A stretch of DNA of 64,000 bases. Origin: Candidatus Poribacteria bacterium. Lineage in GTDB: Bacteria; Poribacteria; WGA-4E; WGA-3G. Shown in pieces: positions 1 through 64,000 of the stretch. The stretch is taken from positions 4,024,204-4,088,203 of the forward strand of contig OY282386.1 in NCBI GenBank assembly GCA_958295945.1, given 5' to 3'. The position numbers were made by a program, and so were the translations under genes. Position 1 is the first letter of the stretch. Each line of letters begins with the position of its first letter. A model generated the notes under the pieces. That model was not told the DNA's origin, made no database searches, and saw only the letters and a program-made list of their open reading frames with translations.

Positions 1-1163
1 TGCCGATCTGCCAACCGTTGCCGCATTGGATCCAGTGCAAGAATCGTGATGTCAATCCCCAGCCATTGCCGATTGAGCGTATGCGCCGCATCAATCGTTG
101 TACCGCACCCGCAGAATGGATCAAGAACAATATCACCTTCATTACTGGATGCTCTGATTAAACGTTCATAAAGCGCAAGCGGTTTCTGTGTGGGATAGCC
201 AAGGCGTTCCTTAGCATTGCCGGACAAAGGGTTGATATCTGTAACCACATCATGCACTCTACTTCCCTTTGATGTAGATAGGTATCGCTTAAACCCTGGA
301 ACACTACCCTTGGGAGGCCAATAAATTAATCCATTTTCATCTAACACATCTAATTTTTTGTGAACCGAAAGCAATTCATAATTTTCAGGCGGTTTAACGT
401 CTTCGGGCCACGCTTCCCTACGTGGGGTACTCCAATGCCTACCCACTTTGCTCGGATTTATCCCTCGCCACGGTTTACCTGATTCCCCTTCCTGCGTTAC
501 CCCCGGGGCATACAGATCACCAACTCTATAGAGGCCTCTTTCGTCATGATGTCGATAAAACTTCTTTACGTATTCTGGATCGTGTTCTGTATAGATAGGA
601 TTCCATACGGTTTTGCTACTTTTGCTATAGAACAGAATTGTGTCGTGAACCCTGCCATATTGCTTGCCATCATTATGCGCGTTTGTGCGTTGCCAGATAA
701 TCTCATTTCTGAAATGCTCTACGTCAAAGATAGCATCCATCACGCCTTTTAGATAGTGGCTTGCTGTCGGATCGCAGTGCAGATAGATACTCCCCTTTTT
801 GGTAAGGACGCGGTGCATCTCGGCAAGACGCGGTCCCATAAAGGCGAGATATGCACGCATTGCACCACTGTCCCCAGAGACTGCGTTTAGCAACACCATG
901 TCGTATCCCTTCAGACAGGTATTGAGTGCTTTGTAAGTATCATTAGCAATTGCTCGTGATTCTATGTCTGCACGCGCGTGTTGTGCAGTAGTGTCCCAAG
1001 TCCATGTATCGGTAAACGCCTTCTTTTGTGCAAGGGAGTCACCGAGAAATGTGTTATAGTTTCGTCCGCTGTTGAAAGGTGGATCGGTGCAGATTAGGTG
1101 GACGCGTTCATCCTCCATCTCACGTAGTATTTCTAAGTTATCGCCGAAGTAAAGTTTGTTCAT
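1..1163 (-). CDS. site-specific DNA methyltransferase (beta class), partial
   Basis: Transfers a methyl group from S-adenosylmethionine to an adenine N6 or cytosine N4 in a specific DNA site. I read the frame directly from the minus strand. It starts MNKLYFGDNLEIL, has the catalytic TDPPF motif at about residues 26-30, and carries the SAM-binding DPFCGCGTT motif near the end of the visible part. Catalytic motif before SAM motif is the beta-class order. About 387 codons are visible and the C-terminus lies beyond base 1. The start codon shares one base with the stop of the 75-aa gene upstream (TAATG), so the two are probably translationally coupled. A nearby GIY-YIG-like protein suggests a restriction-modification unit. 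The recognition site cannot be read from sequence. Confidence 0.9.
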   Translation of the reverse strand, partial: MNKLYFGDNLEILREMEDERVHLICTDPPFNSGRNYNTFLGDSLAQKKAFTDTWTWDTTAQHARADIESRAIANDTYKALNTCLKGYDMVLLNAVSGDSGAMRAYLAFMGPRLAEMHRVLTKKGSIYLHCDPTASHYLKGVMDAIFDVEHFRNEIIWQRTNAHNDGKQYGRVHDTILFYSKSSKTVWNPIYTEHDPEYVKKFYRHHDERGLYRVGDLYAPGVTQEGESGKPWRGINPSKVGRHWSTPRREAWPEDVKPPENYELLSVHKKLDVLDENGLIYWPPKGSVPGFKRYLSTSKGSRVHDVVTDINPLSGNAKERLGYPTQKPLALYERLIRASSNEGDIVLDPFCGCGTTIDAAHTLNRQWLGIDITILALDPMRQRLADR

Positions 1164-1390
1164 TAGTATCCTTCTAAACTATAGCACGTTTCTCCTGATG
1201 CGATAGCATCTCGAATGTCTGAAAAGAGATTAAATGCTTCCTCAAATTCAGAAAACTCTGCTATAACGCGTTCGGATCCATCTTGAGCAGTTAATACAAG
1301 TTTACATCCTTCAGGATCTTCACCTTTTACACTCAAATTACGATACTGGTTGAAGTTTATAATTTCTAAGTCGTCAGTTACAATGAACAT
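1163..1390 (-). CDS. small conserved-looking protein in methyltransferase operon
   Basis: A 75-residue protein I do not recognise. It is acidic, with no signal peptide or membrane segment. Its second half (EFSEFEEAFNLFSDIRDAI) looks like an amphipathic helix. It lies between the GIY-YIG-like gene and the methyltransferase, all on the minus strand, and its stop codon overlaps the methyltransferase start by one base. That overlap is the main reason to believe it is expressed. It could be a controller, an inhibitor or an accessory subunit of the modification system, but nothing in the sequence decides this. Confidence 0.6.
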   Translation of the reverse strand: MFIVTDDLEIINFNQYRNLSVKGEDPEGCKLVLTAQDGSERVIAEFSEFEEAFNLFSDIRDAIASGETCYSLEGY

Positions 1391-1466
1391 AATAACCCCT
1401 TCATTAATATTATGAGACGCTTTAAGAATAGCACTTTCCTTTCTTTCTGAATATCAGGTTCAGTCA

Positions 1467-2129
1467 CTATAAATTACCAAAATTGCTTTCATACACCGTT
1501 TCAACTTCACTGGGAGATGTAATAAACCATTCCTTACCAGGTGCATCTTGCTTTTGTTTACCTTGTAGTTTCAATATATTTTGTATTGTGCTTTCCATTA
1601 AATTTAACGCGTCTGTTTTGATAATTAGACCAACCTTGGGATATTCGGGAAGTGCAGTGCGTGTTTGTGAAATTATTCTGTTAATAGGGTCATTCATCGC
1701 CTTTCCAATTTTACATGGCCATACTTCTTCGTTCTGCTCTCGCGCGTATCTCTTGTAAATCGGAAAATAGTAAAGGTACACCGAATGTTTACCAGTTCCA
1801 ATGATTTTCTCAGGTTCAAGATCTTCAGCATCTAGATTATTACGCTCAGAATCAACTTTTACGCTATCCTGAGTTGTTGAAAGAATAAGCCAATAACCTT
1901 GACGTGGGTTATCTGCTTGTCCTTCATTTTTCATTCTTGATAGGGCAAGGGTGACTGGGTGGTGAAACCTAGCTCGTGATGACAGCCCATCACGCTCACG
2001 ATGTGTCTGATCTACAACATTCTTTATCTCCTGTATATGAGTAGTTTGTCCTGTATACAACTCTTTTATGAGTTCTTCAGCGATACCTGGTGTGAGATGT
2101 TTCTGAACATGTTGGTATTGATCATTCAT
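1467..2129 (-). CDS. GIY-YIG-like (T5orf172) protein with winged-helix N-terminus
   Basis: Probable DNA-cleaving or DNA-binding protein of 220 residues. Residues 10-82 resemble the winged-helix domain at the N-terminus of Mrr-type restriction enzymes (LALSRMKNEG, then NPRQGYW). Residues 115-205 match the T5orf172 version of the GIY-YIG nuclease fold: a VYLYYFP strand, CKIGKA, an arginine at 151 in the expected catalytic position, a glutamate at 179 and GKEWF at 198-202. It lies upstream of the 75-aa protein and the methyltransferase on the same strand, with a 76-bp gap. A restriction endonuclease role follows from domain pairing and context and is inferred, not shown. Confidence 0.7.
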   Translation of the reverse strand: MNDQYQHVQKHLTPGIAEELIKELYTGQTTHIQEIKNVVDQTHRERDGLSSRARFHHPVTLALSRMKNEGQADNPRQGYWLILSTTQDSVKVDSERNNLDAEDLEPEKIIGTGKHSVYLYYFPIYKRYAREQNEEVWPCKIGKAMNDPINRIISQTRTALPEYPKVGLIIKTDALNLMESTIQNILKLQGKQKQDAPGKEWFITSPSEVETVYESNFGNL

Positions 2130-2171
2130 TAGTATATTTCACAGAATTATTGAAACATTCATAGTAGATAA

Positions 2172-3407
2172 CTACAGATACGGCACAAGCACGTCATCCA
2201 CAGAACGTGTATTTGGAAACCAACCGACAATCTTCCGCAACACTTCGTCAAGCAGAATATCCGGACAAGATGCACCAGCAGTCAAAACGATGTCGACCGA
2301 TTTGCCATCAGGATGTTCAATCGGCAGCCAATCCTCAGTAACATTCACCTCTTTTGCTTCAAGCGATAAATGTCTGATTTTACTCGGACTGAGCAACTCC
2401 GCTGCATCTCTCACAAAATAGGTTGGTAATTTATGTTCACAGAGTTCTACCAAATGACTTGTATTAGATGAGTTATATCCACCCACAACAACTGCAACAT
2501 CACCACCTTCAGCAATTAGTGCAAGCGTTGCATCCTGATTCTCTTTTGTGGCATAGCACAGAGTGTCTTTGGTATCAGCAAAATGTTCAGAAAGATGGTC
2601 CTCGCCATATCTCACACCAATTGCTTGCCGCAACAAATCGGCAATCGCCTGCGTTTCTGTAGCAAGCATTGTCGTCTGGTTGACAACACCGATACGTTTA
2701 AGGTGGACATCTGGGTGGAAACCATTGGAATAACGATCAGCAAACTTTTCAAAGAAAAAGTCGGCATCTGCTTCACCGCGAATCACTTTTGCAAGATCTT
2801 CTGCTTCCGTAAGGTCACGGACAACAACAACTGGTGCTTCTGCTTGTGCATGCGAAAATGTAGCGCGTGTCTCCTCATGATACCGCTTGCCATGCACGAC
2901 AACAGTGTAATCTTGCTTTCCAATTTCTTGGCTCCGCTTCCATACCTTTTCAACAAACGGACACGTTGTATTATAGGATGAAAGTGTCACACCCCGCTCA
3001 TTAAGTTCCTGCTCAACTTCCAACGTCGTGCCGAAGGCAGGGACAATGACAACATCATTAGGCACTAACACATCAAACGGTAGCAACGGTTTCCCTTCAG
3101 TATCAGAAAGAAATTGCACGCCGTGATGTCTTAAATTGTCGTTGACGCGGGGGTTGTGGATTATCTCTGATAGTAGGAATATGCGTTTGTCTGGATTCTC
3201 TTCAAGTGCACGATATGCTATCTCAACAGCATTTTCAACACCATAACAGAATCCGAAGTGGCGTGCGATCTTAAATCGGACAGGTCCAAAATCTAATACG
3301 GAGGGAGATAAGTCTCGTTTACGTGTGTCCATATTCCGCCGCGATGCCTTAACGGTGGAAATAACAGGACTTTCATAAAAGCGGGGTATATTAAATGTAC
3401 GTGGCAT
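2172..3407 (-). CDS. ispH: 4-hydroxy-3-methylbut-2-enyl diphosphate reductase
   Basis: Last enzyme of the MEP isoprenoid pathway. It reduces HMBPP to IPP and DMAPP with a [4Fe-4S] cluster in the cytoplasm. The three cluster cysteines are visible in HFGFCYGV, TTCPFVEKV and GASCPDILL. GGYNSSNTSHLVELCE is the typical substrate-pocket segment. At 411 residues it is the long form, seen in cyanobacteria and plastids, rather than the roughly 310-residue E. coli form. The extra residues are an N-terminal extension of about 45 and internal insertions. It starts 24 bp after rpmH on the same strand and probably shares its promoter. Confidence 0.96.
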   Translation of the reverse strand: MPRTFNIPRFYESPVISTVKASRRNMDTRKRDLSPSVLDFGPVRFKIARHFGFCYGVENAVEIAYRALEENPDKRIFLLSEIIHNPRVNDNLRHHGVQFLSDTEGKPLLPFDVLVPNDVVIVPAFGTTLEVEQELNERGVTLSSYNTTCPFVEKVWKRSQEIGKQDYTVVVHGKRYHEETRATFSHAQAEAPVVVVRDLTEAEDLAKVIRGEADADFFFEKFADRYSNGFHPDVHLKRIGVVNQTTMLATETQAIADLLRQAIGVRYGEDHLSEHFADTKDTLCYATKENQDATLALIAEGGDVAVVVGGYNSSNTSHLVELCEHKLPTYFVRDAAELLSPSKIRHLSLEAKEVNVTEDWLPIEHPDGKSVDIVLTAGASCPDILLDEVLRKIVGWFPNTRSVDDVLVPYL

Positions 3408-3431
3408 CTTTCAAAATGTATGTTGTCTTCG

Positions 3432-3566
3432 TTATGCACTGAGAACTTTTCTACCCTTTGCCCTGCGACGTGCAAGCGTCTTTCTGCCGTGGCGGGTAGA
3501 CATACGTTTACGAAATCCGAGTTTGTTTTTTCTTTTTCGCCTATGTGGCTGATACGTACGTTTCAT
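3432..3566 (-). CDS. rpmH: 50S ribosomal protein L34
   Basis: A 44-residue, very basic ribosomal protein of the large subunit. The minus strand reads [18 protein letters not shown] and then [20 protein letters not shown], the complete family signature from first to last residue. A promoter with TTGACA and TATCCT boxes lies about 60-90 bp upstream. In most bacteria rnpA (RNase P protein) follows rpmH. Here ispH follows, and rnpA is not in the window. Confidence 0.97.
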
Positions 3567-3627
3567 AACAATTCCTTTCTATTTCTTACCTTATAATGCG
3601 TGCAGTTTTCGCTTTTCTATAATAAAA

Positions 3628-3656
3628 AGGATACACGATTTTTGCTAAATTGTCAA
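3628..3656 (-). promoter_or_regulatory. sigma-70 type promoter of rpmH-ispH
   Basis: On the minus strand TTGACA (3656-3651) is followed after exactly 17 bp by TATCCT (3633-3628). This gives a leader of about 55 nt before the rpmH start. It points away from the promoter at 3684-3712. Confidence 0.7.
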
Positions 3657-3683
3657 ATATTTATAAGAAATCAAAATTAAAAT

Positions 3684-3712
3684 TTGACATCGTTTTGTTG
3701 ATATAGTATAAT
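3684..3712 (+). promoter_or_regulatory. consensus sigma-70 promoter for haem island
   Basis: TTGACA at 3684-3689 and TATAAT at 3707-3712 with a 17-bp spacer match the housekeeping consensus perfectly. The Fur-like box begins about 45 bp downstream of the likely transcription start. It faces the monooxygenase and TonB receptor genes. Confidence 0.8.
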
Positions 3713-3765
3713 GTCAATGTGGTATTAGAAATTGCAAGTTGTTCGTTTTTAATCCGTATAAATAT

Positions 3766-3784
3766 GATAATGAGATTCACTATC
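3766..3784 (+). promoter_or_regulatory. Fur-box-like operator
   Basis: The 19-bp segment matches the classical Fur box (GATAATGATAATCATTATC) at 16 of 19 positions. It lies in a longer inverted repeat with TATGATAATGA and TCACTATCATA arms around three bases. It sits between a consensus promoter and the first haem gene, where iron-loaded Fur would block transcription. Confidence 0.75.
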
Positions 3785-3934
3785 ATAATGTTGTGGGTTA
3801 ATCAACTTCCTCCTTAGGATAATATCGCAATGGAACATCCGAGCGTAGCAATTTACTCTTCGGGTGTTCCAATAGTAAGATGGAATAGTTTTAACGAATA
3901 TGTTAATCGTATAAATAGCATTAAGGAGCGGTTC

Positions 3935-4291
3935 ATGATTACTGTTGCCAATAGAATCTACGTTTCAGCAGAATATAGTGATGAATTTGAGGAGAGGTTT
4001 CGAAATAGAGCTCGTCTTGTGGATGGAATGCCAGGGTTTGTCTCAAATCAGGTTCTACGACCTGTGAATGACGGTGATCCATACATTGTATTTACACTTT
4101 GGGAATCACGGAAGGATTTTGAAAATTGGGTAGATTCCGAAGAATTTCGTAAAGGACATGCCCAATCTGGTACATTACCTAAAGAAGCGTTTACACAATC
4201 CAATAAACTTGAACTCCATGAGGTATTTCAAGATTCCGCCCGACCAGAGTTAAAGGATGAACCGCGAGGTGGACCTTTCAAGGTGCACTAA
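3935..4291 (+). CDS. antibiotic-biosynthesis-monooxygenase fold protein, likely haem-degrading (IsdG-like)
   Basis: A small cytoplasmic protein of the dimeric alpha/beta ABM fold used by IsdG/HmoB-type haem oxygenases. I chose ATG 3935 because AAGGAG lies six bases upstream. The longer open frame to 3830 has no ribosome site. From this start the protein is 118 residues: MITVANRIYV is the first strand, PGFVSNQVLRP the second, PYIVFTLWESRKDFENWV the typical third strand with its W-E-S turn and helix, and HAQSG follows. It is the first gene after the Fur-like box and precedes a TonB receptor, which supports haem as substrate. Release of iron from haem is inferred from family and context. Confidence 0.75.
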   Translation: MITVANRIYVSAEYSDEFEERFRNRARLVDGMPGFVSNQVLRPVNDGDPYIVFTLWESRKDFENWVDSEEFRKGHAQSGTLPKEAFTQSNKLELHEVFQDSARPELKDEPRGGPFKVH

Positions 4292-4460
4292 AAAACAGCA
4301 GAAAAAGCGTCATTAGAAAAGGGTTTGCTCCCAACTGCCAATTGTAAGCTACAACCCATACTTCTAATAGAATCAATAAATAATTCGCGAATCAACCGCT
4401 TTTAGGTCTTGCGTTTTATCGCACATGTCGCCTTTTCTGCATTTATAAGGATACGTTAAA

Positions 4461-4488
4461 ACCTAATATTTGTCAAGCAAATTTAGGT
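4461..4488 (+). other. hairpin in leader before TonB receptor
   Basis: The 219-bp gap between the monooxygenase and the receptor holds a near-perfect hairpin. ACCTAATATTTG pairs with CAAATTTAGGT around TCAAG with one bulged base. It lies about 10 bp upstream of the AAGGAG ribosome site of the receptor gene. No T-run follows, so it does not look like a terminator. It may influence translation or RNA stability. Confidence 0.4.
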
Positions 4489-4510
4489 GTGATTTGTCAA
4501 GGAGAACAAT

Positions 4511-6448
4511 ATGGTTGTCAATTGGACAAAATGGATTTATTTGATATTGCTGCTGTGGCTGTTACCTGCAATACCAGGCAACGCGGAAGATAGGAAACCT
4601 ACAGTGCATTTAGACGCTATTGTTGTCACTGCTACAAGGACACAGCACAGATTAATTGATACACCCGTTATTACTGATTTGATTACACGTGAGGAAATAG
4701 AGGCAACGGGTGCTGAAAATATTGGTGAAGTTCTTGAGAATAAAGCTGGGGTCATTGTTCACCGCGATGGCCACGGTGATGGTGTGCAACTTCAAGGTCT
4801 TGATTCAGAATATGTCTTGATTCTTGTGGACGGTGAACCACAAATAGGCAGAATTGCTGGCAAACTTGATATGGCGCGTATGGCTGTTGAAAACGTGGAG
4901 CGAATAGAAATCGTCAAAGGTGCGACATCTTCTCTTTTCGGTAACGCAGCACTCGCTGGTGTCATCAACATTATTACACGGAAAGCCGCATCTCCCTTTT
5001 CTGTCAACTTTTCTCAGAATATTGAACAACACAACACTTATGATAGCAGAGGTGCTGTTGAACTACACAGAGGTAGGCTCAATTCGCTATTAACATTGAG
5101 TGTTAATAGCCGAAATCCGATCGATTTGAATTCATCAGACCTCACAACTACAATTGATGGTTATGCCAATTTAACAGGTTCTGCGCGGACAGCGTATCAA
5201 CTAACTTCAGCAACAAATCTGCTATTCTCAGGTCAATACTTCACACAAGATCAAGAAGGTATCAGTGAAAGTGGGGGTATTGTCTATGATCGACTCGGTG
5301 AGATAGAAAATTTCAGCGGGAGTCTGGGTATAGAACATGATTTCAACCTTGAAAACTTACGAAGGATATCACCTACGCAGTTGACAGGGAAACTCTATGT
5401 TACACGATATGACGATGAATCTACAGTTATCAACAGAGATAATAAAGAAACAAGTTCACACAATTTGAATATCCAGGACCTTCTCAAAGGAGAAATTCAG
5501 TTTGACGCAACAATATGGGAAAAACACGAATTTACCATGGGGAGTGAGATAACACTTGAAAATCTCCAATCTCAACGTATTGAAGGTGGAGACCGTGGAC
5601 TTTACACGGCTTCTCTCTTTATACAGAATGAGTTTCGTCCTATTCCATCGTTTGCTTTGGTCATTGGTGGTCGTTTAGACAATCATTCCGAATTCGGTAC
5701 TCATTTCAGTCCAAAATTGAGTTCCCTCTATAGTGTGACAAATGATTTGCGATTACGTGCTTCGTACGGACAAGGTTTTCGTGCTCCCGACTTTAAGAAC
5801 CTATATCTTAACTTCAGTAATGTCACCTCTGGTTACCAAGTGTTGGGTAATCCTAATCTTCAACCTGAATCATCCCATAACTGGAACCTTGGAATAGAAT
5901 ATCAAGTTACTGATACCTTACTCGGTAGAATTCACCTATATCGCAACGACTTGTTAAATTTGATAGACGCAGAACGTATTGGGCAGAGTGCAGCCGGTGG
6001 AAGCAAGTTTGAATATCAAAACATCAATGAAGCGTTCACAGAAGGAGCCGATATAGAGGTAGTGATTGGCAGTTATGGAGGATTTACTTCAGCTGTGGGT
6101 TATGCATTTCTTAGATGCGCAGATAAGACAACAGGACTACAATTATTAAACCGTTCGACACATAACGGCTCACTCAAGTTTGCATACCTACATCAGAATA
6201 GTGGTTTTCAAGTTGATCTGCGTGGTCGATACGCAAGTAAATGGGGATTGTATGACGACGGTGATAAAGTCCTTGAACCTGAAGAACTTGCATCCAGTTA
6301 TTGGATATGGAACATACGACTGTCAAAAACACTCTTCAAATCGCTTAAAGCCTCAATTGGATGTAACAATTTAACTGATTTTAAAATACCAAGATATTAC
6401 ACGTTTTTTGGTCGTTCATTTTACGGTGGCTTGTCCTTGGCATATTAG
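4511..6448 (+). CDS. TonB-dependent outer-membrane receptor, haem/haemoprotein type
   Basis: A 645-residue outer-membrane beta-barrel that would take up haem using TonB energy. It has a signal peptide (residues 1 to about 25), a TonB-box-like start LDAIVVTATRT and a plug domain (about 40-155) with VERIEIVKGATSSLFG and GVINIITRK. The barrel carries the FRAP and NPNLQPE motifs of haem receptors at about 420-450 and ends in an aromatic residue (SLAY). Odd point: no histidine lies between FRAP and NPNL, where HemR and HmuR have their haem ligand. The ribosome site AAGGAG is at about 4499. The neighbouring HmuY-like genes and ABC importer support haem as substrate. A different siderophore is possible. 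Confidence 0.9.
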   Translation: MVVNWTKWIYLILLLWLLPAIPGNAEDRKPTVHLDAIVVTATRTQHRLIDTPVITDLITREEIEATGAENIGEVLENKAGVIVHRDGHGDGVQLQGLDSEYVLILVDGEPQIGRIAGKLDMARMAVENVERIEIVKGATSSLFGNAALAGVINIITRKAASPFSVNFSQNIEQHNTYDSRGAVELHRGRLNSLLTLSVNSRNPIDLNSSDLTTTIDGYANLTGSARTAYQLTSATNLLFSGQYFTQDQEGISESGGIVYDRLGEIENFSGSLGIEHDFNLENLRRISPTQLTGKLYVTRYDDESTVINRDNKETSSHNLNIQDLLKGEIQFDATIWEKHEFTMGSEITLENLQSQRIEGGDRGLYTASLFIQNEFRPIPSFALVIGGRLDNHSEFGTHFSPKLSSLYSVTNDLRLRASYGQGFRAPDFKNLYLNFSNVTSGYQVLGNPNLQPESSHNWNLGIEYQVTDTLLGRIHLYRNDLLNLIDAERIGQSAAGGSKFEYQNINEAFTEGADIEVVIGSYGGFTSAVGYAFLRCADKTTGLQLLNRSTHNGSLKFAYLHQNSGFQVDLRGRYASKWGLYDDGDKVLEPEELASSYWIWNIRLSKTLFKSLKASIGCNNLTDFKIPRYYTFFGRSFYGGLSLAY

Positions 6449-6490
6449 CATCATAGGGTAAGAGCTACTATAGTTACTAAAGGATTATGT

Positions 6491-6509
6491 AATTCTCATA
6501 ATCATTATT
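6491..6509 (+). promoter_or_regulatory. second Fur-box-like site before hmuY-like gene
   Basis: This 19-bp segment matches the classical Fur box at 14 of 19 positions, with the right half CATAATCATTATT nearly intact. It lies 39 bp before the first hmuY-like gene. It suggests separate iron control of the downstream part of the island. Confidence 0.5.
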
Positions 6510-6547
6510 ACAATTAACTACATTAAATTATTGAAAGGAGTTATCTG

Positions 6548-7192
6548 ATGAAAAGTTTCATGTGCTTACACAACCTAATTATTGGCACTATAATACTCTT
6601 CGTCGTAACAATCAGCATCACAGTTCTCACTGTGTATGCTGATCTTCATCATAATACTCTCACGGTCGATGCAACTGACCGTGAGAGTTGGGTTTATGTC
6701 AACCTACTTGAAGGTGGCATAGTTGACATCAAAGATGCTGCAACATCTCTTGAGTGGGACCTGGGTTTTCAGCGTACCGCAGTAATCACAAATGGTGGTA
6801 ACAGTGGTCCTGGAGATGCAGAGGTGCTGGTAGTGGAGGATTTTGATTTTGAAGATATCCTTGAAGCACCCGAGGGAGAGTACATTTCAGATACTGAACA
6901 AATTGCCACCATAGCCCGTGGTGATGGGTGGTACACCTATACGGGACCGCCAAATCATTGGATATTGCCAAATGCAAGAGTCTACATCTTGCGGACTGCA
7001 ATTGGTGATTATGCAAAATTACGTTTTATGGGCTACTATGAAAACAACGAAACTAAAGAAGGTTCAGGGAACATCAGCATTGAATATGTTCTCCAAGATG
7101 ATGGCACTCGTAACTTCACATCTGATCCTACTGATGTCGTTGCGCGAGAGAAATTGGTAACAACTTGGGCAGAGATCAAACAGTCAAGATAA
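6548..7192 (+). CDS. HmuY-family haem-binding protein (copy 1)
   Basis: A 214-residue exported protein related to HmuY of Porphyromonas, which captures haem outside the cell and passes it to the TonB receptor. Residues 10-32 form a signal peptide or membrane anchor. The family core is visible: WDLGFQRTAVITNGGNSG (about 75-92), a WYTYTGPPNHWI segment (about 125-136) and the C-terminal strands YAKLRFMGYYE and SGNISIEYV. There is no lipobox, unlike copy 2, so it may be secreted or anchored by its N-terminus. The start has a GAAAGGAG ribosome site. It lies directly after the receptor gene, as hmuR and hmuY do in Bacteroidota. Confidence 0.85.
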   Translation: MKSFMCLHNLIIGTIILFVVTISITVLTVYADLHHNTLTVDATDRESWVYVNLLEGGIVDIKDAATSLEWDLGFQRTAVITNGGNSGPGDAEVLVVEDFDFEDILEAPEGEYISDTEQIATIARGDGWYTYTGPPNHWILPNARVYILRTAIGDYAKLRFMGYYENNETKEGSGNISIEYVLQDDGTRNFTSDPTDVVAREKLVTTWAEIKQSR

Positions 7193-7226
7193 GCAGATAC
7201 GTATACCGTGTCTTAAGGAGAAAAAA

Positions 7227-7457
7227 ATGGGTCTCAAAACCGACTTTTTGTCACAATCTGATATATGTGCCATCTACAAATGTCTTGATGGACACATCCA
7301 TGTTAAATATCGTGCTCTGGACATAACAATGGATCCAGAAGAATTCTTCCAAGTTGCTGAGGTCTTCACTGATGCATTAGATAGTCTGCGGAAGGTTGCC
7401 GAACGAGCAGACGAGAAAATCAATTTAAGAGATCTTAGTGTAACCTTGAAGGCTTAG
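7227..7457 (+). CDS. small protein between the two hmuY-like genes
   Basis: A 76-residue soluble protein I do not recognise. It starts after a clear AAGGAG ribosome site six bases upstream, which supports expression. It has one short beta-rich segment (HIHVKYRALDITM) and a long predicted helix (EEFFQVAEVFTDALDSLRKVAERA). No cysteine pair or histidine cluster marks a metal site. It lies 34 bp after copy 1 and 51 bp before copy 2 of the HmuY-like genes. A role in haem handling is therefore a guess from position only. Confidence 0.7.
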   Translation: MGLKTDFLSQSDICAIYKCLDGHIHVKYRALDITMDPEEFFQVAEVFTDALDSLRKVAERADEKINLRDLSVTLKA

Positions 7458-7469
7458 AAATTACATGAT

Positions 7470-7489
7470 GCGCGCCTGTAGAGGCGCGC
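7470..7489 (+). other. GC-rich intra-operon hairpin
   Basis: GCGCGCCT and AGGCGCGC form a perfect 8-bp stem around GTAG, in otherwise AT-rich sequence. No run of T follows, so it is unlikely to end transcription fully. It may stabilise the upstream mRNA or partly attenuate the second hmuY-like gene. Confidence 0.5.
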
Positions 7490-7508
7490 TTGAAACAGGA
7501 GCATTACT

Positions 7509-8177
7509 ATGATCAAAGTTAGAGATTACATCAATTGGCACATTGTTATCTGGTTTATGTTGTTCATCAGCGTATTTGTCTTTTTTGGTTGTGGTTCCTC
7601 TGATGATGAAAACCCAGAGTCTCCACTTATAGAATCAGAAACTGCAGATGTATCGTCTGATAATATTGAACAGAATAACGATACTGTTAGTTTGGAAGCT
7701 TATACGTTTACAATAGATGCTACGAATAATGAGGAGTGGAGTTACTTCTCTTTTGAAACAGGTGATGTTGTTGATGTTGTGGATGCAATCAACTCAGATG
7801 CGTGGGATATCGGATTTCAGCGAACACAAGTTAAACTGAATGGAGGTATCAGCGGACCAGGAAAGGGAAGTGCCATTATGCTTACAGACACAACTCTTGA
7901 AGGCGTTACTGTTGCGCCAGAAAACGGGTATCTCATGGATTCAGAAGATACACTTGCAATAGTTCCGCAAAGCGAAAAAGGATGGTACATCTATACAGGT
8001 CCGCCAACACATTGGATCATACCTATCGAAGACCGAGTGTTCGTCATGACAGCTGCAGATGGATCTTATGCTAAAATCAGATTTTTAGGTTATTATAAGG
8101 ATAACGAAAACAAACAGGATAGTGGATTTGTTACGTTTGAGTATGTTCACCAACCTGATGGAAGTCGAAATTTTTAA
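7509..8177 (+). CDS. HmuY-family haem-binding lipoprotein (copy 2)
   Basis: A 222-residue lipoprotein paralogous to the protein at 6548-7192. The signal peptide ends in a lipobox (VFFGC, cysteine at 28), so it should be lipid-anchored in a membrane. An acidic, serine-rich linker follows (about 30-65). The HmuY core repeats the motifs of copy 1: WDIGFQRTQVKLNGG, GWYIYTGPPTHWI and YAKIRFLGYYKD, ending FVTFEYVHQPDGSRNF. Two HmuY-like proteins in one island suggests a relay, for example one released and one surface-anchored. This is inferred from the different anchors. Confidence 0.85.
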   Translation: MIKVRDYINWHIVIWFMLFISVFVFFGCGSSDDENPESPLIESETADVSSDNIEQNNDTVSLEAYTFTIDATNNEEWSYFSFETGDVVDVVDAINSDAWDIGFQRTQVKLNGGISGPGKGSAIMLTDTTLEGVTVAPENGYLMDSEDTLAIVPQSEKGWYIYTGPPTHWIIPIEDRVFVMTAADGSYAKIRFLGYYKDNENKQDSGFVTFEYVHQPDGSRNF

Positions 8178-8278
8178 TTTTCTACTTTGCCTTATTATGT
8201 CTCATAGGGTTAGTTAACTACAATCCGTTTCAATCGTCTATACAGAACAACTGAACACTGAGTTCATGAGACGTTGGA

Positions 8279-8354
8279 CATGGAATCTATCAATCTAAAT
8301 TTATGCTTGTGCATAAATTTGCATCAAAATCTCCTAACATCAATAGATTCCATG
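8279..8354 (+). promoter_or_regulatory. nested inverted repeats in the hmuT leader
   Basis: Two nested perfect stems precede hmuT. The outer arms are CATGGAATCTAT (8279-8290) and ATAGATTCCATG (8343-8354), 12 bp. Inside them AAATTTATGC (8297-8306) pairs with GCATAAATTT (8311-8320) around TTGT, 10 bp. The AGGAGG ribosome site of hmuT begins 17 bases after the outer stem. I do not recognise a known riboswitch. It may be an RNA switch, a protein operator or the trace of a small insertion. Confidence 0.6.
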
Positions 8355-8383
8355 CCAACTACTCATCTTCAGGAGGAAATAGA

Positions 8384-9355
8384 ATGCAATTATTACAATC
8401 AAACATTGTTAAAGCATGGATAATTAGTGTCTTGCTTTTCATTTTTTTGGGTGCGGTCGTATGTCTTGTTGCTGCAAATCCAATTGAGGTAAAAGATGCG
8501 GAAGAGAAGACTGTAGTCATCACCTCATCGGAACGGATTGTGAGTCTCAACGGCAGCACTACTGAAATACTCTTCGCGCTGGGTGTTGGAGAAAAGGTTG
8601 TCGGATGTGATGCTTCATCATCCTACCCAGAAGGTGTAAGAGAGAAACTTCCCAGCGTTGGGTATCAGTATGGACTGAATGCTGAGGGGATCCTCTCTTT
8701 GAAACCGACGTTGGTGATTGGCCGTGATGATGTGAAACCACCACAAGTTGTAGAACAACTCCGTATGGCAGGGGTTACAGTTTTATTACTGAGAGAACCG
8801 CGCACTATCAAGGATGTTAAGAAAAGATTACTTACCATAGGAAAGGCAGTTGGTTGTGAGAAAAAGGCCCAGGAATTGAATGAATCTTTAGATGCTGACA
8901 TTAAGAAGTTGCAAGCAAAACTCACATTACGTAAAAACAAGCCAAAACTAAAAGCACTATTTCTGTATCTGCGAGGCACACAAACTGCATTAGTGTTAGG
9001 GAAAGATACTGCAGCTGCAGCAATGTTTAAAGTCGCTGGTGTGGAAAATGCTGCTGTGAAAATTAGAGGAAACAAACCGATGACAGCTGAGGCGGTAGTC
9101 GCTGCGCAACCAGATGTATATGTGTTGTTTACCACTGGATTGGAGTCAGTTGGTGGTGTAGATGGTTTACTCAAATTACCTGGCTTAGCACTTACACCTG
9201 CAGGAAAGAACAAACGTGTTGTGGCAATGGCGGGTCAATACTTTTCTGGATTCGGTCCTCGTTGCGGACGAGCCGCGCTTGATCTTTTCAAAGGTATCTA
9301 TGAAGTAGATGGATATTTCGTTGCAACAGGTGAAGAAAAACATCTGACACAATAA
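8384..9355 (+). CDS. hmuT: haem ABC transporter substrate-binding protein
   Basis: Periplasmic or lipid-bilayer-tethered haem-binding protein that delivers haem to the HmuU permease. I chose ATG 8384 because AGGAGG lies seven bases upstream; the open frame from 8303 adds residues that cover the hairpin leader. The protein is 323 residues. It has an N-terminal membrane/signal segment (about 10-32), the type III binding-protein motif RIVSLNGSTTEILFALG, then LKPTLVIG and REPRTIKDVKKRL. A long central helix (about 150-190) links the two lobes. It ends four bases before hmuU. Confidence 0.9.
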   Translation: MQLLQSNIVKAWIISVLLFIFLGAVVCLVAANPIEVKDAEEKTVVITSSERIVSLNGSTTEILFALGVGEKVVGCDASSSYPEGVREKLPSVGYQYGLNAEGILSLKPTLVIGRDDVKPPQVVEQLRMAGVTVLLLREPRTIKDVKKRLLTIGKAVGCEKKAQELNESLDADIKKLQAKLTLRKNKPKLKALFLYLRGTQTALVLGKDTAAAAMFKVAGVENAAVKIRGNKPMTAEAVVAAQPDVYVLFTTGLESVGGVDGLLKLPGLALTPAGKNKRVVAMAGQYFSGFGPRCGRAALDLFKGIYEVDGYFVATGEEKHLTQ

Positions 9356-9359
9356 TCAT

Positions 9360-10361
9360 ATGCAAAAACAGACACAGATTATGTTAATCCTGGGCGGTCT
9401 ATTGCCAGTATCCATTTGTGTAGCAGCCGGTGTAGGGGCATATCAAATTCTACCGTGGAAAATACCAAGAATTCTTTTTCTGCAGGAGGATGGTTTTGCT
9501 GTATTGCTCTATGTGCGTTTTCCACGTGTCGTTTTAGCAGCACTTGTTGGTGCAATGTTAGCGATATCCGGAACAACCCTTCAAGGTATTTTTCGTAATC
9601 CGTTAGCAGATCCAGGTTTAATTGGTATTACAGCAGGAGCAGGATTAGGTGCATCAGTATGGATTGTCCTCTCAGACGGTGGCATATTGGGTATATGGGG
9701 ACTACCGATTGCTGCCTTTGCATGTGGTATGTTTGTAACTATCGGTGTCTGGAAGATATCGGAAACGCAAGGCAAAGTGCAAACGGTAACACTACTGCTC
9801 GCGGGTATCGCTCTCAACAGTCTCGCGGGAGCGTGTATCGGATTAATGACATTCCTCGCTGACGATGAACAACTACGAAGTCTCACCTTTTGGTTACTCG
9901 GTGGTTTTGGTGGTGCCACATGGTCTGTTGTACTTGTTACGCTTCCGATTTCAATTGTAGGCATGTTTGTGTTGTTGCAACAAGCATCTTCCTTGAATGC
10001 GATCAGTCTTGGTGAATCGGAAGCGTATCATCTCGGTGTTCCAACTGAATCTTTGAAGAGGCTGTCTGTATTCGGTGTTGCTTTAACGGTAGGTGCAGCG
10101 GTATCAGCAGCAGGTGGAATCGGGTTCATTGGACTCGTCGTTCCGCATCTTTTAAGACTGATCGGTGGTGCAGATCATCGATATGTATTGCCCGGTTCAG
10201 CATTGGGCGGTGCCATATTATTGATCCTTGCCGACTTGTGTTCGCGCACTATTGTTGTCCCTGCTGAATTACCTGTTGGGGTTGTCACAGCTTTGTTAGG
10301 TGGACCATTTTTTCTGTGGTTATTAATAAGACAGAACTTACGCATTTTTAAAAATTATTGA
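9360..10361 (+). CDS. hmuU: haem ABC transporter permease, C-terminus replaced by IS end
   Basis: Inner-membrane permease of the FecCD/BtuC family with about ten transmembrane helices over 333 residues. Family motifs include RFPRVVLAALVGAMLAISG, FRNPLADPGLIGI, the ATPase-contact region LGESEAYHLGV and GFIGLVVPHLLRLI. The last eight or so codons (NLRIFKNY) come from the end of the insertion sequence at 10336. The native tail after LLIRQ has therefore been replaced. This tail is variable in the family, so the protein is probably still functional. The ATPase gene follows only after the IS. Confidence 0.9.
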   Translation: MQKQTQIMLILGGLLPVSICVAAGVGAYQILPWKIPRILFLQEDGFAVLLYVRFPRVVLAALVGAMLAISGTTLQGIFRNPLADPGLIGITAGAGLGASVWIVLSDGGILGIWGLPIAAFACGMFVTIGVWKISETQGKVQTVTLLLAGIALNSLAGACIGLMTFLADDEQLRSLTFWLLGGFGGATWSVVLVTLPISIVGMFVLLQQASSLNAISLGESEAYHLGVPTESLKRLSVFGVALTVGAAVSAAGGIGFIGLVVPHLLRLIGGADHRYVLPGSALGGAILLILADLCSRTIVVPAELPVGVVTALLGGPFFLWLLIRQNLRIFKNY

Positions 10362-11417
10362 AGGATTAGAGAGTTGAAATCGCATATAATCATCCAATAA
10401 ACTTTGTTTTAGTTCATAAATTGTTTTACCATGTTTGCGCGCAACACGTTTCAAACAGACCCATACTTGAAAACAACAAGCAATATGATTTCTTTGGGCA
10501 CGCAACTTGCGGCATTGACATTTACCAATACCGGTGACTTGTTTGATCTCACGATGAAGTTGTTCAATCTTCCAACGCACGCGACATTCTTGGCGTGTCG
10601 CATCCGCATCCGATTGAGATAAATCGTTTGTCGCAATATATTCCGTGCGTCCGTTAGAGGAGACTAACCGGAACAACTTCACTTGATGCCCTTTTGGAAA
10701 CTTCTTGATGTGCACGTGCTTTCCGTGTTGCGTTTCTGTCTGTGTCCAAGATAACTTTTGGACTTGTTGGTGTGGTTCAACGCCGTCCGTATCGTTTACA
10801 AGACGATTGCGTTTCAGTGGCACATAATAAATCTTAGAAAGTTTTTCAATCGCTTTCATGACTTGCATGGATGCATACCAACTATCCATTAGCACCGTCC
10901 GAAACGGGAGTTGTTTTTTGAAGACCGCGTTTTGCAGCATGTCTAATAAATGGTCTATTTTGGTTTTTCCATCATGGTCTTTGTCGTAAATGCGATAATC
11001 AATGATCCAATACTCTTGCGTCTTTGGGTTGACATAGAGACACGTTACAATACCGATGCCATCAACGACTTTTTTGTCGCTACCACTCCACTGAGGACGG
11101 AGAGCTTCAATCTTTTTCGCATGCGGTTTAGGTAGCACAACATCATCAAAAGCAATGTGCCCTTGATCATCAAACTCAATGTCATCCTGGACAGACTGCC
11201 AGAGTTCGCTTGATGGAATGTTCTCATTTCTCAAAAAACGATTGAGTTGATCATGGCTCCATTTCTCAGACTGATCACCAAAGTACGTTTGCGTCCAGTT
11301 CGTAAAACTTGATAACAAAAATTGACAATAATCGGAAAATAGGTTTACCTTCTTTTTAGATTGTGTCCATGTAGTCATAATAGAATAGTATACACCATTT
11401 TATAAAAATGCGTAAGT
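10336..11417 (-). mobile_element. IS701-like insertion sequence between hmuU and hmuV
   Basis: About 1.08 kb with terminal inverted repeats ACTTACGCATTTTTA at the left (10336-10350) and its complement at the right (11403-11417). It carries one transposase gene on the minus strand, opposite to the haem operon. I could not define a clean target duplication. The element splits the haem importer operon, so hmuV may need its own promoter, possibly supplied by the right end of the IS. Confidence 0.85.
10338..11378 (-). CDS. DDE transposase, IS701-like
   Basis: A 346-residue transposase with an intact frame. The N-terminal region has the SHDQLNRFLRN helix found in IS701/IS4-like enzymes. The catalytic acid candidates are in IAFDDVVLPK, in VLMDSWYAS and the glutamate in WKIEQLHREIKQ. 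The stop codon lies inside the left terminal repeat. No frameshift is visible, so the element may still be active. Confidence 0.88.
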   Translation of the reverse strand: MTTWTQSKKKVNLFSDYCQFLLSSFTNWTQTYFGDQSEKWSHDQLNRFLRNENIPSSELWQSVQDDIEFDDQGHIAFDDVVLPKPHAKKIEALRPQWSGSDKKVVDGIGIVTCLYVNPKTQEYWIIDYRIYDKDHDGKTKIDHLLDMLQNAVFKKQLPFRTVLMDSWYASMQVMKAIEKLSKIYYVPLKRNRLVNDTDGVEPHQQVQKLSWTQTETQHGKHVHIKKFPKGHQVKLFRLVSSNGRTEYIATNDLSQSDADATRQECRVRWKIEQLHREIKQVTGIGKCQCRKLRAQRNHIACCFQVWVCLKRVARKHGKTIYELKQSLLDDYMRFQLSNPSIIFKNA

Positions 11418-11503
11418 CCTGTAAGATTCAAACGAGAGATTCTTCTATAGTATATATCTATTATTTGAGGAAGAAGACACTGTGGAATGCAGGAATAAGC
11501 ATC

Positions 11504-12274
11504 ATGATTGAAGTAGAAGATGTCGGTTACGAGATCAACGGTAAGTGGTTGGTGCGAGACATAAATGTTACAATTAAAGATGGGTTGTTGTGGGGATTCA
11601 TCGGTCCCAATGGTGCGGGAAAATCCACCCTCTTACGTCTAATTTCAGGCGAACTTACACCCACAACTGGTGAGATAAGGTTTTTCGGGAAACCGATTAA
11701 TAGTTATGAACCAAAGGAACTTGCACGACTTCGGGCCTACTTACAACAAAAAAGAGATATAAATTTTCCTTTTACAGCATTAGAGGTAGTATTGTTTGGA
11801 CGTTATCCGTATTTGAACGGAACAAAAGAGACAACCAGTGATATCGCAATTGCCGAGAAAGCACTTCAAAATGTAGAAGCTGATGGATTTACATACCGTC
11901 TTTATCAAACCTTATCAGGTGGCGAAGCGAGTCGTATTGATATTGCACGAATCCTTGCCCAATCTCCAGGACTGTTTTTGTTAGACGAACCGACAAATCA
12001 TCTGGATCCAAGACATCAACTACAAATACTCAATCTCTGTAAAAGTATATGTAATCAAGGCAAAACCGTGATCACAGCAATCCATGATCTGAATCTTGCA
12101 TCAATGTATGCTGACCAACTCTTGATGTTAAAAAATGGAGTTTCTGTTGCTTATGGATCACCAGATGTTGTATTAACGCAAAAAATGTTAACCGAAACCT
12201 ATAATATATCGTTTTATATTATACCGCATCCCGATGGTTTTCCATGGGTGATACCGTGTACAAATAATTTTTAG
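11504..12274 (+). CDS. hmuV: haem ABC transporter ATP-binding protein
   Basis: Cytoplasmic ATPase that powers HmuTU. I chose ATG 11504 because it gives the usual 256-residue length. The frame upstream to 11408 begins within the IS end. Walker A is GPNGAGKST, the Q-loop is LQQKRDINFP, the signature is LSGGEASR and Walker B is LFLLDEPTNHLDP. ITAIHDLNLA carries the switch histidine. It was presumably co-transcribed with hmuTU before the IS entered. Confidence 0.92.
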   Translation: MIEVEDVGYEINGKWLVRDINVTIKDGLLWGFIGPNGAGKSTLLRLISGELTPTTGEIRFFGKPINSYEPKELARLRAYLQQKRDINFPFTALEVVLFGRYPYLNGTKETTSDIAIAEKALQNVEADGFTYRLYQTLSGGEASRIDIARILAQSPGLFLLDEPTNHLDPRHQLQILNLCKSICNQGKTVITAIHDLNLASMYADQLLMLKNGVSVAYGSPDVVLTQKMLTETYNISFYIIPHPDGFPWVIPCTNNF

Positions 12275-12383
12275 GGTTTCACTGTTTTTGATGTAATAAT
12301 TTGCAATATTTCTAAGTCTGATACAATATTTGATAAATGAAAACAAAAAGCAGAAACTCAATTTACAACGACAGGAGAAAATC

Positions 12384-12839
12384 ATGGATCAAGCAAAAAG
12401 AGACGTACTCATTGAAGAATTGACGAAAGTATATTGGATGGAATTGGAAGCGACAATTAATTATCTTGCGATATCTGTTGATTTAGATGGTATTCGGGCA
12501 GAAGAGATTAAGAAGTCTTTGGCAGCAGATATTCAAACAGAAATTACACATGCACAAGATTTGGCATCCCGTATTAAAGAAATCGGTGGAAATGTTCCCG
12601 GTTCGTTTGCGTTTAAAGCAGTTCAGACTTCGTTACAACCACCTGAAAATACTACAGATGTCGTTGCTGCTATTAAAGGTGTTATCGAAGCAGAGAACGA
12701 TGCAATTGAGCAGTATAATAAGATCATTCGCTTGTGTGATGGTGATGATTATGTGACACAGGATCTTTGCATCAGACTTCTTGCAGATGAAGAAACGCAC
12801 CGCAGAGAATTCAGAGGGTTTCTCAAGGAATACGAATAG
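12384..12839 (+). CDS. ferritin-like di-iron protein
   Basis: A 151-residue four-helix-bundle protein of the bacterioferritin/Dps type. Candidate iron ligands are Glu20 or Glu22, Glu53-x-x-His56, Glu102 or Glu104 and Glu136-x-x-His139, matching the spacing of a ferroxidase centre. Two cysteines (118 and 129) lie near the fourth helix. I chose ATG 12384 because of the AGGAGA site eight bases before it. It closes the haem island and could store iron released from haem or protect against peroxide. It could also be a rubrerythrin-like or Dps-like protein. Confidence 0.8.
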   Translation: MDQAKRDVLIEELTKVYWMELEATINYLAISVDLDGIRAEEIKKSLAADIQTEITHAQDLASRIKEIGGNVPGSFAFKAVQTSLQPPENTTDVVAAIKGVIEAENDAIEQYNKIIRLCDGDDYVTQDLCIRLLADEETHRREFRGFLKEYE

Positions 12840-12863
12840 ACTTTAACCTACCGATGATAGATA

Positions 12864-12906
12864 CAAAAACGAACAACTGACTACAAGTCAATTGTTCGTT
12901 TTTTGT
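12864..12906 (+). terminator. intrinsic terminator of haem island
   Basis: AAAACGAACAA pairs with TTGTTCGTTTT around an inner TGACT/AGTCA stem, followed by a T-rich run. It lies 25 bp after the ferritin-like gene and marks the end of the island's transcription unit. Confidence 0.85.
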
Positions 12907-12927
12907 TCTAAGGTATGACGAAAACAA

Positions 12928-13005
12928 TTACTGCTTTTCAAGAACCATTATATTTTCATCTGAACCTGTAGCTTCAAGTGTAAGGGTTTTTCCCTCAATT
13001 GTGCT
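12928..13005 (-). pseudogene. possible gene remnant
   Basis: The minus strand reads a 25-codon tail (TIEGKTLTLEATGSDENIMV, then LEKQ and stop) that looks like the C-terminus of a protein. An in-frame stop lies just upstream and there is no start codon. I do not recognise the parent family. Chance cannot be excluded. Confidence 0.25.
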
Positions 13006-13084
13006 TCAGGTTTTTGCAATTTGTGTGTTTACATAAATTGCAAAACTAGTTCTACTTATATCGTAATTGGATTGTGAAAAGAAA

Positions 13085-13114
13085 TTGCGTATTAGTCTTG
13101 ATATATAGTATAAT
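13085..13114 (+). promoter_or_regulatory. promoter of proA
   Basis: TTGCGT and a perfect TATAAT lie 18 bp apart, 57 bp before the proA start. The -10 box is strong and the -35 box is weaker. Confidence 0.55.
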
Positions 13115-13170
13115 TGCAGGCAGTATATTTACCATATAAATTACCCACCTTGTAGGTAGAGAAGGATAAT

Positions 13171-14433
13171 ATGAACGAAAACATTCAGCACATGATCCAG
13201 TCAAAAGCACGAAAAGCAAAAGCAGCGATGCGTATTCTATCTCGGAGTTCTGCAGATATCCGAAACAACGCACTCTTAGCTATGTCGGAAAACATACTAA
13301 AAGCGAAAGATGATATTCAGGAAGTTAACCGATATGATCTTGAAAACGGTGAGAAAACAGGATTAGAGAAACCATTAATGCAGCGTCTCCTACTTGACGA
13401 TGGAAAAATTGCACGTATGGCAGACAACTTACGGCAAGTTGCTACACTACCTGACCCAATCGGTGAAGTAATTAGCATGGGGGAACGTCCTAATGGACTC
13501 AAAATCGGTAGAGTACGTGTTCCGATAGGTGTCGTTGGTGTTGTATATGAATCTCGTCCTGACGTGACCGTTGAGGTATCGGCACTCTGTATCAAATCTG
13601 GCAACGGTGTTATTTTACGAGGTGGTTCGGAGGCAATTCATTCCAATAATATACTTGCAAGTATCCTCAGCGATACGGCTGCCAAAGAAGGTGCACCTGA
13701 TGCTATCCAATTCGTTGACACCACAGATAGGCAAGCCGTCTATGAACTTATACGTCTACCTGAATATATTGATCTGGTAATTCCACGCGGCAGTAACGAA
13801 TTCGTCCAGAAGTTGATGCGGGAATCTGTTATCCCTGTGCTTGGACATGCAGATGGTATTTGTCATATCTATGTTGACGAAGCTGCAGACCTTGAGATGG
13901 CTTCCAAGATTTGCATGAACGCAAAAGTCGGATATAAAGTCGCGGTTTGTAATGCTTTAGAGACGTTACTTGTTCATACTGATATTGCGGACACGTTTCT
14001 CCCTGCTTTCTGTGAGTCATTGCAAGAGCAAAATGTAGAAGTTCGTGGGTGCAAGACGACGCAACAGATTGTCTCCACTGCTAAGTCTACAACTGAAGAA
14101 GATTGGAAAACAGAGTATCTTGATTATATTCTCTCTATCCGCGTGGTAGATGATATTGACACTGCGATTGACCATATTGAAACTTACGGTTCACATCATT
14201 CCGATGCGATTATCACAGAAAGTTATAGTGCATCGCAACGTTTTCTCAAAGAGGTAGATTCTGCTGCGGTCTATGTCAATGCAAGCACCGTCTTTACGGA
14301 TGGCTATGAATTTGGGTTGGGTGCTGAGGTAGGAATTAGCACACAAAAACTCCATTCTCGTGGTCCGATGGGTCTTGAAGGTTTGACGAGTTATAAGTAT
14401 ATAATCTATGGGGATGGTCAGGTGCGTGAGTAG
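13171..14433 (+). CDS. proA: glutamate-5-semialdehyde dehydrogenase (gamma-glutamyl phosphate reductase)
   Basis: Second enzyme of proline synthesis. It reduces gamma-glutamyl phosphate with NADPH in the cytoplasm. The 420-residue length is normal. Family motifs include RVPIGVVGVVYESRPDV, SGNGVILRGGSEA, IPRGSNEFV and GYKVAVCNALETLLVH with the catalytic cysteine. AEVGISTQKLHSRGPMGLEG is the conserved C-terminal block. proB is not nearby. Confidence 0.97.
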   Translation: MNENIQHMIQSKARKAKAAMRILSRSSADIRNNALLAMSENILKAKDDIQEVNRYDLENGEKTGLEKPLMQRLLLDDGKIARMADNLRQVATLPDPIGEVISMGERPNGLKIGRVRVPIGVVGVVYESRPDVTVEVSALCIKSGNGVILRGGSEAIHSNNILASILSDTAAKEGAPDAIQFVDTTDRQAVYELIRLPEYIDLVIPRGSNEFVQKLMRESVIPVLGHADGICHIYVDEAADLEMASKICMNAKVGYKVAVCNALETLLVHTDIADTFLPAFCESLQEQNVEVRGCKTTQQIVSTAKSTTEEDWKTEYLDYILSIRVVDDIDTAIDHIETYGSHHSDAIITESYSASQRFLKEVDSAAVYVNASTVFTDGYEFGLGAEVGISTQKLHSRGPMGLEGLTSYKYIIYGDGQVRE

Positions 14434-14504
14434 GTAAAGTCAATTTAAGACAAAGTTTGCGAACTATTGTTAATAGGACCACACAACTGTAGTAAGATAA
14501 TCTT

Positions 14505-14745
14505 GGAACTAATGCAAGAATCTAAGTTTTACCAACGCCAGCGTGAAAAAACCATCAGGGAAACTACCATTAAACACATTTTGGCAGTGCTCAATACAAA
14601 ATATTCTGCGGAGATTGTGAGTGCTATAACGCCTATGATTCAGAACATCAACGATTTGCAACGACTTGACGATCTACATACGGCCGCAGCAAAGGCACAG
14701 AACATTGAGACATTTACGCAAATGTTGAATAAATAGAAACGCAGG
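14505..14745 (+). repeat. duplicate of the Rpn gene 3' end (copy 1)
   Basis: About 240 bp repeated at 15438-15677 in direct orientation. The first half carries scattered differences, while the last 100 or so bases through the stop codon are identical. This points to recent duplication or gene conversion. Confidence 0.9.
14512..14736 (+). CDS. stand-alone C-terminal domain of Rpn-family protein
   Basis: A 74-residue ORF beginning MQESKFYQRQREKTIRE and ending TFTQMLNK. It is a near copy of the last 74 residues of the Rpn protein at 14806-15669. It begins at the same ATG as the internal start candidate in that gene and has the same length. Its own ribosome site is weak (GGA). It is either a truncated copy or a free small protein corresponding to the intragenic antitoxin described for E. 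coli Rpn nucleases. Intact reading frame and duplicate start favour a small protein, but expression is unproven. Confidence 0.6.
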   Translation: MQESKFYQRQREKTIRETTIKHILAVLNTKYSAEIVSAITPMIQNINDLQRLDDLHTAAAKAQNIETFTQMLNK

Positions 14746-14805
14746 CGGAGCGAAACAATTGGTTATCTCTTGATTTTTCTATCATACTACCATATAATAA
14801 ATCTT

Positions 14806-15669
14806 ATGGCACAAAACTACGATAATATGGCAAAAGATCTCCTGACAGATTTCGCAGTTGATATTTCACAGTTTGTCCTTGGTGTGAATGATGTGGAGGT
14901 ACTTGAAAACATAGATACAGAACAACAGATTATAATAGGGCAACGCACCGACAGCACAAAACGTATTCGTGTTGATAATCGTGAAGCCATTTTACATATT
15001 GAATTGCAACTTCGCGATAGCACACACAAACCGATGTGGGCGCGAAATGCAGCATATCAAGGATACCTTGTCGGCAGGCACGAAATACCTGTCTACTCAA
15101 ACGTCATTTACTTCCATCCTAACGCTGGAAGAAATGACACCGGGAAATTTGAATATAGTTGGCACGGATACAAATATACCTTGCACTATAAGGTAATACG
15201 ACTTTTCGATATAGATGGACAAGCGGCTTTGGAAATGAATGCCCCAGGTATCCTACCCTTTACACCGCTTATGAAACCGCCTGAAGGGATGGGTATTGAA
15301 CAGTGGGCTAAAGAATGTGTTGACGCAACGATTGATGCTCCTGTCGATCAGCAGACGCGAGGAGATCTACTTTACGCTATTTCCCTTTTTGGGAGTATAA
15401 TACATAATTCTGAGTTGTATGAAATACTCATACAGGAGGAACTAATGCAAGAATCTAAGTTTTACCAACGCCAAAGCGAGAAAATCATCAGGGAAACTAC
15501 CATTAAACACATTTTGGCAGTGCTCAACACAAAATATTCTGATGATATTGTGAGGGCTATAACGCCTATGATTCAGAACATCAACGATTTGCAACGACTT
15601 GACGATCTACATACGGCCGCAGCAAAGGCACAGAACATTGAGACATTTACGCAAATGTTGAATAAATAG
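14806..15669 (+). CDS. Rpn family PD-(D/E)XK nuclease (recombination-promoting nuclease type)
   Basis: A 287-residue protein of the Rpn/transposase_31-like family, known for DNA cleavage and antiphage toxicity. I used ATG 14806 (MAQNYDNMAKDLL); no good ribosome site distinguishes it from other starts. The nuclease core is visible as ILHIELQLR (Glu66-x-Gln68). It is followed by GLLPFTPLM-like family features (here PGILPFTPLMKPP) and the typical C-terminal helix EELMQESKFYQRQ. A strong internal start sits at 15445. The duplicated 3' end lies directly upstream. Confidence 0.8.
   Translation: MAQNYDNMAKDLLTDFAVDISQFVLGVNDVEVLENIDTEQQIIIGQRTDSTKRIRVDNREAILHIELQLRDSTHKPMWARNAAYQGYLVGRHEIPVYSNVIYFHPNAGRNDTGKFEYSWHGYKYTLHYKVIRLFDIDGQAALEMNAPGILPFTPLMKPPEGMGIEQWAKECVDATIDAPVDQQTRGDLLYAISLFGSIIHNSELYEILIQEELMQESKFYQRQSEKIIRETTIKHILAVLNTKYSDDIVRAITPMIQNINDLQRLDDLHTAAAKAQNIETFTQMLNK
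15434..15447 (+). promoter_or_regulatory. internal Shine-Dalgarno and ATG inside the Rpn gene
   Basis: AGGAGG (15434-15439) is followed five bases later by an in-frame ATG (15445). This is a stronger ribosome site than that of the full-length gene. It would produce the last 74 residues (MQESKFYQRQ to QMLNK), equal in extent to the stand-alone copy at 14512-14736. Confidence 0.65.
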
Positions 15670-15724
15670 AAACACAGGAGAGTGAGTATAAGATAAATTG
15701 TGAGGACTAATGCTTTTAAACATA

Positions 15725-16573
15725 CTACCGTCGTCGCTTCCGTCTACTCGGACGCGGTGTTTCTTTCTCTGGTTCAGGTATTTGCATTTCAGATTCCGCC
15801 GCGCCCCTTGGACGGTTATGTATCCACACAGTAAAGAAAATCCCAAAACAGATGAGGAGAATACTCACAACCTGCGGGGATGTCAACCAATGTAAAGAAG
15901 ATGTCTCTGGAAAGACGCGCGGTGTCAATCGCCAAAATTCTACGAAAAACCTTTCCACGCCAATCAAAATAAGACTCACACCAAAAACGAAACCTGGGAT
16001 TGATACGTATTTTTTGCGTTGTGACCAGATGACTGCAAAGAAGGTGACTGATAGCAAAGTTTCATAAATAGGTGTTGGGTGAACAGGGACATCCGTTGGC
16101 ACAGTGCCGTTAGGAAATGCCATTGCCCACGGTAAGTCGGTAGGCGGTCCGTAGTCTCCATCTCCTGCAAGCAAACACCCAATTCTACCGATGCCATACC
16201 CAAGCAGTAGCAGAGGACCGAGCACATCAACAGTCGGGAGGAAAGGGTTAGGTGAACGATGTATAACCCAACTGACAGCAGCACTGCCACCAATCAAACC
16301 GCCATACCAAACCAACCCACTCGGCGAAAAGATTTCTTCTACCTCTATCCTACCATCAAGGAAAATAAAGTAGATTTTCGCCCCGATAATCCCGCCAATA
16401 GCACCTGCGACAATAATCGTTGTGGCTACATCTCCTACATAACCTCTCCTGTTTAATTCATGCTTTAATATGATGCTACACGTAATGAAGGCAGTGGCTA
16501 ACATAACACCATAACTATGAACACCCAAGGGAATAGAAAATATCGTGCCAAAATCAATTAGCGTCGGATACAT
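15725..16573 (-). CDS. lgt: prolipoprotein diacylglyceryl transferase
   Basis: Inner-membrane enzyme that attaches diacylglycerol to the lipobox cysteine of prolipoproteins. It is 282 residues with about seven membrane helices. The start MYPTLIDFGTIFSIPLGVHSYG carries the conserved periplasmic HxYG region. WYGGLIGGSAAVSW and the signature GRIGCLLAGDGDYGPPTDLP are clear. The tail is very basic (RPSRRKRRR). The window encodes several lipoproteins that would be its substrates. Confidence 0.95.
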   Translation of the reverse strand: MYPTLIDFGTIFSIPLGVHSYGVMLATAFITCSIILKHELNRRGYVGDVATTIIVAGAIGGIIGAKIYFIFLDGRIEVEEIFSPSGLVWYGGLIGGSAAVSWVIHRSPNPFLPTVDVLGPLLLLGYGIGRIGCLLAGDGDYGPPTDLPWAMAFPNGTVPTDVPVHPTPIYETLLSVTFFAVIWSQRKKYVSIPGFVFGVSLILIGVERFFVEFWRLTPRVFPETSSLHWLTSPQVVSILLICFGIFFTVWIHNRPRGAAESEMQIPEPEKETPRPSRRKRRR

Positions 16574-16579
16574 ATTCTT

Positions 16580-17284
16580 TCATTCTCCAAGGTATGCTTG
16601 CCGGACGCGTTCGTCAGCCAAAAGATCAGTAGATGCACCTTCAATTGTAATTTCACCTGTCTCCATCACATAACCTCTATCTGTCAGATTTAACGCAAGT
16701 TGCGCGTTCTGTTCAACTAACAGAATCGTTGTTCCTTCTTCATTGATTTGTTGAAGTATTTCAAATATCTGTTTGACAATCAACGGCGCAAGTCCCAAAG
16801 AGGGTTCATCAAGGAGCAGGAGTCTCGGATTTGACATCAGGGATCTACCGATGGCTAACATCTGCTGTTCACCACCACTCAGACTACCCCCACGCTGTTT
16901 TCTTCGTTCTGAAAGCACAGGAAAATAACTAAATATCTTGTCTAAATCGGTTTTTATTCCCCCAGAATCGTGCCGAATGTATGCACCGAGTTCAAGGTTT
17001 TCAAGGACTGTCATTTCAGGGAAAATCAGTCGTCCTTCAGGCACTTGCGAAATGCCATAAGTTACACGTTGTTCAGCGGAAGATTTCGTAATATCCGATT
17101 CTTCAAATAGAATCTCCCCCTCAACAGGTGTGTAAACACCGGAAATTGTCATCAGGGTAGTAGATTTACCGGCACCGTTCGCGCCGATCATACATACCTT
17201 TTCGCCTTCGTTTACCTTAAGGGAAATACCGCGCACCGCACGGATATTTCCATAGTAAGTATGAATGTCATGCAGTTCAAGCAT
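16580..17284 (-). CDS. livF: branched-chain amino-acid type ABC ATPase (LivF-like)
   Basis: A 234-residue cytoplasmic ATPase. Walker A GANGAGKST, signature LSGGEQQML, Walker B LLLLDEPSLGLAP. GISQVPEGRLIFPEMTV is the LivF subfamily mark. It overlaps the LivG-like gene by 8 bp and is followed 6 bp later by lgt. The permeases and binding protein of a Liv system are not adjacent, so its transport partners must be elsewhere. Confidence 0.9.
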   Translation of the reverse strand: MLELHDIHTYYGNIRAVRGISLKVNEGEKVCMIGANGAGKSTTLMTISGVYTPVEGEILFEESDITKSSAEQRVTYGISQVPEGRLIFPEMTVLENLELGAYIRHDSGGIKTDLDKIFSYFPVLSERRKQRGGSLSGGEQQMLAIGRSLMSNPRLLLLDEPSLGLAPLIVKQIFEILQQINEEGTTILLVEQNAQLALNLTDRGYVMETGEITIEGASTDLLADERVRQAYLGE

Positions 17285-18059
17285 CGTCAGATGTTCCTAA
17301 GTATGCGGCGATAACACGTTCATCATTCTGAACGACTGAAGGTTCACCATCGCTGATTTTTTCGCCATGATCAAGCACAGTGACCCAATCTGAAATTTGC
17401 ATCACCAATTTCATATCGTGTTCAATTAGCAGCACAGAGATACCTTGTTCACGAATAGTATAGATTAAAGAAATAAGCTCTTGGGTTTCAAGCGGATTCA
17501 TGCCTGCAGCAGGTTCATCAAGCAGAATTAGTAAAGGTTTAGTGGCTAATGCTCTTGCAATTTCAACACGACGCTGGTCACCATAGGACAGGTTTCCCGC
17601 TGTTTGGTCGCTCACCTCCGACAATCCAACAAAGTTGAGCATCTCCAGAGCATACTCTGTAATCTCTGACTCTTCTCTTTGTTGTCTCTTGGTGTGAAAC
17701 ACAGCCTCTATAAAATTGCTAACTGTCCGACAGTGTCGACCGATTTTAACGTTGTCAAGCACCGTTAACTCTGTGAAAAGTCGTATGTTTTGAAATGTCC
17801 TTGCTATACCGAGTTCTGTGACTTCATCCGCACGGAATCCTGTGATCGGTTTCCCCAGAAAGTTTGCGCGTCCAAACGTTGGCGTATCTAAACCGGTAAC
17901 GCAATTAAAGAGCGTTGTTTTACCCGCACCATTAGGTCCAATCAAACTGGAAATTTGACCAGGGTGAATTTCCATCGAAACTTCAGATAAAGCGATGACA
18001 CCACCATAGTGTCGACTCAAACCTTGTGTCTCAAGGATATTTATAGGTTTATTTTCCAT
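17277..18059 (-). CDS. livG: branched-chain amino-acid type ABC ATPase (LivG-like)
   Basis: Partner ATPase of LivF. I chose the ATG at 18059 because AGGAG lies six bases upstream; the ATG at 18065 touches that site. The protein is 260 residues. Walker A GPNGAGKTTLFN, signature LSYGDQRRVEIARAL, Walker B LILLDEPAAGMNP and the IARTFQNIRLF segment identify LivG. A promoter lies just upstream, so this is the first gene of a livG-livF-lgt unit with no LivHMK components. Confidence 0.9.
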   Translation of the reverse strand: MENKPINILETQGLSRHYGGVIALSEVSMEIHPGQISSLIGPNGAGKTTLFNCVTGLDTPTFGRANFLGKPITGFRADEVTELGIARTFQNIRLFTELTVLDNVKIGRHCRTVSNFIEAVFHTKRQQREESEITEYALEMLNFVGLSEVSDQTAGNLSYGDQRRVEIARALATKPLLILLDEPAAGMNPLETQELISLIYTIREQGISVLLIEHDMKLVMQISDWVTVLDHGEKISDGEPSVVQNDERVIAAYLGTSDDA

Positions 18060-18090
18060 CAACATCTCCTACTATAATCTTCTCCTTTAT

Positions 18091-18120
18091 AGGATACCTT
18101 AAATAGTGATACGGTGTCAA
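18091..18120 (-). promoter_or_regulatory. promoter of livG-livF-lgt
   Basis: On the minus strand TTGACA (18120-18115) and TATCCT (18096-18091) are 18 bp apart. The -10 box is the same TATCCT as that of the rpmH promoter. The leader would be only about 20-30 nt. Confidence 0.6.
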
Positions 18121-18217
18121 TTGATTTCTATTGAAATATTCATCAATATGTGTTACAATTAATATAGTAATTATGATATAAAAAGAAATACACACTTTTC
18201 AGGATCGTAGATTCATA

Positions 18218-18510
18218 ATGAAGATTAGGAAATATAGTAGAATTTAGAATTAAATGAACATTAGGAATTGTAGGAGGGAACTCCGATTCCCGATAATCAC
18301 TGAATTAAATCGCGATTCGGAGATCGCTCCTACAGTGGTGTGTATAATTATTTTCATACTTCACCATAAATAGGGTAATTTGAGATCAAAGTCCAGCGCG
18401 CTTACAAAGCACCAAATCAAGAAATCAACGGTATGAATGCCTTTTGGCATTCCCCGCCTACGGGGTTTGGGGTGATTAAGATTACCCGTTTAATAAATTA
18501 ATCTTCATAC
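18218..18510 (+). repeat. MITE copy A with nested palindromic insertion
   Basis: The ends are ATGAAGATTA (18218) and TAATCTTCAT (18499-18508), the terminal repeats of the element intact at 62008-62163. The inner part from 18367 to 18510 matches that element closely. The stretch 18235-18366 is absent there, so it looks inserted. It holds a palindrome at 18271-18333 with GTAGGAG/CTCCTAC outer arms and TCCGATTC/GATTCGGA inner arms. A GAATGCC/GGCATTC hairpin lies near 18437. The rest of this 580-bp gap shows no gene. Confidence 0.7.
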
Positions 18511-18642
18511 TGAATCTTACGCAAAAACAGTAGGCGCATTCTAAGCACGCTGACAATAAACTATTTCAGACAATCGTATTGATTAAAACGGGAAACTTAC
18601 CCTACTCCTATTCCATCTCTACTTTATGAGAGTTGCTTCAAT

Positions 18643-19638
18643 ATGCCACATACCTCAGAATCAGATGTAAAGAGAAATCGAGAATACTTGTTTGCACTTG
18701 CATCTGTTGATGGAATCGGTCCTATTCGTATCAAACATTTAATAAAACGATTTGGTAATGTAGAACAAATTTTTGATGCCGATATTGTTGAGATAGCACA
18801 GTTGCCACAATTTAATCATACATTAGCATTACGAATACTTGCTATACCAAACAAGCTTGCTGAATTCCGGAAGAAATTAGATGGACTTGCAAATCAAGGT
18901 ATATCTGTTCTCTTTTCCGATGACACCGAATACCCTACACTTCTGAAGTCTGTCCCAGACGCACCGACAGTGCTATGCAGAGTCGGCGCAGTATCTGATA
19001 TAGGTGGAAAGTGTGTGGCAATTGTGGGTACAAGATACCCGACGGTCAACAGTATTAATGTAACACTCGGACTTACAATCCGTCTGGTTGAAGCAGGCTT
19101 TACCGTTGTAAGCGGGTTGGCAAACGGTATAGATACGGCTGCACATCGTGGAACATTGGAATCAAATGGAACGACTATCGCTGTGTTATCTACAGATCTG
19201 TCAACTATCTATCCACCTGAAAACTACACACTCGCACGAAAAATATTTGAGACCGGATGTCTATTTTCTGAACATCCCTTTTCGATGCCACCCACACCGG
19301 CAAATCTTGTCTTACGCAATAGAATCATCAGTGGACTTGCAATGGCGACAGTAGTTGTGGAAACACCAAAAGATGGCGGCGCAATGTATACCGCACGATA
19401 CGCAGAATTATTAGACAGACCCGTGTTTGCTTGTCACTGGAGAACAGAAAATCAAAAGAGTTGTGGAACACGCCATCTAATTAACAAAGGGGCATTACCC
19501 TTCCTACCAGATCAACTTGATAAAGTCGTGGACATGTTAGAGCAACCGGAAAATCTTCAAAATCATACACACGGATCATCTGCTGAACAGATTGAACTCT
19601 TTAAAGACAAAGAAATTGAATCTCCTTCAGATTCGTAA
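18643..19638 (+). CDS. dprA: DNA-processing protein DprA
   Basis: Binds incoming single-stranded DNA and loads RecA during natural transformation. 331 residues. Residues 8-60 form a helix-hairpin-helix/SAM-like region (LASVDGIGPIRIKHL). The Rossmann core has VAIVGTRYPT, SGLANGIDTAAHRGTLE, YPPEN and LRNRIISGLA, followed by VVVETPKDGGAMYTA. The C-terminal winged-helix domain found in many DprA proteins is missing or reduced to a short acidic tail. Short forms without it are known. Confidence 0.92.
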   Translation: MPHTSESDVKRNREYLFALASVDGIGPIRIKHLIKRFGNVEQIFDADIVEIAQLPQFNHTLALRILAIPNKLAEFRKKLDGLANQGISVLFSDDTEYPTLLKSVPDAPTVLCRVGAVSDIGGKCVAIVGTRYPTVNSINVTLGLTIRLVEAGFTVVSGLANGIDTAAHRGTLESNGTTIAVLSTDLSTIYPPENYTLARKIFETGCLFSEHPFSMPPTPANLVLRNRIISGLAMATVVVETPKDGGAMYTARYAELLDRPVFACHWRTENQKSCGTRHLINKGALPFLPDQLDKVVDMLEQPENLQNHTHGSSAEQIELFKDKEIESPSDS

Positions 19639-20104
19639 AAAAAAATGTATCATTTTATCTTGATACGTGTTATAATATATGCTAATCTTTAGCATATTTA
19701 CAATTTTCACTTTACAAAAAAATACTCTTTTTGTATAATTATTAGTGGAAAATCGATTTTTTTTCACCTTTACAGATTTTGCAATTTTTGCTAAACTTAA
19801 AGGTAATCAGTTTGGGCGTTGACTTTTGGAACTGAAAATCGTATATACAATGGTATAAAATAACAACAGTTCCGTAGAAAGTTTTATTCTCAAAGTATCG
19901 TCTATCCTCTTATGTTATTGAGGAGGACAAACGAAATAGTCTGAAATTACTTGACTAAACATAGATATAATAGTGGGTTTCCTATACTTTCGTCAAAATA
20001 AACGAATAACAAAATCGGAAACCTTGTTAATATGAAGTTTTTAATCCGTATCCATTTAGGATACATTATATTCTGATAAACCTTAATTAAGGAGTTACCT
20101 ACTC
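19639..20104 (+). other. AT-rich intergenic region with long leader
   Basis: No gene is visible. A 9-bp palindrome (ATATGCTAA/TTAGCATAT, 19677-19697) follows dprA. A promoter with TTGACT (19819-19824) and TATATA (19842-19847), 17 bp apart, would give a leader of about 250 nt before the lipoprotein gene. The leader has weak hairpins (GGTTTCC/GGAAACC and GTATCC/GGATAC) that I cannot assign to a known riboswitch. Confidence 0.5.
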
Positions 20105-20758
20105 ATGAAACTTTTTTTTAGAACCTTGGCAATAGTCATGGCGGCGTTGCTTGCCGTTTCATTGGTTGGCTGTGGTGGAGACGAAGACCCTGTTACGCCA
20201 GATGCAGCATTTGTTAGTGCCTCACCCGCAGATGGAGATCTGGCAGCAAATGGAAGTATTAGCGTCACATTTGACAACAACCCCGGTGATGTATCAGTTA
20301 CTGGTGGTGGTACAGCTTCCACTTCTGGTGGTAAAACCCGGACCATCGCACCACCAGCAGCTGGTTACCCAACTGGTGCACTCACCATTACAGTTACGTG
20401 GACCAACGGCGATGGATCCCAGGATCTTACCTATAACGTAGTCGCCGCTGATGAAACCGCACCGACAGTTACAGATAGCAGTCCTGAAGATGGAGAAAAA
20501 GGGGTTAGTGCTGATTTAGAAGAGGTATCAGTTACCTTTGACGAACCTGTCACGGGTGACCTGATGCTGATGGATGGCGATGATGATAAAGGTTGGACAC
20601 AATCTACTGATGGCAACACAATAACCCTAACTCGTATAGCTGGTGCAGATCTTGGCAACGAAACCGAGTACACAATTGCTGGTACAGTCAAAGATGGTGC
20701 TGACCCAGCAAACGAAACAGAAGTTGAAATCACATTTACCACTGAAGCTAAAGAGTAA
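20105..20758 (+). CDS. Ig-like domain lipoprotein
   Basis: A 217-residue exported lipoprotein: signal peptide residues 1-21, lipobox LVGC, then an acidic linker (GGDEDPVTPDA). Two tandem beta-sandwich modules follow. The first covers about 35-115 (SASPADGDLAANGSISVTF). The second covers about 120-215 (APTVTDSSPEDGEKGVSADL, VTFDEPVTG) and resembles the Big_5/SbsA-type Ig-like domain. The protein is acidic and rich in Thr, Gly and Asp, as expected for a surface protein. It is monocistronic, between its own promoter and a strong terminator. Function is unknown; cell-surface structure or adhesion is likely. Confidence 0.75.
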   Translation: MKLFFRTLAIVMAALLAVSLVGCGGDEDPVTPDAAFVSASPADGDLAANGSISVTFDNNPGDVSVTGGGTASTSGGKTRTIAPPAAGYPTGALTITVTWTNGDGSQDLTYNVVAADETAPTVTDSSPEDGEKGVSADLEEVSVTFDEPVTGDLMLMDGDDDKGWTQSTDGNTITLTRIAGADLGNETEYTIAGTVKDGADPANETEVEITFTTEAKE

Positions 20759-20775
20759 ATTTTCGACTATTTCAC

Positions 20776-20814
20776 AAAAAAAGACAACGTATCATTGATA
20801 CGTTGTCTTTTTTT
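20776..20814 (+). terminator. intrinsic terminator of Ig-like lipoprotein gene
   Basis: GACAACGTATC and GATACGTTGTC form a perfect stem with an A-run before and a run of seven T after it. The symmetry would let it also act on transcripts from the right. Confidence 0.92.
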
Positions 20815-20855
20815 GTTTACAGCAATTGCCAATGTATAATACCATTTCTAAAAAA

Positions 20856-22312
20856 TCAATACCTTCGCCAAAAAAATTGTTGAATAAATTGGGCAAATGT
20901 CCTAAAGTTATGCAAATATATTAATAAAATAACTTTGAAAGGACAATTGCCCATGCAAGTAATTATAGCACTTTTTGCAGTTTTTGCACCACATATATCT
21001 GCAACGACAGGACGCCAATTATCATGTGTTGTCCTCGCAGTGCTTGCGATGACAGGACGGGTCACCATGTTAAATATCTCTCGTTGGACATCAAAAGGCG
21101 GTAGCTACCGCACACTTCAACGCTTTTTCAACACGGTGCTGCCTTGGCCGACCCTCTTCTGGGTGTTTTTTCGCACACACCTGCTTGATCGTGAAAGCGA
21201 ATATATCATCGTAGGAGACGAAACAATCAAGCCCAAAACGGGTTCAAAGACTTTTGGTTTAGACCGTTTCTTTTCTTCAACACATGGCAAAGCGATCCCA
21301 AGTTTGTCATTCTTAGCCGTGTCCTTAGTGAGTGTCAATGAACGGCGTTCTTATCCAATGGCTATAGAACAAATCGTCCGAGATGACACATCATCGACTT
21401 CAGCTGCCAAACAAGATGCTACCCCAAAGGACCCCTTGAAACGCCCGCGTGGACGCCCAAAAGGGAGCAAAAACCGAGATAAAACCGATGTCGTGATTAT
21501 CGGTGTTTTGAAACAACTTCAAATTATGATCAAAACGCTACTGTCAAAAGTCGGAGGTGCGATCCAACTCCGGTATTTAGTGCTTGATGGATATTTTGGA
21601 CATAATAACGGAGGACAAATGACAAGACAATGTGATCTCCATCTCATCTCAAAACTTCGCTCGGATGCCGCACTGTTTTGGCAACCGACAGACGAAAAAG
21701 AAGGCCCCGGACGCCCACGGCTCTACGGGGAAAGGTTCAACCCACAACAGATTGATCCGAAATGTCGCATCTCTATCCAAACCGATGGAAATATCAGAAC
21801 CGACATCTATCAAGGACACCTGCGAAACCAAAAGTTCCCAGAACTTCTAAACGTCGTTTGCCTCCTCAAGACAAACTTGAAAACAAAAAAGCAATCACAC
21901 ATCCTATTGTTTAGTTCTGATTTAGCATTAGACGCAGAAAAGATGATTGACTATTATTCCCTTCGTTTCCAAATCGAGTTCAACTTCCGGGATGCGAAAC
22001 AATATTGGGGATTGCAAGATGCTATGAATGTCAACAAAGAACCCGTGAACACTGCAGCAAATCTATCAATGTTTATGATCCATGTCAGTGCGAAACTCAT
22101 GGAAAAGGACAGATGTCAGAATCCCGAATATAGTGTATTAGATCTCAAATCGCGCTACCGAGGGCTGAAATATGTGCATGAAACATTAAAAATGCTTCCG
22201 CAAAAACCTGAACCAATTGTTATTCAGCAAATCACTGAACATCTGGGTTCAATCGGTGCTATTCATCACACACAACCCAATCTTAACCCAGGATAATTGG
22301 CGAAGGTATTGA
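20856..22312 (+). mobile_element. insertion sequence with IS4/IS701-like transposase
   Basis: About 1.46 kb bounded by perfect 16-bp inverted repeats, TCAATACCTTCGCCAA at the left and TTGGCGAAGGTATTGA at the right. The flanks are A-rich on both sides, so a target duplication of A residues is possible but ambiguous. It lies just after the terminator of the lipoprotein gene and disrupts no gene. Confidence 0.88.
20953..22296 (+). CDS. DDE transposase, IS4/IS701-like
   Basis: A 447-residue transposase (from ATG 20953, preceded by AAAGGA). Catalytic acid candidates are in YIIVGDETIKPK, in YLVLDGYFGHNN and the glutamate in LRFQIEFNFRDAKQYWGLQD, the Y-(2)-R-(3)-E-(6)-K pattern of IS4-type enzymes. 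A basic linker PRGRPKGSKNRD lies at about 170. The frame is intact from end to end. Confidence 0.88.
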   Translation: MQVIIALFAVFAPHISATTGRQLSCVVLAVLAMTGRVTMLNISRWTSKGGSYRTLQRFFNTVLPWPTLFWVFFRTHLLDRESEYIIVGDETIKPKTGSKTFGLDRFFSSTHGKAIPSLSFLAVSLVSVNERRSYPMAIEQIVRDDTSSTSAAKQDATPKDPLKRPRGRPKGSKNRDKTDVVIIGVLKQLQIMIKTLLSKVGGAIQLRYLVLDGYFGHNNGGQMTRQCDLHLISKLRSDAALFWQPTDEKEGPGRPRLYGERFNPQQIDPKCRISIQTDGNIRTDIYQGHLRNQKFPELLNVVCLLKTNLKTKKQSHILLFSSDLALDAEKMIDYYSLRFQIEFNFRDAKQYWGLQDAMNVNKEPVNTAANLSMFMIHVSAKLMEKDRCQNPEYSVLDLKSRYRGLKYVHETLKMLPQKPEPIVIQQITEHLGSIGAIHHTQPNLNPG

Positions 22313-22383
22313 AAAATAACATACCCTTTTAAAACATAACTGGTTCAATGTGAATGTCACACGCACATTCACCATGCGCAATT

Positions 22384-22497
22384 ATGAAGATTAATTTATT
22401 AAACGGGTAATAAGAAATTTCACACACCCTGTAGGCGGGGAATGCCAAAAGGCGTTCATACCGTTGATTTCTTGATTTGGTGCTTTGTCCGCGCGCT
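22384..22497 (-). repeat. MITE copy B (inverted, truncated)
   Basis: The sequence from ATGAAGATTA to GCGCGC is the reverse complement of the right two thirds of the elements at 18218-18510 and 62008-62163. The inner hairpin here is GAATGCC/GGCGTTC. The distal end of the element is missing. Confidence 0.75.
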
Positions 22498-22530
22498 AGG
22501 TGTCAATTTACCGTCCATCCAGTACCGGGA

Positions 22531-22756
22531 TAGGTTCGGATTCCTAACCGCACGATAGGCATCAATTTAAGGAAAATTACGCCATCCATTGTAGCGCGGG
22601 GTCTCCGTGCCCCGCACATTGTTTGAATGTAGCAGATTTCGGCGGGGCACGGAGACCCCGCGCTACAATGGATGGCAGTTTTGGACTATCTCAAATGCGT
22701 CTAACAAAAAGAATCGCTAAATTGACACCTATAGTTCGGTTAGGAAATCGCACCTA
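22531..22756. repeat. nested long palindrome (35-bp perfect inner arms)
   Basis: Inner arms of 35 bp at 22581-22615 and 22642-22676 are perfectly complementary around a 26-nt loop and are GC-rich. They are enclosed by imperfect outer arms of 39 bp at 22531-22569 and 22718-22756, which carry TTCCTAACCG and ATAGG..TCAATTTA. Related outer units occur at 36627-36665 and 50504-50600, and related inner arms at 36.7 kb, 48.6 kb and 62.36 kb. No gene is visible in the 653-bp gap that contains it. Confidence 0.9.
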
Positions 22757-22837
22757 CTGCCTTGGGTATTAACATTTAGTCCATCTCTATTTTGGAAACA
22801 CTTAAAACTAAATATCCCTGCCGAATACACTTTTTTC

Positions 22838-22865
22838 TTTACAATATATGAATATATGCTATAAT
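22838..22865 (+). promoter_or_regulatory. promoter of the ECF sigma operon
   Basis: TTTACA (22838-22843) and TATAAT (22860-22865) are 16 bp apart, about 100 bp before the GTG start of the sigma factor gene. Confidence 0.6.
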
Positions 22866-22964
22866 GTTCGGAGGATAATTACACAGTTCTTAATGTTCAG
22901 AGAATATTTGAACGGTATCTGAAATGCTGTTGTCTAAATATAAAGAAGTCGTAGGAGAATTTTC

Positions 22965-23555
22965 GTGGAAAGAACTGAAGCATTACTCATTGATAATCTC
23001 CGTGAAGGAGACGAATCAGCATTAGCACCATTAGTTGAAAAATATAAACGGATGGTGCATCGCCTTGCGTTGCAAATCACTAAAAACCACGAAGACGCTA
23101 ACGATGTAATGCAAGAAACCTTTATTAAGGTATATCAGTCAATTCACACCTTTCGGCAGGAGGCAGCATTTGAAACATGGATATATCGGATAACTGTGAA
23201 TGAGGCACTAAACTTCGTCAAACGACGCGAACGACGACGTGAAACTCCGCTTTCCACTACAGAGGAGTCTGAATACGATCCAAGTGTCAGGCAAAAAGCA
23301 GAGATGGCGAATGATCCACAAATAAACGCAGAGAAAACTGAACTACGGCATTGGGTAACAAAGGCTGTCAATAGTCTTTCATTGAAACATCGGATTGTTG
23401 TAGTCCTTCATGAATTAGAAGGATTGACACATGCAGAGATCGCATCCATCTTGAATTGTTCAGAGGGAACTGTTCGTTCAAGATTACACTATGCACGAAA
23501 ACAGTTAAGATCATTACTAAAGCCTTATATTGATGCAACCTCCAATTTTGAATGA
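22965..23555 (+). CDS. ECF-type RNA polymerase sigma factor
   Basis: A 196-residue sigma-70 family factor of the extracytoplasmic function class. It starts at GTG 22965 after a GGAG site. Region 2 covers about 25-95 (NDVMQETFIKVYQSIHTF, then WIYRITVNEALN). Region 4 covers about 130-185 with LEGLTHAEIASILNCSEGTV, then RSRLHYARKQL, a clear helix-turn-helix. The next gene encodes a membrane protein with an anti-sigma zinc motif. The pair probably senses envelope stress or surface state. The target promoters are not known. Confidence 0.93.
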   Translation: MERTEALLIDNLREGDESALAPLVEKYKRMVHRLALQITKNHEDANDVMQETFIKVYQSIHTFRQEAAFETWIYRITVNEALNFVKRRERRRETPLSTTEESEYDPSVRQKAEMANDPQINAEKTELRHWVTKAVNSLSLKHRIVVVLHELEGLTHAEIASILNCSEGTVRSRLHYARKQLRSLLKPYIDATSNFE

Positions 23556-23649
23556 GTTGCAACTGTTGTTTTCATTATTCTAAAGTATTTAGATTATTCT
23601 TATTGGAACGGTTTCAATAAACAGTGAAGACATTGAAACCGACAGACTT

Positions 23650-24570
23650 ATGAAACTGAAGTGTAATACCATACAACGTCTTATCTCAGATTACATAGAT
23701 AATACGCTATCAACCAATGACACAGCAAAGGTCAAGAAACATTTAAGTTTCTGTCAATCCTGTCAAAAAGAAGCCGCTGCTCTTAAAAAGACACGGGATC
23801 TTGTTGTAGGTTTCTATGTCGCACCTGAAGTGTCTGACAGTTATTACCATCAATTTGAAGTGGAGTTGCACCGGTCCATTGAGAACAAAGGTCCTACGCC
23901 TATAACTGAACGCATAAAATCTTTAGTAAATCAGTTTACTTGGTCATTGCTCACGCAAGTCCGTCAATGTTTTGGTCGATATAGTTTCTTACACAGACAT
24001 GTGTTACCGATAAGTGTCCTTATGCTAATGATAGCAGCAGGATTTATTACACACCTGTTAAATCAACACGATTTCCTATCATCAAAGAAAGACCATGGAC
24101 AGATAGGAAAACCGATGATCGCACAAGCACTCAATACTATGGACGAAAAATCTGAGTTGATACAAGGTATGCACAATGATTATATAATGAAGCGGAAAAC
24201 ACCCGACCAAGTAACTTCATCTGCCGATACAGCAAATGGGGAAAAAGTTGGCTATTGGAAATTAGCAGAACCAATATCTACTGAAACAGAAGGACATATC
24301 ATTGTCATGCATGTGAGTGAGGATCGGTCTGTGCCGAGTGACGCATCTGATTCCAAGTTGATCGTTTATGCACAACCAGATATATTAAGCAAAAAATCGC
24401 CCTTACAAGATAATGGGTATGCGACGTTTCCATCAGGCATTCCAGTAGAACTTTTCTTAGCAAAATATCAACGGAAGTATCGTCAATCACCAAGATTTGT
24501 CAACAAATTGATGTATGAACATTCTAAAATACCTTATATACCGGAGTTGTACGACTTAAGTAATTTGTAA
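23650..24570 (+). CDS. membrane anti-sigma factor with zinc-finger motif
   Basis: A 306-residue single-pass membrane protein. The N-terminal cytoplasmic part has the anti-sigma zinc motif His31-x3-Cys35-x2-Cys38 (HLSFCQSC). A transmembrane helix covers about 119-137 (LPISVLMLMIAAGFITHLL). The C-terminal part of about 165 residues would be periplasmic and shows no domain I recognise. It follows the sigma factor by 94 bp. By analogy with RsrA/ChrR-type pairs it should hold the sigma factor inactive. Confidence 0.85.
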   Translation: MKLKCNTIQRLISDYIDNTLSTNDTAKVKKHLSFCQSCQKEAAALKKTRDLVVGFYVAPEVSDSYYHQFEVELHRSIENKGPTPITERIKSLVNQFTWSLLTQVRQCFGRYSFLHRHVLPISVLMLMIAAGFITHLLNQHDFLSSKKDHGQIGKPMIAQALNTMDEKSELIQGMHNDYIMKRKTPDQVTSSADTANGEKVGYWKLAEPISTETEGHIIVMHVSEDRSVPSDASDSKLIVYAQPDILSKKSPLQDNGYATFPSGIPVELFLAKYQRKYRQSPRFVNKLMYEHSKIPYIPELYDLSNL

Positions 24571-24581
24571 CCATATTTTTT

Positions 24582-24608
24582 CTACGATACAGTCTTAATG
24601 TATCGTAG
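24582..24608 (+). other. hairpins between anti-sigma and TPR genes
   Basis: CTACGATACA and TGTATCGTAG form a perfect 10-bp stem after the anti-sigma gene, without a T-run. Two further stems follow: GGGTGG/CCACCC near 24651-24673 and ACGGGG/CCCCGT near 24688-24714. The last is followed by TTATTTTATT and could attenuate transcription into the TPR gene. Confidence 0.5.
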
Positions 24609-24749
24609 TCCGACCTTAATGAAATATTGAGGTGAAACTTTATAGACAGGGGTGGTTGTTATCTTCCCACCCGTATCTGACAATTGACGGGGCGAAAGTA
24701 TTCTCATTACCCCGTACTTATTTTATTCATTATTATAAAGGAGAATATA

Positions 24750-27700
24750 ATGAATCCGAGAATTTTAGGTATAATTGGCGGACTTGCCTTGATAGTCGCG
24801 CTTATTTCACCTTTCATGATGGGTAGTTCCAAAAAGGTGGAAGAACTCTATTATGCCGCTAAAGCGTTATCTGATCAAGCGGATTATGAAGGGGCAATCG
24901 CCAAATATACGGAGGCACTTGACGAGTCAAAGAAACGGGGTGTAAAAACTGAAGTTATTGACAAGGATTTCACTACACTCGCACACTTTCAAATTGCTGT
25001 CAACTACTCACGATGGGCAGAAACAAGTGGCGATGTCAATCACTATGATACCGCACTTGGACACATTGAACAAGTTGCCGCAAATGCTACCATACCCAAA
25101 CACCAAGAAGGGTTAACATACCTGTGGGGACATATTCTGTACCGAACAGAACAATATGAAGTTGCTGAAGCAAAGTTCAATCAGTTGATTGAAAACTTCC
25201 CCAATAGTCTACAAGTAGAAAATGCATACTACGCTATCGGACAGTTGAACTATAAGTTGGGAAACTATGAACCCTCACGAACTGCCTTTAGTAATATTCT
25301 GACCAACTTCCCTAACTCAGAATTTAAAGACGATGCACAGCTGCTGATCGCTCAATCCTTCCTAGATGAAAATTTATATGAACAAGCATACCCTGAATTT
25401 GACAAATTTGGAACAGAAGAATTTAAAAATTATCCTGAACTACAAGCCGAATCAATGTATAAAGCTGCGTTCTGCTTGAATCAACTAGACAGACATGATG
25501 AAGCAATCAATCGTTACACGAACTTCATCACACAGTTTCCAGATCACAATCTCGTAACTGCTGCATATTTTGATCAAGGTGTGATCTACGCAAAGCAGAA
25601 AGACTATGACAACGCACGAGTCAACTATGAATTGGCAATGCAAAATACTGCAGACCGAGGACTTCAGGCAGAAATCCAATCGGCAATTGGACAAACATAT
25701 TTTGATCAAGCCGATTATGAAAACGCCGTCGTAGAATATTCCAAACTCTTAGAAGAATATCCAGAGAGTGCTTTCATCGGTGATGCACGACTCGGTATAG
25801 CAGATAGTCAGTTCAAGTTGGAACAATGGACCGAAGCAGTTGAGTCATATCAGTTGGTCATTGAATATGAACAAGGTGAAGGTGGTGGAGAAGACGCAGA
25901 ACTTGACTATACTCCTTATTGTTCTTTCCAAATTGCTGAGGCATACTTTCAACTCGGCACAAATCAGGATAAAGCAGGACAGGAAGTAGAGGCAAATACA
26001 ACCTTTACATTCGCTTTGGAATGGTACCAGAGAACAGTTGACAATCACTCAGATAATCCTGTCGCACCACACGCATTATACGGGGCTATCTGGACACTAA
26101 ACGAATTAGACCGTAAGGAAGACTTGGAAAGAGTTGCTCGTGATTTTATTGATAAAAATAAAGACGATAACGAATACGATATTATGGCAGCAGAGGTACA
26201 GTTGCGTTTTGCTGATATGAAACGAACAGAATTCAATCAATACCTTGAAGCCGCAGAAGAATACGCAAAATTGTGGGAATACAGACCACTTCCAAAATTC
26301 CATGTCGTCAAGTTGATGGGAAAATTCTTTGAAGGACGCTCCTACTATGAAGCAGCAAAACCTGAAGGATATCAAGATGGAGACCCATCCTCAAACTTCA
26401 ATACAGAATACCTTCAAAAATCTGTAACGGCATATCAGGAGGCAATCAATATGTTTTCTGATGAAGCGTTCCTGCCCGGTATTGCTGAAGGACGATATCA
26501 AGACTTCCCAGAACGGATCGCACAAATTGAAGCATGTCTCATGAATGAAGCACTTTCGCACGAGATGCTTGGCGTATGGGATACAGCACGCCAACGTTAT
26601 GCAGCAATTCCTGACACCAGTGAGTATTACCAACGCGCACTCCTTCTCATCGCAGATAGTTATGTGAAGCAAGGAGACAAAACACAAGCCATTACGTATT
26701 ACAACGGAATCTTATCTGAACTTACTGATGCCAACAATCTCTCTTTAGCAAAGATTAAACTTGCTGACTTGTTGCGTGCCGAAAGTCGTTTTGAAGATGC
26801 CGCTGTACAATATCAGGCTGTCGTTGATGATGACCCGACTGGTGAATATGCTGACGACGCACTATATCTTGTCGGATTGTGCTACTATAATGCATCCGAA
26901 AATAACCCTGATCTAATACCATTGTCCGAAGACGCTTTCAACAAAGTCATTGCTGAGCATGGCGATCAGGCAAATGCAATTGATGCTTATTACGGATTGG
27001 TGCTTCTCTATCGCGATGCTGCACAAAAACAAGGTGATACATCCAAGTGGTCACTTGTTATGCAAACTGCTGAAGCTGCAAATCAAGCATTTGCAGATAG
27101 CACAGATGCACAGATCCTTAAAACACTCGGACATATCGAACTCATCAAAGCAACAGCAATTGAAAATACCAACGCGGATGATATTGATGGTCTGATTGCA
27201 AGTTTGAAACAGATTGTTGACAACCCTGGTGCCCCCGACGATGCACGCATTCGATCACAACTCAAAATTGGACATACTTACTACAGAAAAGAACGTTTTG
27301 ATGAAGCACTCGCTGCCTATAAGATGTTCGTAGATAGTTTTCCTGACAGTGATATTGCGCCAGGTGCACAATATCAAGTCGCAGTTTGTTATTACCAGAT
27401 TGCTGTCAAAGCAGGTGAAGCAGAGGATACCGAATCCGCACAACTCGCTTATACCAACGCTATTGGGGCATCTGTGAAAGTCGCTGAGATGACGAATAAT
27501 GTTGACAACCGTATCAGTGCTGGTTATACCCTCGGTTTAGCAAAATTGGGATTGAAAGATAATAAAGGTGCTATTGAGGCATTCAAGCAGGTTACTGCTT
27601 TGGAAGGTCAAACTGAAGATGAAGCCCGAAAAAGTCTTATCTCTCAAGCACATTCACGGCTTGCTGAATTACACAATAATGTTGGTAATTATCCAGATGC

Positions 27701-29462
27701 TGTCAAAGAGTATCAATACATTATCGCAAATACTGAAAACCCCGATCTGAAGGGACGTTCCTATTTCGCAATGGCGTATGCTCAAGATGAACATCTTAAA
27801 ATGTATGACGAAGCTTTGCAGAACTATCAAAACGCAGTTGACTTGGCAGACAACGTCGTAAAAGCGCAATCCTATTATAGAATCGGATTGATTTATCAAG
27901 AAAAAGTCAATGAACTTGATAGAGCGTTGGAAGTGTTCCAAAACCTCATTGCAAACCATAGCACGGAGAAGAACACGGGTGTCGCTTCCATGGTTGCGGA
28001 TGCCAGTCTACGACGTTCCGAACTATATGTCAAATTAGGACGGTTAGACGAGGCTATTGCTGAAGCTGTGAGTTCTGTTGATGCACTTAAAGCAAGTGAA
28101 TCCGCATCTGTTTCACAGAAAGCCGCTGCACAATATAACCTTGGCTACCTCTATTCTGATAAAGCACGTTCACTCCTTCCACCAGAACCAACACCAGGTT
28201 TTGATGCAAAACCATACATTGAAATGAGTGGACAAGCTGCTGCTGCTTTCTATGAAGTCAGCAAACTTGCTGCACCCGTGGAAAAAGCAGACAAACAGAC
28301 GGTCATACCCTATGTGCAGATGTCACTATTCCAAGCAGGTCAGATATACTACTCTGTCGGTATTGGTTTCAAACGCAGACCAGAGCTACTACTCTCTATT
28401 GACCCAATTTCCGATTTCATTAAACATGCGAACGCAGGTGTATTCCCAACATCAGCTGACCTCGCAAGCAATGTTGAGACTGCATCAACCTATTTGGCTT
28501 CTGCAAACTTTGACCTCGGTCGCATGCAAGTCGGTCTAGACGAGGAGATGTCACCTCAAGCTGTTGCATACTTTGTTAAATCAGCCCAGTTGTTTAAAGG
28601 CTTAGTTGAACGTTACCCAAATGCTGAAGATGCCGCACTCTGGCAATATCAAGCAGGTGAAGCGTTATATACTACTGAGCAATTTGATAAGGCAATTGCT
28701 GAATACGATAAGGTCAGACGGGTAAACAAAACGCACGAAAAAGCCGCTGAATCCTTATACGCTATCGCTACCTGCTACCAATACCTTTCTGAAACAGCGA
28801 AGGAAGCAGGGAACGCAGCAGAAGAAAAATCGTATCTTGAGAAACTATTTGCAACTAACGAAACACTTGTCAATGAATATCCGAATAGTAAGTTTGCTGG
28901 TGAAGCCTTTATTAATATCGGGAACAAGCACTACAACGCAGCATTGGATCCTGATCTTGAGGCAGAAGAGCAAATTCGTCTCTTCCGAGAAGCAATCAAG
29001 AATTATGAAAGAGCTCGATCCTCTTCAGGAATCAGTCCAGAATCTAAAAGTAGTGCAGAGACTTACATCAATGAGACTGCAAGTATCCTGGCACATAACG
29101 AATACAAGTTTGCTGATACTTCACTTAGTGACGCACAAACGTCTGGTAAGAAGGTAGACATTGAAGAAGCAATTAAGCTTTTCAAGACTATTACTAAGGA
29201 TTATTCTACGACCAAATACGGAGACCTTTCATACGGTAAGTTAGGTGAAGCATATACAATGCTCGCAGGTAATGAAGAAAACTACTATGCAGATGCATTG
29301 TATTACTTCCAAGTATTACCTAAGAAGTATACGCTAAAACCACCACCTGATACTCAGGTTGAAGATGTTATTAACTACTGTATTCAGAAAGCAAGTGAGA
29401 TCAAAGTGTACATGAGGTCAAAGAACATTCCAGAACGTCAAGCTCCACCAGACGATAATTAA
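24750..29462 (+). CDS. very large TPR-repeat protein, membrane-anchored
   Basis: A 1570-residue protein from ATG 24750 (AAGGAG upstream). Residues 4-26 form one membrane helix (ILGIIGGLALIVALISPFMM); the rest should be periplasmic. Almost the whole length is tetratricopeptide-type repeats. Typical units read YEGAIAKYTEAL, YEVAEAKFNQLIENFPNS, YENAVVEYSKLLEEYPES and FDEALAAYKMFVDSFPDS. The YPxS ends resemble BamD/CpoB-type repeats that bind envelope proteins. The C-terminus is proline-rich (ERQAPPDDN). It follows an ECF sigma/anti-sigma pair, suggesting an envelope scaffold. No enzyme domain is visible. Confidence 0.88.
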   Translation: MNPRILGIIGGLALIVALISPFMMGSSKKVEELYYAAKALSDQADYEGAIAKYTEALDESKKRGVKTEVIDKDFTTLAHFQIAVNYSRWAETSGDVNHYDTALGHIEQVAANATIPKHQEGLTYLWGHILYRTEQYEVAEAKFNQLIENFPNSLQVENAYYAIGQLNYKLGNYEPSRTAFSNILTNFPNSEFKDDAQLLIAQSFLDENLYEQAYPEFDKFGTEEFKNYPELQAESMYKAAFCLNQLDRHDEAINRYTNFITQFPDHNLVTAAYFDQGVIYAKQKDYDNARVNYELAMQNTADRGLQAEIQSAIGQTYFDQADYENAVVEYSKLLEEYPESAFIGDARLGIADSQFKLEQWTEAVESYQLVIEYEQGEGGGEDAELDYTPYCSFQIAEAYFQLGTNQDKAGQEVEANTTFTFALEWYQRTVDNHSDNPVAPHALYGAIWTLNELDRKEDLERVARDFIDKNKDDNEYDIMAAEVQLRFADMKRTEFNQYLEAAEEYAKLWEYRPLPKFHVVKLMGKFFEGRSYYEAAKPEGYQDGDPSSNFNTEYLQKSVTAYQEAINMFSDEAFLPGIAEGRYQDFPERIAQIEACLMNEALSHEMLGVWDTARQRYAAIPDTSEYYQRALLLIADSYVKQGDKTQAITYYNGILSELTDANNLSLAKIKLADLLRAESRFEDAAVQYQAVVDDDPTGEYADDALYLVGLCYYNASENNPDLIPLSEDAFNKVIAEHGDQANAIDAYYGLVLLYRDAAQKQGDTSKWSLVMQTAEAANQAFADSTDAQILKTLGHIELIKATAIENTNADDIDGLIASLKQIVDNPGAPDDARIRSQLKIGHTYYRKERFDEALAAYKMFVDSFPDSDIAPGAQYQVAVCYYQIAVKAGEAEDTESAQLAYTNAIGASVKVAEMTNNVDNRISAGYTLGLAKLGLKDNKGAIEAFKQVTALEGQTEDEARKSLISQAHSRLAELHNNVGNYPDAVKEYQYIIANTENPDLKGRSYFAMAYAQDEHLKMYDEALQNYQNAVDLADNVVKAQSYYRIGLIYQEKVNELDRALEVFQNLIANHSTEKNTGVASMVADASLRRSELYVKLGRLDEAIAEAVSSVDALKASESASVSQKAAAQYNLGYLYSDKARSLLPPEPTPGFDAKPYIEMSGQAAAAFYEVSKLAAPVEKADKQTVIPYVQMSLFQAGQIYYSVGIGFKRRPELLLSIDPISDFIKHANAGVFPTSADLASNVETASTYLASANFDLGRMQVGLDEEMSPQAVAYFVKSAQLFKGLVERYPNAEDAALWQYQAGEALYTTEQFDKAIAEYDKVRRVNKTHEKAAESLYAIATCYQYLSETAKEAGNAAEEKSYLEKLFATNETLVNEYPNSKFAGEAFINIGNKHYNAALDPDLEAEEQIRLFREAIKNYERARSSSGISPESKSSAETYINETASILAHNEYKFADTSLSDAQTSGKKVDIEEAIKLFKTITKDYSTTKYGDLSYGKLGEAYTMLAGNEENYYADALYYFQVLPKKYTLKPPPDTQVEDVINYCIQKASEIKVYMRSKNIPERQAPPDDN

Positions 29463-29496
29463 AACCGAGGTATACGAATACCTTATTTCATTACAT

Positions 29497-29526
29497 AGGG
29501 ATAGGCCTTATGCCTATCCCTATTTT
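29497..29526 (+). terminator. intrinsic terminator after TPR gene
   Basis: AGGGATAGGC and GCCTATCCCT form a 10-bp stem around CTTAT, followed by ATTTTC. It separates the TPR gene from the aminotransferase gene. Confidence 0.75.
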
Positions 29527-29547
29527 CTTGAAAGGAATTTCAATCAA

Positions 29548-30729
29548 ATGTATGATGAACTAAAAGTGCCACCACGTATCCTTCTCGGTCCCGGTCCAAG
29601 CATAGCAAATCCACGAGTCCTAAAGGCAATGACAACCCCAATGCTTGGGTATTTGGATGCAGATTTTGTTAAGGTAATGGATGATACTGTCGCTTTGTTA
29701 CGTCAGGTATATGGCACCAAGAACGCAATCACATTCCCTGTCTCTGGCACTGGCACCGCGGGGATGGAAACGGCACTTACAAATGTTATTGAACATGGTG
29801 ATCATGTAATCGTTGGGATAAACGGTTACTTCGGCAACAGAATTGCCGATATTGCAGAACGGTGTGGTGCGACCGTTACACCCGTGAATGCTGAATGGGG
29901 AGACATTATTAAACCTGAACAGATCGCTGATGCATGTAAGCATGTTTCTCCGAAATTGGTCGCTATTGTTCATGCCGAAACGTCTACCGGTATTTTACAA
30001 CCTTTAGAAGAGATTGTAGAGATTACCCATCAACACGATGCACTCTTACTTGCGGATTGCGTCACATCCCTTGGCGGACAACCCGTGGAATTAGATGCGC
30101 GTGGTATTGACATCGCCTATAGTTGCACACAAAAATGTCTCTCAGGTCCACCCGGACTCTCACCCATCAGTTTCAGTGATCGCGCAGTTGAAGTTATTCG
30201 AAATCGCAATACAAAGATTCAGAGTTTCTATATGGACGTGACATTACTTGAAGAATATTGGATGGGTACCACTCGGAAATATCATCACACCTTGTCTATG
30301 TCCATGGTTTACGCCCTCCGTGAAGCACTCCGGGTGGTTATAGAAGAGGGTGAATCCGCACGATATAAACGTCATGAACGTCATGCGCAAGCACTCATCG
30401 CAGGGGCAGAGGCAATCGGTTTGGAACCTGCCGCAGCAGAAAATCATCGTGTTCCCATGCTAACGACATTACTTATCCCTGATGGTATTGACGACGGCAC
30501 CGTCCGAAAACGTCTTATTCAGGACTTTGGTATTGAAATCGGCGGCGGATTAGGTGTTTTTGCTGGAAAGGCATGGCGGATCGGACTTATGGGTGATGCT
30601 GCAAACGAACAGAACGTACTACTCGTTCTAAACGCTATTGAACAACTATTAAATGAATTTGGTCATAGCGTTGAAACAGGAACAGCCGTGAGTGCCGCCG
30701 CTGCAGCGTATCAGAACAGTAATGGATAA
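29548..30729 (+). CDS. class V aminotransferase (alanine/serine-glyoxylate type)
   Basis: A 393-residue cytoplasmic PLP enzyme. It begins with the family signature LLGPGPSIANPRVLKAM and PMLGYLD. The cofactor-binding parts are VSGTGTAGMETAL, HAETSTGIL, DCVTSLGG and STQK-like SCTQKCLSGPPGLSP with the Schiff-base lysine. The closest families are alanine-glyoxylate and serine-glyoxylate aminotransferases. The exact amino donor cannot be read. The C-terminus is Ala/Ser-rich. It starts after a GAAAGGAATT ribosome region and appears monocistronic. Confidence 0.92.
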   Translation: MYDELKVPPRILLGPGPSIANPRVLKAMTTPMLGYLDADFVKVMDDTVALLRQVYGTKNAITFPVSGTGTAGMETALTNVIEHGDHVIVGINGYFGNRIADIAERCGATVTPVNAEWGDIIKPEQIADACKHVSPKLVAIVHAETSTGILQPLEEIVEITHQHDALLLADCVTSLGGQPVELDARGIDIAYSCTQKCLSGPPGLSPISFSDRAVEVIRNRNTKIQSFYMDVTLLEEYWMGTTRKYHHTLSMSMVYALREALRVVIEEGESARYKRHERHAQALIAGAEAIGLEPAAAENHRVPMLTTLLIPDGIDDGTVRKRLIQDFGIEIGGGLGVFAGKAWRIGLMGDAANEQNVLLVLNAIEQLLNEFGHSVETGTAVSAAAAAYQNSNG

Positions 30730-30751
30730 GTGCACCACTATATTGTTGGCG

Positions 30752-30803
30752 GGTTTCTAACCCCGACTTAAGAGAAACAAACTTACACAACTGGATTAGA
30801 AAC
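30752..30803. repeat. short dispersed palindrome
   Basis: GGTTTCTAA and TTAGAAACC arms around about 34 bases, between two convergent genes. It is a weak relative of the CCTAACC-type units at 22.5, 36.6 and 50.5 kb. It may act as a bidirectional transcription stop. Confidence 0.5.
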
Positions 30804-30814
30804 CAAACCTATTG

Positions 30815-31627
30815 TCAATGAGATTTCATTGCATGTTTGACCGCTGTTTGGATAGATAACATGTGCGTCTTAACGCGGGTATCCAAATCTAACGCCGTTG
30901 GTGTTTCAAGAATTAGGCAACGTGCATTAATCTGTTCAGCCAAGTATCTACCGCGTGTCCATCCTTTTGTTGTAACTGAGTCAAGAAGTGTTATGACGCC
31001 GTTATCGTTCTGGTGGTCTTCAATCACTGCCTTCTGATTAATCGGACACACATGCCCAATCTGTAGTACAACTTCATTGCCAATAGGTAGAGTCGTTGAA
31101 GCGCGGCGTTCCCATAGATAAAACCCACTGCTATCTCTATCCTCGTGCAAATCCAGCGCGAGATGCACTTCAGGATTGTCGTTATGATCTTGTGTCCGTA
31201 AAAGGGATTCTGAAATGAATGCAGTTTCAGTATATCGGCAGGGGTGTTGAAACATTCGATTCAGGTCAAGTCCAGCAGCATTCTCACGAATGTCATGCTC
31301 ATAGCCGTAAGGGTTATCGCAAGGTGAGATGAGCCAATTGTATTCGTCTAACGGAAATGGATATAAGTTGCTCTGTTCTTTATCTGCGAGTGATTCAATG
31401 AGGCGGATTGCACATTCAACACCTGCAGGTTCATCACCGTGTATTCCTGCACACACATATATCAAGGCTGCATCCGTGTGCTTTGCAGCGTAGTGCAGAC
31501 AGTATAACGGATATGCTTGAGATAAACTTCTGTACCAGATGGAGAGACGTTCAGACTTTTTAAGAGCAGCCAGTATACGGGTAACAACATTTGCATAGTT
31601 GCGGACTTTCACCCGATTTACTCCCAT
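30815..31627 (-). CDS. M14-type zinc carboxypeptidase / desuccinylase-fold protein
   Basis: A 270-residue (or 265-residue) predicted zinc hydrolase. The metal site is visible as GIHGDEPAG (His and Glu) and [16 protein letters not shown] (second His). [24 protein letters not shown] carries the substrate-contacting Asn-Arg pair. This fits the M14 metallocarboxypeptidase or succinylglutamate desuccinylase fold, near murein-peptide amidases. Two starts are possible: ATG 31627, inside the end of guaA, or GTG 31612, which has GGGAG seven bases upstream. It is co-oriented with guaA and probably coupled to it. Confidence 0.8.
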
Positions 31628-33159
31628 TCAATGGTGCTTGGCGGTTTTGAACTAATGTCATAGACAACACGGTTAATACCTTGTACCTCATTGATAATTC
31701 GTGTGGAAATCCGTGCTAAAACATTGTCAGGGATCCGTGCCCAATCCGCAGTCATAGCATCACTGCTTGTGACAGCGCGCAGTGCAATTGCATTTTCATA
31801 GGTGCGTTCATCACCCATCACACCGACGCTCTTTACTGGAAGAAGCACTGCCAACGCTTGCCAAATGTCATCATATAAGCCTGCATCTTTAATTTCATCT
31901 ATAAAGATGGCATCTGCTAAGCGTAATACTGCTAAACGTTCTGGTGTAACCTCACCGATTATTCGCACAGCCAGTCCTGGTCCGGGAAACGGATGTCTGC
32001 CGAGGACGTGAGGAGGCACGTTCAATTCTGCTCCAACTGCTCGCACCTCGTCTTTGAAAAGTTCACGGAATGGTTCAATCAATTCAAAAGGCATATCTGG
32101 TGGGAGTCCGCCGACATTATGATGTGTCTTTATGGTAGCGGAGGGGCCTTTTGTAGAAACGCTTTCTATAACGTCTGGGTAAAGTGTGCCTTGTGCAAGA
32201 AAGCGACACGCACCAAGCTGCTTTACTTTAGTTCTGAAAGTATCAATGAACTGTGCTCCAATAATCTTACGTTTTTGCTCAGGATCAACGACACCTGCTA
32301 ATGCATTGAGAAATGCGTCTGTTGCATCTACAAACTCAATATTAATTCCGATTGTCTTACAAGTAGACAAAACTTGTTCCACTTCACCTTGGCGTAGGAG
32401 TCCATTATCTACGAAAACGGAGATCAGATTATCGCCTATTGCTTTGTGGAGAAGCGTTGCTAACACCATCGAGTCTATTCCACCACTGACAGCACAAAGG
32501 ACTCTTTCATCTTTCACCGTTGCTTGGATGTGCGCTATGGCTTCAGTGATAAACGTATCCATCGTCCAAGTTGCTTCACACCCACAGATTTTTCTGACAA
32601 AGTTGTGTAGGATTCTATCTGCATCGCGTGTATGTTCAACTTCAGGATGAAACTGTAATCCGTATAACGTGCCATCCGCGTTGACCATCGCTGCAATGGG
32701 TGAGTTTTGCGTTTGAGCGATTGTGTGGAAGTCATCAGGCAGTTTGTCGATTTTATCACCATGGCTCATCCATGCGGTTACTTCCGATGAAAGTCCATCA
32801 AACAAGGGTTCAGAAGTGGCATTGACTTGGAGTTGCGCGTTGCCATATTCTCGCTCAGAAGCAGGATGCACTTTGCCGCCTTCCAATAAATAAGCGATCA
32901 GTTGCATACCGTAGCAGATACCTAAAACTGGTATACCGAGTTTGAAAAGTTCCGCATCTATCTTTGGTGAATCTGTCTCATAGACACTCGCGGGGCCACC
33001 GGAAAGGATAACCCCTTTTGGTGCCATCTTTTCAATGTCGGCAAGTGGGAGTGTATATGGTTGAATTTCACAATAAACCCGCTGCTCCCGGATGCGTCGA
33101 GCAATTAACTGCGTATATTGCGATCCAAAGTCTAAAACGACAATAGCATCACGCTTCAT
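31618..33159 (-). CDS. guaA: GMP synthase (glutamine-hydrolysing)
   Basis: Converts XMP to GMP using glutamine and ATP. The 513 residues hold a class I glutamine amidotransferase (about 1-195; [18 protein letters not shown] with the nucleophile cysteine, and [10 protein letters not shown]) and an ATP pyrophosphatase domain ([15 protein letters not shown]). The dimerisation domain ends in the typical [11 protein letters not shown]. The length and ends are normal for the family. Confidence 0.98.
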
Positions 33160-33282
33160 GTCTTTTCTCCATTTTAGATGTTTGGGTTTGCACAGATGTG
33201 CTCGAATGATATATCAGGTTTCGTTTCAGTTATAGACCTATTTATAGACTTCAATGATGTCTAAAATATAGAATCTCACAAA

Positions 33283-33576
33283 TCATCGTTGCGGATCACA
33301 GTCAATGATTTCACCAGTTTCAGGTTCAAAAATCACACCATAGTTTCCTGGTGGAGCGAATTCTACATCGTCCCACATTGCTAATTTAGTATTTGCATCT
33401 TGAAGATAGTAGAAGCCTATGTAAGGATGTCCTTCTGCTTCAATTGTCTGAACATGATAGCAATGATTATGGAACTGAATTGTGTTGCCGTAGATGATGA
33501 TGTATCGGTCCCCAAATAAGTTATGTGCAATCTGATTGACAATATAAGGATCAATTTCTTTCTGCAATAGCTGCAA
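33283..33576 (-). CDS. uncharacterised small protein
   Basis: A 97-residue soluble protein I do not recognise. It is aromatic-rich with alternating hydrophobic strands (IIIYGNTIQFHNHCYHVQTI, then YIGFYYLQDA). It ends in an acidic segment (ETGEIIDCDPQR). AAAGG lies a few bases before the start. The gene lies between guaA and the OmpA-like gene on the same strand, 21 bp after the latter's stop codon. Coding is likely from length and position, but function is unknown. Confidence 0.6.
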   Translation of the reverse strand: MQLLQKEIDPYIVNQIAHNLFGDRYIIIYGNTIQFHNHCYHVQTIEAEGHPYIGFYYLQDANTKLAMWDDVEFAPPGNYGVIFEPETGEIIDCDPQR

Positions 33577-33597
33577 TTACCTTTACTATGTAATGGT

Positions 33598-35256
33598 CTA
33601 TGGTGCTCTACTGATGACTATGTCAATTCTTCGGTTTTTTTGATGTGAGTCTTTATCAATTAGTTCTGTTTCACCTAAACCTACAGCTGTCATGCGGTTT
33701 TCGGGAACTTTTCCTTTATCAATGAGGAAAGTTCTGACTGAAATTGCGCGTTTTTCGGTCAATGCCTTATTTGTTTTCGCTGCACCAAGTATATCGCTAT
33801 GCCCCTCAATTCTAGCATTATAGTCACTAAATTCATCTTGTTGCAATATAGTTGCAAGTTTCATAAATGTAGGGAAAAATTCTTTTTTAAGTTGTGTGCT
33901 GGTTGTTGCAAAAAGGTTGCCGCTAACTCTGACAATGACCCCCTCTTCAAGTGTTATGATCTCAGCATTTGGAATTTGCTTTGTTGCTTCAACGAGAGCT
34001 GTTTGTGCCGTGTTTTGTAGTTCAGTTTTTTCAATAGCGCGTTGAAGGTAATCGCTGCTCTGTTGTGCGGCATCAATAGTAGCGGAATATTCCTTTTTTG
34101 TGAGTGCTGCTTCGGCAGTTGTGAGAGCTGATTCTGCGAGTTCAAACAACTGTGGTGCGATCTGCGGCACTCTCGTTTCTCTTTGCTCTTCAATAGCTGC
34201 CTTGATTGATGCGACTGCAGTTTCCGCTCTTTTGATTCTGGCTGTGAGTTCCTGTTGCGCTCGCAGCCGATATTCAGCGACTTCAGAAATCGTTATAACT
34301 TTATCTGCTATCTGCTCAGTACTTTCAGCGGTTTGCTGTGCTGCACTATAACGTCCAACTTGCAATTCCTTTTTCGCTTTGTCCAATTGGGTTTGTGCTT
34401 GTTGGAATTGTTTTGGATCGTGTGTGGCTGCATTTAAAGCTTCTGCTCGTTGCACTTTCAGTTGTGCGCGTTCAATAGCAATACGGGTAATGGTTTCTGC
34501 ATTTGAACGATTCTGTTGCTTCTGCGTTGCGAGATCTAAGAGTTTGTCGGCTTGTGATCGTGCATCATTTGCGATTTCTTCTGCTTGATCGAATTCCTTC
34601 CGTTCAAGGTGAGATTTGGCTTGTGTAATTAACGCTTGGACACGTTCGTGCTCTGCATTTTCCACAATTTCAGGATATATCCGTTTCGCAATGTTAACAA
34701 AGATTTCTGCACCGGTAATCGGTATGTTGATTACTGCATGACGTATAGCATTGTTTGCCTCTGTTAGATCAGATGTGAGTGAGCCGACGCGTTTTTTCTC
34801 TGCTTCAATTTCTTTCAACGCTTGTGCATTTTCCGCTACTTTCATCTCATTACGTATCTTTACCATTTCTATTTCATAATCTTTTTGAGTGATTATTTCT
34901 TGGTACAGTTGTTCTTGTATTGAGATGAGTTGTGTACGTGCCAGTTGTTGTTTTGTTCGGTGTAAAGCAATGTTCGCAACGAGTTCAGCTTGATATGCAT
35001 ATTCCATGCTTTGTGCGATGTCTGCGCTTTCTTTTGATTGTATGGCAAACTTCAAGAGTTTTTGTGCACGGTTGTAATCGTCGGTTGCTAATTGTTCTGC
35101 CCCCAATTCTTCTGCGTTTGAAATCACCTTTTGTCCGTTTTGAAGTTGTGTGTCTAAAATGACAATATCAATCGGAGCATTCGAAGCGCAACCATAACTT
35201 ATCAGACTGATAATAAGAAGAAACCGGACATAAAACCGCATTGGACTATCCTTCAT
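33598..35256 (-). CDS. OmpA-family lipoprotein with long coiled-coil region
   Basis: A 552-residue outer-membrane lipoprotein. A signal peptide with lipobox SYGC puts the lipid-bearing cysteine near residue 23. Residues about 35-415 are Ala/Gln/Glu-rich helices, including DUF4398-like repeats (YNRAQKLLKFA, FQQAQTQLDKAKKELQVGRY). The last 110 residues are an OmpA-type peptidoglycan-binding domain: ARIEGHSDILG, NKALTEKRAISVRTFL and RMTAVGLGETEL. Its first ATG overlaps the stop of the upstream gene by one base. An alternative ATG at 35241 has AAGGA upstream. It would link the outer membrane to the cell wall. Confidence 0.88.
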   Translation of the reverse strand: MKDSPMRFYVRFLLIISLISYGCASNAPIDIVILDTQLQNGQKVISNAEELGAEQLATDDYNRAQKLLKFAIQSKESADIAQSMEYAYQAELVANIALHRTKQQLARTQLISIQEQLYQEIITQKDYEIEMVKIRNEMKVAENAQALKEIEAEKKRVGSLTSDLTEANNAIRHAVINIPITGAEIFVNIAKRIYPEIVENAEHERVQALITQAKSHLERKEFDQAEEIANDARSQADKLLDLATQKQQNRSNAETITRIAIERAQLKVQRAEALNAATHDPKQFQQAQTQLDKAKKELQVGRYSAAQQTAESTEQIADKVITISEVAEYRLRAQQELTARIKRAETAVASIKAAIEEQRETRVPQIAPQLFELAESALTTAEAALTKKEYSATIDAAQQSSDYLQRAIEKTELQNTAQTALVEATKQIPNAEIITLEEGVIVRVSGNLFATTSTQLKKEFFPTFMKLATILQQDEFSDYNARIEGHSDILGAAKTNKALTEKRAISVRTFLIDKGKVPENRMTAVGLGETELIDKDSHQKNRRIDIVISRAP

Positions 35257-35657
35257 TATTTTTGTGCATCTCGTTCTGATTTGAGTTTTTCAAGGTTTTT
35301 GAGAACATCTTCTGTTGCCTGCTGTTGTAGTTCTAATGCAGCTTGTGCCTCTAATACTTGTGATTCTTGGCGCAATGCTAAAGCTTTCTCTGTTGCGATT
35401 CGTGCGTGGAGAAATGCTCTTAATCCGAGACGATATGCGCGTTCGTCATTGCCAGATTGCAGGGAAGTTTCGGCGTTGGTGAGCATGTCTTCAGCTGATT
35501 TTATCTCGGTAGGAGCGACATCGCGAGCACCAACTTTTTCAGCAGAATCAATACTGACGCGGGCGTTGTTCATCGTACCAACTGCCATTTGATGAACTTG
35601 TGTGCCATTACATCCGATTGTAATTAATAGAAGTATGAGTGGGAGAATCCATTTCAC
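35256..35657 (-). CDS. DUF4398-type lipoprotein
   Basis: A 133-residue lipoprotein with signal peptide and lipobox TIGC (cysteine 16). The mature part is helical and follows the DUF4398 pattern: ARVSIDSAEKVGARDVAPTE, then IKSAEDMLTNAETSLQSGN and ERAYRLGLRAFLHARIATEKA. It ends in a coiled coil. It is the first gene of a pair with the larger OmpA-like lipoprotein, which carries the same kind of helical repeat, and the two overlap by TAATG. They probably act together at the outer membrane. Confidence 0.82.
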   Translation of the reverse strand: MKWILPLILLLITIGCNGTQVHQMAVGTMNNARVSIDSAEKVGARDVAPTEIKSAEDMLTNAETSLQSGNDERAYRLGLRAFLHARIATEKALALRQESQVLEAQAALELQQQATEDVLKNLEKLKSERDAQK

Positions 35658-35718
35658 GGTAATATCCTCGGTATTAAGTCAATATTTCCAATAGAATTCA
35701 TTGCAGTGCGATAAGCAA

Positions 35719-35748
35719 AAAAGCCCCACACGGAGGTGAGGCTTTTAA
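35719..35748 (-). terminator. intrinsic terminator after rpmA
   Basis: On the minus strand AAAAGCCTCAC pairs with GTGGGGCTTTT-type sequence (11 bp with one G-T pair), followed by TTTTTT. It ends the rplU-rpmA transcript. Confidence 0.85.
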
Positions 35749-35757
35749 CAATACCTT

Positions 35758-36024
35758 TTAGAACGCGGGACGTTCTGTATAGACACTCACCTTACGTCGG
35801 AATTTATCTTTGCGTTCAAACCAGACATACCCATCAACTTTTGAGAAGAGTGTATAGTCTCTGCCAACTCCGACATTATTTCCAGCGTGCAGGTGTGTTC
35901 CCCGTTGTCGGACAAGAATGCTGCCTGCGGTAACATAGTTTCCGGAAAACCTTTTGACACCGAGTCGTTTTCCGATACTGTCACGTCCGTTCCGTGTGCT
36001 TCCTCCACCTTTCTTATGTGCCAT
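35758..36024 (-). CDS. rpmA: 50S ribosomal protein L27
   Basis: An 88-residue ribosomal protein near the peptidyl-transferase centre. The sequence [20 protein letters not shown], then [21 protein letters not shown] and FHAGNN-like [15 protein letters not shown] is the complete family signature. There is no N-terminal cleavage extension of the Firmicutes type. It overlaps the end of rplU by 11 bp. Confidence 0.98.
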
Positions 36025-36376
36025 CGTTTTCTACCTCCTCTCCGTCATTAGCGGTAGTTTCCTCACCACCAATTGCGGTTATTTTAATACGTGTGTATGA
36101 TTGTCTGTGTCCTAATTTCCGTTTGTACCCTTTACGGCGTTTTGACTTAAAGACGACGATTTTCTTTGCCCGTCCTTGTTCAACGATTTCACCTGTAACT
36201 GAGACGTTTTCAAGGTAGGGGGTTCCGGTTTGCAATTGACCATCTTCACCGGCAATCGCTAAAACGGATGGGAATGTGACTGTTTCACCGACAGCATCTT
36301 CTAACTTTTCCACATCTATGAGGTTTCCTACCTCAACACGGTGCTGTCTCCCTCCGCTTGCAAATACTGCATACAT
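36014..36376 (-). CDS. rplU: 50S ribosomal protein L21
   Basis: A 120-residue ribosomal protein that binds 23S r[23 protein letters not shown] is the family start and [20 protein letters not shown] the signature near residue 80-100. The last 18 residues are an unusual acidic tail ([18 protein letters not shown]), longer than in most L21 proteins. AAGGAG lies nine bases before the start. Confidence 0.97.
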
Positions 36377-36516
36377 TTGTTTTCACTCCTTTTAGGTGTA
36401 GAAACTCCGATGAATGTTTGAGGAATGTTCTATTTTCTATTTTGTGCTCTGGACTGCATTGTGGAGTGAGCGTTGGGCGCACCTATCCGCCCATGTTTTG
36501 TAATTCCGACAATTAC

Positions 36517-36545
36517 ATTATGCCACATTTTTGGGTGAAAGTCAA
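36517..36545 (-). promoter_or_regulatory. promoter of rplU-rpmA
   Basis: On the minus strand TTGACT (36545-36540) and CATAAT (36522-36517) are 17 bp apart. The leader of about 130 nt contains a GGGCG/CGCCC hairpin (about 36475-36495) that could take part in ribosomal-protein autoregulation. Confidence 0.65.
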
Positions 36546-36599
36546 GTCTTTTTGCAAGATACCAGGGTTATTTGGTTTTACTAATTTTCCATAATAGAG

Positions 36600-36870
36600 A
36601 TGGACTGAAAGTTATCTCTAAGACGTTAGGTGCGGTTTCCTAACCACACCATAGGTGTCAATTTAACTATTTTTTTCTTGTTGGATGCATTTGAGATAGT
36701 CCAAAACTGCCATCTCTATTGTAGGGCCAAATCAACGGTATGAATGCGCTTATGGCATTCCCCGGGTCTCTGTGTCCCGCCATTCCTTGTCTTGTAAGGC
36801 AACGGGCGGGCACAGAAACCCGCCCCTACAATGGTTGGTGAGAAGTTAGTGACAAAATCTTTACACACCC
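36600..36870. repeat. composite of dispersed palindromic repeats
   Basis: From left to right: a CCTAACC unit at 36627-36665 like the outer arms at 22.5 kb; a GC-rich palindrome arm near 36720; a fragment of the 18.4/62.1-kb MITE (about 36726-36765, AAATCAACGGTATGAATGC) lying inside that arm; the second palindrome arm (about 36800-36836); and the right end of the 62.3-kb MITE (36849-36870). No gene is visible in this 574-bp gap. Confidence 0.75.
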
Positions 36871-36950
36871 ACATAAACTCAATGGGATGTCAACCTAAAT
36901 TCGTTCCTAATTGCTCTCTTTTTTCAATGGTATTAATGGCTTAGAGGGCA

Positions 36951-37559
36951 TTAGTCCCGTTTGACATCTATTTGCATGTGAGATTTTACATTTTTTACGA
37001 CTTGATTAGCAAAATCGTCTTGAACTAACATATCAGAAATTTTACAAGCAATTCTATTTTCATAGATGTTGCCCCCTACGCTTTTGACGAACTCAAATAC
37101 ATCTTTTCCAACTTGTTCTGCTGCAATATCTAATGATATATCTGCACCAAAGTTTTTTACTTCTTCAAGTTGCTGATCCTCTGATTTTCCTTGCAGAGTT
37201 TCAATCCCCCGTTCTTCAATAAAGAGTGTTGCAACACGATTAACAAGCGGGGTAATAGCTTCCGCTTGGCGTTGGCGCTCTATTGTATCCTTCATACTTT
37301 TTCTTGCTACATCTGAAAACCAAATTGACATATCAAATATTCCTCCCAAGAATGTTACGAAAGCAGCTGCTACTGGAATAAACACTGATGTATTCCCTAT
37401 GATGTCTTGAATTGATTTTATTCCCTCCCAGTCATCCGATATTGAAACGAAAATTTGAAATACACAATAAAAAACAGATAAAAGCGAACCGACAAATAGA
37501 ATAATACCAGTCTTTTGTTCGGTCCAAAATGCTTTAATTCGCTTGAAGAAATTCTTCAT
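36951..37559 (-). CDS. membrane protein of unknown function
   Basis: A 202-residue protein with two predicted membrane helices (about 18-38, GIILFVGSLLSVFYCVFQIF, and about 55-75, SVFIPVAAAFVTFLGGIFDM) followed by a soluble helical tail. The N-terminus is basic (KNFFKRIKAFW). I do not recognise the family. Its neighbours (ribosomal genes and RNase G) do not suggest a role. It is flanked by repeats and may be an accessory gene. Confidence 0.65.
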   Translation of the reverse strand: MKNFFKRIKAFWTEQKTGIILFVGSLLSVFYCVFQIFVSISDDWEGIKSIQDIIGNTSVFIPVAAAFVTFLGGIFDMSIWFSDVARKSMKDTIERQRQAEAITPLVNRVATLFIEERGIETLQGKSEDQQLEEVKNFGADISLDIAAEQVGKDVFEFVKSVGGNIYENRIACKISDMLVQDDFANQVVKNVKSHMQIDVKRD

Positions 37560-37755
37560 AATGAATATGCATCCTTACACCTGTCCCTGATGTTAGTGCT
37601 TCATTATTTCAATTTACTCTAATGTCACTCAATAGATAAACCCTGAATCTCATCTTAGCTGTCAAATATCAACGAGAAACAACTCTCTTATAGTATATTT
37701 CTAAAGTTTCAGTTTGTCAAGTAAATACACAAAGAGATTGTTATAAACTGTGCCA

Positions 37756-37920
37756 TTAATTTCCTTGTTCAATTCCTAAAGAATCAATATACTCCCTACC
37801 TTTATCAGTTAAGAAAAGATATGCTGGTTTCATCTCCATTCCCAATATCTCAACTGAGTTCTGAGGAAGTTCATAGTTTATATAATCAGCATCTAAGATT
37901 CGATTAACCAATATCAACAT
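37756..37920 (-). CDS. short winged-helix-like ORF, possible remnant
   Basis: A 54-residue ORF (MLILVNRILDADYINYELPQ and onward). The later part AYLFLTDKGREYIDSLG resembles the C-terminal strand and helix of winged-helix regulators. No clear ribosome site is present. The rest of the 426-bp gap shows nothing I can name. It could be the end of a decayed regulator gene. Confidence 0.35.
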   Translation of the reverse strand: MLILVNRILDADYINYELPQNSVEILGMEMKPAYLFLTDKGREYIDSLGIEQGN

Positions 37921-37985
37921 ATTATAGTAAACTTTATATTTTATGATACATGTTTATAACTTCATCAATGGTTCCATCTGCCTTA

Positions 37986-39533
37986 TTAATCCAAAAAGAG
38001 TTCTTCACCGTTTGCGGCGAAGATGCGATAGTCTTCAAGATGTAAGTCTGCGTCTGATTCAAGTGACAAATCAAGTTTTAAGGATTTCTTTAGATCACGA
38101 TATTTTGCGGACATCTGCGTGTTGAGATGTGTTACAATGTGGTCATTCGCTATAATTCTCAGTTTAGATTGTCGCGTTTTGCGATGTGCTCTTTTTATTG
38201 TGCGAAATAGGCTTATGACAACGGTTTCTATTGAAAGTACTGTGCCATGTCCTTCACAATATGGACACTGTTCAGTTAGTAGTGTTGCCAGGCTTGGACG
38301 TGTGCGTTGTCGGGTCATCTCTACGAGTCCCAAATCAGAAAAATGTAAGATATTGGTACGCGCTTTATCCTTTTTTAATGCCTCTTGCAGCAATCTGAAC
38401 ACCTGTCTGCGATGTGAGGGTTCATCCATGTCAATGAAATCAACCACGATAATTCCCCCCAAATCTCGCAATTGGATTTGTCTTACGACTTCATCAACTG
38501 CTTCAAGGTTTGCACTTAATATAGTGTTATCTGGGTCAGATTTTCCGACGAATCGTCCCGTGTTGACATCAATGGAAACCATTGCCTCAGTCTGTTGGAT
38601 AATGATGTGTCCACCACACTGTAGCCATATTTTTTCACTTAAGGCTTTTTGCAATTCTTGGTCTACTCCGTAAGCAGCAAATAGCGTAGCGTCTTCATCA
38701 TAAAGGGTAATCCGTTCTTTCAAACTCGGCATTACAGAGGTGACATAATCAATCATTTCCTTATGGCCGTTGGGTGAATCAATAAGAAGGTGTTTGACAT
38801 CTTTAGTAAATTTATCACGCACAATTCGGTTTATGAAGCTAAGATCTCTACCGACTAAACTGGGTGCGGTTTTATTTTTTGAGCGTTTTAATACTTGTTT
38901 CCACTGGTTGATTAGATATCGTATTTCAGCTTCATATTCCTCTTCGCTTAACCCTTCAGCTGCAGTTCGGATAATGAATCCTCCCTCAACATCATCTTTA
39001 TATGTTTGTGCTAAAATTCGTAATCGTTCACGTTCACTTTCTGTTTCGATTCTGCGTGAAACGCCGATGGTAGAAGAGTTTGGCAGATAAACGACATACC
39101 TTCCTGGGAGTGTTATATTACTTGTGACTCTTGCCCCTTTACTCCCAATAGGTTCTTTGCCGACTTGTACGAGTAGTTCTTGGTTTTTAGATATGAGATC
39201 GGTAATGAGATATGGAAAGCCTCTTCCTCCGCGTGTTTTGTTTGCTGGCGTTGCCTGCAAATCAATAGTAGGTAATCCTTCATCAACATTCCCATCTTCA
39301 GTGTTGTTGTATTTGAGGTCTGAAATGTGTAGAAAAGCGTGCCGTTCTAATCCAATATCAACAAAAGCAACTTGCATTCCCGGCAAGACGTTTTCAACCC
39401 GTCCTTTGTATAGATTTCCTAATACAGGTTTTACCGCTTTTCGTTCAATTTGAATTTCGTTTAGTACTCCTTTTTCAAGAACAGCACACCGTGTTTCAAA
39501 CTCATCGTCAGAAATAAGTATCTCCTTTTCCAT
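37986..39533 (-). CDS. rng: ribonuclease G (RNase E/G family)
   Basis: A 515-residue endoribonuclease for rRNA processing and mRNA decay. The S1 domain covers about 38-130 (NLYKGRVENVLPGMQVAFVD, then IGLERHAFLH). The catalytic DNase-I-like part has VSIDVNTGRFVGK and LRDLGGIIVVDFIDM with the Mg-binding aspartates. The zinc-link CPYCEGHG is present. It ends soon after, so it is RNase G rather than RNase E. It lies upstream of rplU-rpmA, a common arrangement, here separated by repeats and an unknown membrane gene. Confidence 0.95.
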   Translation of the reverse strand: MEKEILISDDEFETRCAVLEKGVLNEIQIERKAVKPVLGNLYKGRVENVLPGMQVAFVDIGLERHAFLHISDLKYNNTEDGNVDEGLPTIDLQATPANKTRGGRGFPYLITDLISKNQELLVQVGKEPIGSKGARVTSNITLPGRYVVYLPNSSTIGVSRRIETESERERLRILAQTYKDDVEGGFIIRTAAEGLSEEEYEAEIRYLINQWKQVLKRSKNKTAPSLVGRDLSFINRIVRDKFTKDVKHLLIDSPNGHKEMIDYVTSVMPSLKERITLYDEDATLFAAYGVDQELQKALSEKIWLQCGGHIIIQQTEAMVSIDVNTGRFVGKSDPDNTILSANLEAVDEVVRQIQLRDLGGIIVVDFIDMDEPSHRRQVFRLLQEALKKDKARTNILHFSDLGLVEMTRQRTRPSLATLLTEQCPYCEGHGTVLSIETVVISLFRTIKRAHRKTRQSKLRIIANDHIVTHLNTQMSAKYRDLKKSLKLDLSLESDADLHLEDYRIFAANGEELFLD

Positions 39534-39924
39534 TGTTATCGTTTCCTCCTATCATGCCTTTCACAGGAAAGACATCTCGGTTAGTGAATTCTGTCATTTC
39601 AAAAAGCGGCAGCTTTATGTATGATAAATTCCGATGGTTCAATTTCTGTGGAATGATGGAAGGAGAACGGACAGAACCTTGATGATCGGATTGTTGCATG
39701 TTGCAATGAAAAGGAATAACATTTATTACCATAGTCATTATATTTCCTATTAGATTATGGTGAAGATTACGATTAATTAACTACTTTTTCTACAGAAGTC
39801 CTCTTCGAATCTCGATCAAACGTGTTGAATTTCAAGTTTCGGAGTTCTGTCCTAAATATCAATAATGTGCAAATAACAGTAAAATCAACCATAGTTCAGT
39901 TCTGAAACGGATGTATCAAGTTGA
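39534..39924 (-). other. intergenic region with rng leader
   Basis: No convincing gene. AGGAGG lies 11 bases before the rng start. A TATAAT at about 39745 on the minus strand, with a weak -35, would give a leader of about 200 nt. Long leaders serve RNase E autoregulation in E. coli, so this may be a control region. Confidence 0.4.
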
Positions 39925-41499
39925 TCATCCGCTTCTGGGTGTTAGGGTTACGACAGGTGTGATCAGTTCTCCCAATGAAATGCCACCATGTTGGAACCCA
40001 CCCTGGAACTGCCGCTTGTATTTGTAAAAGTCGTTTGGGTAGACGAAATAATAATCGTCTTTTGCGAGAATATAATCCTTGCTTGCTGTTTCTGCGGGTA
40101 GTTGATAATCCATCGGATTCGGAATATATACCGCTTGGTTATCATCGCAAGCCAAGTTATTCCCAATTTTAAATCGGAGGCTTGTGCTGGTGTCTCTATT
40201 TCCGTAAGCCCGTGTTGCTCTGTTGCAGAACTCAGAACCGTGGTCGGTTGTAAGTACGACGTGTGCACCTTGTTCAGCAATAATTCGTAGAATATCGAAA
40301 AGTGATGAATGTGCGAACCAAGAGCGTGCTAAAGCTCTAAAAGCAGGTTCATCTGGTGCGAGTTGTTGCAATACTTCCGATTGCGAGCGTTGGTGTGTTA
40401 GAATGTCAATGAAGTTGACAACTAAAGCCGATAAACCGACTCTTGTGGCAGCTGAGACACGTTTTTTATATTCAGTTCCTCCGCGTAGGTCAAAAATCTT
40501 GAAATATTGGACTCTAGGTTTTATCCTGATTCCATTCCTTTTTAAGTATTCTTCCAGCATTTGTCTTTCAAACTGGTTTGTGCTTGTACCTCCATCAGAT
40601 TTCTCTTGCCAAAATTGCGGATAATTTTTAGCCAATTCTGCTGGAAACATACCGCTAAATAAAGCGTTCCGTGAGTACATTGTTGCACTTGGCAAAATTG
40701 AAAAACTATAGTTTAGATTGATAGAGAAATATGGATATAAGAGTGGTGCTATTGCCATCCAGTGGTCAAGTCTGAAGCAGTCAACGACAATAAAATAGGT
40801 TGGGACTTTATCTTGAAGTAGTGGCATCACATGTTGGTCTAAAACATCAACTGATAATGGAGGTCTTTCTTGTCTACCGTTTACCCAATCGGGATAATTA
40901 TCTTGTATGTAGTCAGAGAACTCAGCATTACACTCTTTTTTCTGTTCTATATGGGTTTCTTCTAAACCTTGTTGAGCCAATTGGTCCGATAGGAGATCCC
41001 ATTCCAATAGTTTGACATAAATGTCAACCCAGTCTTGCCATGTTGGTTGAGATGCCTTCAGCGTACTAATCTTGTTAAAGTCGTTAGTGTATTTTCTAGG
41101 TATTTGTGTTTCCACAATATGTTTTTGGTCAAGTACCCGTTTTAGAGTAGAAGCTATCTGAGCGACTCCGATAGGCTTAACTAAAAAATCTGTCACCTGT
41201 TTTCCGAGTGCAACATCAACGAATCTGTCGTCACTTGATTGTGTTACCAGAATGACAGGTACTTGTGTGTTAATAGTTCTAATAATATCTAATGTTTCCA
41301 TACCATCCTTACCTGGCATAACTTGGTCAAGTAGGATAGCATCATATTGGTTATCATTCTGTTTTAGCAGTTCAATTCCATCTTCACCGTTTGTAGCAGG
41401 AGTAACATTGTATCCACGAGTTTCAAGGGAATGTCTATGTGGCAGCAGTGCCTCTATTTCATCATCTATCCATAGGATTTTATGTGTTTTTTGTTGCAT
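39925..41499 (-). CDS. porX: PorX-like response regulator with PglZ/alkaline-phosphatase-fold domain
   Basis: A 524-residue two-domain protein. The receiver domain covers residues 5-120, with Asp12/Asp13, the phosphorylated Asp58 in LLDQVMPGKDGMETL and Lys108 in FLVKPIG. The PglZ-type phosphodiesterase domain covers about 210-520: YFIVVDCFRLDHW, ILPSATMYSRNALFSGMFP and VLTTDHGSEF supply the likely metal ligands and nucleophile. This architecture is that of PorX, which controls type IX secretion in Bacteroidota and cleaves oligonucleotides. The histidine kinase gene lies 19 bp upstream. The T9SS role here is inferred. Confidence 0.88.
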   Translation of the reverse strand: MQQKTHKILWIDDEIEALLPHRHSLETRGYNVTPATNGEDGIELLKQNDNQYDAILLDQVMPGKDGMETLDIIRTINTQVPVILVTQSSDDRFVDVALGKQVTDFLVKPIGVAQIASTLKRVLDQKHIVETQIPRKYTNDFNKISTLKASQPTWQDWVDIYVKLLEWDLLSDQLAQQGLEETHIEQKKECNAEFSDYIQDNYPDWVNGRQERPPLSVDVLDQHVMPLLQDKVPTYFIVVDCFRLDHWMAIAPLLYPYFSINLNYSFSILPSATMYSRNALFSGMFPAELAKNYPQFWQEKSDGGTSTNQFERQMLEEYLKRNGIRIKPRVQYFKIFDLRGGTEYKKRVSAATRVGLSALVVNFIDILTHQRSQSEVLQQLAPDEPAFRALARSWFAHSSLFDILRIIAEQGAHVVLTTDHGSEFCNRATRAYGNRDTSTSLRFKIGNNLACDDNQAVYIPNPMDYQLPAETASKDYILAKDDYYFVYPNDFYKYKRQFQGGFQHGGISLGELITPVVTLTPRSG

Positions 41500-41518
41500 C
41501 TATTCTCCTCTGAATTCG

Positions 41519-43003
41519 CTATGACACATTTGTTGGCAATCGAATTTCGAAAGTTGTTCTACCTGGTCTACTTTCTACTAATCGTATGCTACCGTGATGA
41601 TATTCCCTTATAATTCTTTGGACAATAGTCAACCCAAGTCCCCATCCATGGGTTTTCGTAGTCATTCCTGGTTCAAAAATAAAGCGTTGATTTTCGCTTG
41701 GAATTCCGCTGCCGTTATCGGAATATCGTATGATAACCTGTTTCTGTCTTTCATCATAAAGCGGTTCAATTTGGATGTGTCCTACTTTTCTTTGTATTGC
41801 ATCAAGTGAATTTCGGATTAAGTTTTCAAAAACCCACTGTAGCAACAGTGCATTTGCAGAAATTGAAGGCACATCATGTGATTTAATATTTATATCTATA
41901 TTGCGACTGATCTGTGGTAGTCGTTTTTCAAAATATGTAAGGACATCGTTCAGAACTTTCTGGATGTTTACCGTAGTTTTTGTTGGTTCTGTGCCGATCA
42001 TCCCGAATCGTGTCGTTGTTTTTTGCAGACGTTCAAGGTCGCTCTGCATGTTTGTAGAAAGTTCAGCAAGGACCTGATCTCCTGTCTCTTGGCTTCGCTC
42101 ATCCAACAATTCTGACCATGCGAGTAGTGCAGAGATAGGCGTTCCGAGTTGATGTGCTGTTTCTTTTGCTAACCCACCCCATATTGCTGCATGTTCATAA
42201 GATTTTACCCGTCGATATACGAGGATAGACCCAAATGCGAAGAGTAGCAAGACGATAGAGAGTACAATTGGTGTAATCAATAAACCGTAGAACGATTTAA
42301 TTTCGTAATAGAAATACCCATCTTGCCAATCAGGTGTTGTTTGAAGTTCTGCAAATGCGGGTGTATTTTGTATGAAGATTTGTGCACGGTCTTTTTCCTC
42401 AGGTGTTGCATTTTCAGCAGTGATGACATCTTTCCACATCTGCCATTTCTGCGGTTTCTTTTCAGTATCAGTTATAGCAAAAGGGAGTTGTGCCATTTCA
42501 CTTGGTGCTGCATCTCCGTAGTAAAAATAGCCGGTTATTTTTCTATCTTCTTTTAGGTACGGTATCTTTCGTCGCTGATTCTTGTTTTTCATCCGTACCA
42601 ATGTTGAGGTTAGCAAATCCTCCTCATCATGTGTTAACGTAACGGTATCACTTTCGTTGACCTTCTCATCTAATTGTGTATCAATACCTTGTACAATTTC
42701 CCATTTTCCATCTGCATCAGTGATAATAAATGAAAACCTTCTTGATCTGTTTTCGGCATATAATTCCTGTCTTACGACAGTGAGTAATCTTTGTTGTAGG
42801 TCGCGGTCTTTAATGCTTGGTAATTCGGCTACGAGGCTGACGAAAATTTCAATTTGTGCTTCAATATCAGCGTTTAAGCGAGAAATTTGTCGCGTATAAT
42901 ACGTAAAAACGAGGACCAATATACATACTCCGACTCCGAAATATATGATCATTAATCGTCCAGTTGAATAAGTAGATGTAATACTACGTTTCCACCTCGA
43001 CAT
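41519..43003 (-). CDS. porY: PorY-like sensor histidine kinase
   Basis: A 494-residue membrane kinase. One membrane helix lies at about 17-36 and a second at about 228-250 (LLITPIVLSIVLLLFAFGSI); between them is a periplasmic sensor of about 190 residues without a fold I recognise. The H-box WGGLAKETAHQLGTPISALL carries the phosphorylated histidine. The ATPase part has NLIRNSLDAI, SDNGSGIP, FEPGMTTK and GWGLGLTIV. The HQLGTP form of the H-box is typical of PorY-type kinases. It pairs with the PorX-like regulator downstream. Confidence 0.88.
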   Translation of the reverse strand: MSRWKRSITSTYSTGRLMIIYFGVGVCILVLVFTYYTRQISRLNADIEAQIEIFVSLVAELPSIKDRDLQQRLLTVVRQELYAENRSRRFSFIITDADGKWEIVQGIDTQLDEKVNESDTVTLTHDEEDLLTSTLVRMKNKNQRRKIPYLKEDRKITGYFYYGDAAPSEMAQLPFAITDTEKKPQKWQMWKDVITAENATPEEKDRAQIFIQNTPAFAELQTTPDWQDGYFYYEIKSFYGLLITPIVLSIVLLLFAFGSILVYRRVKSYEHAAIWGGLAKETAHQLGTPISALLAWSELLDERSQETGDQVLAELSTNMQSDLERLQKTTTRFGMIGTEPTKTTVNIQKVLNDVLTYFEKRLPQISRNIDINIKSHDVPSISANALLLQWVFENLIRNSLDAIQRKVGHIQIEPLYDERQKQVIIRYSDNGSGIPSENQRFIFEPGMTTKTHGWGLGLTIVQRIIREYHHGSIRLVESRPGRTTFEIRLPTNVS

Positions 43004-43978
43004 AACGTCCCCAATTAAATTAATTGCCCTTCAGACACAGCGGTGTATTAATATTATATCCTAAATGAAATGATATTTCAAGGAAGTTCTGCATTAGGGG
43101 TGTCTAGCGTTTTGTCATTAACCGTTGAATTCATTGTCGGAGCGACTCCGATTCCCGATTCTCTCGATTCTAAGATCGCACATAGAGGTTGTCAGATTAC
43201 ATTTTGACAGAACTCTACACACACCAACTGAAAAGTATTTGTGCATTTCGCGTAGCATTTGACAAGAAATTCTTTATATTTTTCGCTGTTCTTAAAGGAT
43301 TTGTCACTCCTCAAAAAGTGTACAGAAATTGTATATTATTTCGTACATCTGTACGTTTTTTTAACTGGTCGTTAGCGTAGTCTAAATAAGGTCTCATAAG
43401 GAATTGTATTTAATTTAAAATTTTTTATTTTTGTACAGTTTCCATTTTCGGGTTTTTGGTATGTTTCTTGTAGCGGGAACTCTATTGAATGAGATAGGTA
43501 GTTGTTTATCATTTTGTAGTTTGCGATGGTAGATGCAGTTTTATTGAAGTTTGTGTCTACCATCAAAATTATTGTAATTGAAGTGTCTTTATTTAGAGAT
43601 AACATTTTATGTAATGAAAAGAATACCTCTGCGATAATCTTTGTCAATTGTGTAGGATGTTTTGTAACCATAATTGGCAGACTTATAAAATAAAAGTATT
43701 GTGTGACATATAGTATAACATAAGAAAACAGCTTATGTCAAGTAATATTTTAGTATTTGTTTCGGTAATTTTACTTATGTTCTTTGTTCTGTTTACTGTG
43801 GACATTTTGCATACTATTTTGCAAATATGTTCATTGTGTAATAACAATGATTTGATAATCTTCAAGAATTGCTTGAAGATGGTCAATTGCCTAGGAACGG
43901 TCGGCAAGTACTTCAAGGTAATTTGGAACCTGTGGATCTATAGTTGATTGAGTATGGGTTTAGGTGTACGGTTAGTAA
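43004..43978. other. gene-poor region with repeat arm
   Basis: This 975-bp region has no gene I can support. It holds one arm of the palindrome seen at 18271-18333 (about 43138-43182, CGACTCCGATTCCCGATT). Open frames on both strands between 43189 and 43920 lack ribosome sites and family resemblance. Low GC and frequent stops suggest decayed DNA. Confidence 0.5.
43851..43943 (+). pseudogene. possible C-terminal gene remnant
   Basis: A 30-codon tail (FDNLQELLEDGQLPRNGRQV, then LQGNLEPVDL and stop) reads like the end of a real protein. An in-frame stop lies directly before it and there is no start. The parent family is not recognised. Confidence 0.3.
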
Positions 43979-44401
43979 TTACTGCTCCTGAGACAATCTC
44001 AAAAGCATTTCTTGTGGAGAGAGAATACTAATGTTATCGTGGTTAAATCCTGAAAAATTACGTGTCACTATGACATCAAGCTGCATGTGTAAAGCACAAG
44101 CAAGTTGCAGATTGTCTTCAAAATCGTTTCCATCTAACGTCGCAGCTAACTGCAATTCATTTCTCCCTATTGGTATAATGGGTAATTGGTCTAGAATTAT
44201 ATGGACAACTTGCCATGCCTTCTCAAGTCCTGCATATCGCCGACTTAGATAGAAAACATCTGTTAATGAATTTGCAGTAATGAATGCGATGAACTGATCT
44301 GACCTCTGAATCTGCCAAAGAGTTTTAGCGTTTAAATCCCAAGGAGAACGTTCAAGTAAAGCATCTAATATTACGTTTGTGTCCATTAATGCACGAATCA
44401 T
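43979..44401 (-). CDS. PIN-domain toxin (VapC-like)
   Basis: A 140-residue predicted ribonuclease. PIN-domain acids are visible: Asp7 in ALMDTNVILDALL, a middle acid near Asp48 and Asp93/Asp96 in GNDFEDNLQLACA, followed by DVIVTRNFSGF. The start codon overlaps the stop of the antitoxin gene by four bases (ATGA), the usual coupling of toxin-antitoxin pairs. It would cleave RNA when free of its antitoxin. The target RNA is unknown. Confidence 0.85.
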   Translation of the reverse strand: MIRALMDTNVILDALLERSPWDLNAKTLWQIQRSDQFIAFITANSLTDVFYLSRRYAGLEKAWQVVHIILDQLPIIPIGRNELQLAATLDGNDFEDNLQLACALHMQLDVIVTRNFSGFNHDNISILSPQEMLLRLSQEQ

Positions 44402-44634
44402 CCGTATTTTTTTAAACGCTCCTCTTCAATAATCTTCTTACACTCCTCGTCGGTAGGTGGTAGACGGTCTGTTTTCAATATACCAAAAACATCTTCTGGT
44501 GACATAGTCCGGGGAGGTGGTGATATTTTTGAAGAAACTAATGTCTCCAAAATCCGACGCGCGAGATCAATCCGCATTTCTGTATCCCAAGTTCGTACAC
44601 GTTCAAGCACTTCAAACATCTCTTTTGAATTCAA
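44398..44634 (-). CDS. antitoxin of VapC-like toxin
   Basis: A 78-residue small protein. I chose TTG 44634 because GGAGG lies six bases upstream; the ATG at 44619 has only a weak site. The upstream open frame to 44715 adds residues without a ribosome site. The N-terminal half is helical (MFEVLERVRTWDTEMRIDLA, then RRILETL) and the C-terminus is the charged tail EECKKIIEEERLKKYG expected to wrap the toxin. It overlaps the PIN gene by four bases. Confidence 0.7.
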   Translation of the reverse strand: MNSKEMFEVLERVRTWDTEMRIDLARRILETLVSSKISPPPRTMSPEDVFGILKTDRLPPTDEECKKIIEEERLKKYG

Positions 44635-44764
44635 AATTAACCTCCAAATTACCACCAGGTTATACAAAGGCGATTGCTTATCCAACAGGTTATGTACATG
44701 AAAAGCAATCGCCAAGTTTTCATTTCTGAGATATTGAATAACTTATAGGTGTGCAGTTCAAACC

Positions 44765-47209
44765 TTATTCACCTTTCTTAATGGTAAGCCGGTAGTGTTT
44801 CCCGATCTTCTTAGTATCAAGGATGTCATGACCGTCATTTGTAAGACTTTTCGGTACGTTCTCAAACGGTTCACCGTCGTCAATTGTGATCTCCAAGAGT
44901 TGTCCTACATCCATCGTTTCCAACCGAACTTTCGCTTGGACATAGTTGAATGGACATGCGACACCTTTCAGATCAAGACTGTCAGCGATTTCCTGAACAG
45001 GTTTTTCTTTCTTGATGACTTTCGGTTTCGGTGCCGGACGAGATTTGCGTGTTTTGCGTTTGCTTGCTTCCTCTTCCTCTTGTTTGATACGCATACGATT
45101 ATAGACATTATGCGATTCTTCTACGAAGAGGGTAGCTTCTTCCACGCGGCGGTGCGCCAATTCTTGGTCAAACGTTGAGGCATCTTCTTCTGTTGCTTTG
45201 AACAGATGTGCGCCGTATCCTACAAAGAAGTTGCCCGGGTCAAAGAAGTGTTTTCGGAATTCTTCAACCGTCTTTGCATCGTCAATGTATTGCAAGCCGA
45301 CTGTCGTTAGGAGTCCATCAGCAGCTCGTATCATGGCATTAAATGCTGTATTTGCACATTCTTGATAAGTGCCTTTTTCCAAACTCAGACCAGATTCATA
45401 AATAAGTCTATCGGCTTCTTCTAACTTCATAGAAACAAGCGCGACCACCTTTCCAGCACATTCACCGACACCTGTTTTGAGTTGGAAATCTTTCGTATCC
45501 CCCGTGTCTACATAGAATTCAGGTGCTTCTTCGTAACTTGGTATGGTATCGTACTTAGATAGGATTGTCTTAATTTCCGCTTTACCAAGCCGCGCCACAT
45601 AATCTGTGAAGGTTTCCGCATCTTGCTTTTCATCGCTATATTTGCCAGTTAATTCCTCAATGAATTCGGGAATAAATTTGCCGTGGATTTTTCCAGTTGC
45701 CAGTCCATAAGAACTTGCGTTTTCCACCATATGTCCACCAAGTAGCACTTGGTAATAGGGTGCGGTACGTCCATCTATACGCCGAGTAGAACCGAAGAAT
45801 CCTATATTTGCTATGTGGTGCTGTCCGCATGAATTGGGGCATCCGCTAATCTTAATTCGGAAGTCCTCAATCTCATGCTCCAAACCGTTTTCAATGAAAT
45901 GGCTTCGTAGATGTGCTGCCAAACCGCGTGAAGAAGAAACACCGAGTTTGCAAGAGTCAGTACCGGGACAAGCGACAATATCTACTAATGATTCTGCCCC
46001 TGGTTCTCCCAGACCGATTGCCTTTAGTTCCTTATAGAGAGCAGGCAAGTCTGTCATTGTTACCCAACGGAGCACAATGTTCTGTTCCACGGTTGCCCGT
46101 ATTGTGTCTTTCACATATTTTCGGGAAATGTCTGCTAAAGCACGTGTTTGGTCAGAAGTAATATCTCCCAACGGAAGTGTTATTGTCACAAATGCGTATC
46201 CGGGCTGTTTCTGTAAGCGGATATTGGAATTATACCACTCATCAAACCCTTCAGGTTTTAAAGTGCCGTTCAACTGTGTCGGAGGTTTTAGTGGACTTTC
46301 ATCGTAAGCATCTAAATTGTCAAGATATGCTGTCCATTCAGGATCGTGTCTGAGTGTTTCACGGTCTTCATAGACAAGTCTACGGAATTCTTCAATGCCG
46401 TATTTGGCAATAACGAACTTTAGCCGAGCTTTATTCCTGTTTCTACGTTCCCCTAAACGTGTGAAGACTCTACATATAGACTGTGAAATGGGTAATAGTT
46501 CTTCTGCGGGTAGAAATTCATCAAGAATCTTTGCTTGATGAGGGACCGCTCCGAGTCCACCACCGACATAAAATTTAAATCCTTTTTTGACTTCACCGTC
46601 AACTTCTTTGACCGCTGCCACTGCCCCGATGTCGTGCATATTTGCTAAACCACATGCGTGTTCTTCGCATCCAGAAAATGCGATTTTGAACTTACGTCCG
46701 AAATCTTTTGCATCTTCATGTCCTAATAGGAACGCGGACAACGCTTTGGAATAGGGTGTTACATCAAATGTTTCATCATGGCAGACACCGCTGATGGGGC
46801 ATGCTGTAACGTTCCTCACGACATTACCGCATGCTTCTTTCGTAGTAATATCAACGCTTGCCAGGCGGCGCATCAACTCTGGTGTGTTTTCGATATCTAC
46901 ATAATGGTATTGCACATCTTGTCGTGTTGTTATGTGGATGATATTGTCCGAAAATTCTTCAGCAACATCCGCTAACATTTCAAGCTGCACTGCTGTGAGT
47001 CCGCCAAATGGGATTTTGACACGGATCATCTGCGATCTGTCATCACGTTGTCCATAAACCCCGTGCCGAAGTCTAAATTCTGTCCAAGTAGCCTCTTCAA
47101 CTTGACCCGCTTTAGACCGATCAAATTGTATTTCATAAATTTCAATTTCGCGGGCAATATGAGCGGGAATAACCGATGCATCATAAGCTCCCGCGTATTC
47201 AATAGCCAT
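44765..47209 (-). CDS. nitrite/sulfite reductase fused to a TusA-like domain
   Basis: An 814-residue protein. Residues 1-555 are a ferredoxin-type nitrite/sulfite reductase with two ferredoxin-like half domains. The [4Fe-4S]-sirohaem cysteines are Cys414, Cys420, Cys457 and Cys461 (ACPGTDSC and SGCPNSCGQ). A similar set appears in the first half (ACPISGVC, SGCEEHACG). Residues 580-710 are an unassigned helical domain. A basic linker (about 715-740, KRKTRKSRPAPKPK) leads to a TusA/SirA-like domain (745-814) with LDLKGVACPFNYVQAK and Cys752. It would reduce nitrite or sulfite by six electrons. The TusA part hints at sulfur transfer. Confidence 0.9.
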   Translation of the reverse strand: MAIEYAGAYDASVIPAHIAREIEIYEIQFDRSKAGQVEEATWTEFRLRHGVYGQRDDRSQMIRVKIPFGGLTAVQLEMLADVAEEFSDNIIHITTRQDVQYHYVDIENTPELMRRLASVDITTKEACGNVVRNVTACPISGVCHDETFDVTPYSKALSAFLLGHEDAKDFGRKFKIAFSGCEEHACGLANMHDIGAVAAVKEVDGEVKKGFKFYVGGGLGAVPHQAKILDEFLPAEELLPISQSICRVFTRLGERRNRNKARLKFVIAKYGIEEFRRLVYEDRETLRHDPEWTAYLDNLDAYDESPLKPPTQLNGTLKPEGFDEWYNSNIRLQKQPGYAFVTITLPLGDITSDQTRALADISRKYVKDTIRATVEQNIVLRWVTMTDLPALYKELKAIGLGEPGAESLVDIVACPGTDSCKLGVSSSRGLAAHLRSHFIENGLEHEIEDFRIKISGCPNSCGQHHIANIGFFGSTRRIDGRTAPYYQVLLGGHMVENASSYGLATGKIHGKFIPEFIEELTGKYSDEKQDAETFTDYVARLGKAEIKTILSKYDTIPSYEEAPEFYVDTGDTKDFQLKTGVGECAGKVVALVSMKLEEADRLIYESGLSLEKGTYQECANTAFNAMIRAADGLLTTVGLQYIDDAKTVEEFRKHFFDPGNFFVGYGAHLFKATEEDASTFDQELAHRRVEEATLFVEESHNVYNRMRIKQEEEEASKRKTRKSRPAPKPKVIKKEKPVQEIADSLDLKGVACPFNYVQAKVRLETMDVGQLLEITIDDGEPFENVPKSLTNDGHDILDTKKIGKHYRLTIKKGE

Positions 47210-47390
47210 TCTATTCTCCTTATTACCTCATAATTGTAGCTAACATAAATTAATGTCCGGTAAACATTTATTTTGGTTAAACTTGCAAGCCGATATAACT
47301 CCTGATTACTATGCCGTGAATAAAGGAAACATCGTATTAAGTAGTATAGTTTACATTAAAAAGCAACCGTAGTCAAGTGTAATTAACATC

Positions 47391-48485
47391 TTAATTTTTC
47401 GGTGCATCTCCCCAATCTGGAATTGGAAGTAATTCACCGTCTCTTAGAGCAGATTCATGTGCGACAATTCCAGGGGTACAATAACGTACTGCCTCCCAAA
47501 CGTTGATACGCGGTAAGCGTTGACGATTGACTGAATCTACGAATTCATGCACAAGATAAGCGTGTGAACCACCGTGTCCACCTAAATTATCCTTAAGTTC
47601 TTCTGGTAGGAATTCGTGCATTTGTTCGGTTTGGACAGGCTGTGAACCTTGCTTATTCGCCCATACTTTTCCCGCAAGACTCTGTTCATAACTTCCCTCT
47701 GTGCCATAGATTCCACTTACGCGTTCACTCCCTGGATGACCGATTCGTCTGAACTCACAGATTTGCATTGTCGCACCGTTACTCATTGTGAAAAGTCCTA
47801 CTTCATTGGAAAACGGGTTTTTGTAGATAGTGTCTAACCGAAACCAATCATCGTTAGGATAGATATATCCTTGTGCAGAAACCGACGTGGCGTGGGCATT
47901 CATCACAGAGATTGGGAAACAGGTTGAGTGTGTTGGATAATACATTGGGATGAAACCGGTTTTATCTCGACCGAACTGTTCACCCCAACGGTTTTTTAGC
48001 ACATTATATAGTCCATGATCCATGTCGTGGAAGTATTCAGCGCGACAGTGGACGAATTCACCAAATGCACCTTCCGCTGCTTTTTGCCGACAAAAGGCTG
48101 TTTCTGGACGAAAATAACTTGTCTCACCGTTCATATATATCATGCCGGTCTTTTCTACTGTTCTAATCAACTGTTCACATTCGTCCAATGATACTGCAGC
48201 GGGAACAGCAGTGTAGACATGCTTTCCGGCTTCCATTGCCTGGATAGCTTGCGGGGCATGCATCCAATGTTGTGTTATGATAACAAGTGCATCCAGATCG
48301 GATTTGCAGATGTCGTCAAGGCTTGTATAGGTTTCAGAGATCTCAAACTGTTGTGCCCATTTTGACAATCTGTCAGGTTGTAAATCGCATAATGCAAGAC
48401 GATGTACATCTGGATGTGCTTTGTAGGACTGGATAAATGAGGGACCGAACATCCCTAAACCTACCATTCCGATGCTTATACTCAT
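47391..48485 (-). CDS. Gfo/Idh/MocA family oxidoreductase
   Basis: A 364-residue NAD(P)-dependent oxidoreductase. I chose ATG 48485 because of the upstream GAGGA; the frame to 48557 adds an unrelated extension. The Rossmann start is GMVGLGMFGPSF. The family segment AMEAGKHVYTAVPAAVSLDE carries EAGKHV with the usual lysine position, and HGGSHAYLVHEFVDSVN follows in the C-terminal domain. It likely acts on a sugar or inositol. The substrate is not readable. A truncated relative lies just upstream (48631-48794). Confidence 0.9.
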   Translation of the reverse strand: MSISIGMVGLGMFGPSFIQSYKAHPDVHRLALCDLQPDRLSKWAQQFEISETYTSLDDICKSDLDALVIITQHWMHAPQAIQAMEAGKHVYTAVPAAVSLDECEQLIRTVEKTGMIYMNGETSYFRPETAFCRQKAAEGAFGEFVHCRAEYFHDMDHGLYNVLKNRWGEQFGRDKTGFIPMYYPTHSTCFPISVMNAHATSVSAQGYIYPNDDWFRLDTIYKNPFSNEVGLFTMSNGATMQICEFRRIGHPGSERVSGIYGTEGSYEQSLAGKVWANKQGSQPVQTEQMHEFLPEELKDNLGGHGGSHAYLVHEFVDSVNRQRLPRINVWEAVRYCTPGIVAHESALRDGELLPIPDWGDAPKN

Positions 48486-48572
48486 TCTATTGTTCCTCAA
48501 GATATGGTATGGGAGTGCTAATTGATGTAAAATAACATGTATACGAATTGGTGTCAAGAAAATACTATGGGT

Positions 48573-48630
48573 GGGTGTGTAAAGTTCTTGGCACTAACTT
48601 CGGACTATCCATTGTAGTGCGGGGTCTGTG
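48573..48630. repeat. end of the 62.3-kb MITE family
   Basis: GGGTGTGTAAAG begins a 22-bp terminal repeat (48573-48594) with two differences from the element at 62300-62474. A GC-rich arm (CCATTGTAGTGCGGGGTCT) follows to about 48630. The other half of the element is missing. The junction at 48630 falls inside a truncated oxidoreductase gene. Confidence 0.75.
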
Positions 48631-48794
48631 AATGTGTGTTCTATCTCAAAACGTTCTGCGGTTGCCTGCAGTTTGGATTCCACAAGGTCGGACAATCCGA
48701 CAAGGTTTACGTCTTCAAATTCTGCGAGGGATGGATAGTGGACTCCATTTGCCATCCCTCCTGCCCCGATGAGAGCAATGTTAACTTTGTTCAT
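48631..48794 (-). pseudogene. truncated Gfo/Idh/MocA oxidoreductase
   Basis: The N-terminal Rossmann start MNKVNIALIGAGGMANGVHY is intact and followed by LAEFEDVNLVGLSDLVESKL. After ERFEIEHTFTD the frame runs into MITE sequence and stops at 48594. A normal member would have another 280 or so residues. The gene was probably cut by insertion and later deletion at the MITE. Confidence 0.8.
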
Positions 48795-48908
48795 ATTTTC
48801 CTCTGTTCTGTCGGTTTTTGTTGTATGTTACAAGAGAAGATGTTAAAATGCAACTAAGTTTTGAAACAAACTAATTCCATACCAACACATATATCAGTAT
48901 TATATCTT

Positions 48909-50477
48909 ATGAATTTTGACCCAATCAAATTAGAACTCTACAAAAACATCCTAACCTCAGTTGCCGAAGAGATGGGTGTGACGTTGCAGCGCACCGCCTT
49001 TTCACCGAATATCAAAGAACGGCTTGATTTTTCATGTGCTGTTTTTGACGCTTCAGGACAGATGATTGCCCAAGCGGCACACATACCTGTCCATCTTGGT
49101 TCAATGCCGCTTTCCGTTTTGGCAGCTATTGAACAGACTGAGATGATACCCGGTGATATGATCGTGCTGAATGATCCATATCGTGGAGGAACACACCTAC
49201 CAGATATAACATTGGTTGCCCCTGTGTTTGGGGACACGTCTGTGAATCGTCCAACTTTTTATGTAGCGAATCGTGCCCACCACGCGGATGTCGGTGGCAT
49301 GACCCCTGGTTCCATGCCACTCGCAACGAGTGTGATTCAGGAAGGCATCCGCATTCCACCTGTTAAACTTGTACGTGCTGGAGAACTGGATACCGACTTG
49401 TGGGATTTAATCCTTGCTAATGTGCGGACACCTGTGGAACGACGGGGTGATATGGAGGCACAACTTGCAGCGAACCGTATCGGTGAACGTAGATTACAGG
49501 AGATGGTTGCGAAATACGGTATACTTGAAATCGAGGCGTATATGGATGAACTTTGTGCTTATTCCAGTCGGATGGTGCGGTCATTCTTGCGTGAACTTCC
49601 TGATGGTAGATACGAATATTCAGATGTTATGGATAACGACGGTATTACTGATGAACCGATAGAAATTCGGGTTGCGATAGAAATCAAGGATGACACTGCA
49701 ATTGTGGATTTTACGGGGACATCGGGACAAGTGCGCGGTTCTGTCAATGCCATCTATGCTATTACAGTCTCGGCAGTATTTTATACGTTCCGTTGTGTTG
49801 CCGGTGAGGATGTTCCTTCAAATGCGGGGTGTATGGAGCCTATTGAAATCATAGCACCTGAAGGGAGTGTTATCAACGCTAAGTTTCCCGCAGCCGTTGC
49901 TGGTGGAAACGTTGAAACTTCACAGCGAATAGTTGATGTGCTTTTTGGAGCAATGGCACATTTGTGTCCAGATAGAATTCCTGCTGCGAGTAGTGGGACT
50001 ATGAATAATATCACGGTCGGCGGCTATGATGTTTCGCGAGGACGCGATTTTACTTACTATGAGACCATTGCGGGTGGTATGGGTGCTCGTCCAAGTTGTG
50101 ATGGGATTGATGCTATTCATACCCACATGACGAATACTATGAATACACCTATTGAAACGATAGAGACGAGTTATCCGATGCAGGTTGAGGCGTATGCGAT
50201 TCGACGTGGAACTGGCGGTGAAGGTGAATTCCGTGGTGGAGCTGGAGTTGTGCGCTCGCTTCGGTTACTCACAGATGCTGAAGTTACCATCTTGTCTGAA
50301 CGTAGGGTATTTCCACCTTATGGATTACAAGGCGGTGAATCGGGGCAGTTAGGACGTAATGTACTCATCCGTGATGGCGAGGAACAGGAACTTGTCGGAA
50401 AAACTACGTTCTCTGTGCGTGATGGTGATGTCGTTCAGATTGAAACGCCTGGGGGTGGTGGTTTTGGGAAGCCATAG
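48909..50477 (+). CDS. hydantoinase B / oxoprolinase family protein
   Basis: A 522-residue cytoplasmic protein of the HyuB family, the beta partner of ATP-dependent N-methylhydantoinase, oxoprolinase or acetone/acetophenone carboxylases. I chose ATG 48909 (MNFDPIKLELYKNILTS); no clear ribosome site exists. Family motifs are LNDPYRGGTHLPDITL, RAHHADVGGMTPGSMP and YETIAGGMGARPSCDG, and the C-terminal FRGGAGVVRSL with TPGGGGFG. The HyuA partner is not adjacent, which is unusual. It lies divergent from the truncated oxidoreductase. Confidence 0.92.
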   Translation: MNFDPIKLELYKNILTSVAEEMGVTLQRTAFSPNIKERLDFSCAVFDASGQMIAQAAHIPVHLGSMPLSVLAAIEQTEMIPGDMIVLNDPYRGGTHLPDITLVAPVFGDTSVNRPTFYVANRAHHADVGGMTPGSMPLATSVIQEGIRIPPVKLVRAGELDTDLWDLILANVRTPVERRGDMEAQLAANRIGERRLQEMVAKYGILEIEAYMDELCAYSSRMVRSFLRELPDGRYEYSDVMDNDGITDEPIEIRVAIEIKDDTAIVDFTGTSGQVRGSVNAIYAITVSAVFYTFRCVAGEDVPSNAGCMEPIEIIAPEGSVINAKFPAAVAGGNVETSQRIVDVLFGAMAHLCPDRIPAASSGTMNNITVGGYDVSRGRDFTYYETIAGGMGARPSCDGIDAIHTHMTNTMNTPIETIETSYPMQVEAYAIRRGTGGEGEFRGGAGVVRSLRLLTDAEVTILSERRVFPPYGLQGGESGQLGRNVLIRDGEEQELVGKTTFSVRDGDVVQIETPGGGGFGKP

Positions 50478-50503
50478 GCATCAATTTGGCATCCTTCCCA
50501 GAC

Positions 50504-50600
50504 CGGTAGGTTCGGTTTCCTAACCAAACCGGATCTTCCGAGAAAACCCTTATGAACGCCATTGGCACAAATCGGAGCACTTAGGAAACCGCTCCTACCG
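50504..50600. repeat. dispersed palindromic repeat
   Basis: CGGTAGG..GGTTTCCTAA and TTAGGAAACC..CCTACCG arms lie around about 60 bases. The left arm carries GGTTTCCTAACC as at 22.5 and 36.6 kb. It lies between converging genes and may stop transcription from both. Confidence 0.7.
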
Positions 50601-50621
50601 AATTTGGAATTAGTATGTGTG

Positions 50622-51968
50622 CTACGATAACCCTTTCAAAGTTCCCGTGCTATCACCTAATTTGCTCACATTAGCATCCATCCGGTTGAGCATGGATAGC
50701 CATAAGTTATTGAGTGGTGTTTCCTTCGGATACTGGATATGTCGTCCGCCTTGTATCGTTCCACAACCGCCACCGGACAATAAGACAGGCAGGTCGTGAT
50801 GGCTATGCCTATTGCCATCTGAGTTTCCACTGCCGTAGCAGATCATAGAATGGTCGAGTAAAGAACCTTCTCCTTCAGGAATGGAGTCAAGTTTCTCTAA
50901 CAGATAGGCAAGCTGCTCAATGTGGAAAATGTTAATCTTCCGAATTTTATCTATCTTCGCTGTATCGCCACCGTGATGCGATAGATTGTGGTGTCCATCC
51001 GTGACATTGAGGTTCGGATATGTCTTGTTGCTGCCTTCGTTTGCTAATGCAAAGGTAACAATTCGGGTTATATCTGTCTGGAATGAAAGCACAATCAGGT
51101 CTAACATGAGATGGACATGCTCTTGGAAATCTTTGGGAGTATCCTCTGGTGCATTGAAGTCAGGACTTTCAATGGCGGGGAACTTTTCAGCCGCCTCAAT
51201 TCGCTTTTCAATATCCCTAATAGCAGAGAAGTATTCATCAAGTTTCCGCACATCGTTTCCGCTGACTTTGTGGATTAGGTCTTGTGAGTCCTGTTTCACA
51301 AAATCGAGAATACTTTTTCTTTCAGCATCGCGTTGTTGTCTCTTCTCATTCGGTTCGGTGGAGAATAGGCGTTCAAATGCAAGTTTGGGATTAACCTCTT
51401 TCGGTAGTGGTTGTGTTGCGGATTTCCACGACATTGTCGCTGAATAAACGCAGCTATAGCCAGAGTCACAATTTCCGGCTCTATAACCTTTTTCAATACC
51501 GAGTTCAAGTGAAGGCAACTGTGTTTGATCGCCGATTTGTGTCGCTGCGGCTTGGTCAACAGAAATGCCTGCGTGTATATCTGTGCCGCTTGTTTTTCGG
51601 GGTTGTGCCCCTGTGAGGTATGCTGCCATTGCTCTTGCATGATCACCGCCACCGTCACCATTGGCGCGTGCTTTGTCTGCTGTGAGTCCACTAAGAACCA
51701 GAGTTTTATCTTTGACGTTTTGCAACGGTTTGAGGATTTCGGTGAGTTCAAAGTTTACGCCTACCTGTTCGGGGGTCCATTTCTCCATTATTTTCCCGTT
51801 GGGACTATAGAGAAATGCCATGCGATTTGGTATTATCTGTCCTGTCACACCTGTTGTGGCTGCGGTTGCCCAACTTGTGAGTGGACCCATAGATTCTAAC
51901 CAAGGTAATGCGATACTGACTCCTAATCCGCTTAAAAATGTTCTACGTGATAGTTTTGGTGTTTTCAT
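50622..51968 (-). CDS. DUF1552 family protein, Tat-exported
   Basis: A 448-residue protein of unknown activity. The N-terminus has a twin-arginine signal (LSRRTFLSGLGVSIALPW). The mature part is the DUF1552 family: GDHARAMAAYLTGAQPRKT, DIHAGISVDQAAA, DGHHNLSHHGGD and IEQLAYLLEKLD with GEGSLLDHSMICYGSG. In Planctomycetota and relatives it is normally next to a DUF1592 cytochrome gene. Here the likely partner (57523-59982) is 5.5 kb away on the same strand, separated by SMP-30, IS630 copies and unknown genes. Confidence 0.92.
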   Translation of the reverse strand: MKTPKLSRRTFLSGLGVSIALPWLESMGPLTSWATAATTGVTGQIIPNRMAFLYSPNGKIMEKWTPEQVGVNFELTEILKPLQNVKDKTLVLSGLTADKARANGDGGGDHARAMAAYLTGAQPRKTSGTDIHAGISVDQAAATQIGDQTQLPSLELGIEKGYRAGNCDSGYSCVYSATMSWKSATQPLPKEVNPKLAFERLFSTEPNEKRQQRDAERKSILDFVKQDSQDLIHKVSGNDVRKLDEYFSAIRDIEKRIEAAEKFPAIESPDFNAPEDTPKDFQEHVHLMLDLIVLSFQTDITRIVTFALANEGSNKTYPNLNVTDGHHNLSHHGGDTAKIDKIRKINIFHIEQLAYLLEKLDSIPEGEGSLLDHSMICYGSGNSDGNRHSHHDLPVLLSGGGCGTIQGGRHIQYPKETPLNNLWLSMLNRMDANVSKLGDSTGTLKGLS

Positions 51969-52051
51969 ATATGTCTTTTCCTTATGTATCGTGCTAATGA
52001 CATCCTATTTCCTAAATAACTTAACCTAATTCACCCCAGAAATTCAACTTC

Positions 52052-52130
52052 ATTGTAAGATGGATCTCTGTGTCCATCCGTTATTTCCACTTACGAGACA
52101 TAGCAGGAAACAGAGATCCCGCTCTACAAA
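52052..52130. repeat. diverged GC-rich palindrome
   Basis: ATCTCTGTGTCC and its counterpart ACAGAGATCC with ...CTACAA ends form an imperfect long hairpin. It resembles the inner arms of the 22.58-kb and 62.36-kb elements. It lies in the short gap between SMP-30 and DUF1552. Confidence 0.55.
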
Positions 52131-52148
52131 TGATCTATGAGACATGTT

Positions 52149-53192
52149 CTAAAAAAGTGGTGCTCCTTGTGCTTCAACATAAACCGAGTATAGAGATTGA
52201 CTTGCAGTCATAAAGAGTCTGTTTCTTTTAACGCCACCGAAACAGATATTGGAACATATTTCTGGGAGATGTATCTTGCCTATAAGCGTCCCATCTGGTG
52301 AGAAGATATGCACGCCATCGTACCCTTCACCGACCCAACCTGCACCTGCCCACACATTACCGTCAGTATCACATCGGAGACCATCGGCGTTGCCGGGTGC
52401 TGTCTCATAAAACACCTGTTTACCTCCCAGACGTTCACCATCAATCACATCAAAGACAATTATGTTTTTAGGTGTGCCTGTGTCAGCGATATAAAGTTTT
52501 TCGTAGTCTGGTGAGAAACACAGTCCATTTGGTCTTTCAAGATCACTTGTAACAACTGATGCTTTTCCAGTGTCAGGATTGAGACGATAAACAGATGTCG
52601 GCAGTTCAAATTTTGCCTTGTGTCCTTCGTAATTGAAAAGTATGCCGTATCCTGGATCTGTGAACCAGATATGTCCATCGGGATGTACTACGACATCGTT
52701 GGGTGCGTTGAACCTTTTGCCCTCAAAGTTATCTATAAGTATTGTAATTGTGCCATCATATTCGGTACGTGTGACGCGGCGTGTGCCGTGTTCGCAACTA
52801 ATGAGTCTGCCTTGACGGTCGCGAGTGTGTCCGTTAGTATAGTTAGAAGGTTTTCGGTAGACACTTACTTTTCCAGTTGCTTCTTGCCATTTCAGCATAA
52901 GGTTGTTGGGAATATCACTCCAGAGGAGAAATCCACCATCTCCGAACCAGACGGGTCCCTCAGACCAACGTGCACCAGTCCACAAACGTTCCACAACAGC
53001 ATTTCCGATTTTGTATTGCTTGAAACGTGGGTCAAGAACTTCAATCGCAGGATCAGGATAGCGTTGAATGGTTTTCGTGCCAGTATCCGCTATACTTGAT
53101 AAAACCCCTACAGAACCTAATAGAGGTAAGGCTGCGCTTGCACTTAAACTGTGTATAAATGATCGTCGTGTAAGTTGTTTTGGCGTGTTCAT
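52149..53192 (-). CDS. SMP-30/gluconolactonase family protein, Tat-exported
   Basis: A 347-residue six-bladed beta-propeller lactonase. I use ATG 53192; the GTG at 53201 is an alternative. A twin-arginine signal is present (LTRRSFIHSLSASAALPLL). Propeller and metal-site motifs follow: WSEGPVWFGDGGFLLWSDI, RFNAPNDVVVHPDGHIWFTD, RPNGLCFSPD and LYIADTG. It would open a sugar lactone in the periplasm. The substrate is unknown. Confidence 0.92.
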   Translation of the reverse strand: MNTPKQLTRRSFIHSLSASAALPLLGSVGVLSSIADTGTKTIQRYPDPAIEVLDPRFKQYKIGNAVVERLWTGARWSEGPVWFGDGGFLLWSDIPNNLMLKWQEATGKVSVYRKPSNYTNGHTRDRQGRLISCEHGTRRVTRTEYDGTITILIDNFEGKRFNAPNDVVVHPDGHIWFTDPGYGILFNYEGHKAKFELPTSVYRLNPDTGKASVVTSDLERPNGLCFSPDYEKLYIADTGTPKNIIVFDVIDGERLGGKQVFYETAPGNADGLRCDTDGNVWAGAGWVGEGYDGVHIFSPDGTLIGKIHLPEICSNICFGGVKRNRLFMTASQSLYSVYVEAQGAPLF

Positions 53193-53213
53193 AAGTATCA
53201 CCGTTGTTGATGT

Positions 53214-53623
53214 TATAGTAGATTTTAGAATTACTTGAACATATCTATAATTTCGGTCCGTTCTTTCTCTGAGTTATATTTTCTGATCCGCTTTATATTA
53301 GCGAAGTCGTGTTCAATCGGATTGCCCTCTGGGGAATAAGGTGGTAAAAACAAAAGTTTGGCTCCCGTTGCTTCTATGAGGTGTTGTGTTCGTTCTTTTT
53401 TATGAAAGCGCGCATTATCCATTATCACAAGATGTTCCGGTCTAAGATGCGGGCAGAGTTCTTGTTCAAGCCAAGTGTTGAAGCGTTCCGCATCGCAGCT
53501 ACCCTCAAATAAGGAGTGTGCCATAAACATGCCATCTATATTGGCGGCTATTAGGCTCGTTGTGCGGTGTTTTTGACCAGATACTAAACCATATGCAAGT
53601 TCACCTCTTGGCGCATAAGCATA
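53214..53623 (-). mobile_element. truncated IS630 copy
   Basis: This 410-bp segment is almost identical to the left part of the full IS630 at 55530-56433. The only difference I noticed is near 53248. It keeps the TATAGTA terminal repeat at 53214 and the last 130 or so codons of the transposase (99-residue frame 53231-53530). It stops abruptly at GCATA (53623). The near identity points to recent truncation. Confidence 0.9.
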
Positions 53624-53713
53624 TGGTATTGCCTCCAGTATGATATATAAGGTATATTTCTATTATACTATATTGTGATGTATTTGTCAATGGAAAAAGT
53701 GATTAAAATAGTA

Positions 53714-53742
53714 TTGACGTTCTTTATTTTCGGATGTATAAT
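53714..53742 (+). promoter_or_regulatory. strong promoter without an obvious gene
   Basis: TTGACG (53714-53719) and TATAAT (53737-53742) are 17 bp apart. No ORF follows on the plus strand. A transcript would run antisense to the 3' end of the gene at 53899-54417. It could drive a small RNA or be a relic of the IS junction. Confidence 0.5.
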
Positions 53743-53786
53743 AAAGCATGATAAACGACCTTATACAACACTAAAACAGAGCAAAC

Positions 53787-53820
53787 AAAAAAGACAGATA
53801 CCCAAAAGGATACCTGCCTT
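53787..53820 (-). terminator. intrinsic terminator
   Basis: On the minus strand GGCAGGTATCC pairs with GGGTATCTGTC (11 bp with three G-T pairs) and is followed by TTTTTTG. It serves the gene pair 54433-55185 and 53899-54417. Confidence 0.75.
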
Positions 53821-53898
53821 GTGAAATGTCTATGTGAAAATGTTTATGGGAGAGAATAAGTGTACGCTCGTTCCATGCTTGCGGTGCTAACATCAGGA

Positions 53899-54417
53899 TC
53901 AACGTCCGTGATGTTCATCCTCAAAAACCAATCCTCCCCAGTTACGTTCACCATCTCTGGCACCTGTATGGTCCCAAACACGACTCTCAGCGAAGTAAGT
54001 TATATCACGCTCTGCAATTAGGGTATATTTATGGTTAACATTAGCAATCCAACGAGACCCAGCACTAAAATAATCCGTTTTTTCATCCTCTACAGTTGAA
54101 ACATACAGCCACCAAGGAGCAAAGGGATCTTTATACGTCTTTGCGTATACCATATAAAATCCGGATCGATCCCAGTGAGCTGTTGCTAGTGCGTGAGAAT
54201 GGGCATCAACAGTCGATAAAATTGCCTTCCCTACACGCAGCATACCCGAACGCATATTTCCGTGAGTAGTTGCGTAAGTGCTTGATGGCAACTCATTGCT
54301 TGGAGGAAAATCATCCGTTTCGCCGCGTCGCGTAGAAAAGACTGTGACTACAAATATTATTAAAAAGGTCAGATAACAAAATCTATAGTATTTTCCTTTC
54401 GTATAGAATTTGTACAT
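53899..54417 (-). CDS. exported protein of unknown function, possible 3' frameshift
   Basis: A 172-residue protein from ATG 54417, chosen because AAGGAG lies six bases upstream. Residues 9-28 form a signal or membrane segment (YYRFCYLTFLIIFVVTVFST). No known domain. The middle part (SHALATAHWDRSGFYMVYAK) looks globular and aromatic-rich. Near the 3' end another frame stays open across the stop and reads on to 53844 (ending DVDPDVSTASMERAYTYSLP). The recorded C-terminus may therefore result from a frameshift. The gene follows directly after the 250-aa gene and probably shares its transcript. Confidence 0.6.
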   Translation of the reverse strand: MYKFYTKGKYYRFCYLTFLIIFVVTVFSTRRGETDDFPPSNELPSSTYATTHGNMRSGMLRVGKAILSTVDAHSHALATAHWDRSGFYMVYAKTYKDPFAPWWLYVSTVEDEKTDYFSAGSRWIANVNHKYTLIAERDITYFAESRVWDHTGARDGERNWGGLVFEDEHHGR

Positions 54418-54432
54418 TTTTTGCTCCTTCAT

Positions 54433-55185
54433 TTAATGTAAGTTTAGGAATTGATACGGATCAATTCCTGTAGAATCTAATTCTATTATACGGAGGTGAG
54501 CAGGAGGTGTATCGGACAAAAGATCTTCTTCGTCGAATTCAACATTATAACCTGACTTGGCACTGGTAAAGTACCTCCTAATTGTCCCATCAGGCATTTC
54601 CTGTTGTGCATACCGAACATAAACAGTGTTACGGTAGTAAGGATAAACTTTACCATTATCAGTACATCCACCCCGGAAGTTTTTGTCTCCTTCAATCCAT
54701 AACTTAACAAGAACCCGGTCTAACAGTTCAATGCCTTTCAGCGCGTGGTCAGGAAGATTTTCTTTAGCTCCAGGAAGATTCCAGATGACGTTAGTCGGAT
54801 AATCTTCGGGCACTTCAGGATAGGGACCGAAACCAAATGGTGACACACGCAATTCTGATGTCTCAGCTTTTTCCGCAGGCGTTTCATTTTGCTGTGCCTC
54901 CGCTTTGGTATTTTCCACCACACCACTGTTTATCTCGGTTGCTGTTTTGTCTGCGTTTTGCATAATGCTTTCCACAGAGGCCACATCAACTACTTGTTCC
55001 GCCCCGCTACCCGTATCGGATTTTTGAGAAAGTTCCGATTGACGCAACAGCTTTTCAGCCGCCGCGGCAGCTTTTCTCTCATCTGCCGTATCGTGCTGAT
55101 ACCAGAGGACACACGCAACAGCAAACACTATCAGAAAGCCAACGCCTCCGAGAAACCATTTATTGGTAAGAATGTCGCGAAGCAT
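54433..55185 (-). CDS. membrane-anchored protein of unknown function
   Basis: A 250-residue protein with one N-terminal membrane helix (about 9-29, KWFLGGVGFLIVFAVACVLW). A charged coiled-coil-like linker follows (about 32-105, ERKAAAAAEKLLRQSELSQ). The C-terminal domain of about 140 residues begins SPFGFGPYPEVPEDYP. A lone cysteine lies in FRGGCTDNG. The N-terminal segment recalls a repeated leader in Poribacteria proteins as I remember them, which I cannot verify here. Its stop codon is directly followed by the next gene. Confidence 0.65.
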   Translation of the reverse strand: MLRDILTNKWFLGGVGFLIVFAVACVLWYQHDTADERKAAAAAEKLLRQSELSQKSDTGSGAEQVVDVASVESIMQNADKTATEINSGVVENTKAEAQQNETPAEKAETSELRVSPFGFGPYPEVPEDYPTNVIWNLPGAKENLPDHALKGIELLDRVLVKLWIEGDKNFRGGCTDNGKVYPYYRNTVYVRYAQQEMPDGTIRRYFTSAKSGYNVEFDEEDLLSDTPPAHLRIIELDSTGIDPYQFLNLH

Positions 55186-55450
55186 CGGACACCTCCTATT
55201 ATCGGTTCTGCCACACGCGAACGGTGGGTAGCGTTCGCGTTGATTAGGAATAGAGTTATTATTCTGCCACCCGTGATCCGCGCGTAGCGTTCCATAATAA
55301 CCTCTGACTTATGGGAGTCCTCTATCATCGGCTTTAGCGGTAGGGATAACCGTATTTTGCAAAAGGGTGGGCATCCCTGCCGTCTAAAGCTCAAACCTAA
55401 AATTATATTTTAGATAAAGGATACCCATGGTGGTTTGAGTTTTAGACGTA
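55186..55450 (-). ncRNA. candidate structured RNA or cis-regulatory leader
   Basis: The 265 bp before the gene at 54433-55185 are dense in stems on the minus strand. CGTCTAAA..CTCAAACC and its complement (55381-55397 and 55432-55448) form a 17-bp stem with one mismatch; CTAAAAT/ATTTTAG sits in its loop. Downstream come GGGATGCCC, GACT/AGTC within GGACTCCCATAAGTC and the perfect 8-bp stem CGCGAACG/CGTTCGCG. GGTGGCAGAA-type segments occur twice. It is not rnpB, tmRNA or SRP RNA. It loosely recalls IscB-associated HEARO/omega RNA, but no IscB gene is present. Confidence 0.4.
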
Positions 55451-55529
55451 CCGCTTAGTATAAAACTTTCACTTTTTCTGTCAACAACTTTTTATTTCAT
55501 TTCCAGTTATTATTAGATATAATATAACA

Positions 55530-56433
55530 TATAGTAGATTTTAGAATTACTTGAACATATCTGTAATTTCGGTCCGTTCTTTCTCTGAGTTATATTTTCT
55601 GATCCGCTTTATATTAGCGAAGTCGTGTTCAATCGGATTGCCCTCTGGGGAATAAGGTGGTAAAAACAAAAGTTTGGCTCCCGTTGCTTCTATGAGGTGT
55701 TGTGTTCGTTCTTTTTTATGAAAGCGCGCATTATCCATTATCACAAGATGTTCCGGTCTAAGATGCGGGCAGAGTTCTTGTTCAAGCCAAGTGTTGAAGC
55801 GTTCCGCATCGCAGCTACCCTCAAATAAGGAGTGTGCCATAAACATGCCATCTATATTGGCGGCTATTAGGCTCGTTGTGCGGTGTTTTTGACCAGATAC
55901 TAAACCATATGCAAGTTCACCTCTTGGCGCATAAGCATAAGGTCTAAACGCTTCGGCTGAAAAACCACATTCATCCACATAAACGGGTGATTTTCCGTTC
56001 TGTTTTTCAGTTTCAAGTTGTTTTTGATAAGTTTCGCGTTTTTGGGGACATCGTTGTCTATAACCGAGTGTCTTTTTTTTTCGCGTCCAACCCAGTTTTT
56101 GCAATCTATACCAAATACAGAATGGAGACACGTTAAAGTGAGATGCCCTTTCGTTGAGGGTCTGGTCTGGAAAATCACTCACATGTTTTCGCAGGGCATC
56201 AACATCAAGCGTTCGTGGTCCACGAGGACCCGGTTTTTCATAACTGAAAGGGTCTGAGGCATCAAACCATTCATAAATGATAGTGCGTGAAACGGAAAAA
56301 CGCCTGGCGACTTTACTACCGCCCGCCTCAACAAAATCTAAAACGCGTTTGCGTCCGTCTATTGAATATCTCATAATATGGACATTATATCAAAAATGAA
56401 AAAGCTGTCAACTTATTTCTATAATTTACTATA
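55530..56433 (-). mobile_element. full-length IS630-family element
   Basis: About 0.9 kb bounded by imperfect terminal repeats TATAGTA(G/A)ATT(T/A)TAGAA at both ends, beginning and ending with TA, as expected for IS630 insertion at TA. It carries one intact transposase gene on the minus strand. A truncated copy in the same orientation lies at 53214-53623. Confidence 0.9.
55547..56374 (-). CDS. IS630 family transposase
   Basis: A 275-residue intact transposase. The N-terminal helix-turn-helix region covers residues 1-110 (RRFSVSRTIIYEWFDAS; LNERASHFNVSPFCIWYRL). The catalytic acids lie in VYVDECGF, LVIMDNARFH and the glutamate in GNPIEHDFANIK (PPYSPEGNPIEH is the IS630 signature). Many IS630 elements need a frameshift, but this one is a single frame. 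Confidence 0.93.
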   Translation of the reverse strand: MRYSIDGRKRVLDFVEAGGSKVARRFSVSRTIIYEWFDASDPFSYEKPGPRGPRTLDVDALRKHVSDFPDQTLNERASHFNVSPFCIWYRLQKLGWTRKKKTLGYRQRCPQKRETYQKQLETEKQNGKSPVYVDECGFSAEAFRPYAYAPRGELAYGLVSGQKHRTTSLIAANIDGMFMAHSLFEGSCDAERFNTWLEQELCPHLRPEHLVIMDNARFHKKERTQHLIEATGAKLLFLPPYSPEGNPIEHDFANIKRIRKYNSEKERTEITDMFK

Positions 56434-56466
56434 GTTTACCACACAAATGAGCATTTGGCAAATAAT

Positions 56467-57516
56467 TTACTTTAGATTTGGAGACAGATATCGTTCATTA
56501 TAGACGACCATTATTCGCTCATGGACGAACTTGTATTTATCAGGACATTCTGTCCGCAGTTTATCTGGATAGACAAGATAGTTTGCAAGGCTTTCTGCCA
56601 TATCCTCGTTTGGATTTTTTTCCATTGCGTAGTCGGATATGAATGTATCACGGTCTCGGGTTGTCGACCAACCATGCTCACTCTTCTTATCTTCATACCA
56701 CCCACCAAGTTCTTGCCAGTCGTTTTTGAGCTGTTCAGGAAAGAGGTGTGTCCATAAGAAATGTGCCTTTTCATGGGCAATCACTTGGGATATACCATCA
56801 GGACTACCGTTATTGAGGAAAGCTGAGTCGTACTCCATGAAATTCAATGTAGTCCATGCTCTACCTGCAAATTCTAAATTCTCATCAGACCTACATACGA
56901 TATATTCTAATTGGGGCATTTTCTGGAGTGCCTTTGGAAATTTCTCAAAAATTGACAGAAAAATCATCAGGTCTTTGTTTTCAAATTCCGTTATTTCGGC
57001 ACCCCTCTCATCATCTGGTAATTGATTAAATAAGAATTCATAAGACTCTATTTCTGTACTGATGCCATACCTTGCTTGTAGTATGAATTTAATTGCTGAT
57101 CTATTTGTTCCATTTTCAGTAACGAATTGGACAGCAGCGTCAAATAGACGTCTTTCTGGGACCAATTCCTGTTCATCAGCTTGATCAGGGAAGGCATCAC
57201 TACTTATCGTAATGGATTTTGTTCCGTTTTGGGATTCAATACTTATATCATCTTGCATCCCATCACTGTTTATCTTCCATGTGGAAGCCGTAACATTTAC
57301 ATTTGGTTTTGGAGCAATGGATTCTAATATTCTTAGGAGTGCTTCAGCACGTTCTGTATTCCATGTAGCATCTAAACGGATTGAATATTTATGTGCAAGC
57401 TGTTCATAAGGATTATCAAACCGTGTTTCAAGTGGAACAGTGTAACAACTTGTTAGTATAATAATGGGTGTGAGAAAAACAATGTATTTTATTTGTAAAA
57501 AGTGTTTTAGTCGCAT
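56467..57516 (-). CDS. lipoprotein zinc metallopeptidase, anthrax-lethal-factor-like fold
   Basis: A 349-residue lipoprotein: signal peptide with lipobox LTSC (cysteine 24). The zinc site is His248-Glu-x-x-His252 (HEKAH), and the third ligand is probably Glu304 or Glu308 in NEDMAESLANY. The order HExxH plus a downstream ExxxN-type helix, followed by YPDKLRTECPDKYKFVHERI, matches the ATLF-like zincin domain. The N-terminal 200 residues show no known domain. It starts 6 bp after the DUF1592 gene stops and is probably co-transcribed with it. The substrate is unknown. Confidence 0.75.
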   Translation of the reverse strand: MRLKHFLQIKYIVFLTPIIILTSCYTVPLETRFDNPYEQLAHKYSIRLDATWNTERAEALLRILESIAPKPNVNVTASTWKINSDGMQDDISIESQNGTKSITISSDAFPDQADEQELVPERRLFDAAVQFVTENGTNRSAIKFILQARYGISTEIESYEFLFNQLPDDERGAEITEFENKDLMIFLSIFEKFPKALQKMPQLEYIVCRSDENLEFAGRAWTTLNFMEYDSAFLNNGSPDGISQVIAHEKAHFLWTHLFPEQLKNDWQELGGWYEDKKSEHGWSTTRDRDTFISDYAMEKNPNEDMAESLANYLVYPDKLRTECPDKYKFVHERIMVVYNERYLSPNLK

Positions 57517-57522
57517 CTTTAA

Positions 57523-59982
57523 TTATCCTTTTGTGCCGCGTCGTAAGCGAAACGGGTCGCTCTTGACTATTTCTGTAATCAAGACCGAGAATTTATAATC
57601 ATTTGTCTCCAATGCGGTGACAATTCGGTCAATTGTGGGTCTGTCATAGTATTCCAAGCCTCTCCCCAAGGCATAGATCAGCATCTTTTCTGTGAGACAT
57701 CGTGCAAATTGTGATTTTCTGTTGATTAGAATCTGCTTTAAATCTAAAATGTTTTCAAATGATGTACCATCAGGAAGTTGTCCTGCCGTATCGATTTCTT
57801 GTTCTCCATCCTTCGTGCGATACTTTCCGATGGCATCATAATTTTCCATGGCAAAACCAATAGGATCCATTTTTGCATGGCAGTTTGCACACCCTGGGTC
57901 ATCTCTGTGTTGTTCAAGTCGTTCTCTGAGTGTGGTTCCGGCAATAGCATCATGTTCTTCTTCCAATTCGGGGACATCGGGTGGTGGTGGAGGCGGTGGC
58001 GTGCCGAGTATCTGTTCTAAGACCCATCGTCCTCGCTTCACAGGTGATGTGCGTTTTGGATTTGATGTTACTGTTAGTATGCTGGCTTGTGTCAGGATAC
58101 CACCGCGTTTAAAATAGTTATTCTCATTATTCAAAGCAACTCGACGGAATGTGTTCCCCTTTATCGGTTCTCCCTGTTCATCTTTCCAAATCTCATAATG
58201 TCCAGACAAACGTTGATTAAGAAAAGTGTAGTCAGCACTTAAGAGTTCAAGGATACTCCTATCTTCACGAAAAATTGATTCCAGAAACAGTTCTGTTTCC
58301 TTCAACATATCTGCTCGCAGTTTGGAATTGAATGTCGGAAAACGTTCAATATCAGGTGTAGCGGTTTCCAGACGTTGAATTTGCAACCACTGAGAACCGA
58401 AGTTTGTAGCCAATTCCGTTGCCTTTGGATCAGCAAGCATTCGTTTGACTTGTGCCTCAAGTGATGCAGTGAGTTGGTTTTTCTCCGCAAGATCCAGAAG
58501 TTCATCATCTGGAATGCTGCTCCATAAGAAATAAGAGAGTCGCGAAGCGAGATGGAATTCATCAATCGGTTGTGGCTCTTCGGTTTGAGATCGGTCATCT
58601 AACTCCAATCTGAAAAGGAATTTGGGAGAACAGAGAATTACTTTAATCGCTTGTTGAATTCCTTCTTCCCACCTTGCACCACCTGCTTGAGTGGATTCCA
58701 CAAACTGCACGAGTTGATCAATTTCCTGATCACTCGGTGGACGACGATACGCCTTGCGGAGCAATCTTGTTAACACTTCGCGTGTCTGTTCCGTTTGTGA
58801 AATATCTGGTGTGCAGGCTAATATCTCAAGGTGTGATTTAGGTCTTGTTTCCAACGGTCCTAACGATGTTATGGCTCGGATTTGGAGTTTTGCTTGTGGT
58901 GTCCCATTTTCAGGTTTTACCATTGCTATACCGGCGTTGTCAATATTTTCAATTCCACTAACCAGATACCTAATCGTTTGCAGTTTCTTTGGATCCCGTG
59001 AGGTAATTTCAAAAATCTTGAGAATCTTGATTCTGTTATTTGTAGAGGTGTCATAACCGACTAATCTTGCGAGTTCATCTTGTGGGGTTACGTCTTCAAG
59101 ATCCTTACCTTGAATGTAGAGTGCGACCTGAACGGGGGTATCGCTTTCTGTTTCGACATAGAGTGTTGCACGGAAATATGTTTCTACATCAGGTAAAAGT
59201 TTGAGAGGTCTTGCCGGCGTAAAAAAGGGTCCGGATTTCCACTGTTCCGTAGCATTTGGATCGAGCACGCGGAAACGTGCATCACGTACATCATTGTGCC
59301 GTGGATTAAGATATTTTGTATTGATATAGTTTGTGGAGGGTTTTGGAGGATCCAAAATGATGACTCGTGTAACGATTGCTTCTGCTGCGTCAAGATAACG
59401 TTCCATCAGTAGTGGTGACATCGTCAGTACATCACCGATATTATCAAATCCATGTCCAACATCGTCTGCAGGAAAATTTGCAGTCGGGTCAAAATCGGCA
59501 CCGAGTAAATCACGAACACTGTTTCGGTATTCAACTCTATTGAGTCTACGGACAGTTATCTTTCCAGGATCAGGCTTTGCTGTGCGACTTGCTTCCTCAA
59601 AAATTGCCTTAACGTGTTGGACAAAGGCATCTGATTCCTCTATGGTAGGTTGGTCGTTGCCTTCTGGTGGCATCTGGCTTGTTTCTATCATGTCAAGCAC
59701 TCTCTCCCAAGCATCGTAATCTTTGATTACCGATAGGTTGTCTTCATAAGAGTCAAGGGAAAGCCCTGCTTCAGGTTGATCGCCGCCATGGCAGCCGAAG
59801 CAGTACTGCTCTAAGAATGTGATTCCGTGTTCTTCAAAACTGTACGTGTCTTTTTCACCGATGCCTTGTTTCAATGAAATAAACACCCCTAACACAATTA
59901 GAAAAAGGGATAATGACAGATACTTGTAAAATGTGAGAGATTTTAGAGATGAGATGATGGATTTGAAATTATGTAGAATCAT
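57523..59982 (-). CDS. DUF1592 family c-type cytochrome-like protein
   Basis: An 819-residue exported multidomain protein typical of Planctomycetota and relatives. Residues 20-38 form a membrane/signal segment. A haem c motif is Cys61-x-x-Cys64-His65 (CFGCHG), with a later Met in SQMPPEG as possible ligand. DUF1587, DUF1595 (AYRRPPSDQEIDQLV), DUF1592 (LASRLSYFLWSSIPDDELL), DUF1588 (ASILTVTSNPKRTSPVKRGRW, then CANCHAKMDPIGFAMENYD) and DUF1585 (DRIVTALETNDYKFSVLI) follow in order. A second CxxCH (CANCH) lies in DUF1588. Its usual DUF1552 partner is 5.5 kb away. Confidence 0.92.
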   Translation of the reverse strand: MILHNFKSIISSLKSLTFYKYLSLSLFLIVLGVFISLKQGIGEKDTYSFEEHGITFLEQYCFGCHGGDQPEAGLSLDSYEDNLSVIKDYDAWERVLDMIETSQMPPEGNDQPTIEESDAFVQHVKAIFEEASRTAKPDPGKITVRRLNRVEYRNSVRDLLGADFDPTANFPADDVGHGFDNIGDVLTMSPLLMERYLDAAEAIVTRVIILDPPKPSTNYINTKYLNPRHNDVRDARFRVLDPNATEQWKSGPFFTPARPLKLLPDVETYFRATLYVETESDTPVQVALYIQGKDLEDVTPQDELARLVGYDTSTNNRIKILKIFEITSRDPKKLQTIRYLVSGIENIDNAGIAMVKPENGTPQAKLQIRAITSLGPLETRPKSHLEILACTPDISQTEQTREVLTRLLRKAYRRPPSDQEIDQLVQFVESTQAGGARWEEGIQQAIKVILCSPKFLFRLELDDRSQTEEPQPIDEFHLASRLSYFLWSSIPDDELLDLAEKNQLTASLEAQVKRMLADPKATELATNFGSQWLQIQRLETATPDIERFPTFNSKLRADMLKETELFLESIFREDRSILELLSADYTFLNQRLSGHYEIWKDEQGEPIKGNTFRRVALNNENNYFKRGGILTQASILTVTSNPKRTSPVKRGRWVLEQILGTPPPPPPPDVPELEEEHDAIAGTTLRERLEQHRDDPGCANCHAKMDPIGFAMENYDAIGKYRTKDGEQEIDTAGQLPDGTSFENILDLKQILINRKSQFARCLTEKMLIYALGRGLEYYDRPTIDRIVTALETNDYKFSVLITEIVKSDPFRLRRGTKG

Positions 59983-60075
59983 AGTTCCTGATTGTTTCTA
60001 AATGTACTCTATTGTAGCAATATCATGATACCTCAAGATTGCATGGAATGTCAAAGAAACTGATAAAGATATTCT

Positions 60076-61071
60076 TTAGACATTCTTTACAATCAGTAGT
60101 TCGTGAGATCGCTTGACATGACCTGTTCCATTTTCAATCCGATTCTTGCCTATTCGGGTTTCGCCTTGTCCTAATGTATATTGCCATCGGACTTCAAGAA
60201 TCTGAAAGTCAGCATACCACTGCCTGATAGTTTGGCAATCGTTATATGAAAGAACGAAACCGTTGTTGTGTTCATGTAACAGGTCTCGTAGCAATTCGTG
60301 GTTAAACCCCTTGTGATGAACGGGAAAATTGCGTTGAGGATATATACCTCGGAACATTTCTCCCTCATCAAGATAGTAGGGTGGGTCGCAATATAGAAAA
60401 TCATCTGAATGCATTTGGATTGTTTTCTCAAAACTACCAGTATTAACAGTCAAGTTTGGACATCTGAAATTTTGTACAGTTTGCACTGATCGAGTATATC
60501 TTTCTGGAGATTCATAGATCTTTGACATCCATCCGAGAAAACCTGGTCCATAAGAGAGATTGTGGTTAAACCAATAATGTGCAGCTAACGCTAACGGATT
60601 AGAAATGCGTTCCTCATCATTCCAATGTGCTTTGAGGCGTTCCTTTATCTCTGTATATTGCGTTTTTGTAGGTTGCCATTTTTTGAGTCGTTCTGCAAGT
60701 TCATTTGCAGATGAAAGTTGTACTTGCCAATAATTCACGAGAATATCAAAGATATCGTAAGCACAAACCTGCATACCGAGTTCTTTTGCACATGCAATTT
60801 CAACAGCCCCTCCACCAATAAACGGTGACACAAGTTTTTTCAATCCATCAGGTATCTGTTCTACAATATGTCCAACCCCAAGGCTCTTTCCACCAGCATA
60901 GCGTATCGGTAGACCTCTGTAACGTGTATATTTGTACTTACCTTTACTTCTGAGAGAATCTAAGAATAAAACTCTTTGAGATGTTCCAAAGAGATCTGAC
61001 TGATTTTGTTGTCTGTCCGTTTCTTGATTTTGGATATGTGTTCCAAGTAGGACAGAATCGGGATTAGACAT
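60076..61071 (-). CDS. Dam-type DNA adenine methyltransferase (D12 class)
   Basis: A 331-residue N6-adenine methyltransferase of the alpha class. The SAM-binding motifs are RYAGGKSLG and SPFIGGGAVEIACA; the catalytic DPPY lies in DFLYCDPPYYLDEGE. HNHGFVLSYND-like HNNGFVLSYNDCQTI is the later family block. A 60-residue N-terminal extension is unusual. No restriction gene is adjacent, so it may be a regulatory orphan. The target sequence is not readable. Confidence 0.9.
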   Translation of the reverse strand: MSNPDSVLLGTHIQNQETDRQQNQSDLFGTSQRVLFLDSLRSKGKYKYTRYRGLPIRYAGGKSLGVGHIVEQIPDGLKKLVSPFIGGGAVEIACAKELGMQVCAYDIFDILVNYWQVQLSSANELAERLKKWQPTKTQYTEIKERLKAHWNDEERISNPLALAAHYWFNHNLSYGPGFLGWMSKIYESPERYTRSVQTVQNFRCPNLTVNTGSFEKTIQMHSDDFLYCDPPYYLDEGEMFRGIYPQRNFPVHHKGFNHELLRDLLHEHNNGFVLSYNDCQTIRQWYADFQILEVRWQYTLGQGETRIGKNRIENGTGHVKRSHELLIVKNV

Positions 61072-61130
61072 TGAATAGTGTCCGTAGAATTTGTTAGATC
61101 AAGTAATTGTAGTATGTTTCTTATAGATAT

Positions 61131-61480
61131 GCTTGAGTTGAGAATAAGCCGGATTCTGTATATGATGATCATTCATCTGGGATCGATGTTTCCATTGACC
61201 TCAAGCGGTTACCCGGGGACAAAGCGGGCACACCTTTAAATGTCCCCCATTTTACCTTGCTCCAGATGGGGTTTACCGAGCACCATAAGTCACCTTATGG
61301 ACTGGTGCGCTTTTACCGCACCGTTTCACCTGTACAACGTTTAAGGCGTTGTAGTCTGCTTTCTGTTGCACTTTCCATAGCGTTGCCGCTCCTGGGGGTT
61401 ACCCAGCATCCTGCCCTGCGGAGTCCGGACTTTCCTCATTCCATATAGGAACGCGACCATCTACTCAACTCAAGCGTCTC
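61131..61480 (-). ncRNA. rnpB: RNase P RNA, bacterial class A
   Basis: The minus strand carries the conserved landmarks of the tRNA-processing ribozyme: GAGGAAAGTCCGGACT near the 5' end (about 61420-61440), ACAGAAA, GGTAAACCCC and the 3' part ACAGAATCCGGCTTATTC. The ends pair through GCTTGAGTTGAG and CTCAACTCAAGC to form helix P1. Length is about 350 nt. Exact ends are estimated from P1. Confidence 0.95.
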
Positions 61481-61599
61481 TTAAGGGTAACATATTTTAT
61501 GGGTAATTGGCAATATCAATTTTGGGTTTGTTTTGTGATTAGAATGGGATTTTGAATTTATACCGATTCTGATTGAAATGATATCAGAATAATATTGTG

Positions 61600-61944
61600 T
61601 TATGTTGTTTGACTCACAGGTTCTTCTCTCATAATCCGTTGTTCTCCTATCTGATTTTCAGTCGGAACAATACGAATTTCTATATCATATTTCAGGCGAG
61701 TCAGAAATGTCAGTAAACGCTCAACACTGTAATGATTAAACTTGCCATTCTTAAGCCGTGAGATTTCAGGTTGTTTTACACCTAAAATATTTGCAGCCTC
61801 AGTCTGAGTCCACTTCCGATCTTTTATAATCTGAAACACTTCATATCCAAGTGTAGCTTTGAGAAATAATTCCTCAGCATCTGGTAGATTGAGATCCTCA
61901 AACACATTGCCTGAACTCTCTTCAAATTTAACTTGTTTGCTCAT
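61600..61944 (-). CDS. XRE-type HTH protein, antitoxin-like
   Basis: A 114-residue DNA-binding protein from ATG 61944 (AGGG upstream). The helix-turn-helix covers about 45-95: RKWTQTEAANILGVKQPEIS, then RLKNGKFNHYSVERLLTFL. This is the HTH version typical of HigA/RelB-type antitoxins. The usual toxin gene is not next to it. A MITE lies 64 bp upstream of the start, where a toxin gene could once have been. Confidence 0.75.
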   Translation of the reverse strand: MSKQVKFEESSGNVFEDLNLPDAEELFLKATLGYEVFQIIKDRKWTQTEAANILGVKQPEISRLKNGKFNHYSVERLLTFLTRLKYDIEIRIVPTENQIGEQRIMREEPVSQTT

Positions 61945-62007
61945 AGTTTTCCCTATAGACGTCAATTTAAGAAGATAAATCCATTTTATTTTTGTCCTCA
62001 GTCCCTA

Positions 62008-62163
62008 ATGAAGATTAGGAAATAAATAGGGTAATTTGAGATCAAAGTCCAGCGCGCTTACAAAGCACCAAATCAAGAAATCAACGGTATGAACGCCTTT
62101 TGGCGTTCCCGCCTACGGGGTTTGGGGTGATTAAGATTACCCGTTTAATAAATTAATCTTCAT
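62008..62163 (+). repeat. MITE copy C, intact
   Basis: A 156-bp element with terminal inverted repeats ATGAAGATTA..GGGTAAT and ATTACCC..TAATCTTCAT, perfect over the first 10 bp and over GGGTAAT. An inner GAACGCC/GGCGTTC hairpin surrounds TTTT. It is the undisturbed form of the copies at 18218-18510 and 22384-22497. It has no coding capacity. Confidence 0.8.
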
Positions 62164-62299
62164 ACGGGACTGAAGACATCAATATCAGACAACTATAAAC
62201 CACTAAATTGACGCTTATGTTTTGCTCATAGTTTCCCCTACGGTTCATGATATAATTATAACCAAATGGATATATAATGTCAAGTTGAATTTGTTTGTG

Positions 62300-62474
62300 G
62301 GGTGTGTAAAGTTTTTGTCACCGTAGGCGTCAATTCAAGTGAAAAACCTGTCCTCTATTGTAGGGCGGGGTCTCTGTGCCCCGCCATTCCTTGTCCTGTA
62401 AGGCAACGGGCGGGCACAGAGACCCGCCCCTACAATGGTTGGTGAGAAGTTAGTGACAAAAACTTTACACACCC
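62300..62474. mobile_element. MITE with 22-bp perfect ends and 9-bp target duplication
   Basis: A 175-bp element beginning GGGTGTGTAAAG and ending CTTTACACACCC; the end repeats are 22 bp and perfect (62300-62321 and 62453-62474). Both flanks carry TTGTTTGTG (62291-62299 and 62475-62483), a 9-bp target duplication. The core is a GC-rich hairpin with 29-bp arms (62357-62385 and 62408-62436). Family ends also occur at 48573 and 36849-36870. Confidence 0.92.
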
Positions 62475-62526
62475 TTGTTTGTGTTGTGCAAATACTCAAA
62501 TCATGTATAAGCAACATAAAATAAAA

Positions 62527-62563
62527 AGGACTTACGCTAACCTGTGTGATTTGCGTAAGTCCT
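62527..62563 (-). terminator. terminator of nrdJ made of IS-like ends
   Basis: On the minus strand AGGACTTACGC pairs perfectly with GCGTAAGTCCT (11 bp, 15-nt loop), followed by TTTTTATTTTA. It lies 20 bp after the nrdJ stop. Nine bases of the arm (ACTTACGCA-type) match the terminal repeat of the IS701-like element at 10336-11417. Confidence 0.85.
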
Positions 62564-62582
62564 AAAATTAAATATTTGAGAT

Positions 62583-64000
62583 TTACGAGCATCCGCTTGT
62601 TGCACCACAATTGGTACATCTATAGCAGATACCGCTTCGGATCATAATTGTGCCACAATCATGGCAAGGTGGCGCGTCCCCGTGTCTGCGTGAAATCAGT
62701 TTCTCACGGTCTGCCCACGGATCTGCTTCACCGTTATTCCCGTGTGTGTGTATCTGGGTATCTTCAGGGAGTGCCATCTGTGCATCTAACTCAAGAATAT
62801 CCGCCGTTTCTTGTTGTGCATCTTGTGGGAGAAACTCTTTTCCGAGCCAACGGAAAACATAATCCACAATTGATCTTGCCATTGGAATGTCGGGGTCTTG
62901 CGTAAACCCTGATGGATCAAACCGAACATGACTGAACTTATCTACCAATGACTCTAACGGCACACCGTATTGCAATGCGACAGAGATAAGGATGGCAATA
63001 GAGTCCATAAGTCCAGAGATGGTAGACCCTTGCTTACTCATGGTAAGGAAGACTTCACCCGGCGTTTCATCTTCAAAGAACCCTACGTGCATGTAACCTT
63101 CATGACCACCGACACTAAATTTATGTGTAACAGAGTTTCTTTTGTCTGGTAGACGTCTCCGGATAGGCCTTTCACTTGCTTCATCTTGTGCGTCCTGCTG
63201 CGTGCTCGTTGAAAGCGGCTGGCTACCTTTGCTTCCATCCCGATAGATAGCAAGACATTTCACACCGAGTCGCCACGCTTCTACATAGAGTTCTTTAATA
63301 TCGTCCACAGTGGCTTCACGCGGGACGTTGACTGTTTTTGAGATTGCTCCTGAGATAAATGGCTGTACTGCTGCCATCAATTTCAACGGTCCCATGTGAT
63401 GGATAAAGCGAGTACCATGCTTGCCGGATTGAACTGCACAATCAAAAATAGGATAATGTTTAGATGACAGATGTGGCGCACCTTCAACGGTTCCTGTTCC
63501 ACAGATGATCTCCTCTGCTCCGGCGATTTCACTTGCGTTGAAACCGAGGTAGGTAAGGAGGTTAAAATCTGGGTCGGCTGCTTTTTCAGTGGAGATTCCT
63601 AACCTTTCAAGGCATTCTTCTCCAAGGAAACCGGGTGCAAAAGCGAGGTTGAGATCAAACGCACTTGGTAACATCTCCTCAACATGTGCGATATCTTCCT
63701 CTGTGAAACCTTTGTATTTAAGTGCTTCAGGATTGATAAAAGGAGTGCCTTCCAACGTACCTGTGCCAACGATATGTGTAACAATCGTCTCAATGTGTTG
63801 TGGAATGTAGCCGAGTTTTTTCAAAGCGTCACGGACACTTTGATTGACAATTTTGATGTAACCACCACCAGCTAACTTTTTGAATTTGACGAGAGCAAAT
63901 TCGGGTTCTATGCCAGTTGTGTCACAATCCATAAGGAGCGCGATAGTTCCTGTTGGTGCGAGAACACTAATCTGTGAATTGCGATACCCCCACATCTCTC
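62583..64000 (-). CDS. nrdJ: B12-dependent ribonucleotide reductase, C-terminal part
   Basis: Class II ribonucleotide reductase that makes deoxynucleotides using adenosylcobalamin. The frame is open to the window edge, so the N-terminal part is missing. About 472 codons are visible. APTGTIALLMDCDTTGIEPE is the family motif near the active site. A long insert and linker follow (about 285-440). The C-terminus has a zinc-ribbon: CHDCGTIMIRSGICYRCTNC. A strong terminator lies downstream. Confidence 0.94.
   Translation of the reverse strand, partial: EMWGYRNSQISVLAPTGTIALLMDCDTTGIEPEFALVKFKKLAGGGYIKIVNQSVRDALKKLGYIPQHIETIVTHIVGTGTLEGTPFINPEALKYKGFTEEDIAHVEEMLPSAFDLNLAFAPGFLGEECLERLGISTEKAADPDFNLLTYLGFNASEIAGAEEIICGTGTVEGAPHLSSKHYPIFDCAVQSGKHGTRFIHHMGPLKLMAAVQPFISGAISKTVNVPREATVDDIKELYVEAWRLGVKCLAIYRDGSKGSQPLSTSTQQDAQDEASERPIRRRLPDKRNSVTHKFSVGGHEGYMHVGFFEDETPGEVFLTMSKQGSTISGLMDSIAILISVALQYGVPLESLVDKFSHVRFDPSGFTQDPDIPMARSIVDYVFRWLGKEFLPQDAQQETADILELDAQMALPEDTQIHTHGNNGEADPWADREKLISRRHGDAPPCHDCGTIMIRSGICYRCTNCGATSGCS

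Follow-up and report, generated by a model that had tools for sequence, protein, structure and literature searches.

The question raised by this locus is why a nuclease gene should stand beside a separate copy of exactly that part of itself that begins at an in-frame internal start. Self-comparison of the window (the entire 64,000-nucleotide stretch of Candidatus Poribacteria DNA that was analyzed) found a two-copy direct repeat of 241 nucleotides with a spacing of 933, the second copy forming the 3′ end of a full-length gene (Table 1). The initial annotation had described the full-length open reading frame (ORF), the AGGAGG and in-frame ATG within it, and a 74-codon ORF upstream, and the repeat and each of these elements were recovered as described. 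From comparisons of sequence, we consider it likely that the locus is an Rpn-type gene-within-gene toxin-antitoxin (defense) system with a leaderless RpnL, a Shine-Dalgarno (SD)-led RpnS, and an extra free-standing RpnS. RpnL would be translated from a transcript starting at or next to its own ATG, and the C-terminal 74 residues would be translated separately, as RpnS, via the internal start and its consensus SD. RpnS is predicted to attach to those helices in RpnL that form the same C-terminal part, and to keep the nuclease in check, and the ORF at 14512 would be an extra, free-standing RpnS.

Table 1. Positions of features at the rpn locus, in window coordinates
Feature	Position	Strand	Remarks
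5′ flank of free ORF (CCACACAACTGTAGTAAGATAATCTTGGAACTA)	14479..14511	+	Common to free-standing rpnS of another Poribacteria genome (L035)
Repeat copy 1, upstream	14505..14745	+	95% identity; starts just 3′ of where parent has AGGAGG
Free-standing rpnS-like ORF, 74 aa	14512..14736	+	ATG is counterpart of internal start; no SD (ATCTTGGAACTAATG); no promoter at cutoff used
Predicted rpnL promoter: TTGATT 14770-14775, 17-nt spacer, TATAAT 14793-14798	14770..14798	+	7 nt to ATG 14806
rpnL, predicted full-length Rpn-type PD-(D/E)XK nuclease, 287 aa, 864 bp, ATG start	14806..15669	+	Active-site D6, D49, E66-x-Q68, R80 by family position
Internal Shine-Dalgarno AGGAGG	15434..15439	+	GGAGG 5 nt before start in 140/154 homologues
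Repeat copy 2, embedded/downstream, the 3′ end of rpnL	15438..15678	+	95% identity
Intragenic rpnS, 74 aa, predicted all-helical antitoxin domain	15445..15669	+	Conserved internal start; AF2 model

Between the upstream and embedded copies there are 10 differences in 222 coding positions (4.5 synonymous and 5.5 nonsynonymous; omega, 0.3). Their identical 3′ ends, noted earlier as 100 bp, extend over 118 bp (14623 to 14740). The repeat is not due to chance, because the internal motif is kept across about 150 homologues and the two pieces match each other at an E value of 8e-39. The AGGAGG itself lies outside the duplicated segment, which starts just 3′ of it, and the upstream copy has ATCTTGGAACTAATG instead.

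The product of the full-length gene is very likely a highly divergent Rpn-type nuclease with an Rpn-like function. Residues D6, D49, E66, Q68, and R80 were invariant in two homologue alignments, of 23 and 60 sequences, and their order corresponds to the RpnA active-site residues D11, D63, E82, Q84, and R94 of Escherichia coli (PMC5350276). An AF2 model (pLDDT, 91) has a PD-(D/E)XK-like order of strands and helices, with D49, E66, and Q68 placed on strands 49-56 and 59-68, and an all-helical C terminus. The window protein matched no Pfam, NCBIfam, or PHROGs model. Among its relatives, 16 of 60 matched TIGR01784 (Rpn family; best E value, 4.5e-5), a count that repeat segments possibly confound, and PF04754 was matched by 1 of 23, at 0.034. 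Alignment to E. coli RpnA/B/C/E with hhalign was colinear over 244 columns but weak (E value, 0.0018; probability, 15%). Foldseek found no significant match to the AF2 model in the PDB, the weak matches including the Cap4 and Kpn2I nucleases, and a PDB search by sequence returned nothing significant. The sole PADLOC model matched was "putative invertase," in 9 of 23 relatives. Matches to FliH among the 60 relatives are probably artifacts of the repeat segments.

The source genome, that of a Candidatus Poribacteria sponge symbiont assembled as one contig of 5.34 Mb, contains 37 stretches matching the window protein, about 20 of them full-length, and every same-family genome searched carries between 3 and 29 rpn matches. 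The best 80 relatives in the genome collection all belong to Candidatus Poribacteria. In the open-access literature, no report of a Poribacteria Rpn or of a leaderless RpnL was found.

In 100 nonredundant full-length homologues, the internal start follows the motif GGAGG-N5-ATG/GTG. Of 93 informative rows, 92 have G at the third position of codon −4, compared to 19.2 expected from codon use; glutamate at codon −3 is GAG in 94 of 94 (30 expected); and where the internal start position encodes valine, the codon is GTG in 14 of 14 (25% expected). The residue carrying the conserved third-base G ahead of GAG varies (S/P/L/Q/K/T/R), and at −2 the residues found are mainly E/G/D/A/V, all with G-first codons. 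Since synonymous positions are fixed while amino acids change, the site is conserved as nucleotides rather than as residues. Although the homologue rows share ancestry and so lack independence, the changes in amino acids show that the site is conserved beyond mere inheritance, and an equivalent internal site is kept in more distant Poribacteria families. This constraint on codons −4 and −3 and on the start, beyond what codon usage predicts, led us to reject a chance or amino-acid origin of the internal SD. It is very improbable that the start is an unselected by-product of the amino-acid motif E-E-x-M-Q-E-S: parts of that motif are conserved as protein (E211, M214, and S217), but synonymous positions are fixed, the −2 residue moves among G-first codons, methionine gives way to valine only as GTG, and in the 2 of 100 homologues where TGG replaces the start codon (L013 and L077) GGAGG is lost as well.

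There is thus strong sequence support for the internal start of a separately translated, putative RpnS antitoxin. The conserved active-site residues, and an internal SD and start that are kept at the level of nucleotides, support the original reading of an Rpn-family nuclease with an intragenic start. The signature of three constrained codons plus ATG/GTG could serve as a general sequence-based route to intragenic proteins. Upstream of the internal SD, no sigma70-type promoter signal stood out from that obtained after shuffling synonymous codons (mean score, 8.05 versus 7.92). Four-residue repeats 8 to 20 residues past the internal start are present in many paralogues (e.g., GIEQGIEQG) and absent from the window gene.

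Two variants of the internal site were also seen. The subfamily of L013 (source genome, C1:3840971) and L077 keeps the nuclease residues without the usual embedded antitoxin start. At C1:118377-119357 of the source genome (L015/L030), a foreign insert of about 130 bp splits rpn just before the internal SD and leaves the SD, start, and RpnS intact.

Initiation of the full-length protein appears to follow different rules. A leaderless-type promoter (TTGACA-like and TATAAT-like boxes) was found at 80 of 152 full-length rpn genes (53%) versus 7 of 286 background ORFs (2.4%), the background being drawn with a generous start choice from about 390 kb of sampled source-genome DNA plus the window, so that one of the seven is the window rpnL itself. 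In the 80 leaderless-type genes, the −10 box ends 5 to 8 nt upstream of the ATG, with a mode of 6; the remaining 47% of rpn genes fail the leaderless criterion. An SD is absent at 138 of 152 RpnL starts. Because the promoter boxes place the transcription start at or a few bases from the ATG, a leaderless rpnL mRNA is predicted. We infer that a single mRNA could be read by two modes of initiation, leaderless for RpnL and consensus-SD for RpnS.

For E. coli, published work leaves open how Rpn toxins come free of the antitoxin embedded in them (PMC10327210). If SD-led initiation were impaired, through phage takeover, cleavage of the anti-SD, or stress that favors leaderless translation, RpnS would fall while RpnL continued to be made, arming the nuclease. 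This scenario is speculative, and we regard it as rather unlikely; if true, the split in translation mode would provide Rpn systems with a switch for activation.

The initial annotation had proposed searching other genomes for the same 3′ duplicate, and free copies do recur beside many paralogues, nearly always downstream. After removal of duplicates, 154 full-length genes were accompanied by 45 C-terminal pieces. Relative to an intact gene, 29 of the pieces were assigned to the downstream class (a few of these being weak or distant matches) and 2 to the upstream class. In the same 154-gene set, no N-terminal-only duplicate was found beside an intact gene, N-only matches being broken genes or longer 3′ duplicates. 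Free copies in relatives begin at the same methionine and are consistently intact. Most comparisons of a free copy with a nonparent copy gave omega values of 0.07 to 0.3, with one pair at 0.95. The joint probability of all free ORFs staying open without selection was about 4e-12, a rough figure from a model that allows only substitutions and assigns half of the divergence to the free branch, for copies that were found through similarity and are not all independent.

Signals for expression of the free copies were more variable. Of 25 free copies, 7 have GGAGG, 9 a shorter SD, and 9 none, and at the cutoff used none has a promoter of its own. Two overlap the stop codon that lies upstream. Given this lack of promoters and the overlaps, most free copies probably depend on the rpnL transcript for expression. 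These patterns are consistent with a family in which free copies would arise repeatedly, via tandem arrays or partial duplications, in nearly every case next to a full-length gene, and would then stay open and recombine with embedded C termini; their likely use would be as an extra or alternative-allele antitoxin.

Individual loci differ in arrangement. A tandem array in the source genome (C1:209051-212960; L119) holds two full-length rpn genes and three 3′-only copies; the repeated unit spans the 3′ half of rpn and some 300 bp of the DNA that follows, and its copies are mosaic around the internal start. In another Poribacteria genome, an array (L216) runs full-free-full-free-free, with a complete GGAGG in every free copy. 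The free copies of L149, L155, and L164 form a clade of their own. At L143 (1964-2354) and L179 (3600-4047), a neighboring ORF of 242 to 254 aa has two weak matches (30 to 41%) to the RpnS tail and is possibly another protein using the RpnS-tail domain.

Compared to the nearly always downstream copies found elsewhere, the window's free copy is unusually placed, upstream of the rpnL promoter and hence off the rpnL transcript. The best relaxed promoter match, TTAATA-17-TAAGAT, lies 13 nt before its ATG and below the cutoff. With no SD and no convincing promoter, expression of the copy at 14512 is doubtful. The earlier suggestion that the antitoxin is present twice holds for an intact free-standing ORF, and the proposed increase in dose is unproven for this copy.

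The origin of this copy is also more complex than first proposed. Syntenic proA-rpn-lgt loci in three genomes (G002, G003, and G014) have one rpn and lack the upstream piece, yet the 5′ flank of the window free ORF matches the flank of the downstream free copy of L035 (genome G004), and that flank only (84% over 73 nt; E value, 1e-15). A simple recent local duplication was rejected on account of this shared flank. Because the flank has a homologue next to a free rpnS of another species, the origin of the piece appears to be older: a piece that predates the species split, or that was inherited with an array, and whose ORF was later homogenized with its neighbor fits better. Of the earlier proposal of "recent duplication or conversion," the duplication is too simple, and an older copy homogenized via gene conversion, or a tandem-array remnant, fits better. 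Deletion of an upstream full-length copy would explain the free-then-full gene order.

Such a deletion leads to the strongest alternative, in which the embedded RpnS is real and the ORF at 14512 is a nonfunctional 3′ remnant of a deleted tandem rpn, its similarity kept solely by gene conversion. We give this account close to an even chance. The window copy has neither an SD nor a clear promoter and sits off the rpnL transcript, the three syntenic loci do without it, and tandem arrays with partial 3′ copies do occur in the source genome (C1:209-213 kb). However, the reading frame is unbroken from the exact start codon, the free copies of other genomes consistently stay open, and omega, although based on few changes against the neighbor (0.3), is 0.07 against the L035 free copy at a dS of about 1.7.

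In AU tests, C-terminal data rejected N-terminal clades (P = 0.0006 and 0.0035) and N-terminal data rejected C-terminal clades (P = 8e-5), indicating that the embedded tails have not shared the history of the N-terminal parts. Free copies also match embedded tails found in a different genome: the L168 free copy is 96% identical to the L179 embedded tail, while L168's own embedded tail is of another type; the L153 free copy is 99% identical to the L143 embedded tail; and L035 free copy 1 is 89% identical to the L032 embedded tail, the N termini of those two being 91% identical. As RpnS of E. coli is specific to its own RpnL, tail exchange would be expected to change specificity. A sister-type free copy could then act as immunity, and the earlier idea of protection against a related nuclease is plausible given the L168/L179 match.

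Free copies may even be reservoirs for C-terminal switching, in which a tail recombined into the full gene changes its specificity and the displaced or donor tail stays behind as immunity to the earlier type. The three free-versus-embedded matches and the rejection of a shared N- and C-terminal history agree with this idea, but ordinary recombination among paralogues (3 to 28 per genome) would yield the same patterns, as would loss of the N terminus from a second full copy, and the direction of transfer is not shown. We hold switching to be a tentative possibility that we lean away from, and retain the reading of free copies as extra or alternative-allele antitoxins. With a fixed antitoxin start, half of its toxin starts predicted to be leaderless, and its tail swapping and duplication, the Poribacteria family would offer a direct test of both the translation-mode switch and antitoxin exchange.

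Much of this design is already known from E. coli, for which intragenic RpnS, free-standing rpnS (ypaA and rpnCS), and specificity set by repeat length have been published (Zhong et al. 2023, PMC10327210). RpnAL/RpnAS and its relatives share with the Poribacteria family the D, D, ExQ, R nuclease active site, a small C-terminal protein from an in-frame internal start with an SD, a helical C-terminal domain, four-residue repeats past the internal start in paralogues (EQGIEQG), and many paralogues with tandem arrays (PMC10327210). Free-standing copies in E. coli likewise begin at the same ATG as the parent's internal start, with ypaA (rpnES) beside rpnE and an rpnCS copy beside rpnC (PMC10327210; L219, 7817-8002). 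These copies are downstream, and ypaA has AGGAGA before its ATG, whereas the window copy is upstream and has no SD.

Other differences from E. coli were evident. The window protein is too distant in sequence for recognition by Pfam or NCBIfam, and the C-terminal domain is 74 aa here versus about 50 in E. coli Rpn. E. coli rpnA has AAGGA upstream of the long start, whereas Poribacteria RpnL starts mostly have no SD and half look leaderless. Internal transcription starts are known in E. coli, whereas an internal promoter signal was not found in Poribacteria. Recurrence, conversion, and allele exchange of free copies are documented more widely in Poribacteria. Toxin-antitoxin genes are also reported to be enriched among the leaderless mRNAs of Mycobacterium tuberculosis (PMC3898074, PMC8485053); the families are unrelated to Rpn, and here only the toxin start is predicted to be leaderless, the overlapping antitoxin start being SD-led. 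On the basis of these comparisons, the elements that appear to be new are the nucleotide-level start signature, the division between leaderless and SD-led starts, and the extent to which free copies and exchange of tails occur.

Elsewhere in the window, a DDE transposase (IS) is encoded on the minus strand at 10338-11378. It lies within a cluster for uptake of iron or cobalamin (9360-12274), where it separates the gene for the FecCD permease from that for the ABC ATPase.
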